NCBI GenBank assembly: GCA_025617375.2
Contig: JAMYGW020000013.1
Coordinates: forward strand, 372,001 to 436,000
Direction: 5' to 3'
Source: Acarospora socialis
Taxonomy: Eukaryota; Ascomycota; Lecanoromycetes; Acarosporales; Acarosporaceae
Length of the DNA stretch: 64,000 nucleotides
Both the position numbers and the translations under genes were made by a program. Each line of letters opens with the position of its first letter. Within the stretch, counting starts at the first letter, position 1. The notes under the pieces are model-generated. The model was not told the origin of the DNA. It made no database searches and worked only from the letters and a program-made list of their open reading frames with translations. Shown here in pieces: positions 1 through 64,000 of the stretch.

Positions 1-165
1 CGTTGCGTCCCCTGCACAGCGCGCTTGTGGTCGGCCAAAACTTCGCTAAAATCGCGGGCTGTATCAAGCATTTTGATCGCCGTTAGGGAATCTTTGTTTA
101 CCAGTAAACGTTGTTCTTTTAAACGATGTCATTTTCGGAGGTGTAAAAGAGTCCTCCAGAGCGAC

Positions 166-1040
166 ATGAACACAATCCGGGAAATTCAAGCGCTCAACAA
201 GCGCGAGCTTGAAAATGGAGTGTAGGTCGTGCTATGACCACAGCGTCTCGGAGCTGACAATCGGTCTTTAGGTCTACTGAAGCTTCCTGGCACGCAGACT
301 ACCGGGACACAGCATACATTTACATTGGCGGCTTACCCTTTGATCTTTCGGAAGGCGATATTATTACAATCTTCTCACAGTTTGGCGAACCTGCTCATGT
401 CAATCTCGTACGAGACAAGGATACTGGCAAGAGCAAAGGGTTCGCTTTCCTGAAATATGAGGATCAACGCAGTACTGACCTGGCGGTTGACAATTTGGGT
501 GGGGCGAATGTGATGGGAAGAATATTGAAGGTAGATCACACTCGATACAAACGGAAGGATACCGAGGAAATTGTGGACAACGCTATGAACCTTGGTGATT
601 CTGGAGGCGACGGCGATTCTGACCAAGCTCAAGCGGGGAAAAGAAGGAAGCGAAGACTAAGCGGAGATATGGGAGGCGAGAAAGATGGCAAGTCGACAGT
701 CACGATGGATAAAGAGCTGGGCATGTTGATGGGGGATTATGACGAGGATGATCCGATGAAGGAGTATCTGGCCCGACGAAATAAGGAGGACATACAAGTT
801 GAGATCGGAATGCATCGCAAAGAGAGAATTCGGACTCGCGAAAACGGAGAGAGCAGGCACCATCATCGACATCATCGACACCATCATAGGCGTGACAGTG
901 AGAAGGACGGTGATAGACAAGAGCATCGCCATCGACCCAAATCCCGGGACCGGTCGGAGGATGCAAGCCGAGAAAATATCGGGCGGCGCAGACACGAACA
1001 AGATCGCAATCGATCCTCCTCGAGACGCCGAAGAGGATGA
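166..1040 (+). CDS. ist3: IST3/Snu17-like U2 snRNP RNA-binding protein
   Basis: Predicted 274-residue protein in two exons, 166-221 and 272-1040; the 50-base intron 222-271 has a GT donor, a CTGAC branch site and a TTTAG acceptor. Exon 1 encodes the family-typical start MNTIREIQ..LNKRELENG. A single RRM follows, with RNP2 IYIGGL and RNP1 KGFAFLKY, then DNLGGANVMGRILKVDHT, which is diagnostic of the IST3/RBMX2 group. The C-terminal half is charged, with a run of His/Arg (HHHRHHRHHHRR) and RS/RD dipeptides, as in many splicing factors. Known role of the family: RES complex and U2 snRNP component in pre-mRNA retention and splicing in the nucleus. The ATG at 166 is chosen because it matches the family N-terminus; upstream ATGs are in other contexts. 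The next gene, HSV2, converges on it. Confidence 0.93.
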
Positions 1041-2064
1041 ATAGAACTTAGTTCCTGGGTAAGGGATATGCTGAAGGCTATCTGCCTAATCCTGCTATCT
1101 CGTGCCCAGAGAGTTGATTCGACGCGTAACGGTACGAGGTACTTGTCTGCAAATAAAACTTACAAGCTCACGGGCGGCCAGCCGATCGAGTCGCTCTTGA
1201 GTTGCTATAGTCTCTGAGACGGAGCTTTAGTAACTAAGGTGGCAGGCTCGTTATCTCCCTTCCGCCAACTCCCAAGCCTGAGCCTCTTCAGAGCAATAGA
1301 CCCGGGCTTAGCAAATTTCTCGATTTTGGGCTATTACTAGGATAGAATATCCTCACGGGCGCTTTAACTCCAACGTCCCACAATAACGGAGCACATTGAG
1401 ACAGCTGGCGATAAGCTGAGAGCTTCACCGTAACTGCAACAGGCGTGTGACTGTCGAGAAGTCAGATAAAGGGCTCCCACGTGCCTGCAAGGTTTTTTAA
1501 AAAAACAGCAAGTACGGTCCAGCTCGCTAAATATTCCAAGTACCAGCCTTCGCAGAGAATCGATAGCATGTCACTTATACCGAATGTGACAAGAGGCAAT
1601 GCTCGTGAATGAAGCGGGAACTGATTCCTTAAACACCCAGTCAGCAGGACACAATTCGGTTGACTTTATCGTGCTATAGCGGTCAGAATTGAGGGGCTGT
1701 ATGACGGTTTAGCCAAGACCAAATATATAGGGCAAAGTGGGCACCTCAGAGGATATATCTTATCCACCGCAGAGTATACTCATATCCGATCCTGAATATC
1801 ACAAATGCCTTGAAGATCACTACTGCTTCTAGACAATCCGCGATGAGAAGAAGTTACCACATTCATGACTGAGGCTAGACTTGAGCCCGTTCCAAGCATA
1901 TTCTGCGCTTGACCCGGACTCCCTATGGCACATGCGAATAGCATATCGCCTAGGGTGTCCACTTCCCGCCAACCTTTCCCTAGCAGGATAACGCCAGATA
2001 CTATGCAATCATGACTATGACCCAATCCAGCGCCTGAAAGATGTAACTCCCTGCCAAAGCTGTC
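1041..2064. other. Convergent intergenic region
   Basis: Gene-free stretch between the 3' ends of IST3 (+) and HSV2 (-). Only short frames are present, the best an 81-codon frame at 1780-2025 on the minus strand with no family features. A short T/A tract lies near 1491-1505. I see no RNA gene or repeat. Confidence 0.6.
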
Positions 2065-3512
2065 TTATCCTCCGCCCAGATATCTTCGCCAACCTTCCCG
2101 GACACAGCGTCGCTTGCCATCTTCCACTTCTCCGATGATGAACCTTTCCCAACGACCATCGCGACCAGCTCCGATTACAATCACAGTATGATCATTGGTC
2201 CACCCTAAGATCCCCTTTGGTGGTCGGCCCGGGATCGGTCCCCCGAGCGAACTACTTGCTCCCGCAGAAGCCAATTGCGGATCATCCCCAGTCTCAATGC
2301 GCGCAGAAGCGAATGAGTAGATGTCTGAGAAAACCCGGGGTAACAATGGAATCTTGGACAGAATGCCCCATTTCTGGCTGCCGTTGTCGTCGCCTGTTCC
2401 GACACCGCCAGCAGTACTAGAGGAACTAATTTGCTTGCTGTTGTTCGTCCACTCAGAGCGCGGAGGGCGTAGCGGATGAGGAAGGTCGAAGATATGTAAT
2501 GTAGACTTGTCAGAAGTGACAGCAACAAGCGTGCTTGATGGGGATATTGCGATGGAAAATATCAAAGCATGGTCGATTCCGCGACGCAGCTCGGCGATCC
2601 GGGCACAGTTACTCGTGTAGAAAATGCGGATGAGTGTTCCCTATGTATTACTCGTGTCAATCTCTGTAATCTTAACTCATGGCTGGGTAAAAACATACCC
2701 TCTCACTTGCCGTAGCGAGAACCTCGCCGTCAGGGCTAAGATCCATAGCCCTTAGAGGCGAGCCATGCGCTAGGATGAAGCTTACGTTGCCGCTTTCTAT
2801 TTCCACGATCTGAAGTTGCCCGGGTGTCCGGCCCGGGAAAGCCAGTACTCGTTCCCCTAAGCAACAAAGACCAAAGGGATTGTCGGCGGTCTCAAACACC
2901 GAGAGCTTTTCCGGAGGCGACGAGAAAGCATACATGTGGACACTGTTTTGAACGACTATGATGATTCGTGAACGAGACAGCCGGACGCGGTGCACCTGAG
3001 TGCGGAACTCAAGGGTGATCACAGCTTTTTGCTTCGCATCATCCCAGATGACAACCTTTGACCAAGGGCCTCGGTCAACGAATCCTACCGGCTTACGGTG
3101 ACTTCAGGTGAACGATCTTACCGACCTTGTTTTGTGGAAATTTAGGTTGTTTCCCTCCGCCGACGAGGGCGATGTAGTTCGTGCGGCCCAACATTTCAGC
3201 CGTTCCAATACCGGCGTTGAAGTCTGCGTAACAATCCAGATCAGCTGATGGTTGTCCGCAAAAGAATGGGAAACAATATATCAGCGCCATGTAACGATGG
3301 ATTTGCACGCACCTCGAGAGACCTTGAGTTCGCATGGCTCCGAGTTGAAAACTGCAGCAAGCGGTTAATCTGATCCTGTTGGAATCTGCTTTGAGGTTCA
3401 TACCGCAGAAGCCGCTATCAAGGCCAACTGAGAAGCAGCTGCTATCCTGATTGAAAGCTGCCGATAATGAGACGGGGCCGACAGAGTCGTCAATCGCTCG
3501 TCGCGTATTCAT
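2065..3512 (-). CDS. hsv2: HSV2-like PROPPIN (phosphoinositide-binding WD-repeat protein)
   Basis: Five exons on the minus strand (3404-3512, 3313-3351, 3126-3223, 2699-3055, 2065-2640) give 392 residues and keep phase. The protein starts MNTRRAI and carries WD/beta-propeller text (SVGLDSGFC, GRTNYIALVGGG, SPDGEVLATASE, ISPSSTLVAVTSDKSTLHIFDLPHP). The propeller signature LRRG lies in ARIAELRRGIDHA, across the last junction; in PROPPINs this motif binds PI3P and PI(3,5)P2. The family (Atg18, Atg21, Hsv2) acts at endosomes, vacuole and autophagic membranes; the sequence around the LRRG is closest to what I know of Hsv2. Intron 3056-3125 must be read with a GTCGGT donor to give KVVIWDD, slightly unusual. 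An insert rich in Ser/Gly (about residues 265-300) lies in a propeller loop, where PROPPINs often have disordered loops. It shares its upstream region with the septin gene. Confidence 0.9.
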
Positions 3513-4136
3513 GACGCTATCGAGTTCTGAGTTGGATGAGGTTCAGGGTTCGTTCCTCATAGTTGGATATTTGGCTCGGGCGTTCTGCAAGGAAATCAGC
3601 AGTGAAATACAAAACATCTGCATCGATCACTACACCTACGAATCCGTCTGTGGGAAACAGATTACTCGTGCAGGTGTGATATCAGCACACACATAAACCA
3701 TGGTGTTCTATAATCAATGACACCCTTTGTGTCAGACTACTCTTGTCCGGCCTCCAATCAACTGAAATACGGAGCTCTTCGTACTGTAAGACACCAAAAA
3801 TGACAAGCTTCAAGTTCACTGTCAATAATGCTATCACAGTTGTAGGTACAGATACCCAACGTTCCCTAACTCCTCGATTGTCTGATTGGTCGAGGAGGGA
3901 AGGACCCTTGGAAGGGGGGCAACGCTTGCGCTCCTCACCCGAAAAGTCGCTTACTTACCTATCTTAGGTTGTACCACATTACTACGAGTACCCCTTTAGA
4001 GTGTCTTTTGCAAACGTTGACAACCTCCTAAATCATCTTGCTCAACATCAAAGTCAAAATATTGCCAGTATCACCACGCTTTATACCCTTGTCGAAGAAC
4101 GAATCAAAGTCCATCTCGGAGAACTGTTGCTAGAGA
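3513..4136. promoter_or_regulatory. Divergent upstream region of HSV2 and septin
   Basis: About 620 bases between two divergent start codons. It must hold both promoters. I see short open frames but none with coding character, and no defined binding site that I would name. Confidence 0.45.
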
Positions 4137-5682
4137 ATGTCTTCTTCACTAAACGCGGTACTGTCTCCAGACTGTTACTTAATGCTTCACCAGTCAACGA
4201 ACACGCTCCGTGTATGGCGGCGATTGCTGGTTGGTCTTACTGATGATCGATCCGTGTAGATCAAGATGCGCCGAAAGAAGAATGTGAAGAAGGGCATACA
4301 ATTCTGCTTGATGGTTTGCGGTGCATCAGGGACAGGTATGCTCAGTCATCGCCTTGCCTAAGGGCCATATAATAATACTGAACATTGCTTGCTGCCTTAG
4401 GCCGGACTACTTTCGTCAACACACTCTGTGGTCGGAAGGTTCTTCAAGGCAAGGATGCTGACGATGCCACAAATGCACACTTGGAGGAGGGTGTGCGGAT
4501 CAAACCAATCACAGTCGGTGCGTACGGATCTCTGTGGTCCGAGCCTTTGGAGGAGGAGCTCCACTACTTATGTCATGTATAGAACTCGAACTGGACGAAG
4601 AGGGTACGCGCATCTCACTGACCATCGTCGACACTCCTGGTTTTGGTGATCAAATAGACAATGAAGCAAGGTTCGTTCCCCAATTCCCAAGAGCGTGTTG
4701 TGGCGCGATCAGTGTACTTATAACCCGCAGCTTCTCTGAGATTGTCGGATACCTTGAGCGCCAATACGATGACATTCTCGCTGAAGAGTCGCGGATCAAG
4801 CGCAATCCAAGATTCAGGGACAACCGTGTCCATGCTTTGCTCTACTTCATCACCCCTACTGGTCATGGGTTAGTATGTCTCCACATGCGTCTGTTTCGCT
4901 GTACTCATTCGTGTTTGATTAGCCTTCGAGAATTGGATATCGAGCTCATGAAGCGCCTGTCGCCTCGTGTGAACGTCATTCCTGTGATCGGAAAGGCGGA
5001 TTCCCTTACCCCACCTGAATTGGCCGAATCTAAGAAGCTTGTTATGGAGGACATTGAGCACTATCGTATCCCCGTGTATAATTTTCCTTACGATGTTGAG
5101 GAAGATGATGAGGACACGGTCGAGGAGAATGCTGAGCTTCGAGGCTTGATGCCGTTCGCCATCGTGGGCTCTGAGGAGGTGGTTGAGATCGGCGGTCGGA
5201 GAGTCAGGGCCAGGCAGTATCCGTGGGGTGTCGTAGAGGTCGACAATCCACGACACTCCGACTTTCTGGCCATCCGAAGCGCCCTCTTACACAGCCATCT
5301 TGCCGATCTCAAAGAAATAACCCACGACTTCCTCTACGAGAATTACAGAACCGAGAAATTGAGCAAGAGCGTGGATGGTGGGGCTGCTGCGTAAGGACAA
5401 CCCTGTTTTCAGATACTCCATTAATCACTGACCGTCATTGGAAGTAACAGCGACTCTTCGATGAACCCCGAGGACTTAGCCTCGCAGTCAGTCCGTCTCA
5501 AGGAGGAGCAGCTCCGCCGTGAGGAAGAAAAGCTCCGAGAAATCGAAGTCAAGGTCCAGAGAGAGATCAACGAAAAGAGACAAGAGTTGCTGGCTCGCGA
5601 GAGTCAGTTGAAAGAAATCGAGGCGAGAATGCACCGGGAACAAAGCCATATGGACGACATGAATGGCGAAGTCGCCGCTTAG
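4137..5682 (+). CDS. aspA: Septin of the Cdc11/AspA group
   Basis: Seven exons (4137-4157, 4260-4335, 4401-4517, 4583-4670, 4731-4868, 4923-5390, 5451-5682) give 379 residues. The tiny first exon encodes MSSSLNA and joins in phase to IKMRRKKNVKKGIQF, the polybasic stretch that binds membrane phosphoinositides. The GTPase domain shows the P-loop GASGTGRTTF split by an intron, the switch motif DTPGFGDQID, and the base-specificity motif GKAD. The septin unique element follows, and the last exon is a charged coiled coil (RLKEEQLRREEEKLREIEVKVQRE). The NTLCG after the P-loop matches Cdc11 rather than Cdc3, Cdc10 or Cdc12. Known role: subunit of hetero-oligomeric septin filaments at hyphal tips, septa and branch sites. 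The first exon is inferred from splice signals (AACGCG then GTACTG; CGTGTAG) and is the least certain part. Confidence 0.93.
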
Positions 5683-6257
5683 AGAACAAAATAGTCTCTA
5701 CCGTTTCCTCAGGTGTTCGAGGGACGACCTGACGATTGCCTGGAGTGAGAGGCTTGCGAGCTCGGGTTACACAGTAGCACCATACAGCTGCGATACGCCG
5801 AAGATTGTGAACCCTAAGGTGGTAGTGTTGCGCAGGACCATTCGTCTTCAGGCTCAAAGGTTTCTTACGGGGTGTGCTTGTTTGTTTCCTGTGGTTTATA
5901 ATGTGTAAGCGGGATATCCTCTTTGTGGTCTAAAAACGTTTTAGTCTCTCCAGCGCTGGCCGTGGCAGCCTTTCTATGCATATCTGATGCAACTTCAAGG
6001 TTTACAACTGGGTAGCAGTAGTTGTCAATTATAGGAAAACCAGCGTGGGCATCACTGTGAGACTGACCTGAGGGGCTTGCGTCTTACGAGATATTAGATC
6101 AAGTGTGTCAACCTAGAGTCTGGATTCAAGGTATGTGTGTCACGTGTCACGAGCATGTGCCTCGCTTCGCCTCACCAGATATAACAACATCATCTTGCAA
6201 CGTTTTCCATCACCAGTTCGCCTTCATCCTCCATCCGCCTTACTCCCTTACGCAAAG
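5683..6257. other. Intergenic region septin to BXI1-like gene
   Basis: Contains the septin 3' UTR and the promoter of the next gene. A CACGTG E-box type site lies in TCACGTGTCACGAG near 6139-6152, about 110 bases before the next start codon. No gene seen. Confidence 0.5.
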
Positions 6258-7207
6258 ATGTCTTCGAATACGAAGTATCAACCAGCGCCTCAACGTGATT
6301 CGTTCGAAGAGACAAACTACACTCAGGCGCCCCCGTCATACCAAGCCGAAGCCAGTGCCACCAGCGATGCTCTACTCGGAGGTCCACGAAGTGAAGACGA
6401 TAATGTGCCAGATGATTTCAAGGTCGGTCCATAATCATTTCTATCCTAGCCCCTTAGTATTTGGCTTGAGATTAACGTCATAGTCAGTTTGGTGGATCTG
6501 TCGCGGAGGCCACGCTTCCTATACGGATGCAATTCGTCCGTAAGGTGTATTCTATCTTGTAGGTGTCGCCACCATTGTTTATATGGCGACGTATGGCTAA
6601 CATATACCCCAGAACCGCTCAGCTCCTCGCGACCGCCATCCTCAGCTCGGTGTCGTTCTTCAGTACCGGCTACAAGCACTGGATCCAAAGCAACCAGTGG
6701 ATGATGTGGATTTCGCTTTTCGGTGCCATCGGATTCATGCTGCTCACCTTCTGGAAACGAAAGTCCTATCCAACGAACCTATTGTTCCTAAGCGGCTTCA
6801 CGGCACTGGAAGCGTACTCCATTTCGGTGATCGTGTCGTTCTACCAGTCAAGAGTCGTTTTGGAAGCTTTGATCCTTACACTTGGAATCTTTGTTGCGCT
6901 TACATTGTTTGCATGTCAAACAAAGTACGACTTCACCTCTTGGATGCCGTATCTGTTTGGAGGCCTCTGGGCGCTCATCCTGTTCGGATTCATGGCCGCC
7001 TTCTTCCCGTACAACAGTAAGGTCGAGTTGGCATACGGAGGGATTGCCGCACTCATTTTCAGTGGTTACATTTTGGTCGATACCCAGCTAGTCATGAGGC
7101 ATTACCACGTCGAAGAAGAGATAGCCGCGGCCATCTCTCTTTACCTGGATATCATTAACCTCTTCTTAGCTATTTTGCGGATCCTCAACAGTCAGCAAAA
7201 TAATTAG
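6258..7207 (+). CDS. bxi1: Bax inhibitor-1/Lifeguard family membrane protein
   Basis: Three exons (6258-6422, 6488-6558, 6613-7207) give 276 residues. The cytosolic N-terminus is Gln/Ser/Pro-rich and holds a PPSY motif (a PPxY site, the kind bound by WW-domain ubiquitin ligases). It is followed by FGGSVAEATLPIRMQFVRKVY, the entry into the transmembrane core, then about seven hydrophobic helices ending in a C-terminus with YHVEEEIAAAISLYLDIINLFLAILRIL, the family's conserved last helices. Known family role: TMBIM/Lifeguard proteins form pH-sensitive calcium leak channels in ER, Golgi or vacuole membranes and modulate stress-induced death; the yeast member is Bxi1/Ybh3. The intron at 6559-6612 restores LTAQLLATAILS, matching the family. 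The length is normal and no key region is missing. Confidence 0.93.
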
Positions 7208-7983
7208 AAGAGTCTTCAGAGGGCGGCTGGGAGCAAGAACGGAGACGATCGTGCAAATCGGGTTGCAGTGTGATTGTCATGGTGTCATGGTGCAGGGTGG
7301 CGTGACCGGGCTGATTGGTATTTTCGAGCGCTCTTGGCTGTGACTGTCGAGGAGTCACGCGTTGATGATTGCTTCTCTGGGCTTCCCTTTCCCTATAGGA
7401 CTTCGAACTGTAGAGCAGTATTCTCTCTTGCAAAACGTTCCCAGTCTCATATAAGATCTCGCTTGCAAGTAGCCTGAACATACGCCAAGACTACGGAGGT
7501 ATCTCACCCCCGATTGGATCGTGTACCGAACCCCTAATTTTCGACAGCAGAGGGAACGTGCCCGTTGGCGGTGAAGGTGAAGGTGAGGGAAGGGTACTTT
7601 AGCCACTTATTTCGTCGTTCTCGTAGCAGAAGATACCTCTGTAACAACAATGACTGGGCTTTGACCAATTGCGTACAGTACCGTTGTCTGTCACTGTCGC
7701 TCGTTTCATTTGCAAATTCGTCGTTCAGGGAACGAGTACCCAAGCCCTGCAATCACTACTATATTGCCATTAACAAACCCCTCCCCCAGCCATAACTCCC
7801 TCTTCCGAAGCGGTGCAAGATCGCCTCCGTCCTCAGATCTGCTCTCGCCTTGAAAAGCCGCTCTAGGTCACCACCTTCGGTTTCTTTTGACGTCCATTGC
7901 TCCAGGCTGTTACGATTACGCCTGTGGTGCCGCTTGAGGGCTCGATCTTCTACCACGGCCCAACAAGCTCGGACATACATACC
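7208..7983. other. Intergenic region before ceramide synthase
   Basis: 3' region of the Bax-inhibitor gene and promoter of the ceramide synthase. The ceramide synthase frame is open upstream of 7984 (in-frame codons back to 7897), so a longer N-terminus is possible, but the ATG at 7984 has the better context (ACCATGA). No other gene seen. Confidence 0.5.
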
Positions 7984-9668
7984 ATGACAGCCCCGAATGG
8001 CTTCACAGGGCCCAACAATGCATCGGGTGGTCTTTCGTTGGACGAAGATACTTCAAAGTGGAATAACCGGTCCACTAACCAGGAGCAGTTCCTGAGCAGC
8101 CAGGCAGACCCGCGGGGCAAGGTTATGAATGAGCCTGCAAGACCTACAAGAAATGCATCCTCAAGGCGAAATTGCAAGAAAAAGGACGCAAGCATCATAG
8201 CTGTTATATGTGCTTGGATCGTAGAACATCAGATTGGTTAGCCTCGGTGGCTGGCTGTTCTATCCTAGGCGCGTTGCTAATGTTCGGTCTAGGGCTTGCT
8301 ACGAACCTCTTGTCTCTCTTGGTCTTGACCCATTTGTGTTTTCCAAGATCGCGGAAGCACACACGGAAATTCTTCAGCCTCTCCTACTACAATACCTCCT
8401 CGGGCCAATATACGTTAGGATGGGATGACATCTTCATGGTCTTCTACTGGATAGTCATTTTCACCGGTATGCGAGCTGTGGTAATGGACTACGTCCTCGC
8501 TCCACTGGCGCAGCGAGCAGGCATCGGGAAGAAGAAAGAGATGGTCAGATTCGCAGAGCAAGGGTGGATTTTCATCTATCCCAGTGCCTTCTGGTCATTA
8601 GGCATGGTAAGCTCTTCGTAGCTACACCGTTCACACCCGCAGTAGTAGTGGCTAAACCGGCGGCAGTATCTCCTGTACAACTCCGACTACTGGCTGAACC
8701 TTCGCCAACTCTGGGTGGGCTGGCCCAACAGAGAGATGACCGGCTTGTTCAAATGGTACTATCTCGTACAATTTGCCTTCTGGCTCCAACAGATCCTTGT
8801 TGTCAATATTGAGAAGCGAAGGAAAGACTATCTACAAATGTTTACCCACCATGTCATCACCTGCGCGTTGATCTTTACAAGTTACGGCTACCACCAGACG
8901 AAGGTGGGTAACCTGATTCTCTGCTTGTTCGATGTCGTGGATATAGTGCTTCCAGTAAGTCACCACCCGCCACTGTCTCAGCAGTGACTAAGACGTTCCG
9001 ATCTCCAGTTAGCAAAGATGCTTAAGTACATGCGCTACCAAGTCGCTTGCGATATTGCCTTTGTCGTTTTCATGGTCACGTGGTTCGTCACGAGACATAT
9101 CTTTTACCTGCTGGTCTGCTACTCCATCTACGCCGACATTCCCAAAGAAATCACTTACGGCTGTTACTATGGTTCCAACGGCCATCTGCACGGCCCTATC
9201 GAACCCCCGGATTCTTTCGCTCATCTGACCCAACCTTTCCGGGATCCCGAAGGCCTCGTGTGCTGGAACAATGGCATCAAGTGGGCTTTCCTTGGGATGC
9301 TGTTGAGCCTTCAGGTCATTCTGCTACTCTGGTTTGGGATGATATTGCGGGTGGCCTGGAAAGTCGTCCAGGGCGGCGAAGCAGAAGACTCGAGGAGTGA
9401 CGACGAAGGCGAGTGTTCGGACGAAGAAGCGGACGGAAATGAAGGCAACGAGCAAAGGTGCAAGGGTAAGCACGCCTCCATGATCTTCGATAGTCCGCCG
9501 CTCGAAGAAGAGGTCGGCGTCGAGTCGATCAACCTCTGCGGGCAGCGTCCCATAAGTCCGACCCGGCGGTACCGGAAAGCGGTCGGCAGTGCCACCGGGG
9601 TCAAACTCCCGGGCCACAGCGACCGGAAGGAGCTGCTCGGGCGTATCGGTTGCGACAAGGGTGCTTGA
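7984..9668 (+). CDS. lag1: Lag1/Lac1-type sphingosine N-acyltransferase (ceramide synthase)
   Basis: Four exons (7984-8236, 8293-8606, 8667-8954, 9009-9668) give 504 residues. The N-terminal 85 residues are hydrophilic and basic near the membrane. The TLC domain follows with several transmembrane helices; the Lag1 motif is plain: WPNREMTGLFKWYYLVQFAFW, then FTHHVITCALIFTSYGYHQTKVGN with the paired histidines, and DVVDIVLPLAKML with the two acidic residues. These His and Asp residues are essential in the family. The reaction is acyl-CoA plus sphinganine (or phytosphingosine) giving (dihydro)ceramide in the ER membrane. The C-terminal tail is acidic (SRSDDEGECSDEEADGNEGNE), typical of the CK2-phosphorylated cytosolic tail of Lag1 proteins. 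Filamentous fungi usually have two or three paralogues; I cannot tell which acyl-chain class this one serves. Confidence 0.94.
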
Positions 9669-10047
9669 GGGCGCGCGCGATTTCTAGTCTTCCTGCCTCT
9701 GTTTCCTTTCGGCGAATGGTCTGCCGACTCATAGACTTGATACAATGCCAGCGTTGTCCTACCTGCCCTGAGCGAGCGCGGTGTCTATTACACGGTTAGA
9801 GAAAAGGGGGCTCAGTGTTCATATAACAGGCATGGAATTCATTCTGTTGGTGTCCATTTATCCGTGACGGTCCTATAATTCTGCCTGGTGCGCTTTGCTT
9901 GAAGGATAGACGAGGATCTGAGTATTCACGTAACAGAGCATTCTACAGAATCCAGGCATCCAGGCCATGCACCGATATTATGTACAGAAGTATGCAGCCA
10001 CCGCTCCAGCTGCCTCCCCGGAAACACCTCGCTGCCGTCTGTTGCAA
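9669..10047. other. Convergent intergenic region
   Basis: About 380 bases between the 3' ends of the ceramide synthase (+) and mS45 (-) genes. Nothing beyond expected 3' UTRs. Confidence 0.6.
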
Positions 10048-11395
10048 TCACCCAACTCTCGTCGGAATCTTCACCTGCCCCTTCTTCCTGTCCTCGTGCG
10101 GAATCCCGTATCTCCAGCCAACACCTTTCTGCCCCCTCCCGTCCTTGCCCACATCATCCACCCGGATCTCTCGAAACCGGAACTCCCACCTCCCCCCCGG
10201 CCTCGTCACGACCGTGACGTCTCTCTCCTCCCTCGCCTTCCTCGCCGCCTCCCGCGCATCTTTCTTCTCCTTCTCGATCCTGATCCGCTCCCTTTGCCGT
10301 TCGATGCGCTCATCCCGCCCCACCCCTGCCATCCTCTCGCGCTCCAACTCGATCAGCTCCGGATGCGGGATCCGGTCGTCGGCGGGCAGGAGCGTCTCGT
10401 CGAAGACTTTGGCGGCGTCGCGGCGGGTGAAGATGCGAGATTCGGAGGTCGGGTGGAAGATTTGCTGCAGCGTGGCTTGGTGGACGGGGAGGTCGTTGAT
10501 GGATTCGTGCGGACGTGGCGCGAGGTTGGGATGGTAGGCGGTGGTGGGCAGCATGGCGAGGACGGCGCGGGCGTAGGGACGGGCGAGCGGCTTGTTCTGA
10601 GTGTTTGGACGTCCAAGGTTAGCGTCCCGTCGCGTGTGTGAGGTTTGGGGTACAGATTGTGTGGAAAGTGAGTGGATGTAGTCAGAGAGGCTCGCAAAGC
10701 GTGGATGTGTGTAACCATGGATGTTAGTCTTCAAGACTAATCGAGTTTACTTGTATCTCATCATGTAACCCGACGGATGTCGAGATAAGGGATCCGGGGA
10801 AAAGGCTTCGACGCACCTTCCGTATCCACTCTTTCTCCACGGTCTTCAGCCTCACAACCGCCCCTATCCTGTTCATTTCGACCCCAAGTTCCGCACTCAC
10901 GACCTTTACGCTCTTCCGGCCCAGCACCACCCTCGCCCAAATCTCCTCCCTCAATTCCTCGCTCAATACCGCCTGACTGCTGAAGTGCCGATTCAACGGG
11001 AACGGCATGAGATCCTGCTTCGTTTCCCTCGGCAGTTCGTTTCCGCCGGCAATGTTCTTCTCCCCAGTGTTCCCGAGCTCATCTTCACCGGGCACCGTTG
11101 GAGGTGTCTCGTCGGCGGTCCGTGGCCGCGCGTTCTCCAACACGCGGTACAGTCGACCGCTGTCGTCGTAGGCGTTTAGGTAATTTGTAGAGCCAGGCAG
11201 AGGGTCTTTGAACGCTGCGCCAGGACCTTGCAGCCAGCGGAACATGGTGCGGCGAAGGCGTGTGGCATGCTGGGGTGATGTTGAGAGTTGGCGTGGATTG
11301 GGCTGTCGTTTGCAGAGGCAGTGACATGGCGGTTTGGCAGAGAGTGAGGGTTGGACAATGGGTTGCAGATAGACCTTTCGTAGCCGAGGAGGCAT
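10048..11395 (-). CDS. mrps35: Mitochondrial small-subunit ribosomal protein mS45 (Bot1/Mrps35 family)
   Basis: Two exons on the minus strand (10817-11395 and 10048-10596) give 375 residues; the 220-base intron has a GTGCGT donor, a GCTAACC branch site and a CTCAG acceptor and restores WIRKNKPLARPYARAVL. The N-terminus (MPPRLRKVYLQP...) is basic and lacks acids, as expected of a mitochondrial presequence. Family text: FRWLQGPGAAFKDPLPGSTNYL, SEELREEIWARVV, GVEMNRIGAVVRLKTVEKEW, TSESRIFTRRDAAKVFDETLLPADDRIPHPEL, and the C-terminal GVGWRYGIPHEDRKKGQVKIPT, all characteristic of the Bot1p/mS45 family. A charged Arg/Glu/Lys helix lies before the C-terminal block. Known role: structural subunit of the fungal mitoribosome small subunit. 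The start is uncertain: an in-frame ATG also exists at 11500, but 11395 gives the cleaner presequence. Confidence 0.88.
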
Positions 11396-12590
11396 TTTGT
11401 AGGAAGCGAGGATGGGAAAGAGTGAGGAATGTGCTGCATTGACTTGTAGAATTTGGATGCTGGTGACTTTGAATCGTTTACGCCAGGTAGTTGATGTCAA
11501 TTGAAATTTCGTGAGGAATCCACAACGTCACGTGCTCTACTACATAACCTTTACCCAAAGAACGGAGGACATTGATGCTGAATTTGATGGCAGAGTAAAG
11601 CACGAATAAGATTCTGCTTGAGGTCGAATGGGTTTGGTGCCTTTGAACAGCACTTGACTACTCTATCATCCTGAATCGCTCTTTGGTTTCTATACGTTTT
11701 GAGTCCAAAATTGCCGCCTTAATGTACTAACGGGTACGACAACAAGAGGCCAATAAGCCCACCATCACTTTTCATGATCGGATGTGTGCGACATAAGGTA
11801 TCTCATGGATGGGTCCATGTTCCTGGATAGACTTTGTAGTTGCTTGAAGGCGAGGGATTAGGTTCGCGAGTGTGCCTTATGGAGAATGATTGATTGTGTC
11901 AATCAAAGGACCGTGGTCGGCAGCAAGAGGCCAACAGCGACTAGATTACATGCTTCCTTGCGACATGACGATTGCAATGCTCCTCCTGACGCCACTTTAG
12001 AGCCGATGTTGCAACGAAGCGCTATTTGATTGACCACGCTGGCAAGGAAACTTAGAGGTAGCTGGCAGAAAAAGCTCTAATGAAATAACGCCTTGAAGTA
12101 GAAACACCCCCTGTATAGCTGTAGGGAAGGTATTGCACGTGATATCGCCGTCCAGCAGTCCAGATGGTCACAATTGCCCATGAGCCGCTTTTGCCCTCGA
12201 ATGTGCGCAACAGATGAGCAGCAACTCCAGCCGCAATGAAAGATATCAACAGAAACGACGCAGGACAGAGAAGCGAACACCAGCGCATGCCACCGAGATA
12301 AGTATATGCTCCGTAACATTCGATGCAAAAGTGGGAATCGTCGCGATATGCTCTGAACACAAGCCAGCCAAAGGATCCTTCCGTACCTTCGCACAACGAC
12401 CAGGAAGGGACAGACTACCCCCACACCACCCTATTCCTGTGCACTGTACCAATCCGGCAAGGATAGGCTCGATATGCACACATCACAGATAAGAGGGTAA
12501 AACAAGAAAACCGGTGCGCCTGTAGCAATGCGCCTGCGCTACCAGTCATCATACATCACGCCACCAGGCAGTGGTAAGGCTCTACATGAC
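11396..12590. other. Intergenic region between mS45 and WHI3
   Basis: Holds the promoter of mS45 (minus strand) and the 3' side of the WHI3 homologue. A TCACGTG site lies near 11528-11534. Overlapping frames at 12052-12492 on both strands show no domain and I do not call them. Confidence 0.5.
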
Positions 12591-14447
12591 TCAGCGTCCG
12601 AGCATGTAGTCCGGCAAGCCGCCAGCCACACCGTTCCAGGAACTGCCTAGTCCGCCGAACGCGGGTCCAGTTGCCACGGATTGTCCTTTTAGGACGTTCA
12701 TCCCGCCGCTTGTCGTCCCCAGGTGGCCATTCCCGACAGAGCCGCCCAATAATCCACCATTGACAGAACTGACGACATCCATCCCCGCCTTGTGAGGACC
12801 CGCACTCGTTCCAAGACCCGGAGGAGCTGCGAGCCCTGGTGGCGGACCACTCGCGGTAGCGAAGGGCTGGTTGGCGGAAGCGCCGATTCCGGTGAAGCCT
12901 AACATCGGGCCTTGTGGAGACATCGGTGCTGATGGGACCATACCGCCCGGCTGTCCGGTTCGAACGCCAAGCGGGTTCTTCGAGAAGCTCAGGCGGATCC
13001 CTCCCTTGACACTGTTGTGGAGTGGATGCCCGTACAATTCGTTGAGTGCTTTGGTGGCGAACGACACATCCTCAAACTCGACGAAGCACATCGGTCCGTT
13101 TTGCTTGGTCCTAAAACACAGGCGTTTGTAGCCCCGCTGCTTGGAGAACATCGCCTTGAGTTCATCCTCGGAAGTGTCAATCGGAAGATTGCCGACGTAG
13201 AGCGTGTTGCACGGCGGGTTTTGATCTGCAGGGTTGACAGGGGGGTAGTTATGGCGCTGATAATGTTGGTTAGCCATCTGATAGCTCGCATTGGGTCCGA
13301 GGTTGCCGATGCCAGTCGAAGACATCGCGGAAATAGGCGGCTGCATGGATGCAGTCGACCTCGGCGACGCCAAGCCTTGCATCGGTGGGGAAGTGACGCT
13401 ATTTGTGGTGAGCGAGAGACCAGCGAAGCGCGATACCGGGAGCTGCGGGTTTGTCGTGCGTCGTGGCATCTGCCCGGACAAGCCATTCTTGGCGTATGCC
13501 ACAGGGTCCTTTAGCAATTCTCCGGTTTCGTCGTCGACGGCATCTTCCCCAATGACGGCTTTGCCCGACATCCGTAGCCTCTCAGGCATTGGGTTACCGC
13601 CGATCGGCGATTGGGGCGAAAAGAGGTTGTGGAAATGAGAGTTGCCGTCTGGGGCGGGGAAATCGCTGTTGGTCAAGCTCGAGCCACTGCTCAGTGACAG
13701 TGCCCCGGCAGGAGGCGAAATTCGCTCCATGCTCTGAAAAGTTCCATTGAAACGCGAGGATTGGCGGACATTCTGCCCACCGACCGAGCCTAGTGATGTA
13801 CTCGAGCCTGGGACGCCGCGGCTGGTCGCGTTATCGAAAGTATTTCGCCTCGTGCTGAACGGACCACTGCCTGGTCCATGCAGAATCTCGACCACCATGT
13901 TTGCGTCATTCGTCGTGTTCGGTCTCCCATTGAGCATGGATCTTGCATCTTGTGCGGCACCGGGCGTGCGAAAGCGCGCGATGGCAGAAAGAAATCCATT
14001 ATCATCCGCGACGTCGTTCGGAACGAATTCGGCATCAACGAAGTCCTTGGCAAAGAGGAGCATGCTCCTGAGCGCTTCGTGGCTCGTATTTCGAGGGAGC
14101 TTCCTCAGAAGGATTGCTGAGAAAGTTGACGCACTCGCTCCCACGCCGCCTCTTTCCGGACTTACCGACAATGGCGTTGGCGGGCTCTGCTTGTCGAAAG
14201 GACTCCGGTGGCTCCTCGGCGACATGGCGTAGGATTGCCCCGCACTAACCGCTTGTTGCGAGTGAGAGCCGGATGCGGCGTAAACTTCGGCCGTCATCGT
14301 ATGCGGACAGGGAGCAGATGTCTTGTAATCGGCGGCAAGGCGGGGCGGAGAGGAGGTTGACGAAGCAGACGACGCTCGAGTGAATTGGCTGCTCGACGCC
14401 GAATTCACGCTAATCGGTTCGATTTGCCCACTTGGGCCCCCAGCCAT
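12591..14447 (-). CDS. whi3: WHI3-like RNA-binding protein
   Basis: Single long exon, 618 residues, ATG at 14447. It is a mostly disordered Ser/Pro/Asn/Gly-rich protein with an RRM-like segment near residues 108-190 ([22 protein letters not shown]) and a well conserved C-terminal RRM near 412-496: [66 protein letters not shown]. That RRM text is diagnostic of the Whi3/Whi4 family. Known role: binds GCAU-containing mRNAs such as G1 cyclin transcripts, sequesters them in condensates and controls cell size, nuclear-cycle asynchrony and polarity. The C-terminal tail after the RRM is Gly/Pro-rich and ends DYMLGR. Upstream lies an unusually long gene-free stretch, so extra 5' exons (coding or not) are possible. 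Confidence 0.92.
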
Positions 14448-14958
14448 CCCTCCAGGCGAGAACGAAACCAGGTGACCTCAACCTTGCGAGATGGTTCCGA
14501 TTCCGAGGCGGGACAAGGAAGCGCAAGGACACCGGTAAGAGGCGCAAGGAGTAGAGACGTCTTGATTAACTTCGGGAAAACCTTCTTGTGTGAGTACCGC
14601 CACAAGGTAGGAGACTGCGTCCGAATCGCAAGGGGCTTGAATGAGTCGGTATCAAGAACGTGTTGTGAGAGGATTTGGTTGAGTTATTTCATGCCCAGGT
14701 TGAGGTACGTGCCGTGCCGTGCTTGTTGGGGGCAGAAGCCGGGGACCCCTCCACATGCGCGAACACGACCAACTTGCGCGTCTTTGCCAATTTGGCAATT
14801 GTCAGATCTCGATCGAGTCACAACCGGGGGCGTTGGAAAGAGTCGGAGTGGTGTGGGTTTTCGCGACTCGAGGCGCCTGGATAGGTATGTGTTCGAAGAT
14901 GTCGACGACAGGAAGCGCAGGAGAAGCAGGAAGACTTGACTGGGGGGGTACAGGTGGT

Positions 14959-15090
14959 GTAAGTAAGGTAGGTAGGTAAGACTTTGAAATGCGACCGGAA
15001 GTCTGCGCGCTGGTGGTTGTAAGTTAAAGTAAGTTAAAAGTAAGGTGGATAAGGTAGGCAGGCAGTAGGTAGGGTAAGTAAGTTAAGTGC
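14959..15090. repeat. Degenerate GTAAGT/GGTAGG short tandem repeat
   Basis: About 130 bases in which units of GTAAG, GGTAG and GTTAAAGTAAG recur, interrupted by unrelated bases. It lies about 500-640 bases upstream of the WHI3 start. The plus strand repeatedly spells the 5' splice consensus GTAAGT; on the transcribed (minus) strand it reads as ACTTAC/CTACC. Confidence 0.7.
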
Positions 15091-16444
15091 GGCAGGTCTT
15101 GGTAGAGTACTTACCTACGTCCACATACAACTACCTTAAGATGTCCAGTAGATAAGCGGCGATTGTAGTGCGCGCAAGAGAGCTTCCCTGGTCGTGTTCT
15201 GAGAGGTTACGGGGACGAACTGCTGAGAAAGTTTACGGATAGTCTTGACCTTCAGAGACAATCCGACGCGCGACGACGAAGGCTGTCAGGTTTGCGCCGG
15301 TGCTTGTAATGGAATGAGAACTGAAGAGAAACGGACAGACGGCGAACGCGACAAGGCGTCCACGGTGACTGCCTTGTCCAAGGTAAGTTGGGAACTCTCC
15401 GGAATGGTGTGAGGGGGAGAAAGAAGGGAGGACAGGCGTCAACGGGGCCTATGCGATGCGGCTAAAGTATCTGCACTCCAATCGGCGCATGGGGGATGAA
15501 AAGAAAAGGAAACTGACGGAAAAAGAAAAGAGGAGGGAGGAAAGGAGAAGGAAAGGAATGGAGAGATGTTGAGTGGCAGGTAAGCAAGATGGGATGCCCT
15601 GACTGTGCCATACGAGTAGTCTAGGTAGGTATTCCTCTCCAAGGTATGATAAGGGCTTTGTCGGTCACGGTCACGGTCATGGTCACGATTACTCGCATGT
15701 CTACTTGGAATCTGTACCTTGCGAGGCCCTGAAAGTAGCCTAAACCGTCGAAATATTCCGTACAGCAAGCTTCGTTCTGTTTGTTGGTTCGTGCCTAAGG
15801 TTGGTTGGTGCGTGTCTGGTACGAGTACGAGTAGCAGTGGTTGAGAATCGGTAGGGTAGTCGATACCTTAGGTGTGGCTGAGTGTACTCTAGATATTTCT
15901 CACATCTCCAGTACCGGTGAGACTGTTGCTCAATCTACATGAAACCTGCTTCACGTATTGTGTTGCCGGCAGAAAGCAATCCATTATGCACTTTCATTTC
16001 CTCTTCTCTTCTTGATATCATGATGAGTTGATGGGTGACCGATTTGCCGACTGCAGATGGGAGTGCAGCAACTGTGCATGCAGAAGTCGAAGCGCAGAAA
16101 GTACCTAATGCCTTTCCCATTGGTCGATGCTCAACCGCCAGCCTTACCTTCAGGTAACCTTGTCTCACTTGACTTTCCCAGTCTCGAGTCTATTGCGAAG
16201 GTGTACGAACTACCCGTCTCAAACGGCTGTCAACAGTTCGTGGGAAGGTACAAAGTACTCCGCACTCGTAACATGTGAGTGCTGGAAGGTAGCAGTTCCT
16301 GTGAACGTAAGGTAAGTACGGCTACTGAGAGCGCACCATGAAGCACTCTTTCTCCCCAACACCAAAGATGCTGATGCCAATGCCCCTTCTGAGATGCACA
16401 TATGAGCCTTCACGTCATGGAGTGTATAACTACCTACCTATACC

Positions 16445-16454
16445 TACCTAGGTA
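16445..16454. repeat. Dispersed palindrome TACCTAGGTA
   Basis: Perfect 10-base palindrome inside a longer CTACCTACC run (16429-16455). Member of the motif family described in the findings. Confidence 0.8.
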
Positions 16455-18367
16455 TACAGTAAGATGATATGATCCATAAGGTAGGTAGCGTTCCGCCACC
16501 TCTCCAGCACCCCGGCTCCCCAAATCGTCACTCGTCACAGGGGCTTGAAGAACTAAAGATCCGGCAAATCTCAACGACGATTGTCCTTGACCAATTGGAA
16601 GTCGTCCCTTCCATCCAGCCCAGCCAAGCCGGTTCCACCATGACAGCAGTTTTGCCCCTTCAGGCTTCACCACCTCAGCTGGACTTGGTGTCGTGTTCCT
16701 ACACGTACACATACACTATACGTCCGAGTAACTTGAGTGAGGCTACCGGTATGGTAACTTTCCAGGTCCGAAGTCGTGGAAAATGCTAAATCACGAGATC
16801 GGGGTGAGGGGCACTGGGGCAGCGGGACGACCGATTAAGCTTCCACGCCAGGCCGTGCTCAAACCCGACCGAGAAGGAGAGACGTCGAAGAGGTAAGGTA
16901 CAGATACCTAGGTAGTTATAAGTTACCTCAGTTATTATTGTGGAGAAAAGTTACCGTATTACCGTAAGTGAGGAAAGAGAGCCAACGCGCAACCGATGGT
17001 TCGTCCATGTGCCTTACTCTTATCGACTGGAGTCATGTAGCCATCGAGATTCTATTGTAATGGTTGTATTTAAGATGTCAGACCTTCGAAAGCAGCTAAG
17101 GTGGGGGAATGCAAGTGTTTTGGCGGAACGTCACCATTCAGTCGGTTACCATCCGGTCTATAATAGATGGAGATCGACGATCAGCTGTCTACCTACACAG
17201 TACACATAGGTGCTTGTAGAGTACCTAAGGTAGGTAGTACATGTGCCTTAGAGCCGCCCGCGAGTCTCGGAGAGTTTTACCCAGTCCGATACGTTTCAGT
17301 GGGTAGGTACCTAAGGTATAGGGTTCCTTATCAATTTCACCAGCTAAAGTATATGCGCCATTTTCATGTTCGGTAACACAAACAGCACTGGGCAGTGCTT
17401 TCAATGCCTGTCTGCTGAAACGTATGTCGAGTGTGTCAGATAGAGTAAAGTGACAATGGTTTCATGAGGGTCCTCCCTGCGTGGCAATGTTGGTCAGGAG
17501 ATATCCCGTCTGTATCTGAGATGAGGTGACTTGATCTGCCGTTGAAAAGGCCTGGCTGTTGTTGCCGTTTCCCTTCTGTAGGCACCCTAGACGGAGATCC
17601 CCAGGCTACACCAGATCCTCTTGGCTTGTGACCTGTCACTTGATGCCTCTCCTGCACAGCAATGCGAGACACCGTAGGAAGCGCGGAGGTCTTGTACGAT
17701 ACGAATACCTTATGATCCCTCGGCATTTATATGTCCACTGATACGCAACAAGCACATCTCATGAGTTCCTGAATGGATGTACCCTATGCACCGAGATAAT
17801 GTAAATTGGCCGTCCGACAGCTGCGTGGTACCCGATGTTAGGACCACAAGTGACTCCCTCTCCGATTTGGGAGGCACTCAAGTTGCCGTTGAGCTATCCT
17901 CATCCACTCGTATGCAGCGCTCTTAGGGTCATTGCGGCGCGGTAGCATTTCTAGTTCTAGTCCGTGACGCGAAACACAAGAGCAGTCCTGGTAGCTTGCA
18001 CGACCCTTTCCTCACGCTATGAAAGGTAAGCTCACAACAATTTCGGGCCCCTGCCAATGTTACCAAGGTAATATCCCTCTCCAAATTGCCTATACAGGTA
18101 TAATCTCATGCGGAGCCTGAAGACGTAGAAGCGTGACCGGCTCTCTGAGCTTTGGCTACCGTTCAAGCGCAAAACCCTCAGCCTCGAAATTGAAGCCGTC
18201 TGTGGAATAATTATAGTCGTTGTTCAGTAACCCGTACTCCATGCTTCACTTCTGATTCTGGGAAGGTCTGAAAATGCGGACCCGATGTCGGATACAGATG
18301 AGGTTCCGTTCCGTCTCGTTCAATGAGCATATACACATGCAGCATTCGTGGCAGCGTGCCATACCCC

Positions 18368-19028
18368 TCAGAAATCCTGCACGCCTGTTTCTCCCTCCAA
18401 TCCTGTTGGTTTCTGTCCTTTCTCGACCCCTGCCCCATCTAGAACCCATTCGGGCTCCTCCTCCGCAAAGTACCTCTCCTCCTCCTCTCGTTCCTCGATG
18501 CCTCGATCATCATAGGTCTCATTATCATCGACAGTCGTGTACTGAAAGTCTACATCCTCACCTCTCACGAATCGTTGCTCCATCGCGTCGCGCCATCTCC
18601 TCTTCCCATCTTCTTTATTCAAAGGTATCTCATCCGGATCCTCCGCAATAATCTCTCCGTTAGGGCCACGGTTGTAAGTCGGAGCAAGAGAGCTGTCAGA
18701 GTTCGTTAATGCTTCCATTTTGGCCTCGAACCGCCAGAGATCAGCCTCGAGCACACCGGAGTAACCCTTGGAGCGGCCTTCGGATTCACGTTCAGTGGGA
18801 GTCTGGAACCGCCTGATCGTTCTATCGTATAACAATGGCGCTTGGCAAAATCTCAGCGCACAACGTCTATGAATTTGAAGCAGTTGGCAGACCTGCGAGC
18901 TCAAGCGAGGGTGAAAAGTATTCAGGGTGAGTGTCTAGATAGCATTTCCGTCGGTTCTTGATCCGTATACGCTGGAGCATTGTTGTGGCCTTTGGAGAGC
19001 GCGCCGACATGGGTGTGTACTCCGCCAT
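18368..19028 (-). CDS. CCDC97-like (DUF2052) protein
   Basis: Two exons on the minus strand (18893-19028, 18368-18840; intron 18841-18892) give 202 residues. The family core is plain: RIRIKNRRKCYLDTHPEYFSPSLELA joined across the intron to PLLYDRTIRRFQTPTERESEGRSKGYSGVLEADLWRFEAKMEAL. The C-terminus is acidic (EEREEEERYFAEEEPEWVLDG). Human CCDC97 has been found with the SF3B/U2 snRNP machinery; a similar role here is inference only. The start is uncertain, since in-frame ATGs also lie at 19091, 19082 and 19010; 19028 (MAEYTPM) is a compromise. It is divergent from the PABS-domain gene next door. Confidence 0.82.
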
Positions 19029-19457
19029 AGCAGGAACATTTGGGCCTCCTGACGTGGATTCGGGCAGATGCACGTTTCCCATGTTACACATCAGTCTGTT
19101 CCCGGAGTATTAATCTCGTACTGCACGGTCGGCGAACGTTGAGTGTATGTGAGAGTTGTAAGAGTTGACTAATCACGTTCTCGTACCTTAGGACGTGCGC
19201 TAGCTTATGTAACTGTAGGTACGTACCGCAACCTCCAAACGGGAGATCAACTTGGCTGATAGTCCGTCCCTGAACAACGCAGTAGTATCTTGCACCTGAT
19301 GTCTTCTGCTCTCCGAGCTGAGAAGGATCATGACTAGCAAGGCGACAGGCGGAAAAGCACACAAGCTGTAGAGGACTTCTAAGAAGATTGGTCATTTCCG
19401 GCTCAAGTCGACAACTCAACCGTTAGTGGTAGCGTCGTCAAGTCCGGCGTTCTTGGT
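19029..19457. promoter_or_regulatory. Divergent upstream region
   Basis: About 430 bases between the divergent CCDC97-like and PABS-domain genes. No specific site recognised. Confidence 0.45.
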
Positions 19458-21273
19458 ATGGATCGAAGAGCACATGGTGGAGGCCGAGATGCCCGTATGG
19501 TGCGTGACAAGGTTTCCAAGTCAGTATGGGAAGCGGCTCTGCTTCTTGTACTTGCTGCTACCTACTCGCCTGTGTCACAGCTAAATCTGTCTCCGGTTTA
19601 TGGCGCGATACCTGCGTCGATATATCACCAGTATCTGACGCTGGCAGCCATCTCGGCGGCAATAATGGCAAAGACTGTGCTTCCGAGATGCATACTTGTC
19701 AACAAGGCCCAGTTGACTCCATTCCTGGCGTTCTCGATACCAACGATCCAGTTCTTTTTGTTCCAGCAAAGCTCTCGAATGGGCGCTGCTTACGGACCCT
19801 TGGTGACTGAAGCTCTAACCTACTTTCCGCTTGTGTTCCTATCTATCTGTCGTGCGGGGACCCTGTTCGACCTGTTAGATCTCAGGCAGCTTGGTGAACC
19901 GATCCGATCTGCTGGGCCCAGTATCCTCTCATATGTCATTTTCAGTGGAGCACAGAAAGTTTCCACATGGGTACTGAAGAGGACGATCGGTTATAGTCTT
20001 CTGTTGACCCGCTCAGGCTTAATGTTCGTGCTAGGCTCTCTCTATGCCCTAATGCTACCATCTAGAATGACTGTCCTTGCTATACTTCCGTTATTACACT
20101 CTGCTTTCTTCAACGTTCACATACCACTTGTGCATACAACCGGACTACTAAATACGACCCTGCATGCGAACGACTACAGCTTGGTAGCCCGCCAAGAATC
20201 TTTGACCGGATATATCTCTGTTATAGACAATATCCGTGACGGCTTCCGGGTGATGCGCTGCGATCACAGCCTGCTAGGAGGAGAATGGCTGCACATACCG
20301 GCGAGTGTTGAGACTGGGTTACGGGAACCAATATATGCTGTTTTTGCAATGTTGGAGGCTGTAAGACTTGTGCAGCCGGTGGACAGGGAGGAAGGGCAGA
20401 CTCTTACAGACAGCCAGAAGAGCGCTTTGGTTATGTATGTCCGCCCATAACCCCTTTTCGGAATTGTGTTAGTTGCTCATGGAACTGTAACAGTGGGTTA
20501 GGCATTGGTACGACACCGTCAGCCCTCATGGCTCATGGCATTAACACGACGGTTGTTGAAATCGATCCCGTTGTGTACGACTTCGCTGTCACGTATTTCG
20601 GACTAGCTCAAAACCATGTCTCCGTCATTGAGGACGCTACGACGTATGTAGAGACAGCCCAACAACCCGGGCATCAACGGGAACATTACGATTACATTAT
20701 ACACGACGTTTTCACTGGCGGCGCTGAACCTGCCGCCCTGTTTACTACCGACTTCCTTGAAGGGCTATCGCATCTACTGAAGCCAGATGGTGTTATCGCC
20801 ATAGTAAGCCAACCCCTTCGGCGAGGCATTCCCCTGATATGGTACTGAACCACACCTAGAATTACGCAGGCGATCTCTTGCTCCCCTCGGCCAGCATTGT
20901 GCTAAACACGATTGAGTCTGTCTTCCCCACCTGTCGCATCTTCCGCGAGGCCGCGCCACTGTCATTGCTGACGTCCGATGTGCGGCACGACTTTACCAAT
21001 GTCGTGGTCTTCTGCACCAAGAAATCTGGTTCATTCGAATTCAGGAGACCTATCGAAGCGGATTACCTGGGCAGTGGAGCCAGATTGTCCTACCTCCTCC
21101 CCCAGCACGAGATTGACGGCCTCATGTTCAAGAGACGAGGAGGCGATGTCAATGTCGGTCCTATGGAGAAAGACCAGATGCACCTGTTGGATCAATGGCA
21201 AAGGCAAAGTGCGGTGGGGCATTGGGAGATTATGCGGACAGTATTGCCACATGTCATTTGGGAAAACTGGTAA
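19458..21273 (+). CDS. Membrane-anchored spermidine-synthase-like (PABS domain) protein
   Basis: Three exons (19458-20434, 20494-20803, 20860-21273) give 566 residues. The first ~230 residues hold several hydrophobic segments (e.g. AALLLVLAATYS, LTLAAISAAIMAKTVL, FLAFSIPTIQFFLF, SGLMFVLGSLYALML), so a membrane domain is predicted. A Rossmann-type methyltransferase/PABS fold follows: SVIDNIRDGFRVMRCDHSLLGGEW, then GLGIGTTPSALMAHG (nucleotide-binding glycines, split by an intron), VVEIDPVVYDFA (acidic ribose-binding residue) and YDYIIHDVFTGGAEPAALFTTDF. True aminopropyltransferases carry a D-S-x-D-P-x-G-P type stretch at that last position; here it is DVFTGGAEP, so polyamine synthesis is doubtful. 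This layout resembles the membrane-fused spermidine-synthase-like proteins common in bacteria and fungi, whose substrate is unknown to me. Confidence 0.85.
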
Positions 21274-22017
21274 GTGAGAGTACTTTCATCCTCGCCTGGA
21301 ATATCAACGAATTGTCGAGTTGGTGGGCCTCCTGGATTATGTATCCATCTTCAACCATTTCATAAGCGATCAAAAAACCACAGCTCAGGACAAACGGAAT
21401 ACCTAGCAAGCGTAGGCCAGTCGACAGTAAAGCGGCTGGAAATCTGTCCAAGAGCATAAATAGCCAATGATTAGCATAGACTGTGATATCTCCAGGGTGG
21501 TGCCGTAAAGCGGTGGCCAAATTTCCGCGATCCATGCTTGCTGCAGCATGTGGAAATCAAGAAATGCACGACGTACAGGAGTATGTATACAGCATCGTCG
21601 CATCCAGTGTAACAGTTGGGTATATTCTGTCAAGTCATCCCACGTATTAAATGTGACCTCCTCCAATGCCAGCGGGCTGGAACGTGACTTCAGATGCCAG
21701 ATAACTGAGGCGGCGACATCCATCCTGAAAGTTCCAGAATCGAATTGATCACCTCTTCTGCCCCGGGCCGCAACGCGTTCACCGAGCGAGAGGTAAATTA
21801 CATACAGTACGAATAACTTACTCATACCTTGCGTGCATCAACCTGAAAGTACCAGGTATCTCAACATTAACACATGCATGCAAGCTTCCTCTCCTCAGTC
21901 TAGACACACGTTTGTTGGGGTAACCATGAAGGTGAGCATTGCTCTACACCTTTGAGAATCGCATACAAAAAGTCCTCCGGGCTGGCCCACGAGCGGGAGC
22001 TCGTACAGGAAGGGGTG
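21274..22017. other. Intergenic region with unassigned minus-strand frames
   Basis: About 740 bases between the PABS gene and SSK1. Two overlapping minus-strand frames occur, 21403-21825 (140 codons) and 21254-21535 (93 codons, hydrophobic in its middle, and running a few bases into the PABS stop). Neither shows a known family, and I could not build a convincing spliced gene from them. The promoter of SSK1 must be here. The SSK1 frame is open upstream to 21952 but without an ATG. Confidence 0.4.
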
Positions 22018-24326
22018 ATGAATGATCTGACCATGCGGGTCCCAAAGTTCCTACGTCGATCCTCCACTGTTTCCGGTTCTGCGGGTACCTCAAACAACCC
22101 GCTTCTCTTGGGGAAACGCAATCGCAGCAAAGTCTCACTGTCATTACCGAAGAGTCGCGATAGACAGGGGAAGCATTCAGTGCCAGAAGAGGAGGGTCTT
22201 CCAGATTTACGTAGCACAGACGGAGCCGAATCAACCCGTTCGCCAACAATCCGTACGGAGAGTAACATCACCGAAAATCCACAGTCGACCCCAAATACGA
22301 GTGTCGAATCACCTCTGTCGCTTGAGAAGGCCAACCCCCTAGTGACCGTACAAGAACCCACACCGGATCTCCTAGCAAGTGCCGGACCGCCACTGGGTGT
22401 GGAAAATCAACCCACCAGCGAGCACGGCCGTGAAGAGGGTGAACGTTTGGTCCCGGCGCCCTCTCCCAAGTCAGGCGTACCCCATCGACCACATCCTCCA
22501 AGACGTCAATCTCTGGTGCCAACCTCACAGACTCAGCTGATCAAGACGCTGCTTCAACCGGACAAGTCTCATCCATCCAGAACGGGCAACATCGACTACT
22601 TTACCGGCCCTCCTACTCTCGACATACGCCCGAACATGATAAGTAGGAAGATTTGGGTCAAAAGACCTGGAGCTTCAGCGACGCTTGTGTCGATCAACGA
22701 GGATGACTTGGTGGATGATGTCCGAGACATGATCCTGAGGAAGTACGCCAACTCGCTAGGACACAGCTTTGATGCTCCTGATATCACGTTAAGAATAGTA
22801 GCAAGGGATCATTCAAGCCGGCAACCGAATGCAGAGAGGACATTGGGGCCGGAGGAGCCGATCACACGTACATTGGATGCATATTATCCTGGAGGACAAA
22901 CCGTGGAGGAAGCCCTCGTCATTGACGTTCCTCAACGGCGAACACCAAGGCCATCGCCTCGAGCAGGCCACCCGGTCCCATACTACTACCCTGACGACTT
23001 ACGGCCCGGCGAAAGTGGTACTGATTACTTCCCGCCCATGCCCGCTGCTCCTTCACCACACCTTCCCTCTGGATCCGTTTCAATCGCCAGCGGGCCGGCA
23101 GGGGCCCACCACGCCTCGTTACATTCGTTCTCCGTCATTAACTCCGGTCAAGGACCACCTCTCCCATCGCCCGGAAGCCGAGGTACCCGTCATACTCATC
23201 GACCCAAATATGGCCGCCAGCACACATCCTCCCCAACGATCCTGACAACTGTGCCCAACATAGCAAGTAACGGTATGCCTCCAGTCACCCAAATTTGAGT
23301 TAGACTTAGACTTAATCCTAGCCTACCAGATGTCTCTAAAGCGATGAACGGGGCTCCAATTCCACCACCTCTTCCCAGTCCTCCCGCTTCTTTCGAACAG
23401 CCGCTCCGCAGAGTTTCAACGCCGCCGCCGCAGCGAGTTGCGTCGCCCCGGCCGCAAGTAAAGAGCAACGATAGTAAGAAAATCAAAAAGAATGCAGAAC
23501 ATCCGTCACTACCCGCGGGTCTGCTCGATGGTGCGGTACCGCCGATCAACGTACTGATCGTCGAAGATAACATCATCAATCTCAAACTTCTTGAGGCATT
23601 CATGAAGCGTCTCAAAGTCCGGTGGCAGACGGCCATGAACGGGCGTGAAGCGGTCACCAAGTGGCGAGCTGGTGGCTTCCACTTGGTCCTCATGGACATT
23701 CAACTACCGGTCATGAACGGGCTGGAAGCGACCAAAGAGATCCGCAGGCTGGAAAGGCTGAACAGCATCGGCGTCTTCACGTCGTCAGCGTCGAGCAGCG
23801 CGCCAGCCGCAGCGACCGGTGTCGAGCCAGAGGGGGATGACAAGCTGCCCAATACAATCCTTTTTAAATCTCCTGTCATCATCGTCGCGCTTACCGCGTC
23901 GAGTCTGCAGAGCGACCGTCATGAAGCATTGGCTGCTGGCTGTAACGACTTCTTGACAAAGGTATAGTGCCTCCTTCCGTCTCATCTGCGCGGACAGCAT
24001 TCTCTTCTCCAGGTACATTCTACTAAACTGTTCTCCTATCCCTCTAGCCCGTCAACTTCGTCTGGCTCGAACGCAAGGTGATGGAGTGGGGTTGCATGCA
24101 AGCCCTCATCGACTTCGACGGCTGGCGCAAGTGGAAAGATTTCTCGCAAAAGGACAAGGACGATTCTTCGACTCCCAAATCAGCCGCCAAGGGGCTCAGC
24201 AAGTCACCAGCAGACCGGAAGCGAGAGAAAAGGATGAGCGCGAGCACGTTGAGTGGAGGTGGGGTCGGGAGCGAGGGTCTGGGAACAGTCACGGAGGGGG
24301 TGAGTCCGATCGCTGCTGGGGCTTGA
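22018..24326 (+). CDS. ssk1: SSK1-type response regulator of the HOG pathway
   Basis: Three exons (22018-23272, 23330-23961, 24048-24326) give 721 residues. The N-terminal ~490 residues are Pro/Ser-rich and hold the conserved fungal Ssk1 block near ISRKIWVKRPGASATLVSINEDDLVDDVRDMILRKYANSLG and the KYGRQHTSSPT motif just before the first intron. The receiver domain starts INVLIVEDNIINLKLLEAFMKRL; the phosphoacceptor is Asp541 in VLMDIQLPVMNG; an insertion of Ser/Ala/Gly residues interrupts the domain before VIIVALTASS; the terminal Lys is in NDFLTK, exactly at the second junction (PVNFVWLERKVMEWGCMQAL follows). Known role: receives phosphate from the Sln1-Ypd1 type phosphorelay and activates the Ssk2/22 MAPKKK of the osmotic/oxidative stress pathway. 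The ATG at 22018 is the first in frame; MRVPKF at 22033 is an alternative. Confidence 0.95.
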
Positions 24327-26066
24327 CTATTCACCACTCTTCGGGCTAAGATACACGTACGACACGACGCATATCTCGGGGCATTGTCTTTTACTTGGTA
24401 ATCCTTTTCATCCCTACACCTCATTTTCTCTCCATCTCTTTATTTTCTATCTTCCCTGAGCATGTCTCTATCTTGGCATTTAGCGTCGGTGGTTTCAAGG
24501 CAGTCCAGGTATCTATCATTGGCTTTCTCATTGAAATCTAAGGCGATACTCGTATGCACAGCATCAACAGCGAGCGAGCGAGTGTCTTCTGCGTGGTCAT
24601 TACTGTACATTAACTACATATCTATACAACATAATCGAATAGTAACGACAGCTCTCGTGGTGTCTGAATAGATGCGAAAACGCGTGAACATACTCGCCAT
24701 CTCAGTCACTTGCTTGCTGTACCTCTCTTCCTGAGGCCACACATTCCCATTCCCAACAACGCTTTCCCTCCTCCCCTTCGCCGCCAGATCGGCATCGTTT
24801 TCGTATTTGTACCAAAACAACTACACGCTCAGCACCACATCTACCATCCTACCGCGAACATTCGCTTTGCTGTCTTTTCGGCCCTTTCATCCAGGTGCCA
24901 AGTGGGGAGATATCCTGTGTCTCTTGCGACACAGCGGGGCCATACTTGAGATGAAGCAAAGGTATGAAAAGTGATTCCTGCCGATGGTGGGCAAGGGGAG
25001 GAATTGGGAACCGAGCTTCCGTCCTATGCGAAGATGAAAGATGAAGGAAGAGGACGTTCCCGGAGCGGAGCATATCAGGTGATGGAGAGGGTGGGAGGAA
25101 GGGAGGTGGGTGATGGTGATGATGATGGGATGTAGTGGCTGGGCTTCTGACTCCCGCTGAGTTTACAGGAAGGAGTTCGAGTGGTCGGTACTCTGGAAAG
25201 CCGACGATACAGGAGGGAAACGAGTGGGAGATGCTAGGAGAGGAGAGGATAGGATAGTGGTTGGAGTGTCGTTGGGGCCGCTGGTGGCGTGGAAGATTGC
25301 TCGACAACTGCCGGGTGGTAGAGGAAGTATGGGTGGGCTTTCAATGATGGATGACGGTATGAGGACGTGGTGTGGGCTATTGATTGTTTTGGTAGATTGG
25401 TTGGGTTTGGATGAGGAGAGTGAGTAAGGACGGGCAGTTAGTGGAGACTGCAGCGGCATGAGTGTCCAAGTGTGTGGAGAGCGTGTTACTTGGGAAAGGG
25501 GTTTGGGTCGATAAGAACTCGAAAGGGTGTCAAACGGTTTAGGAAAGGAGTGGGCACACGGTGTTCAGAGACTGAGAGTGAGACAGCCGATAGCTTCACT
25601 CGTAGGTGCAGAGTAGATGTTTGAAAGTGTCTGCATTGCTGGGATCTGGTCTCAAAGTACAGAGATGCGTACAGTACAGTACAGCGCAGTGCATACAACA
25701 ACACAGTCGTTCCTTGCTGTGCGACCCGACAACGAGAAACGGGAGCGAAGGCCCTTGAAGGCAGAAAGATCATATGTACCAGAACCTGGCGAAACACGAT
25801 AGTCGTTGCTGCCGGTCAAAACAATATGTGCACGTCATTCTCCAGTCCTGCGTCACTCGTCCAATTCCGCAAAGTCATAGAAATGGCCAAGACGCCGTGC
25901 TTTGACAAACAGCCTCCCGCCCCTGACAAAACCACACTGATGCCACCCACTCCACGCGATCCAGAAGCCCGTCCGCCCAACGTCCTTGACACCAACTGAC
26001 CACCATCCATTCCACCAACGCCCCATCCAGCGCGCACCGGACATCTTGTCCGCGGACTGGCCAACA
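24327..26066. other. Convergent gene-free region SSK1/HAL4
   Basis: 1.7 kb between two 3' ends, long for convergent genes. Minus-strand frames at 24849-25459 are Ser/Pro/His low-complexity text with no domain, and plus-strand frames are fragments. I see no gene, repeat family or RNA gene. Confidence 0.5.
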
Positions 26067-28171
26067 TCATGACCACCCATCGCCCATGTCGAAGCGATGC
26101 TGCGGCATCCTCTGCTTCGCCGGCGGTAGATGGTTGTGCATCTTCTTGACACAGAGCTTACTCGCCAGCTTGCAACTTTTGCTCCCAGCCGCATCGATGG
26201 CCTGCTCCTTCGCACCGTAATCCTCGACGCTACAGCAGTCAATGGTCTTGACCCAACGATCGTTGAGGCCCTCGTGTATCAGTATACGCTTGTCCGGGTT
26301 TGGGTTTAGCATCTTCAACATGAGACGCTTGATGGCGGGACTGTCGAGGTTTGCGAAAATCGGGCCGCATTTCGGCATTCCATCCGCATCGTCGGTGATC
26401 ACACCGTCAGGGTGTTTCGCGAGCCAGGTATCCCAGCCTGCTGCAAACTTCTGGTAGAAAGGATGACTGCGCTCGGCTGAAGGCCAGGGCGACCCGCAAA
26501 AAGTCATGGTAAGGAACACGATCGCGCACGACCATACATCCAGAGCACGTGGGTCATAGTCGCCTGTAGGTAACCTTAGTGTTTTACCCCACGTGATCAT
26601 TGAGTCCACTTACCCTGTTTCTCGAGCACCTCAGGCGCAATGTAAGGAAGACTACCGCAAATGCCCGGCGAACATCGACGGCATTCCTTCATGTTGATCC
26701 CACACTCACCTCTCGCGGCCCGTACGCCTGGATGCTCGCCGCAGAAGACTTCGGATACACCAAAGTCTGTAATCTTCAGATGGCCGTCATTAGTCATCAA
26801 CAAGTTCTCCAACTTGATGTCGCGATGAGCAATGCCATGCGCGTGGAGGTAGGCGACACCTCGAAGCAGCTGCTTGAACAGGCATAGCCTGTCTTCCAGC
26901 TTGAAATATCTCTTCTCTACCAACGCAAAGAGCTCCCCTTGCGGGCAGTACTCCATGACATGGTTCCAGCGGCCGGAATGGGTGCAGAGACGTACGCTCT
27001 CGACAATGTTCGGGTGATGGAGGCTTTTGGCGATGCTAAATTCCGACTTGACTTTTTTCTCATATTCGTCTTGATCCTCTTTCTGTCCCTTCTTCCTGAA
27101 TTCTTTGACCGCATAGACTTTGTCCGCAGGGCCACCTTTCCTGATCATCAGTTTCACCGTCGCGGTGGCGCCTTTGCCGATCATCTTTCCCCTCTTGCCC
27201 GGCAGGATACTTGGACTGGCGAACTCTTTCGTCAGCTCGACGGTGTCCACGTTGAAATCGTCCGGTAGGCTGGTGCTCATCCTCCGCGCCTTCAATCCGA
27301 CGCCAGTAGCGGCGGGCATGGAGATATAGTTGTCAGGTTCGAAGAAGGGTAGACCGGTCATGCTCGTGGAGCGTTTCCGCGAGCCAGGCCTCTGAGGTTT
27401 GTTCATCGTGCTAAACATGATGCGACTCTTGTCTTGCAGGTTCAGTCCGGTCGACGATCGTGCTTGCTTCTGGCTGAGAGGATCTAACGGCGGGGGGATG
27501 TGCCATTGTCCATCACTCTCCAACGTACTAGTCGGCGAACCTGGAGACGGTGGCGAGTTTGACTGCGATACTACCGGAGAGTTGCGCGAGGACAGTGTGA
27601 AGGATGGCATCCGCCTCGCAGCGAAAGGGCCGGATTTGGCATTGTGGCCTCCGATGTGCATCTCTGCGACGTTGTTGGAATTTGAGCGGCGAAAGAGCGA
27701 TCGGATGGATCGCCTGGCCGATTTCCGAACAGGAGATTGACCATTCTGGGAGGGGGATGAAGGTGGGAGGTTATCGGCGTTATTTGTAGATACGGCCGGA
27801 TGTGGATCGCTTGGCGGCGGGGTTGCGGGAACGTTGACAATGAGCGGTTTCATTGGCGAGATTGTGGCCGACACTCCCGTATTACTTCCAGCATTACTCT
27901 CCATCGAACCAACATGATGAGGGTGGAAGTCGTCGTGTGAATGATGATCGCTCGTCGGTGTTACTGCCTCTATGGGTTCACTGCTGGTCTCGTTGTCGTC
28001 TTCGTCTTCCTCGAAGATAGGTGCTGAGCAGTCGATGGAACGTGGATCCAGAGATATCCCTGCGGCTGAGATATAAGGCTGCGCTTTCGGATGGGAGATA
28101 TTCAGAGCGTCGATGGATGGCATCGGCGGTTGTTGTGACATTGTGATCGTTTGAGCGGACCGGCTGGCCAT
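26067..28171 (-). CDS. hal4: HAL4/SAT4-type serine/threonine protein kinase
   Basis: Two exons on the minus strand (26614-28171, 26067-26563) give 684 residues; the 50-base intron (GTAAGT...CTACAG) splits EKQ-GDYDPRALDVWS. The N-terminal ~325 residues are disordered, rich in Ser/Pro and basic clusters (KSARRSIRSLFRR). The kinase domain has the Gly-rich loop GKGATATVKL, YAVKEF with the ATP-binding Lys, the catalytic loop HRDIKLENLL, DFG in ITDFGVSEVF, and the activation-segment Cys-rich insert GECGINMKECRRCSPGICGSLPYIAPEVL, a hallmark of the fungal NPR/HAL subfamily. Known role of Hal4/Sat4: controls cation homeostasis by stabilising Trk potassium transporters and other plasma membrane permeases. 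All catalytic residues are present. Confidence 0.93.
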
Positions 28172-30824
28172 TGTTGATCAGGGAGGAATGGAGGATGAGC
28201 ACTGGCCCGGTGGAAGATGGAAGGGTGCCTTCAGACGGCGAATCCAACCCAGCAACGCTGCACCGTCACAGTGACACTCGACGTTATCGATGAAGATGAA
28301 GGTGAAGAATCTCCAAGCAGACGATGTGAATCAATTCTCCTTACCCAAACCGGATAACTTGGTGGGAGGGTTTCATCCGGTCTGGTGGATCCTTGCCAGA
28401 CTTCTTCGAAACGGACCTGGCCTATCCAGCCCAACCAAAAATCGCGCAGACCGATGACTGGCCGGTGTAACAGTTTCTTGGCTGATGTTCAAAGTGCTGC
28501 AGGTGTAGGTAGAGTGAATTGAAAGGAGAATGATTTAATGATGCAATTTCCAGGCTACTTCTTGGTATGTCCAACAGACAAACTCGGGATATGTGCCGAG
28601 GACTGCTATGGACGAGCGAGGGAAGGCGAGAAAATCACTTTAATAATGATCTAAAGTAACGTATTTGTACTCGGACTCGTAGTAATCAATTAATGAACAG
28701 GAGTGATCATCTAATATCTTCCGGATACCGAAGGTCAATTGCAACTTGGCGGTATCAACGAAGACTACCTTAGGGATCTCTCCAGAGTTTGACCCGTTCA
28801 GTATGTCCTTATACGGGGGCACGAGCGAGTAAATATTGGCGCCTGCCCCCACGGAGAGGCTTTGATGTTTCTACTTTCGAAGCCTTGCAGCAACAAGAGA
28901 GGATCATGGATTCCCTTAGGCAGTGAAACCGAAGTCGGGCTAACGGCCAAGTAAGGTAGGTATGAGTATTCTTGGGTTCAGTGGTGTAGGTACTGTACTA
29001 CCTACCTATCGTAAGGAGGTATATGAACGCATACTTATACTGTGCAGCCAAAGCGAGACATGATGGGAAAAATTGTCATCGGGTATATGTTGCCAGCTGA
29101 TACTCGTATTATTATGTACAGTACATTCCACACCAGCCCGGTGTAATCGTCCCGGATTTCAGTCCTATAAGCTCGAGCATGACGGTTGCGGCGAGTTTTC
29201 TTTCCACCAAAGTCCGTCTTACTTCCCATAAGGTGCCTTAATTGTAGTTGTAAGGTATAGGTAGTGACTTAGATTCGCACGTACAGGTTCAGGTAAGGTA
29301 AGGTAGTCTCCTACATGTACGGTTGTGGATCACAGGATGCGCCTGACCGAGTTAGCCCAGCATTTGCGCGATATAAACGGCGCGAAAAGACCGAGATACG
29401 GAGGAAGTCAATTTACAAGGTCCGTCCTGACGTTAGCGACGGGGGGGGCATACCTTACAGTACACATACGAGTGCTTGCATCGCATTGATATTTATGGAG
29501 TACGACAGACACAAGGGAGACGACGATAAGGTACACAGGCAATAGATATCAAATAATACCTCATAGACCGTGGATCAAATCAACAGCCAGCCGTCTTGGT
29601 ATGTACAATACGAAATACCCTCCCTACACGTAGATAGGTACTTCTGATACCACTACCTAAGGTAGTTACCTGTATGAGTCGCAATCGTGATGCACAGATC
29701 ATGGAGAGAACTGTGAGAGGGATTGGATAGTCCCGCCCTGCTCCATCCCCATCCGTGGCAGACCGCTTCTGACCAGTTGCATCGGGAGTCGAGGATCGAG
29801 ACTGCGGTGCGTTGTGCATCCGCGATTTGCGCCGGCAAAGTGCCTCAGTTGTTTGATACCAGGAACCTTTGAAGATCATACCTTACCTACGGATACCTGT
29901 TGCCTACCTACCTAGGTACTGTGTAGAGTTGCTCCATGTACTTCGTACCAGGCGTGATGCTCGATAGAGATACAACATAGAGAAACTGCAATGGTTCCTT
30001 CTGTTCATCCCCTTCTCGGTCCGAATGATAATTACTCGATATCAAGGTCAAGGCACGAACCAACATCACAAAGGCGCATACTTCCACGGATGGCACGGCA
30101 GATTGTCTGATGAGCAAACAGCCAACCCTGCATGATCGCCTGTGAACCCTGCTCGTTCGAATGCATGGACCATTGGGCGTACGCACCCCGCGCTGTTGTA
30201 CCTCTACCTTATGTTCAACTACTCGTACTCCTTGCAAAGCGTGGAGTGAGGCTGCAATAATAATTACCTTAACAATGCAGACGAGTCGCTTTTCATGCCC
30301 GGGGAGTACAAGGTGTAAGCAGCTTCCTTGCCTGCAGCCGGACCCCCCTCGAATTCGGATATATACCGCCTGAGCATATACCTAATCGTCTCGAGAATAC
30401 GGAAGTAATGACGAAGAAACCTCCAACGTCCGGTGCCAAGAGACGTTACGAAGCTGCACGAAATATGTGCAGCTGCAGAAGACAGTACACTTGGCACTCT
30501 ACAAGACCTGCACTGGCATACTCGTATCCCGGTCAGGGGCACCGCACAACTGCAGCGCCAATATCAAGGTCCTCTGTGCATGAAGAGAAGACTCTCCTGC
30601 CCTCAAAGTTCCCCTGCACCGTCATCTCTTCTGGCCTGGGCGTTACGTGTCCCCAACATCCCAACGCGGATAGACTATTGGTAGTCCGGAGCGACTATGA
30701 CAAACTGCCAAGTGTCAAGGGGCGATGTAGGAAAACTGCCAATATTATTATTGATAGCGAGCCGATGTTCGGAGGCAGTCCAAGCAACCGTAGTAACTCA
30801 ACAGAATTCTATTTGAGAGGTGCT

Positions 30825-30842
30825 ACCTACCTAGGTAGGTAT
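30825..30842. repeat. 18-base perfect palindrome of the TACCTAGGTA family
   Basis: TACCTACCTAGGTAGGTA reads identically on both strands. It is the longest perfect member of the dispersed motif family that I found in the window. Confidence 0.85.
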
Positions 30843-32590
30843 CGAAACGTTCCGCTCGCATGCATCTGCTAAGTTATGGCCAAGAATGGTTTGACGAGTG
30901 ATTGAGACCGTCCTTCATGCTCCGCTTCACGCGCAAAGCTCAGCATTTATTTCATGAGCATCTGGAAAGTTCCGACCAACTCAAGTCAGAGTCCCACCCT
31001 TTACGGAGTACTTCTCGCCAATACTCCTATCTTCAATTATACATCCAATTACTCACCGTCACCCACCACCAGTAACATCCATCCTTGTCACACACCTACA
31101 GATACCAAGAGATGAGCGTGCTGCAGCCTACATGCGGCGAACATTCTAGAGGCTATCCCTCCATCCAATTGACTGCCATACGAATATGCGGAAGAACCCA
31201 CTCAGGAGGCGGGCAACGCGCAAGTGACTGCGCAGTGGAAGCTGATCTGGGCTGCACAAACAACCCCACGCGTCCCATTGCTGTTGAAAAGTGTCGTGTA
31301 GACATCCACACCCTCTTGGGCCCCCGATGAGACTCCGGATGCACTGGGGCTTGACGGCTTCGGCACTTAGAGGCTTGTTCTTGCGGTGACGCTGACTGTG
31401 TTCGCCGAGGGTCACCAGACCACAATGGTGACCGGAAATGGATGGACTGCGAATTTCCAAAGTACTTTAGGGTCTTGACCCTCGAGATTAGAATCCCACA
31501 CTTTCGAGTCAAGGGGGGGTGATCGTTGAGGAATTACTGACTGAGAATTTGCAACAGTCTGATACTATGATCGCGTATATCAAGGCGACGTGGAATGCCG
31601 GCTCCCAATACGATTTCATTATGATAGTGAGTGTGGGCGGTCAGGGAAAGATGTATATCAACGACAATATCCAGCAGGACATCGCAAAGCAACCCCTGAA
31701 ATGCATCGTGCCGCTTGAAGCAAGTCTCGGATGCCTATGACATCGAGCTCGTTAGCGCTCTCGAAAGCTAGTTCTCGTGGCCAGGCCCGAGCATCTCACA
31801 CCGAGAATGTCAGTCTGACCCGGAGCGTATGAAGAAGAGGTTGGTACTCCGTAATGAGTTGGCTAATGGATGGGAGGGATATTGTTCCCTGGTATGGAGA
31901 GATGGAGCGTCTCATGCTGTCAGTTGGGCAGCATATGTTCTTATATGACTATTCGTCCGAATCTCGGATCTGTCGATTTACAGTATGTTGAGCTGTGGGC
32001 CATGTGATTGGTGTATTGACAAAACAGTTATTCTGGATGGCTCGCGCCCCACTGTCGCTGTTTTTCTTGGTGGCAATTAAAATGCCTGATTTTACCTCTC
32101 TGATCATCGCAATGAGAGAACGCTACATTCAGATTCTCATCGCACTGCCTTTCATCGGTTCCGGCCAACCAAGTACCGAGTCACAACCTCTCCATCCCTT
32201 TGACCGGCCCAGCTCGTGGCACTCCACTCCTCTCCAATTCGCTCCAGTCATGTTGTCCTTCCGTCCCGTGCCTTCTCGTGGAGCCAGCACAATCCAGACT
32301 TGGCTTGAGCTGAGCATTGGTGTGTTACACCCTTTTGAAGCCATTGGCTTGCACTTTCTCGTCGACAGGGGTAGAGCAAGTCGATAGACCTGTAGCTGCG
32401 CAGGCCCGCCTACGGAAGCGCAGAGGTTTCAGGCCAGCCAGGATATTCATGCTCAGGGACTTCGATTCTCCATCTGTAGTGTTGAGTGCGTGTTGTGCCA
32501 AGCGCCAATGGATTCCATCCCAACGCACTTGGCACATCATCTCACGAGCACTAATGACCCATCTGTCCCATTCAACCCAACCTGACCTTC

Positions 32591-33405
32591 CTATACAGCC
32601 CCATGCATTCTTGCATATCTGCCGCTGCACGGGCGTCGCCCCTCGAAAAGGCCGGTTGAATCAACAGCATCCTGCACGAAGCATAGCATACGACGCCTAT
32701 TCTCCTTCACGAAGTCCATATGCTCCTTGTTCATGCCGCCCCTTTTGGTCCAGTCGATCCATTGATCCAGCACTTTAGCAATGCATTCGGCGATTACTCG
32801 GCTCAACGACCTTCCGACAGAGTACGCTTTCGACAGCTTTGCTGCACGGTGCATGATCCATTCAACCTGGATGATCCTCTTCAAACCCATCTTCGCTACC
32901 GAACAACTGCATAGTCTGGGTAAGTTCAGGATCTCGAGAATCCTCTTCACCACCCGCGCTCGCCGCTCCGCCACATCGGCCATCGTTCCCTCGTACAACG
33001 CCGCGCGCTCGGCCGCCAGCCTTGCATTTCTCGCCGCTTGCGCCTGGTCGGGTGGCATTTCTCGCTCGGCGTCTATTCGCTGCGTTGGTACGGGAAACTT
33101 GGAACGTCTTCTGACGATGGCTACTGATGGGTCGTACTGCGTCGCCCGTGGAGGAGCGTCTTTTTCGTCTAATAGCCCCCAGGAGGACCAAGACCCCGCA
33201 GGGCACAGAATCTTTCTTCACAGGGAGTCGGATGTTCCAAGGATGCTGCTATCCCACATGCCCATGTTCATACCGCGGCCGAGGGCGGGAGCTGCTAAGG
33301 CGGACGACGTAGACACGTTTTGTTTCTGCAGATGACTGATATTGGGGCTCGAATCAATGGGTGCAGTGCCTTGTTCATATCTCGCCGTGTCGATCCAGGA
33401 GCACT
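32591..33405 (-). CDS. Doubtful hypothetical gene (possibly broken)
   Basis: Coding character is suggestive but no family is recognised. On the minus strand a frame runs from about 33405 through IDTARYEQGTAPIDSSPN and ALGRGMNMGMWDSSILGTSDS to a stop near 33219. A second frame then reads LLDEKDAPPRATQYDPSVAIVRRRSKF, a basic/Ala-rich helix (AAERAALYEGTMADVAERRARVVKRILE) and continues to a stop at 32591. A possible intron between the two blocks (GTGAAG donor near 33221) joins naturally to yet another frame ending at 32862, so the structure is ambiguous. Either a spliced gene with an intron I have not placed, or a decayed one. The boundaries are approximate. Confidence 0.35.
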
Positions 33406-34140
33406 ACCTGTCATGGCTCAGATGAAAATGTATGAAACATTCTGTTGAAGCTCGCGTCGCTTCGACCGCCTTTTTCGGTCACATCTGGGCCTTTTCCGGA
33501 GCCGGACTCGTTCCTCTCACCGTTTCTGCTTTTACGGGTATGATTAACGTATCATTACGAGCCGGTGGAACGTGTTTCGAGCATGATGGGTGTAACACTG
33601 AGTGAACCTATCTTTTCTACCCGTACCTCTGTCTCCTTAGCCCGACCCACAAGGTGACATCACCCGAGACACAAATTCCACCAACTGGATGGCGAAGCTG
33701 ATAAGTTCGTGGACGTTTCGCAGATTGCCCTTGAATTCGCCTCGTGATATGACACGCCGAGAACTATCATTACTACCTACGTGACGTCGTAAACGAGTAA
33801 CTACAGGAAACCCAGAAGGACCGAAAGAGAGGGTAGATATATATTCGTATGCAAATCAAGCTAAGAGACTGAGTGAAGAAAAGAGCTTTATATGATATAG
33901 TGGCGGCAGTCGAGGCCGGATGAGTCAGTCAGTCTGTGCGCCCGCCCGCCAAGAACACCGATACAATGAAAGCCAGACTACCGTCGCTGAGAGATGGAGA
34001 GTTTGGTAGTTCTGAGCCCCTGAGAGTGTGGAAAGGTGATATTCGAAATTGTGGGGAGTTTCTTGGGAGATGGTAATCTCCAACGAAACGAGAGGGAGGT
34101 ATGCCCGTTGATCGGACGATGATGTTCTGTTTATATCTGC

Positions 34141-37100
34141 TCAAGACTGATGATTGTGCGTGTGCGATTGCGAATGCCGGCTGGCCTGAGAGGTATGCCT
34201 GCCATTCTTGTGGGCTAGGGAGCCTACGTCGTGTTTTCCTATATTCGAACATTAGTGCCTAGACCTCGCCGTCGCTCATAGATTACAGAAAAGCAAATCT
34301 TGGAGATAGAACAACGTACCATCACAACAAGCCCTGACATTTTCCAACCGATCTGCCTCTTTCTCCTGCTTCGCAATCACCTGCCTCAGGTCTTCGGCCG
34401 AATCATGCGCTGCGAGAGCGTCGGCGTCGGGATCCGCTTCTTGGTGGCTCTGTCTACTCATTCGAGATGAGAATGAACCTCGAACGGTGCTGGGCTTGAA
34501 GATCTGACTGAGTCGCGATATCGAGCCATGAGAAGGTTGGTGTTTCTGGACCCGGCTGGTGGTGGATGACTGCGCGGAGACTGCGGGATGTTGCCGGCGT
34601 TTAGAGGCGCTAGAGACATTACGTTGAGGTGAAGCGTTGTTTATTGCACGGCTGTTATACGATGACATTGACACGCGCGTTTTCCCGGTTCTGCGGTCAC
34701 GGCCTGAAGGAGGATTGAAGTCGGTTAGGTCGTCAGAGGCCTCGGCTTGATTGTAGTCGTACTCGATAGGGCCATTGAAGCCAGATGCTTCGGCGCCAGT
34801 TCGCAACAGCAAATATGAGATGGCATTGAACCATGTCTCGTGTCTTTGGCCTGTTGTTGCCGTAAGCTTGATTATTCGTTCAGGCGTTATGATTTCCAGA
34901 CTCTTTCGATGAAGCCCAGGAGGCATTGGGTTGTCGTCTGTCACGACCCTCACGGCCTCGATGGGAAGGTTTTTAGAACTACCCTCCGCTTTGCCTGGTA
35001 CAGACGGTCCTCTCTCACTCCAGAACAGCGTTCGTGTGTAGGGATGCACCCAGACATAGCGTCGGTGTCGGCTGTCCGACAGCTCGCCACGACCTGGTTT
35101 CCGTGTATACTTCCAAAGGTATTCGCCAATCATGGTCTGGGTAATCGCTTGAATCATCCGTGGATCAGTGCCTCCTCCTTGGTAATTGTACGGTAGTTGT
35201 ACGCCATCGGCGCGGATATTGAATCGCTCATCAAGTTCCGATGCGAATGAAGAGAAGGAAGACCTATGAGACAACTGACTACGGGCCGTCGAAAACCTGG
35301 GCTTTTGCGGATTTCCATTCTTCAAACCTGTACTTTGCTGAGTTTGTGGTTCACTGGGAGTTCGAGGTCTGTTGACCTTATACGCAGATGCTGGCGCAAG
35401 TGGTGGTCCCATCAAGCCGGGCGGACCTTCCGATGATGACGGTGCTTTCTGGGTTGCGGCAGCTATGGCTTCCCTGTGATCAGGTGGTAATGGAGGGTGA
35501 GATCTCGAATCAGGACGAATGCTCCCTGAACTACTAGGGCGCTTGGGGTATTTCATTGCTGTTGGATCGTCGTGGTAATACCCAGCTTCTGTCATCTTTC
35601 CTCTAGCCTTGCTAATACTACCTGATGGACTCTCTAGAGACTTCGTACGTAACGCCGGGGGTATCATTTGACTTTCTGACGAGCTCCTCACTAAGGAAGC
35701 ATTGCTCGTCTGTTGCGGGTCCCTTGAGGCGATGTCATTTCTCTCCTTCATTCTAAGGATAGCCTCGATTTGTTCTGAAGATAGGAGTGTTTGCGAGCCT
35801 TGGTCTGCATTGCTCGTGAATAATACTTTGCTGGAAACTGGCGGCTTCTCCTTTCCACTTGGTTCTCTTCGCGCAAAGTTGGCCGAGATGTCTCTGAACG
35901 GCAGAGCAGTCTCTTGAGTTGAATGTGCGGGGAGGCCATCCACCTCCTGGCTTGTATCGTCTTCGGCTATACGCAACCTTCCAAGGTTCTTCGCCTTGGA
36001 CGTACGTGACCCTGCTAGGCTGAGCTGGAGATCATTGAAGTGCCGGTCCGAATGATACACCGTCGACGGGGCTGGCATTGTTCGTTCCAATGTGGACTGG
36101 ATTGGTGGGGTTGGTTCTACAGGCCTTGTGTCTAAAGACTGAATGAAGGAGAAGCTGAGGGGGATAGACGAAAGCAATAAAGGCGGCTGATCCACGGACA
36201 GTTGTCGTACGTTGGAGTCAACTCGAGGCTCAATATGCTGTGAGAACAGTCCAGAGAGACCCAATCTTGGGCGTTCCCTCCCCGCTGTTGACAAGTCCGG
36301 CTCAACGGATTTGATGGGCGTGTCCGGAGCAGACGCCTCAGGAATACCAACAGGTTTGTCATGGGCTGAGCCCAGCTCCGGAGAAGCAGTAGACGCGTCT
36401 TCTCGAACGAGACCCTCATCTCTCGAAAGGGTTCGTTGCGTGCCCATGTCTCTCCTAGGTGGGGTTGTTGGCGTCGCTGGGAACTCATCAAGAAGTGATC
36501 GCTCGCTAGCGCCGGACGAATCCGCCAAACGTGGGTCTCCAGCGATGCTGGCACCGGCTCTTTCTCCTAGAGTGAAGACCGGTACGATCGATTGGGTTGC
36601 AGGTGTTGGCTCCCAAGGCTCCGTCATCATTCCAGAGTCAACCATAGGAGCCCTCGGTGTTGGGACAAGATTTGCCTCTGTCGATGTTATTGCTGGTGTA
36701 CCATATCCAGACGACGGCCAAGGCTGATCAAGGACCTTGCTTGGAGTACCCGATGATTCCTCCGTGCTCTCGCCACCATTCAGATCACCAAGCTCAGCAA
36801 ATAGAGTCTGACCAGCCCCACCAGTACTGCCAATGAAACTTGCGGGAGAACCATGCGTACTCGACGGGTTGCTAACAGACAAGGGTTCACTGCCGAATCT
36901 GGAGCGACGTGACGCGGCGCCACGGTTAATCTTCAGCCGATAACGCTGAGGTTGGACCTGCACAGGTGTCTTGACAGTATTATCCTCGTCTGTGGACTCA
37001 GACGCTGTACTCATGAAGGAATTGAAATCGCCTGGCATGGAGTCTGCAAGGGTGGACGGCCTCTTTTGACGGATTGTGCGGCCGCGGCTGAGATCGCCTT

Positions 37101-38909
37101 CGGTCTCGGTCAGCTCATCACTACTATCTCCGTCTAAGCTCTCTGCGCTTGTTTGGAAAGCTTCAGTCTCCGTAGCTGTGTCACGTTCATTTGCAGTGTC
37201 AAAAACGTCTTCAGCTTCATTAGCAGTCTGATACGCATCACTGAGGTCAGTCCCGCGACCGTCCCTCGCACCTCTAACAAGAGGGGCCACTCCCGATGTA
37301 ACTCCTTGGCCAGGACTGTCCGCTGAATTGTGATCCTCCCAGCCCGTCTCATCGACAAGCACGTCAGTCCTGCTGTTCCTTTCTCCACCCAGCCTGCTTG
37401 GCCGTGCAGGTTTCTTAAAGATGTCGTGCTGGGACTTCGCTTTTTGTCGCTTGTTGGCACCAATGACTCCATTTCCTTCTCCCCGCCTAAGCTCCAGTTC
37501 GTCTCTTGCCTCCTGCAGCATGCGCTTGAGCTCTATCTTCTCACTCTTCTCACGGTGGATATTGCTTTTGAGGTTTTGAATCATCCGGTGGGCGTGGTGT
37601 AGAGAACTTTTGATAGTTTCGGATTCCAGGTTGCTATGCCTTGGAGTGCCTTTGACTGGCGAGGGTGGTGGTGAATGTTCCGGCGTTATCTGAACAGCTC
37701 TAACATCCTCGTTGTCCGACTCCACGTCTCCAGGGGCTTCGACGTCTTCGTCCCGCAGCCGCGCAGCCATAGCTTTGGCAAGCTCCTGATTCTGAGATGT
37801 CAGCTCCTCAACCTTCCTTTGTAGAGCTCCGCGATCGCTGTCTCCCATGCTCAGGTTCCTTCGTAGGGTAGAGAGCTCAGAGTCGTAGTTTTTGCGGTTG
37901 GCAGCATGATCCTCGATTTGTCTTTCAAACGCTTGCCTGAGTTCGTCTAACTCTCTGTGCGTCGTACTATTCTCCGCGGTTGCGGAATTCAGACTCTGGG
38001 TCAGCCTTTGCTCTCGATCCGATGCCTCCTTGGCTGCGGCAAGTAACTCGTGGATCTGGGTCTCTAAGCTCCAATTCTCGTCCTTGTAGCGTTGTTCACT
38101 TTCGTCCAGACTGCGAAGGCGCTGCATAAGGCCTTCTACCTCAACCTCCAATTGTGACTTCTCGAGATTCACCGTTTTAAGGACCTCTTCTTTCTCTGCC
38201 AGGTCCATTTGGAGTTGTCTCACGTTCGAAAGCAGGGATGTGCTAATCTCAGTTATGAATTCAATATTCTGTACATTGCCGGAGGGGAGATTCCGCTGCT
38301 TCCGTGAAGGGACATGAAATTTGGACGGAGAATGACTGGCTTGAGCGGAGAACGTTGCAGGGCTTGCCGGAGTCTACACGATCAACCGTAAGCTGAACTG
38401 AAGAGACCGATGGATCTTAGTTGCGCGACCATATCACTCACCCGTCCGTCCCCAGAAAGAAGAGAATTGGTACTCTCTTCGGAACTGGCGACCCTCGACT
38501 TGGGCCCCAAGCCTGCCCTAACGCTCTCTCGGCCAACTTCGACAAACTCCTTCTCGATGTCGATGAGCTTTTGACGTAGTTCAGGTCCGATTTCGCCATC
38601 TTCCTGCTGCCGTTCCACTTCTCTCAGCCGGTCTGATAGATCCTGCCGTTGTTTCACGAGGGCGGTGCCTAATTTTGACGCCTCATGTAATCTTCTCTCG
38701 GTCTCGGCTAGGTGTGCTTCGATGGCGCGCTTGGCCTGTGAAGGAGAAGATGAGGCTTGGTTTAGCGCAAACAGGTCGGTGTCGAAGGAAGAAAATCGGT
38801 GATTATGAGGCTTTTTCGTTTGGGACGGAGTGGTCAGGAAAGGATCTTCTGTAGGATGGTCTCCGTTCAGGCCGTTCGTTTCTCCCTCTCCTAGAATCTG
38901 CGATGCCAT
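34141..38909 (-). CDS. apsA: ApsA/Num1-type cortical anchor with PH domain
   Basis: Three exons on the minus strand (38442-38909, 34320-38373, 34141-34238) give 1,539 residues. The N-terminal part is coiled coil (RAIEAHLAETERRLHEASKLGTALVKQRQDLSDRL, then VRQLQMDLAEKEEVLKTVNLEKSQL onward), followed by a long acidic, Ser/Thr-rich disordered middle. The C-terminal PH domain (about residues 1230-1340) reads MIGEYLWKYTRK, RRYVWVHPYTRTLFWSERG, HETWFNAISYLLLRTG. The last exon adds KHDVGSLAHKNGRHTSQASRHSQSHTHNHQS after the conserved RACCDG; its acceptor is preceded by a CACTAATG branch site. Known role: anchors dynein at the cell cortex for nuclear migration and positioning in hyphae. The frame is open upstream of 38909 to 38975 but without an ATG. 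It is divergent from erg1. Confidence 0.94.
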
Positions 38910-40262
38910 GCTGGCGATGTTGCCAATCGAGCCAACCAAGCTCACAGTCCGACCTTCAAGGGTGAAGGGTTCCAATATCCAGGGCCACTAACACGAGAGC
39001 CTTCGTGTGCGCTCTCCAGGTTGCAACGCAGCAACCAAAGGGCGAGTTGTTAGTTGTGAATGCAGGATCCTAAACCCACCCAGTACATGCTCTTAGTGTC
39101 ACTGATTTTCGATCATGGAAGATTTGCGGTTACTGAGAACGCTGGAATGCAGTGTAAGAACGGTATTGTGTGATCTTCCCGATTGCGACGCGTTTTTGCG
39201 GGGCGCTCTCGAGTCCTCTTACAGATGCTGTAGGACCGGCGCGTCTCAACACCCCAATCAACGACCTGTATATCACGATGGAGAGATTAACCAAAGAATG
39301 ACATGCCTCGGCTTCACTGGGCGCGTGAATAACTGATATGAATGATGGTCCAAACAGGAGCAGTCGGTGAATAAGGATTTTGCGGCTGGTTAGGCTTGCC
39401 CGACTACGAGTACGCTCGCTTCGGACCTCAATTTCATGTCGCAGGGCCTTCACGCCGATGATTGGACACCACGACATTGATATATACCCCTAACATACAG
39501 GTTTCACATCCTCGTCATCCTCCTTTCATACCACTAGAGTACCTGACGAATTTTAGCTGAAACGCTGAACTGATAAGTCACTTATCTGATCTACACGGGA
39601 GCCTCCCGAAAATCATATTGAACGGGGAATAAATAGTAACCGAAGAACATTCTGCCGTGTTCCAATACGGCTGCTTTCAAGATCAGGGTAGAAAACCTTT
39701 CATCATTGTGAGGGACTCAGAGAAACAACGCTTCAGGGCGAAGAGATGTACATCCCACATATAACCGTTATGTACCACATAGAACGGTCTGTTCTGGTAC
39801 TCGAGTACGAGTAGAGTGATCTTTGTTTCTTTTGTATACCTAAGGTACCTAAGGTAACAGTGCTTACTAAGCAGTAGACACCTGACCTGGGCAAGTCTTT
39901 GTAAGTTTAGCTCCGTAATATCTACTTTAATGATGGGATTCCACAAGGCAACTGGTCTTTTACCTCTACGATTCCCATCTCCCAGAATGAGAAGCTAATG
40001 GCGCACACGGAGTGTACACTGTTATATTCCTGCCCTTGTTTACTCGAGTCTTTTACTGTACAATCATCGTTACTGAAGTTCAAGTTCCTCCAAGGTTCCA
40101 ACCCTAAACGAATTTTTAAGGTTCCTTTCGTAGAACTCGATCGCTCGGCAATCTCAGACCTGCCAAATGATCTCATTGTTGAGCCCTTGAACTCGCCTCC
40201 TTATCCTTTATCCACCTCTCCTCCGCCACACACTACTCAATTCACAGATTCGAACATCCGCA
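38910..40262. promoter_or_regulatory. Divergent upstream region of apsA and erg1
   Basis: 1.35 kb between two divergent starts. It contains a tandem TACCTAAGGTACCTAAGGTA (39837-39856). I found no clear sterol-regulatory element. No gene seen. Confidence 0.5.
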
Positions 40263-41805
40263 ATGCCATTGATGCTAGACTCCCCCATCGAAAGCCCTGA
40301 AAAGCCCATATTCGACCTCCGCGAAGAAAGACGGCGTGTCCACTACGAAGCCGACGTGGTGGTCGTCGGCGCAGGTATACTCGGATGCGCCATTGCCGTC
40401 GCGCTCGGCCAACAGGGCCGGTCGGTCACCCTCCTGGAGAAGTCTCTCAAAGAACCGGACCGGATTGTGGGCGAATTGCTCCAACCTGGGGGCGTCAAAG
40501 CGCTCGAGCAATTGGGTCTGCGGGATTGTCTAGAAGGGATCGATGCGATTGTGGTGAAGGGATATGAGGTTATATACTACGGGGAGGAGGTGGAGATCCC
40601 GTATCCGGAGGAGGTAGCGGGAGAAGGAGGGAACAAAGGGAAGCGGCCAGAGGGGCGAAGTTTCCATCACGGACGCTTCATCCGCCGGTTGCGGGAGGCG
40701 GCGATGAAGCAGGCGAACGTGACGGTGGTGGAGACGACGGTGACAGACGTGGTGAAGAACGGCTGGACGGGCCAGATCCTGGGAGTGGAGAGTTCGACGA
40801 AGGGGGAGAAGGATTACTTCTTCGGCCACTTGACCATCATCTCGGATGGCTACGCGAGCAAGTTCCGGAAAGAGTATATCAAACACACGCCGGTTTCGAA
40901 ATCCAAGTTTTGGGGACTGGAACTGATCGATGCCGATCTTCCGCTGCCACAACACGGCCATGTTGTGCTCGGGGACGGGGCACCCATCCTACTCTACCAG
41001 ATTGGCACGCACGAGACCCGAGCGTTGATCGACATCCCCGAGAACCTACCCTCTGCATCCGTGGCCAACGGAGGTGTCAAAGGCCACCTTCGAAACACCG
41101 TGCTCCCCAGTTTGCCGAAGTGCGTACAGTCCTCATTCGAAGCAGCACTGGACAAAGGCGCATTGCGCTCGATGCCGAATTCCTTCCTACCTCCGTCGAC
41201 CAACAAGACACCCGGGATGGTGATGCTTGGCGACGCGATGAACATGCGTCATCCGCTGACAGGCGGCGGCATGACCGTCGCCTTCAACGACGTCGTCCTG
41301 CTCCGCGACTTGCTGAGTCCCGACGCCGTCCCGGACCTGAGCGATACGAAAGCCGTTCTCCACCAAATGACAACTTTCCATTGGCGCCGGAAGAACCTGA
41401 CGAGCGTCATCAACATCCTCGCGCAGGCTCTGTACAGCCTCTTCGCCGCCAACGGTAAATCCCCTTTTTCCCCCTCCTTCCGCTCCCCACTCAATTCCAT
41501 CACTAACTGAACGCACCCATTCAGACCCCCAACTCAAAGCTCTCCAACGTGGCTGTTTCCGCTACTTCCAACGCGGGGGTCAGTGCGTCGACGGGCCCGT
41601 CGGGCTCTTGGCGGGTATCATACGGCAGCCGTTCGTTCTCTTCTACCATTTCTTCGCTGTCGCTTTGCTCTCGATCTGGATCCTGTTGTGCGATACGGCG
41701 CCGGCGTGGTGGAGGCTGCCCGAAGCGCTGGTGATGAGTCTGGGGCTGTTTTGGAAGGCTTGTGTGGTTATTTTTCCGTTTATATGGAGCGAAGTACGGA
41801 GTTGA
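40263..41805 (+). CDS. erg1: Squalene monooxygenase (squalene epoxidase)
   Basis: Two exons (40263-41454, 41525-41805; 70-base intron) give 490 residues, the normal length. The FAD-binding motif is ADVVVVGAGILGCAIAVALGQQGRSVTLLE near residues 30-60, followed by GELLQPGGVKALEQLGL. The second FAD motif is GMVMLGDAMNMRHPLTGGGMTVAFNDVVLL, strongly conserved in this family. After the intron come RGCFRYFQRGGQCVDGPVGLLAG and hydrophobic helices at the C-terminus that anchor the enzyme in the ER membrane or lipid droplets. Reaction: squalene plus O2 plus NADPH gives 2,3-oxidosqualene, an early committed step of ergosterol synthesis and the target of allylamines such as terbinafine. Its codons end mostly in G or C, unlike much of the neighbouring sequence. 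Confidence 0.96.
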
Positions 41806-42288
41806 TGGCTGTTAGTAGAGGGTGATTGTTTGGGGAAGGGAAGGAGTAGGGTAGAAGAGGGAAGTGTATTGATGTGTTGTGGAGTTGTATATATAAGCCT
41901 GGCGGGCGTTGCATTGCAAAGGGCGTCCCTGGTCGGGATGGGATCACAGCCGGCGTTGGCACCTCTGTGTCTTACGACCCTTATCATTAATCATAGATTG
42001 TCTTGTTTTATAGGTCACGTCACGGACAGAAAGTATAGATCTCGCGGCCTCACATCCAAACGAACTTTGCCTCTGATCTGGTACTACAAATCAATCATCT
42101 GATCCTGTTCACTTTCAAATGACACCACTTCTACGACTGGAGTCAAGTCAAAGCCCAGCCACGCTTTAGACATGTAAGAGATCTTAACGCACTCGAATCT
42201 CACATGTACGACCGGCCATTCTCCAACCATCAGGACGTACCCTGAACGCGTACTCGCTTTACCCCTCACCAGTACGGTCCTTCCAAGC
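41806..42288. other. Convergent intergenic region
   Basis: About 480 bases between the 3' ends of erg1 and the DUF7730-type gene. Nothing further seen. Confidence 0.6.
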
Positions 42289-43482
42289 TCAAAGCTCATC
42301 GAGGCGATCACCGTCGTCCGTTGTCGATCGGTCGTCCTCCGGCACCTCACCGAAATCGCCTTGTTCCATTTCCTCCATCAAACTGTTGTCATCGTCTCCG
42401 TACCCATACTCCCCTGTCTCCTTAGCATCCTCTTCTGCAAACATGTCGCTCATAAGCCCTTGCGTCACCTCGTCTCCATCGCCATCCAACTCTTCTTCTC
42501 CCAATTCGGATCCCTCATCCAGACTCTCGCCCTCTTTCTGGCCCTCCTCCTCGTCCGTGACGGCATCGACATCATTCTCCGCCACCATCTTGTCGAGTAT
42601 GGGATCCGCAGCCTACATATCACGTCCGTCAATCAACTCATTCCTTGACCAACATGCTCTAGCAACCGGTCCGTCAACTCAACTCACTTGGTGAAACAAC
42701 CCAGCCACATGATCCAGCCTCTGCGACCTCCCATCCAGCCTCTGCATCAGCGCAACCATCTCAGCCAGCCACCGGTGCACCTCCTCCGAACTCATGATCC
42801 CGCTCCCCAAATCTGCCACAAAACGATCATACTTCCCTCTCTCCTCCTCGTCCTCAATCACAAACTCTACTCCCCGCCTCCTCTCCGTCCCCAGCACCCG
42901 TACCACCTCCACGAGATCCGCAAAACGACCTCGCTCCCCTTCCGCCGCCGGCGTCTCACCACCCGTCCCCCCAAACGCCGACCCCCGCAGCGCGATGAAC
43001 ACCCGCCTGATCCCCACCGGCAAGCTGCACAGCGCCATCACCCACCACATCAACAGCTGGACGAACTCCATCCGATTCCGACACCTCGCGGCCGCGACCT
43101 CCTGCGCGCATACGACGGCTTGGGCACTCGACGGCGCCGGCATGGCCTCGGCGTCGGCTTGGGCGGCCGAGAGGACGAGCTCGATGCTCCGGATGTGGGC
43201 TTGCGAGGCGGGCGGTACGGAGAATACGAAGGCGGTGAGCTGCTCCGGGTGCTCGAAGGCGATGGTATTAAGGGAGTAGAGGACCAGTGAGGCTTCGGTG
43301 TGGATTTGCTGGTTGACGAGGAGGAGGGAGGTGGTGAGGATGCGGTTGGCGGAGGAGGCGGTGGGTTGAGGTGGGTTGGCAAGCCATGGGTAAGCGTGGA
43401 GGCGGGATGGGGTGGTAACGAGGAGGTAGGTGTAGATTTGGTGGCGGATTTCGAGGGGGAGGGTGAGGAGGTGAGGGGCCAT
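42289..43482 (-). CDS. DUF7730/F-box-like protein with acidic tail
   Basis: Two exons on the minus strand (42688-43482, 42289-42612; intron 42613-42687) give 372 residues. The N-terminus LLTLPLEIRHQIYTYLL is the short F-box-like motif typical of the abundant fungal DUF7730 family. A helical/beta region follows with VNQQIHTEASLVLYSLNTIAFEHPEQLTAFVF, a usual second landmark. The intron joins GLFHQ to AADPILDKMVAEND. The last exon is almost wholly Asp/Glu/Gly-rich (EEEGQKEGESLDEGSELGEEE). Function unknown; if the N-terminal motif is a working F-box the protein would recruit substrates to an SCF ubiquitin ligase, but that is inference. Confidence 0.82.
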
Positions 43483-45023
43483 GGTTGATGTGACTGGCTC
43501 TGCTGTGTCCTTCGCTGCGGTGAAGTAACAGTAGGATAAATATGTAATCTGGTGCGCATCTCAAGTTGGGATGATGGGAGAAGTGGGAGTCATGAGGTTG
43601 GTGGTGTTCTCGTTCCTTCGTAACACGTCGTACCCTAACACCAATCAAGGGGTGCGACCATCCTCGACCGTGGGAGGTGAGAAGACTCACCGCGTTGGTG
43701 AATAAACGCGCCTTGCCAGTTTGGTAGACACGGTGAATAATCAGTCGGGCTTGATCGGAGCAGATTCACTCTTTCCTGTCGGCGTTGCAAAGTTCCTGTT
43801 CCCGACAATGGACGCGCGGATGGTGAGGATTGTGTCTATGTGACTGCTCGACAAGATCATCTATCACCATCCCCACCTTCCCATCGCCACCCAGCCACCC
43901 ACCCCCTCTAACCTAATCCGAAACCTACCTTACCATCCACCGTTCATTTGCCCTGCCGAGAAACCCATTTCCTTTCCATACTCCTACTCGACCAACAAGC
44001 AAGGTATAACTCATCCCACCAACAAAAACAACGCACAGTGAACCACCAAAAGAACCGAATGCATGACACTGCACAACAACGACCTATACCTGCAATAGCC
44101 CCTCCAAACGTCCTGTCCCGCAACAACTACAAGGAAGAACGACTGGCTCGTAGCTACCCGCGATATCTTCGTTCCAGTCAGTTAGACGGATGGACGAACG
44201 GGTAGATGCGAAGAGAGGGAGGAGATCCGGACCGATGTCGATACACGCAGCCCGTTTTTTGCCTGCTGATCCCACATCTGGACTGCATTGACATGAACTG
44301 ATAAGGCTCCATACACACAAGACCAAAGTCTCGACTCGACTTCTAGGCCCCGAATTTGGGTTTCAGGCTTGATTGCTCTCATCAGTCGGAGTTTTCGGTC
44401 TGTCGATGAGTCACATTACCCTGTCATCACAGCTCATCCAATGCCCAAGCTTCAGTTAACAGATCCCAAGATCCGGAACCACTGGAACGGCACGCAAAGG
44501 CACAAAGCCGAGTCCCAAACGTATTGCCAAGGTACTGTAAAAAGCATACACCTAATCTGGTCCAGTATTGTACCAACAAATTCCATTCCCCAAAACCATG
44601 CAACCCGATAAACACAGCCTAAACACAAAGCCCACACCGCACGCACCCGTGACGAGACTTCTTTGCGCTTCTTTTCACTCCGCTATTACAGATTACAAGG
44701 TTTCCCTCCCGCCCCTGGAACACGACCACCAGATCCGTACCCGGGCACCACCAGACGAGACCAGAACAGAACCGATGCTGATACAGAGAAACGCGAAACG
44801 AAATCAACGCACGACGATGCGCACGCCAATTGGAAACCACCGACAGTGAAGAGACTTGCCAGTAGGAGATGGGTGTTTTCTGTAAGTGGAAAAAGGGATG
44901 TGAAAGCGCAGCACATGGGGAATGTCCAGCGCCAGTCCGCGCCACGCCTGCTCGAACGCACATATAGAGCAAGAACTCCCGGAATGCACGACACCAGTCA
45001 CCGATCGCCAGGCACAATTCAAA
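43483..45023. other. Intergenic region
   Basis: 1.5 kb between the start side of the DUF7730-type gene and the 3' end of the next minus-strand gene. Frames at 44619-45154 overlap that gene's end in antisense and are not called. No gene seen. Confidence 0.5.
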
Positions 45024-46640
45024 TTAGCCCCAAACAGAGGCTTGAACTCCGAGAGAATTCTTGTTGCCCCAAACGCCGCTGTTGCTTCCCCAGCCGAGCC
45101 CGACGTTGGCGTCCTTGTTGGCGGCAGCAGACGGATTTGAAGCGGCCGAGGTAGACCGCTCATTGGCATTGCTGGTTTCATTTGTAGCGAAACCGTAGCT
45201 CAGTGGGGATGGTAGAGGGGTGGTGGAGCGCTTGTTGAGTGAAGGGTTAGGAGCCTGGGCTTGCACGGTCTGGCTTGGGCGTGTCCCGATCGGGGCGACA
45301 CCGGAGCCAATTGGAGCAGTTGACGATTTCGTCGCTTGGCGAGGAGGGGATCCACCAGGAGAAGACGTAGAGGTACGACTTGACTGCTGGGCAGCGGTGT
45401 CGAACAAACTGAAGCTATTGTTGTTGGAGGATGGCGAAGCGTTGCTATTTGCACGAGACCGTTGTTGTTGTGTGCTTGAAGAAGGTCCGGGACCGGCAGC
45501 TTGCTGACTGTGACTCTGGTCCTTGGCGGTGTACTGGCCTGCGTTTTCATTTGCACCAGCCTGACCTTGGTTTTGGCCCATTCCAAAGGGGTCGAAAGCC
45601 AAGGGAGATGGCCCACGAGCACCGGTGACAGCGGACGGCGGTGCATTAGAGCCTGGCGCAATGGGACGGGGAGTATGACCGTCGTCGCCGAAACCACTAT
45701 TCTCATAGTACGGTGTATTTTCGTTGCCATACAGAGCACGATGCTGACGAGCAATGAGCTCACGACGATCCTCCTCATTCATTGTACTCGGACTTGGGGC
45801 ACGATCGGATTTGCCCTGGGTAGAAATCTCTGCCAGGAGACCTTGCTGAACTTAGCGGTATTTAGGATGTGGTCTCAGCCAAGGGTTGCTCACTTCGATT
45901 ATATTGCTGTTCTTGATGATAATTACGAAGCTCGCGCTCACGCTGCGCTGCCATCCTCCGCTTAGCTTGCATCATCTGCTCGGCTTCACTCGGACGAGTT
46001 TGATAGCGTTGTGTGGCATAGAAGTTTTGCAGGTTTGACGCAGAGTGAGACCGCAGAGGGTCGTAGTCGGTTATGGAGTGATGTCTCTGAGGCATGCCTC
46101 CTCCCATTCGCTGATCTGGGGTCACGCCGTTAAAGGTGTCGTCTCTCTGAATGGTTTCGACTGCTTACCATAATCGGAGTAAGGACGAGGGGCTCCCACA
46201 AGCGGCATAGAGTCGCGCCGGGTTGGCATGCCGAATAGCTTTCCACTCTTGACGAGATTGTCGATTGCACGGTCGACCTCTTGGATCCTGTCAGCTTATC
46301 CGAACGCAAAGCGTATACAATCACAATACAATTCTACGTTGCAGATACAGCTTTCCAACTGCGGGGGAAGAGCTGGGAACTCTCCGCTAGGCAAATCCAT
46401 ACCCGCTAACGGGTGATGAAGGGAAAGGCGGATCAAGCATACCTTCTAGTTGAGTCCCAAAGGCAGAAGGGTCTTCATGCTGTATCGTTGAGCTTGCTCC
46501 TGAGATCCAGATTAGACCCCGTTTTATGATACTCGCATTTAACGCCAACGTATCCTACCAGAACGCGAAGGCGGTGGAGGTTGCTCCCATGACGGCTGAC
46601 GGGCAGGCGCCTGCCACGCTTGATTGTCGTAGTAAGACAT
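45024..46640 (-). CDS. Conserved disordered fungal protein of unknown function
   Basis: Five exons on the minus strand (46559-46640, 46443-46499, 46169-46279, 45894-46115, 45024-45841) give 429 residues, all junctions in phase. It starts MSYYDNQAWQAPARQPSWEQPPPPSRSG. Ordered-looking blocks are EEVDRAIDNLVKSGKLFG, EAEQMMQAKRRMAAQRERELRNYHQEQQYNRSLLAEIS (a probable helix) and MNEEDRRELIARQHRALYGNE followed by RGPSPLAFDPFGM. The rest is Ser/Asn/Gln/Gly-rich. The C-terminus ends LGWGSNSGVWGNKNSLGVQASVWG. From memory, such text recurs in many Pezizomycotina proteins labelled hypothetical; I cannot assign a function. The third exon's acceptor (GATCCAAG) is the least regular but is preceded by a CTGAC branch site. 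Confidence 0.85.
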
Positions 46641-48950
46641 AGTAAGGTATTGCCTTGTGGCTCGGTAAGATCGTAGTGTAGATTGATATTGATGAGGCGG
46701 ATCAGATGCGACTTGGAGCGAGTGGACGTTTCAGCCAGAAATGACTCGAGCCGGCGGAACTAAGCAGTTGGGGCAATCATGTTAGTACAGCCAAGCCAGA
46801 GAGAGGTAGGTGGTGAGGCGTCGATGATGACTTTTGAAGCCAGATGGAGGTCAGCAGTCTTGAGGGAAAAAGACCGTAGCCGAGGGATCTCGAAACTTTT
46901 CTTTTTTGGGCGAGGGAGCGGAGGTGAGTGCGAATTGGATGGACAAGTTAAGGACTCACTTGGGATGAGCGCACCGTGATGCAAACCTCAGGATGATACA
47001 ATACTCGATTTGATTTGTTCCGAAGGACGGACAGGAGTGAGAATATGATACTGTAGAGGAAGGGAAGAAGGATGGAGAGATGAGAGATTTGGGTCTACCT
47101 ACCGTGACCTTACCATTTACCTTTACCTTTTAGGTAGTTCGACTTTGTGGGCCGCAAAGGAGATTTGATTGTCACGGACGGAGACAGAGGCTAACCCGGG
47201 ATGGGTTTCGGCTCCACATCGACTGTGTGTTAAGTTAGATTCTTCTCTTACCTTATGCTTAAGGTATAATACGAATAATTTCGCCCGTTACACCTGATTA
47301 TTCCGTCCTACATGCGTGCCGCGAACGATGGACTTCTAGAACAGTCGGAGGCTCATAAGAGAAGATGTTGAGATCTATGTGACTGCTCTCTCACTATCAT
47401 AACCCTGCTGATGGTTTTTGGGTATCATGGAATGAACATTCAAACTGGCCGATTGATCAAAATGATGCAACACCACTAAAATAACGGTCCATGATTTTGA
47501 ATACGCGCCGAAAGCTTACAAGTTAAGGTACACGTTGGAAGTCCTCCCCATCATATCGCTGCCACAGATCTTACCGTTACATACCTTACTGCGATATTTG
47601 ATCCTCCCAGGCTGAAAGCAATGAAATGTAAGTAACGCTGCGGCGCCTTATAAGAGCGCATGTTATAGGATTTCCGTCATCCGCGAAGCATGAAGCTGAG
47701 GAGAACTCCCACGTGCCATTGCTGCATCGAGGTTAAAGTGAAGACGGATGCTTTGCGGCAAGACACTAAAGGGGAAGCTAATGTACACAAGGTAGAAAAG
47801 TACAGACCCCGCCGTTCGCGCTCATGGCGAGTGCTCAGGTAATACGGTACTCCGTTGATACCTTACCTTACTTTACCTGTGGGCGTCGAGGTGTGCGAAT
47901 CACAGCTTACCTACTTTACTTTAGACTGATATCCGAAGGTCCTACCATTGAGTGACGCTAATCTACGGAGTACTGTCCCCCGCGTTGGAGCTGGCTTCAT
48001 ATTTCTCGTGCTGACAAGGAAACAGTTTGGATCGTCATACCTGAAGGTTGTTCACAACCAACCGGAGCCAACATTTACCTACTGCATCCATTCCCAGCCG
48101 GTGGATTTCTTACCAAGGGCAGCTGGTATTTGATGAACAAGTAAAATTACCATAATACCTGCCGTCTGGCTGCGCTCATCTCTCCCTACCGGTGCATCGA
48201 CTTGAAGATCATAGGGCCAATCGCGCTGCAGCCTACACGGTCACATGCGTCAGAAAGGGTTCTATGCCTCATTCTTCGATGTGCATCTCCCAACTCTCCG
48301 GTGCCAATCGCAAGATCAGATCGTCCCAAATGACCGCACTGCTCATCATTGATAGGGGCCAATCTTCAGCAAAGCCAATACAGAGCCTCATAAGGCGCGC
48401 AACTCGATTTTTTTTGGAATATCCGTCATTCAAATGATCGAGGTTGACATGCATGGAGTCTGCAGATCTGTTCTGGTCAGTGCTGGAAGAGAGATGGGAA
48501 ATACAAAGGATGGAAGCTCCTAAGTCGCTTGTTGATAACCCTGTGCAACACGAATGTTAGAGCTGTTGCGCACCAAACCAATGGAAGGAAACTGCATTGG
48601 TGATACCAGATCACGAAAGGCTTTTTCAGATTCAAGAAGTAGTCTTTAGTCAGTATAATATAACAGAACTGCTCCCGAGTATACTGTTGGAGTCATCTCC
48701 GAAATCTACCATGCAGCTTCAACAACACATGAACTCACCATTATGATTCAGCTCTGGGCATACAGCTCTACTGCGCACGTAGTTCAACCGATAAATCTGA
48801 CGGCGGCTGAAGACTTGGACTCACTGCTACCTGCCTGACCTCAAGCCACGGACCGTTGAACCTGAAGACGGCTTGTACACATGCTCCGGTTCACCTACGA
48901 TAATACTCCATTCCCTAAGTCAACAAACTCTCGTACACTTGCATCTCACC
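46641..48950. other. Intergenic region
   Basis: 2.3 kb between the start of the disordered-protein gene and the 3' end of the four-TM gene. Contains runs such as ACCTTTACCTTTTAGGTAG (around 47116-47140) of the dispersed TACCT/TAGGTA type. Short frames at 47948-48454 lack features. Confidence 0.5.
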
Positions 48951-49628
48951 TCATGAGGACTCCCTTGTCTTGCGCTTCTCACGCCATAGCCTACTCGAGT
49001 AACCCCTCACTTGTAGGGCCAAGACAAGTTGCACCACCGTCATCCCTATGAGAGTGACAAACGCCATCATGGAAAGTATGGAAACTGCCCGCTGACATTT
49101 CTCGCGCGGCCAGAATTTGCTCCCCGGCAAATTCTCGTCCAGCTCCTGCCTGTCTCCAAGGTACAACTTCATGCCCCGCACGCCGCTGGTGGATGTTGAT
49201 TTTGGGTGGCATAAGAAACCGCCAAAGCCCGCGATCATCGTCATGAGTACGAATCGTGGGATCGAGCATAACACCGTGTCAAGAATGAGGTAGTTTGCAA
49301 ATATGGCGATGGAGCTAGCGTGTTCCTGAGTGACCCGTAGCAGCGTTAGCAGACGTTCTGAGAGGGATGAGATGATCAGGAGGTGGCGCTTGTACCCTTA
49401 TAGCACCATTGAGTCCAAGGACACTCAACGCGCAAGCGAATTGCGAGTAGATGCAGAAAGCAAGAGCGATATGATACGGGTCTGTGGGGAGCTGGTGGAA
49501 GAATAAGGCTGCCAGCGCATTCGTCGATATGGCGAGGATGCTAAGGAGCACGGTTACGCTCCTTGGAGGTGTCAGTAGAGAGATGACAAGTTCTGCGTCG
49601 TGACTCACTGGCAATTGATCATAGACAT
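48951..49628 (-). CDS. Small four-TM membrane protein, fungal, unknown function
   Basis: Three exons on the minus strand (49609-49628, 49396-49561, 48951-49325) give 186 residues. The first coding exon is only 20 bases (MSMINC plus two bases). The introns are 47 and 70 bases with CTACTGAC and GTCTGCTAAC branch sites. Four hydrophobic segments are visible: SVTVLLSILAISTNALAALFF, HIALAFCIYSQFACALSVLG, IAIFANYLILDTVLCSIPRF extending to VLMTMIAGF, and VSILSMMAFVTLIGMTVVQL. A long loop between segments 3 and 4 is hydrophilic, and the tail is basic (SSRLWREKRKTRESS), suggesting it faces the cytosol. I recognise this layout from unnamed fungal membrane proteins, but know no function. Confidence 0.78.
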
Positions 49629-52600
49629 CGTGGAAAGTAGAGGGTGTAGGTAGGTAGTGGTCTGGAAGGTTGATCGCTTTCTCTCTGACGAACGCCTCGA
49701 TATGACCGATAAGGACGATTTCGAGAGACCAAGCCTCAAACTCCGCGACAGGTCTTGCAGCTGTTCTTCAAAGATTTAGATGTAGGTAAGATTCTACTCC
49801 ACGCGAACAAGTTGGAGCCTTCTTCTTGAATCATCTGCGGCCGTCCCTGAAGGAAGTTGTGGAGTGATAAGGTCAGTCTTTTTGGAATTCCTACAGCCCG
49901 GCTCTCGGAAAGGCTCTATTACTAAGCCACTTACGGCTCTGCGGAACACACGGGCCGCGGCTTTGAAGCGCCTTTGACAGCTACCTAAGGTACGTCAGGT
50001 GGGGCGTTTAGTCTCGGCTGCTCCCGCACGCTGTGTCTTTGTCGGAATGAGGCCGAGCCTCCTAGTAAGGAAGGGGAAGATAAAGGACGCTCTTAGGTCA
50101 TGTCTCAACGGGAACGAGAAGCAGAGGGAAGGCAGTTCACCGATACCTCATGCCCGAGCAGATGGAGTAATGAAATTACCCGAGTTAGAGTTCTCCCAGG
50201 GGGAATTCCTTGGCCATTCACTGCATTCTCGGAAGCCGCTAGGGTCGAGTGTGTGCTCCGAATCAGTGTCGTCGAAGACTTGTCAGTTAAGCGAACCTTT
50301 TTGATAGAGTTTTGTTGTCTGAAGACCTGTACAACATCGAGATCTAATTTAGCAGGCGTGGGACTTGATACAGACGAGTTCTTCAAGACAAGATGGGGGT
50401 TATAAGTTGGAGATAACCTGCACGTCCAGGTCAATCTCATCGGCCAGTAATGGTATTGGCAAGATTCAAGCCTGGCACCCGGAGAAGAGGTAAGATGAAA
50501 GTCTTCCCGTCACCCGGTTATGCAAGCAGCACGGTCCGCTTTTGCATGACTGGTAATCCGTAATGAGGTTTGGAAACTGTCACGGACGGCACACGGTCTG
50601 GATCATGCATGATGACCACGTTGCCAGATCCCAGGTAGAATAGACTTTGACAAACCTCCTGCCAACCAGTCTGTTCTCCAATCATCACAAGGGGCTGCCT
50701 TTGGCAAGAAAAGAAGATGTGGAACAAAATTCACTCCGTTGACAGATGTTGGAGAGACGCAAGCCTGGTGTCGCCTATTCCAAGAAAATTACATGTCGGA
50801 CGATAAGTATATGCGAACCTAACGGCAAAATGTAGGCAAAGGTAAGCAAATTTCAAGGCAGAGAATATAACTCCGAGAGAATGCTGGCTGTCATCAATCA
50901 ATCGGATCCACAGTCTTGGCATGAGCATGCGTATGCGTACTGTATGCGCGCCGAGATAATGTACAGCGATCTTGCAGCAACCGGTTTGTCGTGGTGGGTG
51001 AGGTGGTCGGTATATGAAAGCAGAATATTGGATGAAGACGCTGGAGCTGGGGATTCATTACTGAAAGGCTTACCTGATGGACAGCCCTCCCGTGGGGATA
51101 GTTTTCCAAATCTCGGACCTGACTGGTGAGTGTATATCTAAGGTAGGTAGCGCCCTGTACGGTCGTAGTCTGCAGGTGAACCCGCCCGTGCGGGCCATCC
51201 AGTCATCTTTCCGGGGTACGAGAGCACTTTGCAGTTGCGCAAGCCGCTGACAGTATTAGTGACCACTCCTTCCATTCCCTTTCCTTCCCTTACCTACTTT
51301 GTACCTTTACCTCATTAGTTCGGTCCATCCCGCCACGGCCTGAAAGAAAAGCTTCAACAATAGCCGGCCACTGAGAGCTTAATGCGCTACTCTACCTGCC
51401 ACAGCCAAAGGGCCTTTGACACACAGTTGCAGCCGCAGCCGACCTGCTTGGCCGTGCGATGAGGGTGGACTTGCAATCAATCATCACCGTACATGATGGC
51501 GTCGATGGAGGGAGCGCAAAGTAGAAGGTGCTTATACTGTGGGTGTACTAATCAAGGTGTGTCGTGCCATCATTCAGCGGCCCAGTACAGATCCAGCTGT
51601 GGCTATATTTGGAGTAACTACGGTATGGGTCCGGGTGGCCGAGACTCAGTCAACCGGGCTCGACGACATGCTGCTGTCACGGTGAGGATAATAACTAAAG
51701 TGTAGCTAACATAAGGTAGGTAAATATAAAATACCTACCTACCTTTAGGTACTGTGTGCACAACTGTAGCGTAGTGTAAGGTACCTTGATATTCAGGCCC
51801 CTCGTTGGTTGAAATACCTTATGAGAGTAGGAAGGTATTGTACCTAAGGTAGTCGTGGTGGTGTGTGGTGTGGTGGTTCCTTCCTGAATCCATCAAGTTC
51901 TTCGTAAGGGTACGACTAGTTCGTCCATACCTACAACGGCAGTAGGTCGTACCTTCCTGCCTACCTACAAAGTAGATCACTCATGTCGCCCTTTAACAAC
52001 AAATACCCTCCTTCGCTGGTAAACAATCCTCTGTCCTCTTTACAACTCATCCAACAACCTTTGCGATCGAAGAAAGCTGTCTTAGTTGTCACTCAAGCCT
52101 TGTCGGCGCGCTCAGGCGTGTCTTTGTTCATCTCTGGTGGGGCTTCCACCACCGCAATTGCTGTGTGAAGAACAGTGGAAGGGAAATACGTCGAGTCCTC
52201 GCCGTCCTCCTAGACAGTCAAGGGACAGCGCCTCAGCTCTTCACCGAAGGCAATCCCCCTTTACGCTTCCATATCTTTGCTAGACCCGGGCTGCTGTTCG
52301 CTACTTCGCAAGGCTTTCGGACCTCCTGTTCCTGACCGGAGCAACTCTTCAAGCGTTCAACTCGCCTTAGGAAGTCGATTGGTAATTAGTCGAGGATTGT
52401 TTGCTCTTCAGCTCAAGTCAGTATGCGCATCCCTTCCATCCATTGACACTACTGACGGAGATATTAAGCAGGCACAGCGCACTAGCACTCCACACGTGGT
52501 TTACGATTAACGACATCTTGAGTCTATATTCCGGGGACAAGTACGTCTTCGACCAAGATCTGCTTTTCGCTTCAGTCCTTCAGTGCAGCAGATATCTCGC

Positions 52601-52745
52601 GTGTGCCTCGATCGGAGCACATTGTGATCAAGGAGAGGGTCATCTACAAGCCTGGTGACATACAATTACGGTCCACGAACCAGAAAGCATACCACATGGG
52701 AGTTACGAATAACCACCAAAAAGGGGAAACGGTGATTGATCGTCA
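49629..52745. other. 3.1-kb gene-free region
   Basis: Lies between two divergent genes. Short frames only. It carries many TAGGTA/TACCTA motifs, including TACCTAAGGTA at 49982-49992 and 51841-51851, and an inverted pair at 51715-51739. No gene or RNA gene seen. Confidence 0.5.
51715..51739. repeat. Inverted repeat GGTAGGTA / TACCTACC
   Basis: Perfect 8-base arms separated by an A/T-only 9-base spacer (51723-51731). The right arm continues into further TACCT units. Confidence 0.75.
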
Positions 52746-55700
52746 ATGACACTCGCCAAACCCACTACCATGCCGGGGATTGCGTTCGACGGGCGTACTT
52801 TCGAATCATCCACACGACCTGCCATCATGTCTCATCAGTCGAGTTCTCTGCCTAACACTCCGTTTCCTCACATGCGAGACTTGTCCTCGGAATCGAAACC
52901 GCCATCCCCCAATGTCCCGTCGTCTAACCCTTCACCTGTACTGTCGGACTCAAACAAATCGTTGCCGTCCCTACGAAGAAGGTCGCCTACAGCTGGTTGT
53001 AAGTTCGAAACTGGCATGGCCTTCTCCAAAAGGCGTATGGCATACTCTATCGGAACAGATCTGCTCGAGAAGGCAATTGTCACTCCGCAGGAATCTCTTA
53101 GTCCCAAGGATGAGCGGAGACTCACCCACGACATCAGAGAGCTATACAACAAACTGATACCGACTCCAGAGAGCGTGAAAAGACGCGCTCAGTTCATTCA
53201 TAAACTCGAAACCCTTCTCAACAAACAGTGGCCTGAGAGCGACATTAAAGTGAACGTGTTTGGATCTTCCGGTAACTTGCTGTATACAAATGATTCGGAC
53301 AGTTGGTTCCCCGTACCCTCGGGCACACGATGCGGCTCACTGACTGTTAGTAGTTGATGTCTGTGTTACTACACCTACCACGAAACTCAATGACACGTGT
53401 GCCCTGGCGAACGTTCTTGCTGAGCGTAGGTTCTTACTCTCCCCAGTTGCTTCTATGGTAACTTGCTAACGATCTGTAGATGGAATGAAACAGGTTGTGT
53501 GCGTCCCTCACGCCAAAGTTCCCATCGTGAAAATGTGGGATCCGGAGCTGCGGCTTGCATGCGATTTGAACGTAAACAACACGCTTGCGCTCGAGAATAC
53601 ACGTATGATCAAAACTTACGTCGAGATTGATGGACGCGTACGGCCCATTGCTATGATTCTTAAGTACTGGACGAAGCGGAGGATAATAAACGATGCTGGT
53701 ATGTGTTGAAACCAGATGACCACGATGAAAGCCAAGCTAACCTATATCAGCCCTTGGTGGTACACTCAGTTCCTATACCTGGACTTGTCTTATCATAAAC
53801 TACCTGCAGACGCGAAAGCCGCCTGTATTACCCGCTCTACATCAGCGACCACACCAACGCTTAACACTACCTGACGGTTCTATTTCGCCTTTTGCGGATG
53901 ACATCGAGACCTTACGTGGATTCGGCAAAGGGAACAAAGAGACCCTAGGCCAATTGTTATTTGGCTTCTTCCGTTACTATGCCCACGAATTTGACTACGA
54001 GCGACACGTGATCTCAATCCGTCATGGCAGTCCACTCACCAAAGAGGAGAAAGGCTGGCATCTCATGCAGAATAACCGTCTCTGTGTGGAAGAACCTTTC
54101 AACACCATCAGAAACCTCGCGAATACGGCTGATGATACTGCTTTCCGGGGCATTCATCTGGAGATTCGACGAGCTTTCGATCTTATTGCAGAGCGTAAAC
54201 TCGACGAATGCTGCGAGCAGTATGTTTACCCTGCGGAGGAAGAACGCATCTGGGCGAAGCCACCACCGCAACCAAGACCTGTACTATCTCGGAGCATGTC
54301 TCAGTCGAAGAAAGACGTAAACGGTGCCACGGCGAACACGCATCGCGTTCCACAGCCGAACCGACAACATCATATCTCCTCATCAAGCCGTCCAGCTTTC
54401 GCCGTACCTTTATCTCATAACTACAACCCACTCCAAAACGGTTTCGTCGGTGTTCCAAACCAAGTTCATGGCTTTCCAGTACAATTCCCTCAGAACAATC
54501 ATCATAATCAACTCAATCAGCTCCCTCAAAACGTTCCCGTCGGTGTCATAAACCAAGTCAACGGCTTTCCGGCACATGTTCCTCAGAATAACCTTCACGA
54601 TCAACTTCTGCAAAATATTCCCGTCGGCGTCCAAAATCAAGTTCCTGGCCTCTCACCGCAGCTCGCTCAGAACAACCTCCACGATCAACTTTCGCAGAAC
54701 GGACCCGTCGGTGTTCCACACCAAGTTCACGGTTTTCCCGCACAATACTCTCAGAACAACCTCCATGATCAGCTCTTTCGGCACTATCAGGTCCTACAGG
54801 CTCAGGAACAGCACTTACGCTTACAACTACATCAACAAAATCAAGTCGCTCACGTGATGGGACATGGTCCATGGCAAAGCCACATATTACCGAATCAATA
54901 CGGTATCACAAACGTGCAAGCAGGCGTCCGCCCGGGGTACATCGAACCTCTTCCTCTCTCCGCACCGCTACGACCAGGGATGTACGCGTATCCCCTCCAC
55001 TATGGTCCGATGCCCTTCGTCACCCACACCAACCCCAACTCGCCATCCTTTCTCCCTGCTCGGCTCGACACCCGCCGAAGCCTCCATCGAACATCGCCCA
55101 TTGACGGCGGTGCCGGCGGGCCCTTGAGGTCCCAGTCACAGCCGGCACCTACCATGCCGTCAATGGGCGCCCCCTGCGGGTATTACGGCCCGCAGGGGGT
55201 TCTCCCCTACCACCACTCTCCCCCGCCCCAGTACGCTGGGTACTGGCTCGGTGGCCCCCCTGGTGGGGACCACCACCACTACTCCCCGGCCCCGTCGCCG
55301 TACCCAGCGTACAGCGACCTGGCGTGTGGCACCTGGGGCGTGCCACACGCCAGGGGCACTCCGTCGCCCCCGCTGCAGGACGCAGCGGGGGTGGCATACG
55401 GCCCACCGACGCCAGTGGAAACTGGTGTCGGTGGGTCGGCGGGGGGGAGTAGCTCGGCCTCGGAGGGCCGCAGCTACGACACCTCTCCGACCTCCTCCGA
55501 CGACCTCCCCCTCCCCAAACTCCTCCCCTCGGCCCCGCCACAAGCCCCGCCACAGCTTGTGACCACCACCGCCCCCCTCGTCCCCCCTGCGGCCAAGGCG
55601 AAGCCGCAAGCCAAGCGTGCTGCCAACGGCTGGCAGCAGGGGGGCAAGAAGGGGGGCCGGAAGAAGGCCAAACCGACGAAAGTCGGTGCGGCTAGGGGCC

Positions 55701-55747
55701 GTGGGGAGCCCTTCCCTGCGGAGGAGTCGCAGAGGAAGGGGGGTTAG
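52746..55747 (+). CDS. Cid1-family terminal nucleotidyltransferase (putative TUTase/poly(A) polymerase)
   Basis: Four exons (52746-53301, 53354-53425, 53480-53698, 53751-55747) give 947 residues. The polymerase-beta-type domain has FGSSGN (the GS motif, near residue 173) and NDSDID formed across the first intron (the metal-binding D-x-D), then VPHAKVPIVKMWDPELRLACDLNVNN with the third acidic residue. The PAP/25A-associated core is VRPIAMILKYWTKRRIINDAALGGTLSSYTWTCLIINYLQTR. Known role of the family: adds U or A to RNA 3' ends in the cytoplasm, steering decay. U versus A specificity cannot be read here. The C-terminal 440 residues are a low-complexity extension: a Gln/Asn-rich tandem repeat (54434-54778) and a Pro/Gly/Ser-rich tail encoded by a hairpin array, ending in a Lys/Arg-rich segment. 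The next in-frame ATG is at 52770. Confidence 0.9.
54434..54778 (+). repeat. Tandem repeat encoding four 28-31-residue units
   Basis: Four units start at 54434, 54527, 54611 and 54695; the first is 93 bases, the others 84. Each encodes roughly QN-x-PVGV-x-NQV-x-GFPA-x3-QNNLHDQL. Units 2-4 share NNLHDQL exactly. The repeat stays in frame and is Gln/Asn-rich. Confidence 0.9.
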
Positions 55748-55766
55748 CCCGGAGGGGGGCTAACCC
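55096..55766 (+). repeat. Array of about 13 consecutive stem-loops in coding sequence
   Basis: Inverted repeats, arms given as left/right: 55096-55117/55141-55168 (9 plus 13 bp with a 6-base bulge), 55170-55180/55189-55199 (11 bp), 55231-55243/55300-55312 (13 bp, enclosing a smaller stem 55250-55258/55265-55274), 55318-55332/55340-55354 (15 bp), 55367-55376/55382-55391 (10 bp), 55402-55416/55421-55435 (15 bp, one G-T pair), 55449-55459/55466-55477 (6 plus 4 bp), 55539-55545/55555-55561 (7 bp), 55588-55593/55603-55608 (6 bp), 55618-55625/55631-55638 (8 bp), 55672-55677/55682-55687 (6 bp, plus 3 bp outside), 55709-55720/55728-55740 (12 bp, one bulged A), 55741-55750/55757-55766 (10 bp). All arms were matched by eye from the sequence. 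Confidence 0.9.
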
Positions 55767-57433
55767 TGGGGAGGTGGAGGGAAGGAGGAGGAGGAGTGCG
55801 CAGCGAAGGGGTGTGCGGTGGGGCGTGTGTACGTTCTGTATCTTTCTTTTTTGTATTATTATGGGCGGGCGGGCCTCACATAACGAAAAGCCGGTTGGGA
55901 GGAGAGGATTTGGTCATGGCGTAGCGGGGTGGGGAGGGGGGAGTCCTGGTTTTTGTTGGCGTTTTGGGGTCTTCGGCGGAATTTGCATGTTTATGTGCGG
56001 CGTTGGGAAATCCGGTCTTAGGACCGTTGATAGAGTGTTTGTTTTTGGGCTTACTACAGCTGCGTGTTGCTGGGGGCATCTGTCAAATAAATGAAGTCAT
56101 GAGAGCGCAAGAGCCAGATAGAATCAATGGCACTGTATTACTATTCAAAAGTGTGCAGATTGGCGGGCCTCAAGTGCTGTTGTGAATGGTAGAAGACACA
56201 TGGAATAAAAACAAGTCGTCAAAGTTGTTCTACTCTTCTCCTCAGTCCTGACTCTGTATATTATCACTCTCACCGGTCCTCACTCCCTCACCGCTACCAG
56301 CATTGCGCATCTCACATATGTCCTTGTACGAACAGCTGCAGCTACGGCTACGGAACCGGGAGCAGAACAAAGCCAGCGGACCTCATCCTCACAGCTCACC
56401 CTTCCGCTCTCTTCTCACCCTGCCCCAAACATCTCTTCGCAACGCAAGCAAAACTAAACCATCCTCCCTCCCCGCTCCCTCCCCCGCTCCCAGCCACCCA
56501 CCCTAACCACACCAACCAGCCAAATCCGCCATGACGCCTCGTACCGCAACCCACGCAGCGCAGCCATGTACTTCCCCAACCACTCCCACCCTCCTTTCAA
56601 CCATCTCATTTCAAAACAGCCATACCCATCCCGATCCCAATCCCAATCCCATATGGCCCCGGCCTGCGTCCCCAACCCCGCTCGCTGCCTTTCGATCCAT
56701 CCTTCCGGTCTCCATCCGCCATCTCCACGTTCCTTGATAAGTGAGGTGGATTCGGTGGGAGAACCCATCTCATGTCGGGACGCGCGGAGTAGCTGATCAA
56801 GTTGGTGATGAAGTCGGCAGCGGTGGGACGAGAGGGGAGGGTGGGGTCAGGGTCAGGGTTATTGTCCACGGTTGGTGCCTGTGTTGTGGACATGGCGCAC
56901 CAGTCTGCTTGATTCTTGGAGTTCTGGGCGGGTAAGAAGAAGGAGGGCTGAGGAGGGGAGGGGATAGCGGTCTTGGTCACGTCGCTGTCGAGAAGACTTA
57001 GTGTGAAGAGGTTTCTTGAAAGGACGAAGATCAAGCAACACAAGGAACTGATTTTTGGCGTTGCAGGAAGATATGAACGTGGAACAGTATCCTTTAAGCT
57101 ATAGATAAATTCCGTGTGATATGATACATGCCACCCGGAAGAGGAGACGAACGTCAACACCAACACGCCAGCAATCCGACGCCTCTGCGATCGTGCCGGG
57201 GTGGATGAAGAAGGAAGGCACCGCGATAACGTTGCCAAGAAAGATAGTCGGCTCTTTCTCGTCCGCATAAAAGCGCGCGCCATATTTCCCCGACCATACC
57301 TTGCCTTACTGTACCTCATGTTGAAATCCCCGGTTCATTGGAAGGGTAGATCGAAGAACGCCAAAGAAACATATACGCTCCCACTGCACAGCTATAGGTT
57401 TTTTGTAAGAGATGACTGAACAAAGAGATCGAG
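55748..57433. other. Convergent region between Cid1-like gene and PSY2
   Basis: Contains the 3' UTR of the Cid1-like gene, a further small hairpin CGGTC-TTAG-GACCG at 56013-56026, a C-rich run at 56625-56650 and one doubtful small frame listed separately. No other gene seen. Confidence 0.5.
56606..56893 (-). CDS. Doubtful small hypothetical protein
   Basis: A 95-residue frame from the ATG at 56893 reads MSTTQAPTVDNNPDPDPTLP, then AADFITNLISYSARPDMRWVLPPN, then a Gly/Arg-rich part ending in GIGIGIGMGM, the translation of a G-run repeat. The middle block looks protein-like but I recognise no family. The frame is open further upstream to 57319 without clear coding character. It could be an exon of a spliced gene or not expressed at all. 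Confidence 0.28.
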   Translation of the reverse strand: MSTTQAPTVDNNPDPDPTLPSRPTAADFITNLISYSARPDMRWVLPPNPPHLSRNVEMADGDRKDGSKGSERGWGRRPGPYGIGIGIGMGMAVLK

Positions 57434-60400
57434 TCAGCCGCCGTCGTCCCGTTGTGCTGCGTCGGTCGTGGTGGGAGCGGCGGTGTTAGCCCTAGTCTTG
57501 ACGAGAGAGATGGCGATTTTCTTGTTAGCGGTTGGCGAGTCTTTGGTGGTGGTGAAGCTCTTTTTGCGTCGGAGGATGTTGCCGGTTGTGTTGGTGCTTG
57601 CGCTGGTGTTGGTACCTGTGTTGGTGCTGTTGGGGCTGGTGGCGCTGCCGAGGGAGGAGGTGGAGGAGCTTCGGCGTTTGCTGTGCGAGAGCTTACCGAG
57701 TTCGTCTTCTTCGTCTTCTTCTCTTCTTCGTTTCTCCGAGAGGCGCTCGGGAGGTGTGGTGGACGGTGGGGTGCTAGTGGTGATAGGTTGTGGGGAGTTG
57801 GCTGCTTGGGGGTTGGAGTAGATGGGGGGTTCGTCGGCGCGTGAGTCTTTCAGGGAGTCAGATTGCTCGGGCTTGGAAGTGTCCATTATGTCTTCATCGT
57901 CGTCCGGGTAGTCGACTAATGGCTTGGTGATGGGCGAGGTGCCATTTGTGACGGGAGGATTGCTCTGCTTCTTTGCTGCCATGTCGTCCTCGTCGTCGGA
58001 GGTGTTGAAGTATTCTTCTTCCGCGGCGTCCATTTCTTTGACCCCTTGCCATCTTTGACCACCGTTGATCTGAGTTCTCGTTGGCGTCTCATCGTCTTGG
58101 CTGAATAGGGTGGTGTCCATATCTGGATTATAGCCTTGCATCTGGTCATATCGAAGTATGAGGTTTCGGAAGGTGTCGACATAGGTGATGTCTTTCAGCT
58201 TCTCGCGGTAGTTCTCTACGATATGTAAGATGATGGGCTTAATGTTTTCTCGCTTGATGAACTCGAAGAGCTCCAAACAAGCGGAGTTCAGAAGATTGTC
58301 GCGAGGCATCGTCTCATATACGATGTTGAGAATTGGTTCGAATATATGATATTGCATGATTTGTCGATTGTAGAATTCGTCTTGTAGGCCCACACATGTC
58401 CGGAAGAATTTCAATGCCGCTGCATCCAGTCAGCCAACTTCTTGACCAGAGGGATTATTGGAGAAAAAGTACTAAGTTTCAGGTGCTTTTGCGAATAAGT
58501 CAAAAGCTGTGCAATTCGCGATGCGAGACCCTCTGTGAGGATAAAGTATTTACTCCGGAATAGATGTTGCCGGATGAAGAAACATATGATTTCAACTAAA
58601 TGTGAGTACAAAGCGATCTCTTGGAAGGTGAGATCATTGACTGCGTCATGTCAAGTCAGCCATGCCTGATACATACAGTCAACATCGGCCCATGTATTGC
58701 TCACCGGATGTCCTGTGCTCCAAATCCTTCAGAGGCCGGAACAGCTTTTTAGCTGACTCGTCATAGAAGTTCTGAATGAATGACTCTGTCTGAGGATTTG
58801 CTTGCACGTTGCCGCGAAGTTTGGATATGAAGTCGCTGCTTGCTCGGCCGATGCCGTCCGTTGGCGGTTGGGTCGACTGCGGGTCTAGGAGAACCTTGAT
58901 AGCGTCTGCAATCTGCGCCTTTACCCCTAGGTCAACTTCGACCAGAAGCAACTCGATCAACGTATCGGTAAGCGGTGTCCTCTTCTCGTTGATTGCCTTG
59001 AATATGTAAGAGCGCATCATGGACGGATCGTGGTCGATCATTGCAACAAGCACATCAGTGCCCGCTATTCGTACTGCAGCAGCCTCATGCATCAAGGCAA
59101 ACGTGATGACACCGAAAAGGCCGGCTTGGATGAAGTTGTTGTAAAGAGCTGCACGGGCGGGAGCTTGTAAGTTCTTGGCAATGGCACAGCATTGCTGGAT
59201 GAACAGCACAGCGTCATGTTTTCGCTTTTGGTCCTCTTCGCGGTTATCGAAAATGCCAAATAGTTCCTTCAGAAATGGTGTATTCCCTTGCAGATGCTGA
59301 ACGATCTCTACCTGGTTGAAGAAGATCTGGGAGTTTAGAACGGAAAAGGTAGGATCGTCAAGTATTCGCGCCAGGACGACGTCCTTGAGGTACTGTAAGC
59401 GCCAGGTGTAATGAATCTTCTTCTTTATGATAGGGTCCTCGATAGGGACGACCTCTTTGTACCTGGTCTCATCCGAAAGGTATTGCCGGTGATTTGCCTT
59501 GTGATTAGGAAAGTCCGGGTCGTCTAAAAGATGATTCAATGAGCCAACCGTAGCGCAGTCAGATATTTGGTCCTACTCACATTCCAGTGCGCCGACAACT
59601 CCGAGGACACAGTTGTCGGAAACAACATGCTCGATGATGGTCGAGTCATTGAGCAAGATGATTGTTTTGGCTATGTTGCAAAGCCGGTGCAGATCTGCCA
59701 AGCTTTCCAAGTCCTCTGCTATCGAAACTAAAGGCAGTAACTTTGGGATGTAGTCTTCGTTTAGGATGAACTTCGTGAGTGAGTCTCGGCCGGCGGATGT
59801 GCTACTAGCGGTACGCATTATTTGTTCGATATCGAGCAGATTTCCTAGCTCGGGAGTCGGTAGTAGTACAGGGTTCGAGAAGCCATCAATCGCGTCGTCT
59901 GACAATGCATCGTCTGTCGTCGAATTAAGTTTTGAGCACATGTTTCAAGAAGCCGCGAGCTACTTGGAAACCACAAGGCTTACCTGGTCCAGCCAGCGAC
60001 ATCAGTCGATCTCGCACGTGACTGACAAAATCCCTGATGTTCGAAGCCAATCAGTAGCTGATGCAAGCAGGAAGGGTCCGTGACTAGTATATGTCTCTTC
60101 AGAGTACGCATGAGCGATCACTAACCATATCACAGCGCATCCATCTGCCTCCTGGAAACTTAATGCCATGTCCGTTCCGTTCGACTCGGTCCATACAATT
60201 AGAGTGTCTGTATTCCGTGAGCCCTTGGTACATGCGTAGCTTTTTCGCGCTTTGGTACCTTGCTGTTTTTGATAACCATCATCTTTCGAGATCTTTGTTT
60301 CCAGCAACATTCTATCCGGTTGGTCTTCTGACTCCACATATATCCGAGGCTCATCCTATTCGGCACCAATATCAACATGCTGTTCCAGAAGGCCCATAAC

Positions 60401-60554
60401 ATCGCAAGGCCAACACGTTGATCTAATCAGCTGCTCTCACCTCAACACTGACCGCTAGACAGAACCCAGTACCCCGATCAAACCAATCATTGTTCCTGAG
60501 CTCATACACTTTTACCCTCTTCCTGTCGCTGGGTGGGGGTATAGTAAGGGCCAT
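57434..60554 (-). CDS. psy2: PP4 regulatory subunit 3 (PSY2/SMEK)
   Basis: Eight exons on the minus strand (60441-60554, 60259-60355, 60126-60207, 59984-60033, 59581-59913, 58705-59523, 58473-58640, 57434-58419) give 882 residues with every junction in phase. The N-terminal EVH1/PH-like domain reads [72 protein letters not shown]. The SMEK region is helical, ARM-like: DPDFPNHKANHRQYLSDETRYKEVV, TWRLQYLKDVVLARILDDPTF, EIICFFIRQHLFRSKYFI, LKFFRTCVGLQDEFYNRQIMQYHIF. The tail is acidic then basic (EKRRREEDEEDELGKL, HSKRRSSSTSS). Known role: targets the PP4 catalytic subunit, for example to dephosphorylate Rad53/H2AX after DNA damage. The N-terminal exons are short but each matches the family. Confidence 0.95.
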
Positions 60555-63500
60555 GGTGGTCGCCGGTCCTCTAGCACACCGGTTATGTCTGGGCGGGCAA
60601 AGTTGGCGTAATAGGGGCGTGTGTACTCTGGTATGACACGCTTGATATCGCACTCGCGGAGAGTAAGGAACTATCTGATGGATCGGTGGCGGTGCGCCCA
60701 ACTACGTATAAGAGCTAGAACACACAAGCCTTGCGATCAGAAGACGTGATATTGGCAGGGCGAGCATGCGCTGGCGCAACTCTCCACATGGAGCGTTCGC
60801 GAAAGATCTGATCGATGATTAGGAGGAGGGTGTTAGCTCGATCTAAGTCTGCACGATGCGATTGAGGCTCGGCGGCGTAACCCTCAGACGCGATCAACCT
60901 AAGGCCTTTTCCAGCGCTCCGACAAGGCCAAAACAGCGCGTACTGCTCATGTCCGCGTATCTTCGTGAAGGTTTAGTGATGTCGTGCCTTGCGTGGAGGT
61001 TCAAGGATGACAACCCGTGAAGCGCTAAGGTCAGAATCCAGACTAAGTCAGCGAGTGTGGCTTGTGGATGAGCAAATCATGTCAAAAATAAAAGAGGGAC
61101 CGAGCTTCTCCCGCAGACACCACGTGATAAGATTAGTAATCGTGCCGAGGCGAGATTTGCTTCGGTCCAGATCCATTCGGAGAAGTTCGCAAGGTCTAAG
61201 TTATCAATCATTTCAAGGAACAATCTCTTGTGGGTTGCTCTTCACCCTCGAAGAGCGAGCGAACAGCAAACTGATTTGGTTAGTGGCGGAGACCAATATG
61301 TAACTCAGAATCGTTTCCGCAGTCAAATTCATGACTGTCATGGCCAGGACAAGCGCTCAACAGCAAGAACCTTTCGCTCCAGTTTAAGAGCAGTGTTTGC
61401 TGTAGATAGAGCAAGCGCGAGATTAAGAGATGGAAATCGGCAGTTGGCAAAACCCCTTACTAAATCAATGTTCTACCGATGACATGCGTCATTCACCATA
61501 TGAGTTATGCTGTTTCGATACGTGTGATATGAATTCATAGCAACCTGTCTGTGTTTGTTGTCATACTTTGGATATAGGAGTCGGGCATACCAATTTACCT
61601 TGAGCAATCTAGAGGGAGATGTGTGACACCTAAATGCTCAGAGAGGCTTCAAGAAGGTCGTTACTGCTCACGGCTCAGGTCGTGTTGTACGTCACTCGAA
61701 CACGTACAAGCAGTCAGACCGGCGAGGCCCGAGTGCAGGAGCGAGAATGCATGCCACAGGGTTCAGGTACCGGAGCTTACGAGTGACGATAAGATGAGAT
61801 CGAGTACCCGGGACCAGAATGCTGTTGGCCTCACGGCGTGCAGCCACTTCGGGTCGAGGCTATCTGCCACCAATTGCGAGGGCGAAAGGCAGTACGAAAC
61901 CTTGATCGACAGCCTTACAGGTGCAGCGATGCGCTGTCTAGGAAAGCCTGCAACCCAGATGGGACGGGCATCCGGATATACAGGAACAATGTGGATCCTA
62001 CATAGGTAGTACAGAACATACTGAATGTAAGCCACCGCCGATACAGTAAGCAGCGGATCGAGTCAAGATGCCGCACCCCCCAAGAATGTCGATCAAGAAC
62101 ATTCGTTGAGGTACTGACTAGCGGTACTGATTCGCAATGATCGTCATGCATTCCACGTACGCAATTCCGGCCGCGTTATAATTAGGAGAGATGCGCATGA
62201 ACTTGACGCATACATGGTTCACTTCGAAATGTTACCTGGGTGTCATCTAGGTTACTGGTAGATACAGCACTTGCACCTGCCAAACTTGCGCGGATCGAAT
62301 CATAGCGATCGTAACAAGTCTAGCCTCTCGCATTTGGCTATTTAGGACGTATGAAGAAAGTATACCTTAGGATCAGGTCGCCTGAGACACAGACTCGAAT
62401 TAAAAGGCATTCGAAAACGGACGAGAATATCAATCTTTCCTCCGTAGTGTCGAGGTTGCCACATGGTGAAAAGCCAAATGCTAATCCGCGATAAGAGCGG
62501 TTCATCACAGACTGGATGTTTGACGATTCAGGTTTCATTGCCCTCCAAGCGAGGGTCCCAAGACAAGATAAGAAAGATCTCACGGCTGAGGGGGGAGAAG
62601 AATTAACGTGGCTAATAAGTCAGTACCTTAACTGATCCGTAGGCTACGTTGGAGGACCTCCCGCGGTAGGTAGGTTTCGCTTTTGGGGTCGTGGATTACT
62701 GTCTCTCCAAGAGAAGAGCGAGACGGCTGTTCGAGTAAGGATGAAGCAGAGGATGAAGCAGTTATCAAAGTCGAAGAGGATGACTAACTCAGACCATGGG
62801 TCAGTCCGATCTCAAACAACGCCCCGAAAGTATTTTGGACTTTTGATTCCCATAAAGAATCTTGCATACGCCCCCGTACGAGTTACTCCAGCTCGGGAAC
62901 GCCCAAAAGTCTGAAAGGGATGCAGGTCGTGTGGGAAAGCTGGAAGCATCGATCCCCGAGAAATACACTTAAGGACATGGCGATGACGAATGGGTTGGTG
63001 AGGGACTTCCGGCTTTTGAAAGGAAGTGCCGGGGCCTTCTATGCACAACTCATGGATCGCGTTCTCGTTCTGACTCCCTTTGGAACTGGTGAGACACGAA
63101 CCGAGAGGCGGCCATGAGGGGCTCACAGCCCACCTCCGTCGGCACAGATAAGGTGTTCTAGTCTTGTGCTACCATACTGATGGACCAGATTGGAAAAAAC
63201 GAATACTTCGTCCGTTGATAGAGAAATCCACAGTCGAGATTCAGGAGGGCTGGATGCGTCTGTCTGATCCTCATCCTGCCTCGCCTTGCCTCCGCTTCGC
63301 GCCTCCGTCTGCTCTGCTTATGCGTCTGCAGTCTGTACATACGTAAGGTATTTCCAAAGGCGGGAACATATGCATGCAGTCAAACAAAGGTTGAAACTTT
63401 AACGAAGCCCGATTGCTTTCCTGGATTCATCGTCAAGGAACAATCACTGCGTAATCTGATTCGTATTTACTTCAAGCAACACCCCTCGTCTTACTTCGCT

Positions 63501-63883
63501 GACTTGCATTCCCTATCCTCTGTGCTGTGCTTGCGTCGTTGTACACTACATTGTTTGCTATACATAATCACCCGTACACCAGACTGCTGCAGTGTCAAAG
63601 ACTGTCACTCATTCGGTTGAGAGGGTCTGACCTCGCGAACCCGCTTCTCAGGATTCTCCTACTACCAATATTTTTCCATCTAATCCGCTCCAACCGAAGC
63701 TCCTCCCCATACTCCATTATTTAGGTACCGAGAGACCACCAGTTCGCTTGGATCTGTACCTGAGTCTTGCGCTTAGAGGCCTTCAGACACTTAAGGCCCC
63801 CCGCTGACCGCCAAGCCCGTCAGCCCTCTGTTCTACTCAACAATTCGCAGTCTGAGTGCACTTGACTTCCAAAAACTCCAACA
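60555..63883. other. 3.3-kb gene-free region
   Basis: Between the PSY2 start (minus) and the edge gene (plus), so it holds both promoters. Short frames without domains; one GGTAGGTAGG motif near 62665-62675. No gene, RNA gene or repeat family recognised beyond that. Confidence 0.5.
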
Positions 63884-64000
63884 ATGTCCATCTTCTCGAA
63901 GATTCGGGGTGCGAAGAAAGCGGCGGATAAGCACAAGGGTGCAAAGGCACAGAATGTTGGGACCGAGAAAGTGGACAAGCCTGTCGTTCCCTATCGACAC
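63884..64000 (+). CDS. Conserved fungal protein, N-terminus only (cut by window end)
   Basis: The ATG at 63884 opens 39 codons to the window end: MSIFSKIRGAKKAADKHKGA, then a Lys/Glu stretch and PVVPYRH. From memory, a start of this kind (short MSxFS, basic amphipathic helix, then PYRHxPTHAA) is shared by a family of filamentous ascomycete proteins of unknown function. The upstream context CAACAATG fits a fungal start. Only the first exon portion is visible, so length and domains are unknown. Confidence 0.7.
   Translation, partial: MSIFSKIRGAKKAADKHKGAKAQNVGTEKVDKPVVPYRH

What the first reader, a model, noticed from the sequence alone, without database searches (positions are those of the whole stretch)
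55096..55766. Row of about 13 adjacent hairpins inside the 3' end of a coding region
Over about 670 bases, stems follow one another with little unpaired sequence between most of them, and most are perfect 10-15 bp repeats with 4-8-base loops. All lie in one open frame of the Cid1-like gene. Chance would not place so many long perfect inverted repeats side by side, and the encoded protein (Pro/Gly/Ser/His-rich) does not require them. Possibilities: selection for a highly folded mRNA end, for instance autoregulation of an RNA-tailing enzyme, localisation or protection from decay; or local template-switch mutation building hairpins in a tolerant disordered tail. The pairing is seen; the function is inference. 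I know of no described element of this kind in a nuclear gene.
Basis: seen in the sequence. Interest (0 to 1): 0.87.

Follow-up and report, generated by a model that had tools for sequence, protein, structure and literature searches.

The report
Fungal CutA gene's hairpin-packed tail
The last 650 bases of a fungal gene for an RNA-tailing enzyme can fold into an exceptionally stable row of long hairpins written by codon choice; the pattern is real and far beyond chance, but whether it regulates the message or is a scar of mutation is not yet known.

Summary
Window 55095-55766 carries 9 of the window's 21 perfect hairpins (arm ≥9, loop ≤60) and all four with arms ≥11. Segment 55085-55780 folds to -470 kcal/mol against -351 ± 8 for 200 dinucleotide shuffles; its coding part to -434 against -326 ± 9 for 300 codon-preserving shuffles. 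Of 183 segments tiling the window, the two array segments have z about -10; the lowest of the other 181 is -3.2. The fold is also unusually well defined. The gene is a CutA orthologue, an RNA nucleotidyl transferase (64% identity).

The number of hairpins (13) is ordinary. Length and perfection of the stems are not, and they are produced by synonymous codon choice in a low-complexity, probably disordered tail. The antisense strand folds as well, so a DNA-level origin (fold-back template switching) stays open. Weak signs favour selection on the mRNA: G·T flanks, and an amino-acid order not reshaped by hairpins. No orthologue could be obtained, so covariation is untested. I favour a selected, structured 3' coding end of the CutA mRNA (0.48) over a mutational scar (0.37).

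The parts
52746..55747 (+). CutA orthologue gene (947 aa as spliced here); introns 53302-53353, 53426-53479, 53699-53750 chosen by hand; start codon tentative
   Evidence: Translation of the joined exons; PF22600 palm and PF03828 PAP_assoc on its two long ORFs; PDB 6ywn CutA E 1e-156; 64% identity over about 359 aa
54434..54789 (+). Four tandem copies, spaced 84-93 bp, coding a Q/N/H-rich repeat upstream of the array in the same tail
   Evidence: (D1)
55095..55780 (+). The hairpin array: 72% GC, last 653 nt of the CDS plus 33 nt of 3' UTR
55095..55169 (+). Nested hairpin: 14 bp perfect stem (55095-55108/55156-55169) directly on a 9 bp perfect stem (55109-55117/55141-55149)
55169..55200 (+). 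Hairpin, 11 bp perfect core, 13 bp with G-U, loop ATTACG
55217..55448 (+). Multibranch domain closed by an 11 bp stem (55217-55227/55438-55448) around four branches (next four rows)
55231..55312 (+). 13 bp perfect stem over 56 nt, extended inward in the fold; 55229-55247 could pair locally instead
55318..55354 (+). 15 bp perfect hairpin, 7 nt loop
55363..55395 (+). 14 bp hairpin (10 bp perfect core, two G-U), 5 nt loop
55400..55437 (+). 17 bp hairpin with two G-U pairs, loop GGAA
55449..55477 (+). 12 bp hairpin with one bulge, loop CGGA
55504..55780 (+). 3' domain closed by 13 bp (55504-55517/55767-55780), with 55523-55536/55695-55708 and 55582-55595/55631-55644 inside
55672..55687 (+). 6 bp hairpin with GAAA loop
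55709..55740 (+). 13 bp hairpin with one bulge
55741..55766 (+). 10 bp perfect hairpin across the stop codon (TAG 55745-55747), 6 nt loop

Best explanation
The 3' end of the CutA coding region is a stretch of mRNA whose codons have been selected for stable, well-defined base pairing. The low-complexity Pro/Gly/Ser/Ala/His-rich C-terminal tail (probably disordered; judged from composition only) leaves the message free to fold; it can form about ten long stems that run through the stop codon. Shown: the pairing potential, its excess over codon-preserving controls, and its confinement to this stretch of the window. Inferred: that the mRNA folds this way in the cell and that selection keeps it. 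Proposed mode of action (inference): the folded end makes the message longer-lived and paces ribosomes over the last 200 codons, as proposed for exogenous mRNAs with structured coding sequences (PMC6883848), and may shield it from decay that begins at the 3' end, where enzymes of this kind act: C/U tags added to poly(A) tails lead to rapid decay in filamentous fungi (passage of PMC7498324). Direct binding of CutA to its own mRNA is only a possibility.
For: Folding excess over protein- and codon-preserving shuffles, z -12.4 in two designs. Mean base-pair entropy 0.21 bit vs 0.95 +/- 0.26, lower than all 120 shuffles. The two array segments are the only strong outliers of 183. Synonymous shuffles fold no better than dinucleotide shuffles of the same 696 nt (-352 vs -351), so codon choice, not the protein, makes the structure. 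Amino-acid order holds no clear excess of hairpin capacity over permuted orders (175 centres with arm >=11 vs 150 +/- 22 in 60 permutations, 10 of 60 as high; vs 155 +/- 29 in 400, 24% as high), and less than most of 400 simulations in which nine hairpins were copied in at DNA level (231 +/- 42; 7% as low). Next to the nine longest cores mismatches are G-T 7, A-C 1, other 10, which lengthens stems in the sense RNA; the rest of the window gives 45:45. Two of four tetraloops (GGAA, GAAA) fit the GNRA type (motif recalled).
Against: No orthologue, so no compensatory change has been seen. The antisense strand folds as strongly (coding part -440 vs -434; z -13.0 vs -14.9), as DNA-level palindromes would. 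G-U pairs are not enriched (5.6% of pairs vs 7.6 +/- 1.6% in shuffles). The G-T excess is p = 0.07 two-sided (0.01 against base composition) and fades with shorter cores (7:2 at arm >=8, 9:5 at arm >=7, 6:5 at arm >=7 with loop <=20). Codon-phase use of the pairs is within shuffle range. The comparison with simulated template switching is weak (5-12% tails on the six counts) and assumes the present amino-acid composition. The array is uneven along its length.
Confidence: 0.48

Rival explanations
1. Mutational scar: repeated fold-back template switching and correction of imperfect palindromes built hairpins in a tail that tolerates amino-acid change; no RNA function is needed.
For: Stems are mostly Watson-Crick (12 G-U of 247 pairs); both strands fold alike. 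The same tail holds tandem duplications, so it is mutable. Inverted repeats with arms of 7-11 bp (and one of 16 bp, not statistically evaluated there) are associated with multinucleotide changes in S. cerevisiae coding genes and ascribed to template switching (PMC8604942, abstract and one Results section read); quasi-palindrome mutations needed high transcription in a yeast assay (PMC3820800, abstract). Repeat conversion is suggested as one possibility for nematomorph mitochondria (PMC6649704, Discussion).
Against: Needs about ten events in 690 bp; the other 63 kb hold no perfect arm over 10 bp. Amino-acid order is not clearly hairpin-shaped. Closing stems over 158-249 nt and the nested fold are not what I would expect of single short-range events. 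Does not by itself explain 72% GC.
Confidence: 0.37
2. By-product of composition or codon usage: a GC-rich Pro/Gly tail pairs C-rich with G-rich stretches by chance.
For: GC rises from about 50% to 72% in the array; hairpin-loop number and flush junctions are ordinary.
Against: Dinucleotide- and codon-matched shuffles never reach the energy; other GC-rich segments show no excess.
Confidence: 0.02
3. Hairpin precursor of small RNAs, or a ncRNA on either strand overlapping the CutA tail.
For: Both strands fold well; hairpin small-RNA loci exist in fungi (PMC9757828, search listing only).
Against: Stems look short for Dicer substrates (recalled); no Rfam family at gathering score in the window or at E 0.5 in 54900-56100; the CutA frame stays open to the end.
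Confidence: 0.06
4. A localisation or autoregulation element with individual hairpins as specific protein-binding sites (like ASH1 elements or RNase III target hairpins; both recalled).
For: Position inside the coding region near the 3' end; the protein end encoded here is Lys/Arg/Gly-rich and enzymes of this kind act on RNA. Three of the stems share CCCTGCGG in their 5' arms (55172, 55585, 55714).
Against: Loops differ from hairpin to hairpin; apart from CCCTGCGG I see no shared motif; no binding data.
Confidence: 0.07

Closest known systems
Coding palindromes in mitochondrial genes of Nematomorpha (PMC6649704)
   Same: Perfect inverted repeats embedded in coding sequence, without known function
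   Different: Those are mitochondrial, up to 284 bp, in protein-coding genes of four species, arms coding conserved regions; here nuclear, 9-15 bp perfect cores, one 690 bp stretch in a low-complexity tail
Template-switch inverted repeats in S. cerevisiae genes (PMC8604942)
   Same: Perfect short inverted repeats in nuclear coding DNA
   Different: Its Table 1 counts 68 genes with such repeats, most with arms of 7-8 bp (11 bp in two, 16 bp in one); here about ten packed side by side in one gene
Structured coding sequences of designed mRNAs (PMC6883848; listings of PMC8940940 and PMC8499941)
   Same: Coding sequence with more secondary structure than codon-matched alternatives
   Different: Those are designed; this is natural and limited to the 3' end
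CutA, terminal nucleotidyl transferase (PDB 6ywn; PMC7498324)
   Same: The host gene is an orthologue, 64% identity in the catalytic core
   Different: The array codes for tail outside the crystallised core; a term search of the paper found no mention of its own mRNA

Membership tests
CutA-type RNA nucleotidyl transferase (host gene) | Palm NTase domain plus PAP-associated domain, closest solved relative CutA | tested here: met
CutA-type RNA nucleotidyl transferase (host gene) | Preference for cytosine / CUCU tagging activity | not testable with these tools
   needs biochemistry
Coding palindromes (Nematomorpha type) | Perfect inverted repeats inside a reading frame | tested here: met
   that the frame is translated is inferred
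Coding palindromes (Nematomorpha type) | Very long arms coding conserved protein regions, in many genes | tested here: not met
   Perfect arms of at most 15 bp, one gene in the window, low-complexity tail
Template-switch inverted repeats | Arms homogenised by multinucleotide mutations relative to an ancestor | not testable with these tools
   no relatives found
Template-switch inverted repeats | Amino-acid sequence rewritten to follow the copied arm | tested here: inconclusive
   Native hairpin capacity within permuted proteins and below most simulations
Conserved structural RNA element | Energy and definedness beyond codon-preserving controls | tested here: met
Conserved structural RNA element | Covariation among relatives | not testable with these tools
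   no orthologues available
Conserved structural RNA element | Sense-strand bias (G-U used, A-C not) | tested here: inconclusive
   7:1 next to the nine longest cores, 6:5 at arm >=7 loop <=20
Any Rfam family | Covariance-model match | tested here: not met
   0 matches
Inserted palindromic repeat (REP/MITE-like) | Hairpins are copies of one sequence | tested here: not met
   Two direct-repeat families in the array, 24 nt at 79% and 21 nt at 76%; three stems share only CCCTGCGG; no blastn match in plasmids or phages

The most novel reading that the evidence does not exclude
A natural nuclear mRNA carries a 690-nt 'superfolder' module written in the synonymous codons of a low-complexity tail, through the stop codon, that acts as a cis-regulator of an RNA-tailing enzyme: it shields or times decay of the very message whose product marks mRNA 3' ends for decay. 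It would be an array-type coding RNA element of a sort I have not seen described.
Probability: 0.15. Interest if true: 0.85.

Novelty: new variant of a known kind. Interest (0 to 1): 0.66.

Why it matters
In this window no other segment comes near this departure from shuffled folding energy. If relatives keep the pairing by compensatory changes, it would be a natural case of a coding sequence selected for its overall fold, something the papers I saw study with designed mRNAs, and a testable link between an RNA-tailing enzyme and the structure of its own message. If not, it would be a clear local hot spot of hairpin-making mutation in nuclear coding DNA. One alignment of close relatives would decide.

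Tried and rejected
Composition as the cause: rejected. Number of hairpins as the signal: rejected, 13 is ordinary. Flush stacking of stems: no excess. Strand difference in energy: not informative, because Watson-Crick palindromes fold alike on both strands whatever their origin. Codon phase of the pairs: within shuffle range. Wobble share: neutral. Known RNA families: none. Repeat-element insertion: not supported, though three stems share CCCTGCGG (4 of the window's 8 matches lie in the array). Orthologues: viral contigs with the tail ORF (one weak match, 35% identity over query residues 164-215, L001, judged a low-complexity resemblance and not studied), with the catalytic core (none) and with a two-sequence alignment (none); genome contigs (none). 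No structure prediction and no disorder prediction was run.

Papers: PMC6649704 (abstract, Discussion, passages on repeat phase), PMC8604942 (abstract, one Results section), PMC6883848 (abstract, Discussion), PMC7498324 (start of abstract in a listing, passages), PMC3820800 and PMC4014394 (abstracts), PMC8216456 (passages); PMC9757828, PMC8940940, PMC8499941 search listings only. The ASH1 and RNase III comparisons, the GNRA motif and the features of Dicer substrates are recalled.

Full report
What was checked. A plain scan for perfect Watson-Crick hairpins (arm ≥9, loop 3-60) over the whole 64 kb finds 21; 9 of them lie in 55095-55766, and all four with arms of 11 or more are there. The minimum-energy RNA fold of 55085-55780 is -470 kcal/mol, with 13 hairpin loops and 71% of bases paired.

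Chance. 200 dinucleotide-preserving shuffles give -351 ± 8, the lowest -378. Over the coding part (55094-55747), 300 shuffles that keep protein and codon usage give -326 ± 9, and 200 that also nearly keep dinucleotide counts give -331 ± 8; native is -434, lower than all. Perfect hairpins with arm ≥9 and loop ≤60 in the coding part: 8 against a mean of 0.92, maximum 4, in 400 synonymous shuffles; of four such measures, one (arm ≥8, loop ≤20) was reached by 1 of 400. Tiling the window into 183 segments of 348 bases with 30 shuffles each, the two array segments have sense z -9.9 and -9.8 (antisense -9.6 and -5.9); the other 181 average +0.26 ± 1.15 with a lowest of -3.2. The next most GC-rich segments (69% and 66% GC) have z +2.6 and +0.4, so GC content is not the cause.

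What is and is not unusual. Hairpin-loop number (13 vs 12.5 ± 2.0) and flush junctions (17 vs 23 ± 4) are ordinary. Unusual are uninterrupted helices of ≥9 bp (10 vs 2.7 ± 1.5, maximum 8 in 120 shuffles) and definedness (mean base-pair entropy 0.21 vs 0.95 ± 0.26 bit, lowest shuffle 0.30). The longest single palindrome is not extreme (score 15; shuffles reach 17). The array is uneven: two 240-nt windows (from 55381 and 55441) depart little from the GC trend on the + strand. The stems are not copies of a repeat, though three share CCCTGCGG. The array extends through the stop codon to 55780.

The gene. Joining four exons gives a protein of 947 residues (splice sites chosen by hand) with a palm domain and a PAP-associated domain. 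The best solved relative is CutA (PDB 6ywn, E 1e-156), 64% identical over the core. CutA is a terminal nucleotidyl transferase that prefers cytosine, and C/U tags on poly(A) tails lead to rapid decay in filamentous fungi (PMC7498324; listing and passages). Neighbouring genes (PP4R3, septin, Mcp5-type PH, squalene epoxidase domain) fit a fungal, probably ascomycete, nuclear chromosome (inference); the species is unknown. The tail after the core is low-complexity: four tandem Q/N/H-rich repeats at 54434-54789, then the Pro/Gly/Ser/Ala-rich array with a Lys/Arg/Gly-rich end. GC at third codon positions is 0.37-0.63 per 30-codon bin from 53954 to 55033, 0.67 in the bin that holds the array start, and 0.73-0.87 after it.

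Selection or mutation. Three tests were made without orthologues. (a) Strand: antisense folds as well (-440), expected of any Watson-Crick palindrome. Mismatches next to the nine longest cores are G·T 7, A·C 1, other 10, which favours the sense RNA (p 0.07, or 0.01 against composition); the ratio is 7:2 at arm ≥8, 9:5 at arm ≥7, and 6:5 at arm ≥7 with loop ≤20, so it is not robust. The rest of the window gives 45:45 and synonymous shuffles 1498:1452. Transcription-linked C-to-T change could give the same bias (inference). (b) Wobble: 5.6% of pairs are G·U vs 7.6 ± 1.6% in shuffles (41 of 400 as low); neutral. (c) Protein: if arms had been copied at DNA level, the amino-acid order should be unusually able to encode hairpins. 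It is not clearly so: 175 possible centres with arm ≥11 vs 150 ± 22 in 60 permuted proteins, 10 of 60 as high; in a second run 155 ± 29 for 400 permutations and 231 ± 42 for 400 simulated copyings, of which 7% were as low as native (5-12% over the six counts). On the non-overlapping measure none of 400 simulations was as low, but there native is also on the low side of the permutations. This leans to codon choice over wholesale copying; correction of already imperfect palindromes would change few residues and is not excluded.

Relatives. No genome is held for this window. Three scans of viral contigs and two of bacterial/archaeal contigs gave no CutA relative; one weak match to the tail was set aside. 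Rfam gives nothing at gathering score (window) or at E 0.5 (54900-56100); plasmids and phages give nothing. Covariation, the decisive test, remains open.

Literature. Perfect coding palindromes are described for Nematomorpha mitochondria, with repeat conversion suggested as one possibility (PMC6649704). Template switching is held responsible for inverted repeats with arms of mostly 7-11 bp in yeast coding genes (PMC8604942), and quasi-palindrome mutations needed high transcription in a yeast assay (PMC3820800). Structured coding sequences lengthen functional mRNA half-life in exogenous, designed messages (PMC6883848). Human synonymous-constraint elements tend to fall in disordered protein segments (PMC4014394). 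Among the rows shown by searches I saw no hairpin array in a nuclear coding region; only the top rows of each were shown and the library lacks most subscription papers.

Verdict. A real and extreme feature of one gene. I think a selected folded 3' end of the CutA mRNA is somewhat more likely (0.48) than a mutational scar (0.37); both rest on inference until relatives are compared.

Noticed in passing
window, 17 sites e.g. 14966, 16431, 28954, 30824, 49648, 51714: AGGTAGGTA/TACCTACCT occurs 17 times against 0.2 expected, in part as nearby inverted copies; none lies in the array. It accounts for 5 of the 12 hairpins outside the array.
   Followed up: partly
54434-54789: Four tandem repeats (spacing 93, 84, 84) coding a Q/N/H-rich unit in the CutA tail.
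   Followed up: partly
42801-43400: GC-rich stretch in a minus-strand ORF with DUF7730; its segment at 42905 (69% GC) folds less than its shuffles (z +2.6 and +2.1 on the two strands), a contrast to the array.
   Followed up: no
55229-55312: Bases 55229-55247 can form a local hairpin (CCAGTAC/GTACTGG) or 55231-55243 can pair with 55300-55312: two alternative pairings.
   Followed up: no
55172, 55585, 55714: CCCTGCGG recurs in the 5' arms of three different stems; 4 of the window's 8 matches on both strands lie in the array, one of them in the 3' arm of the first stem.
   Followed up: no
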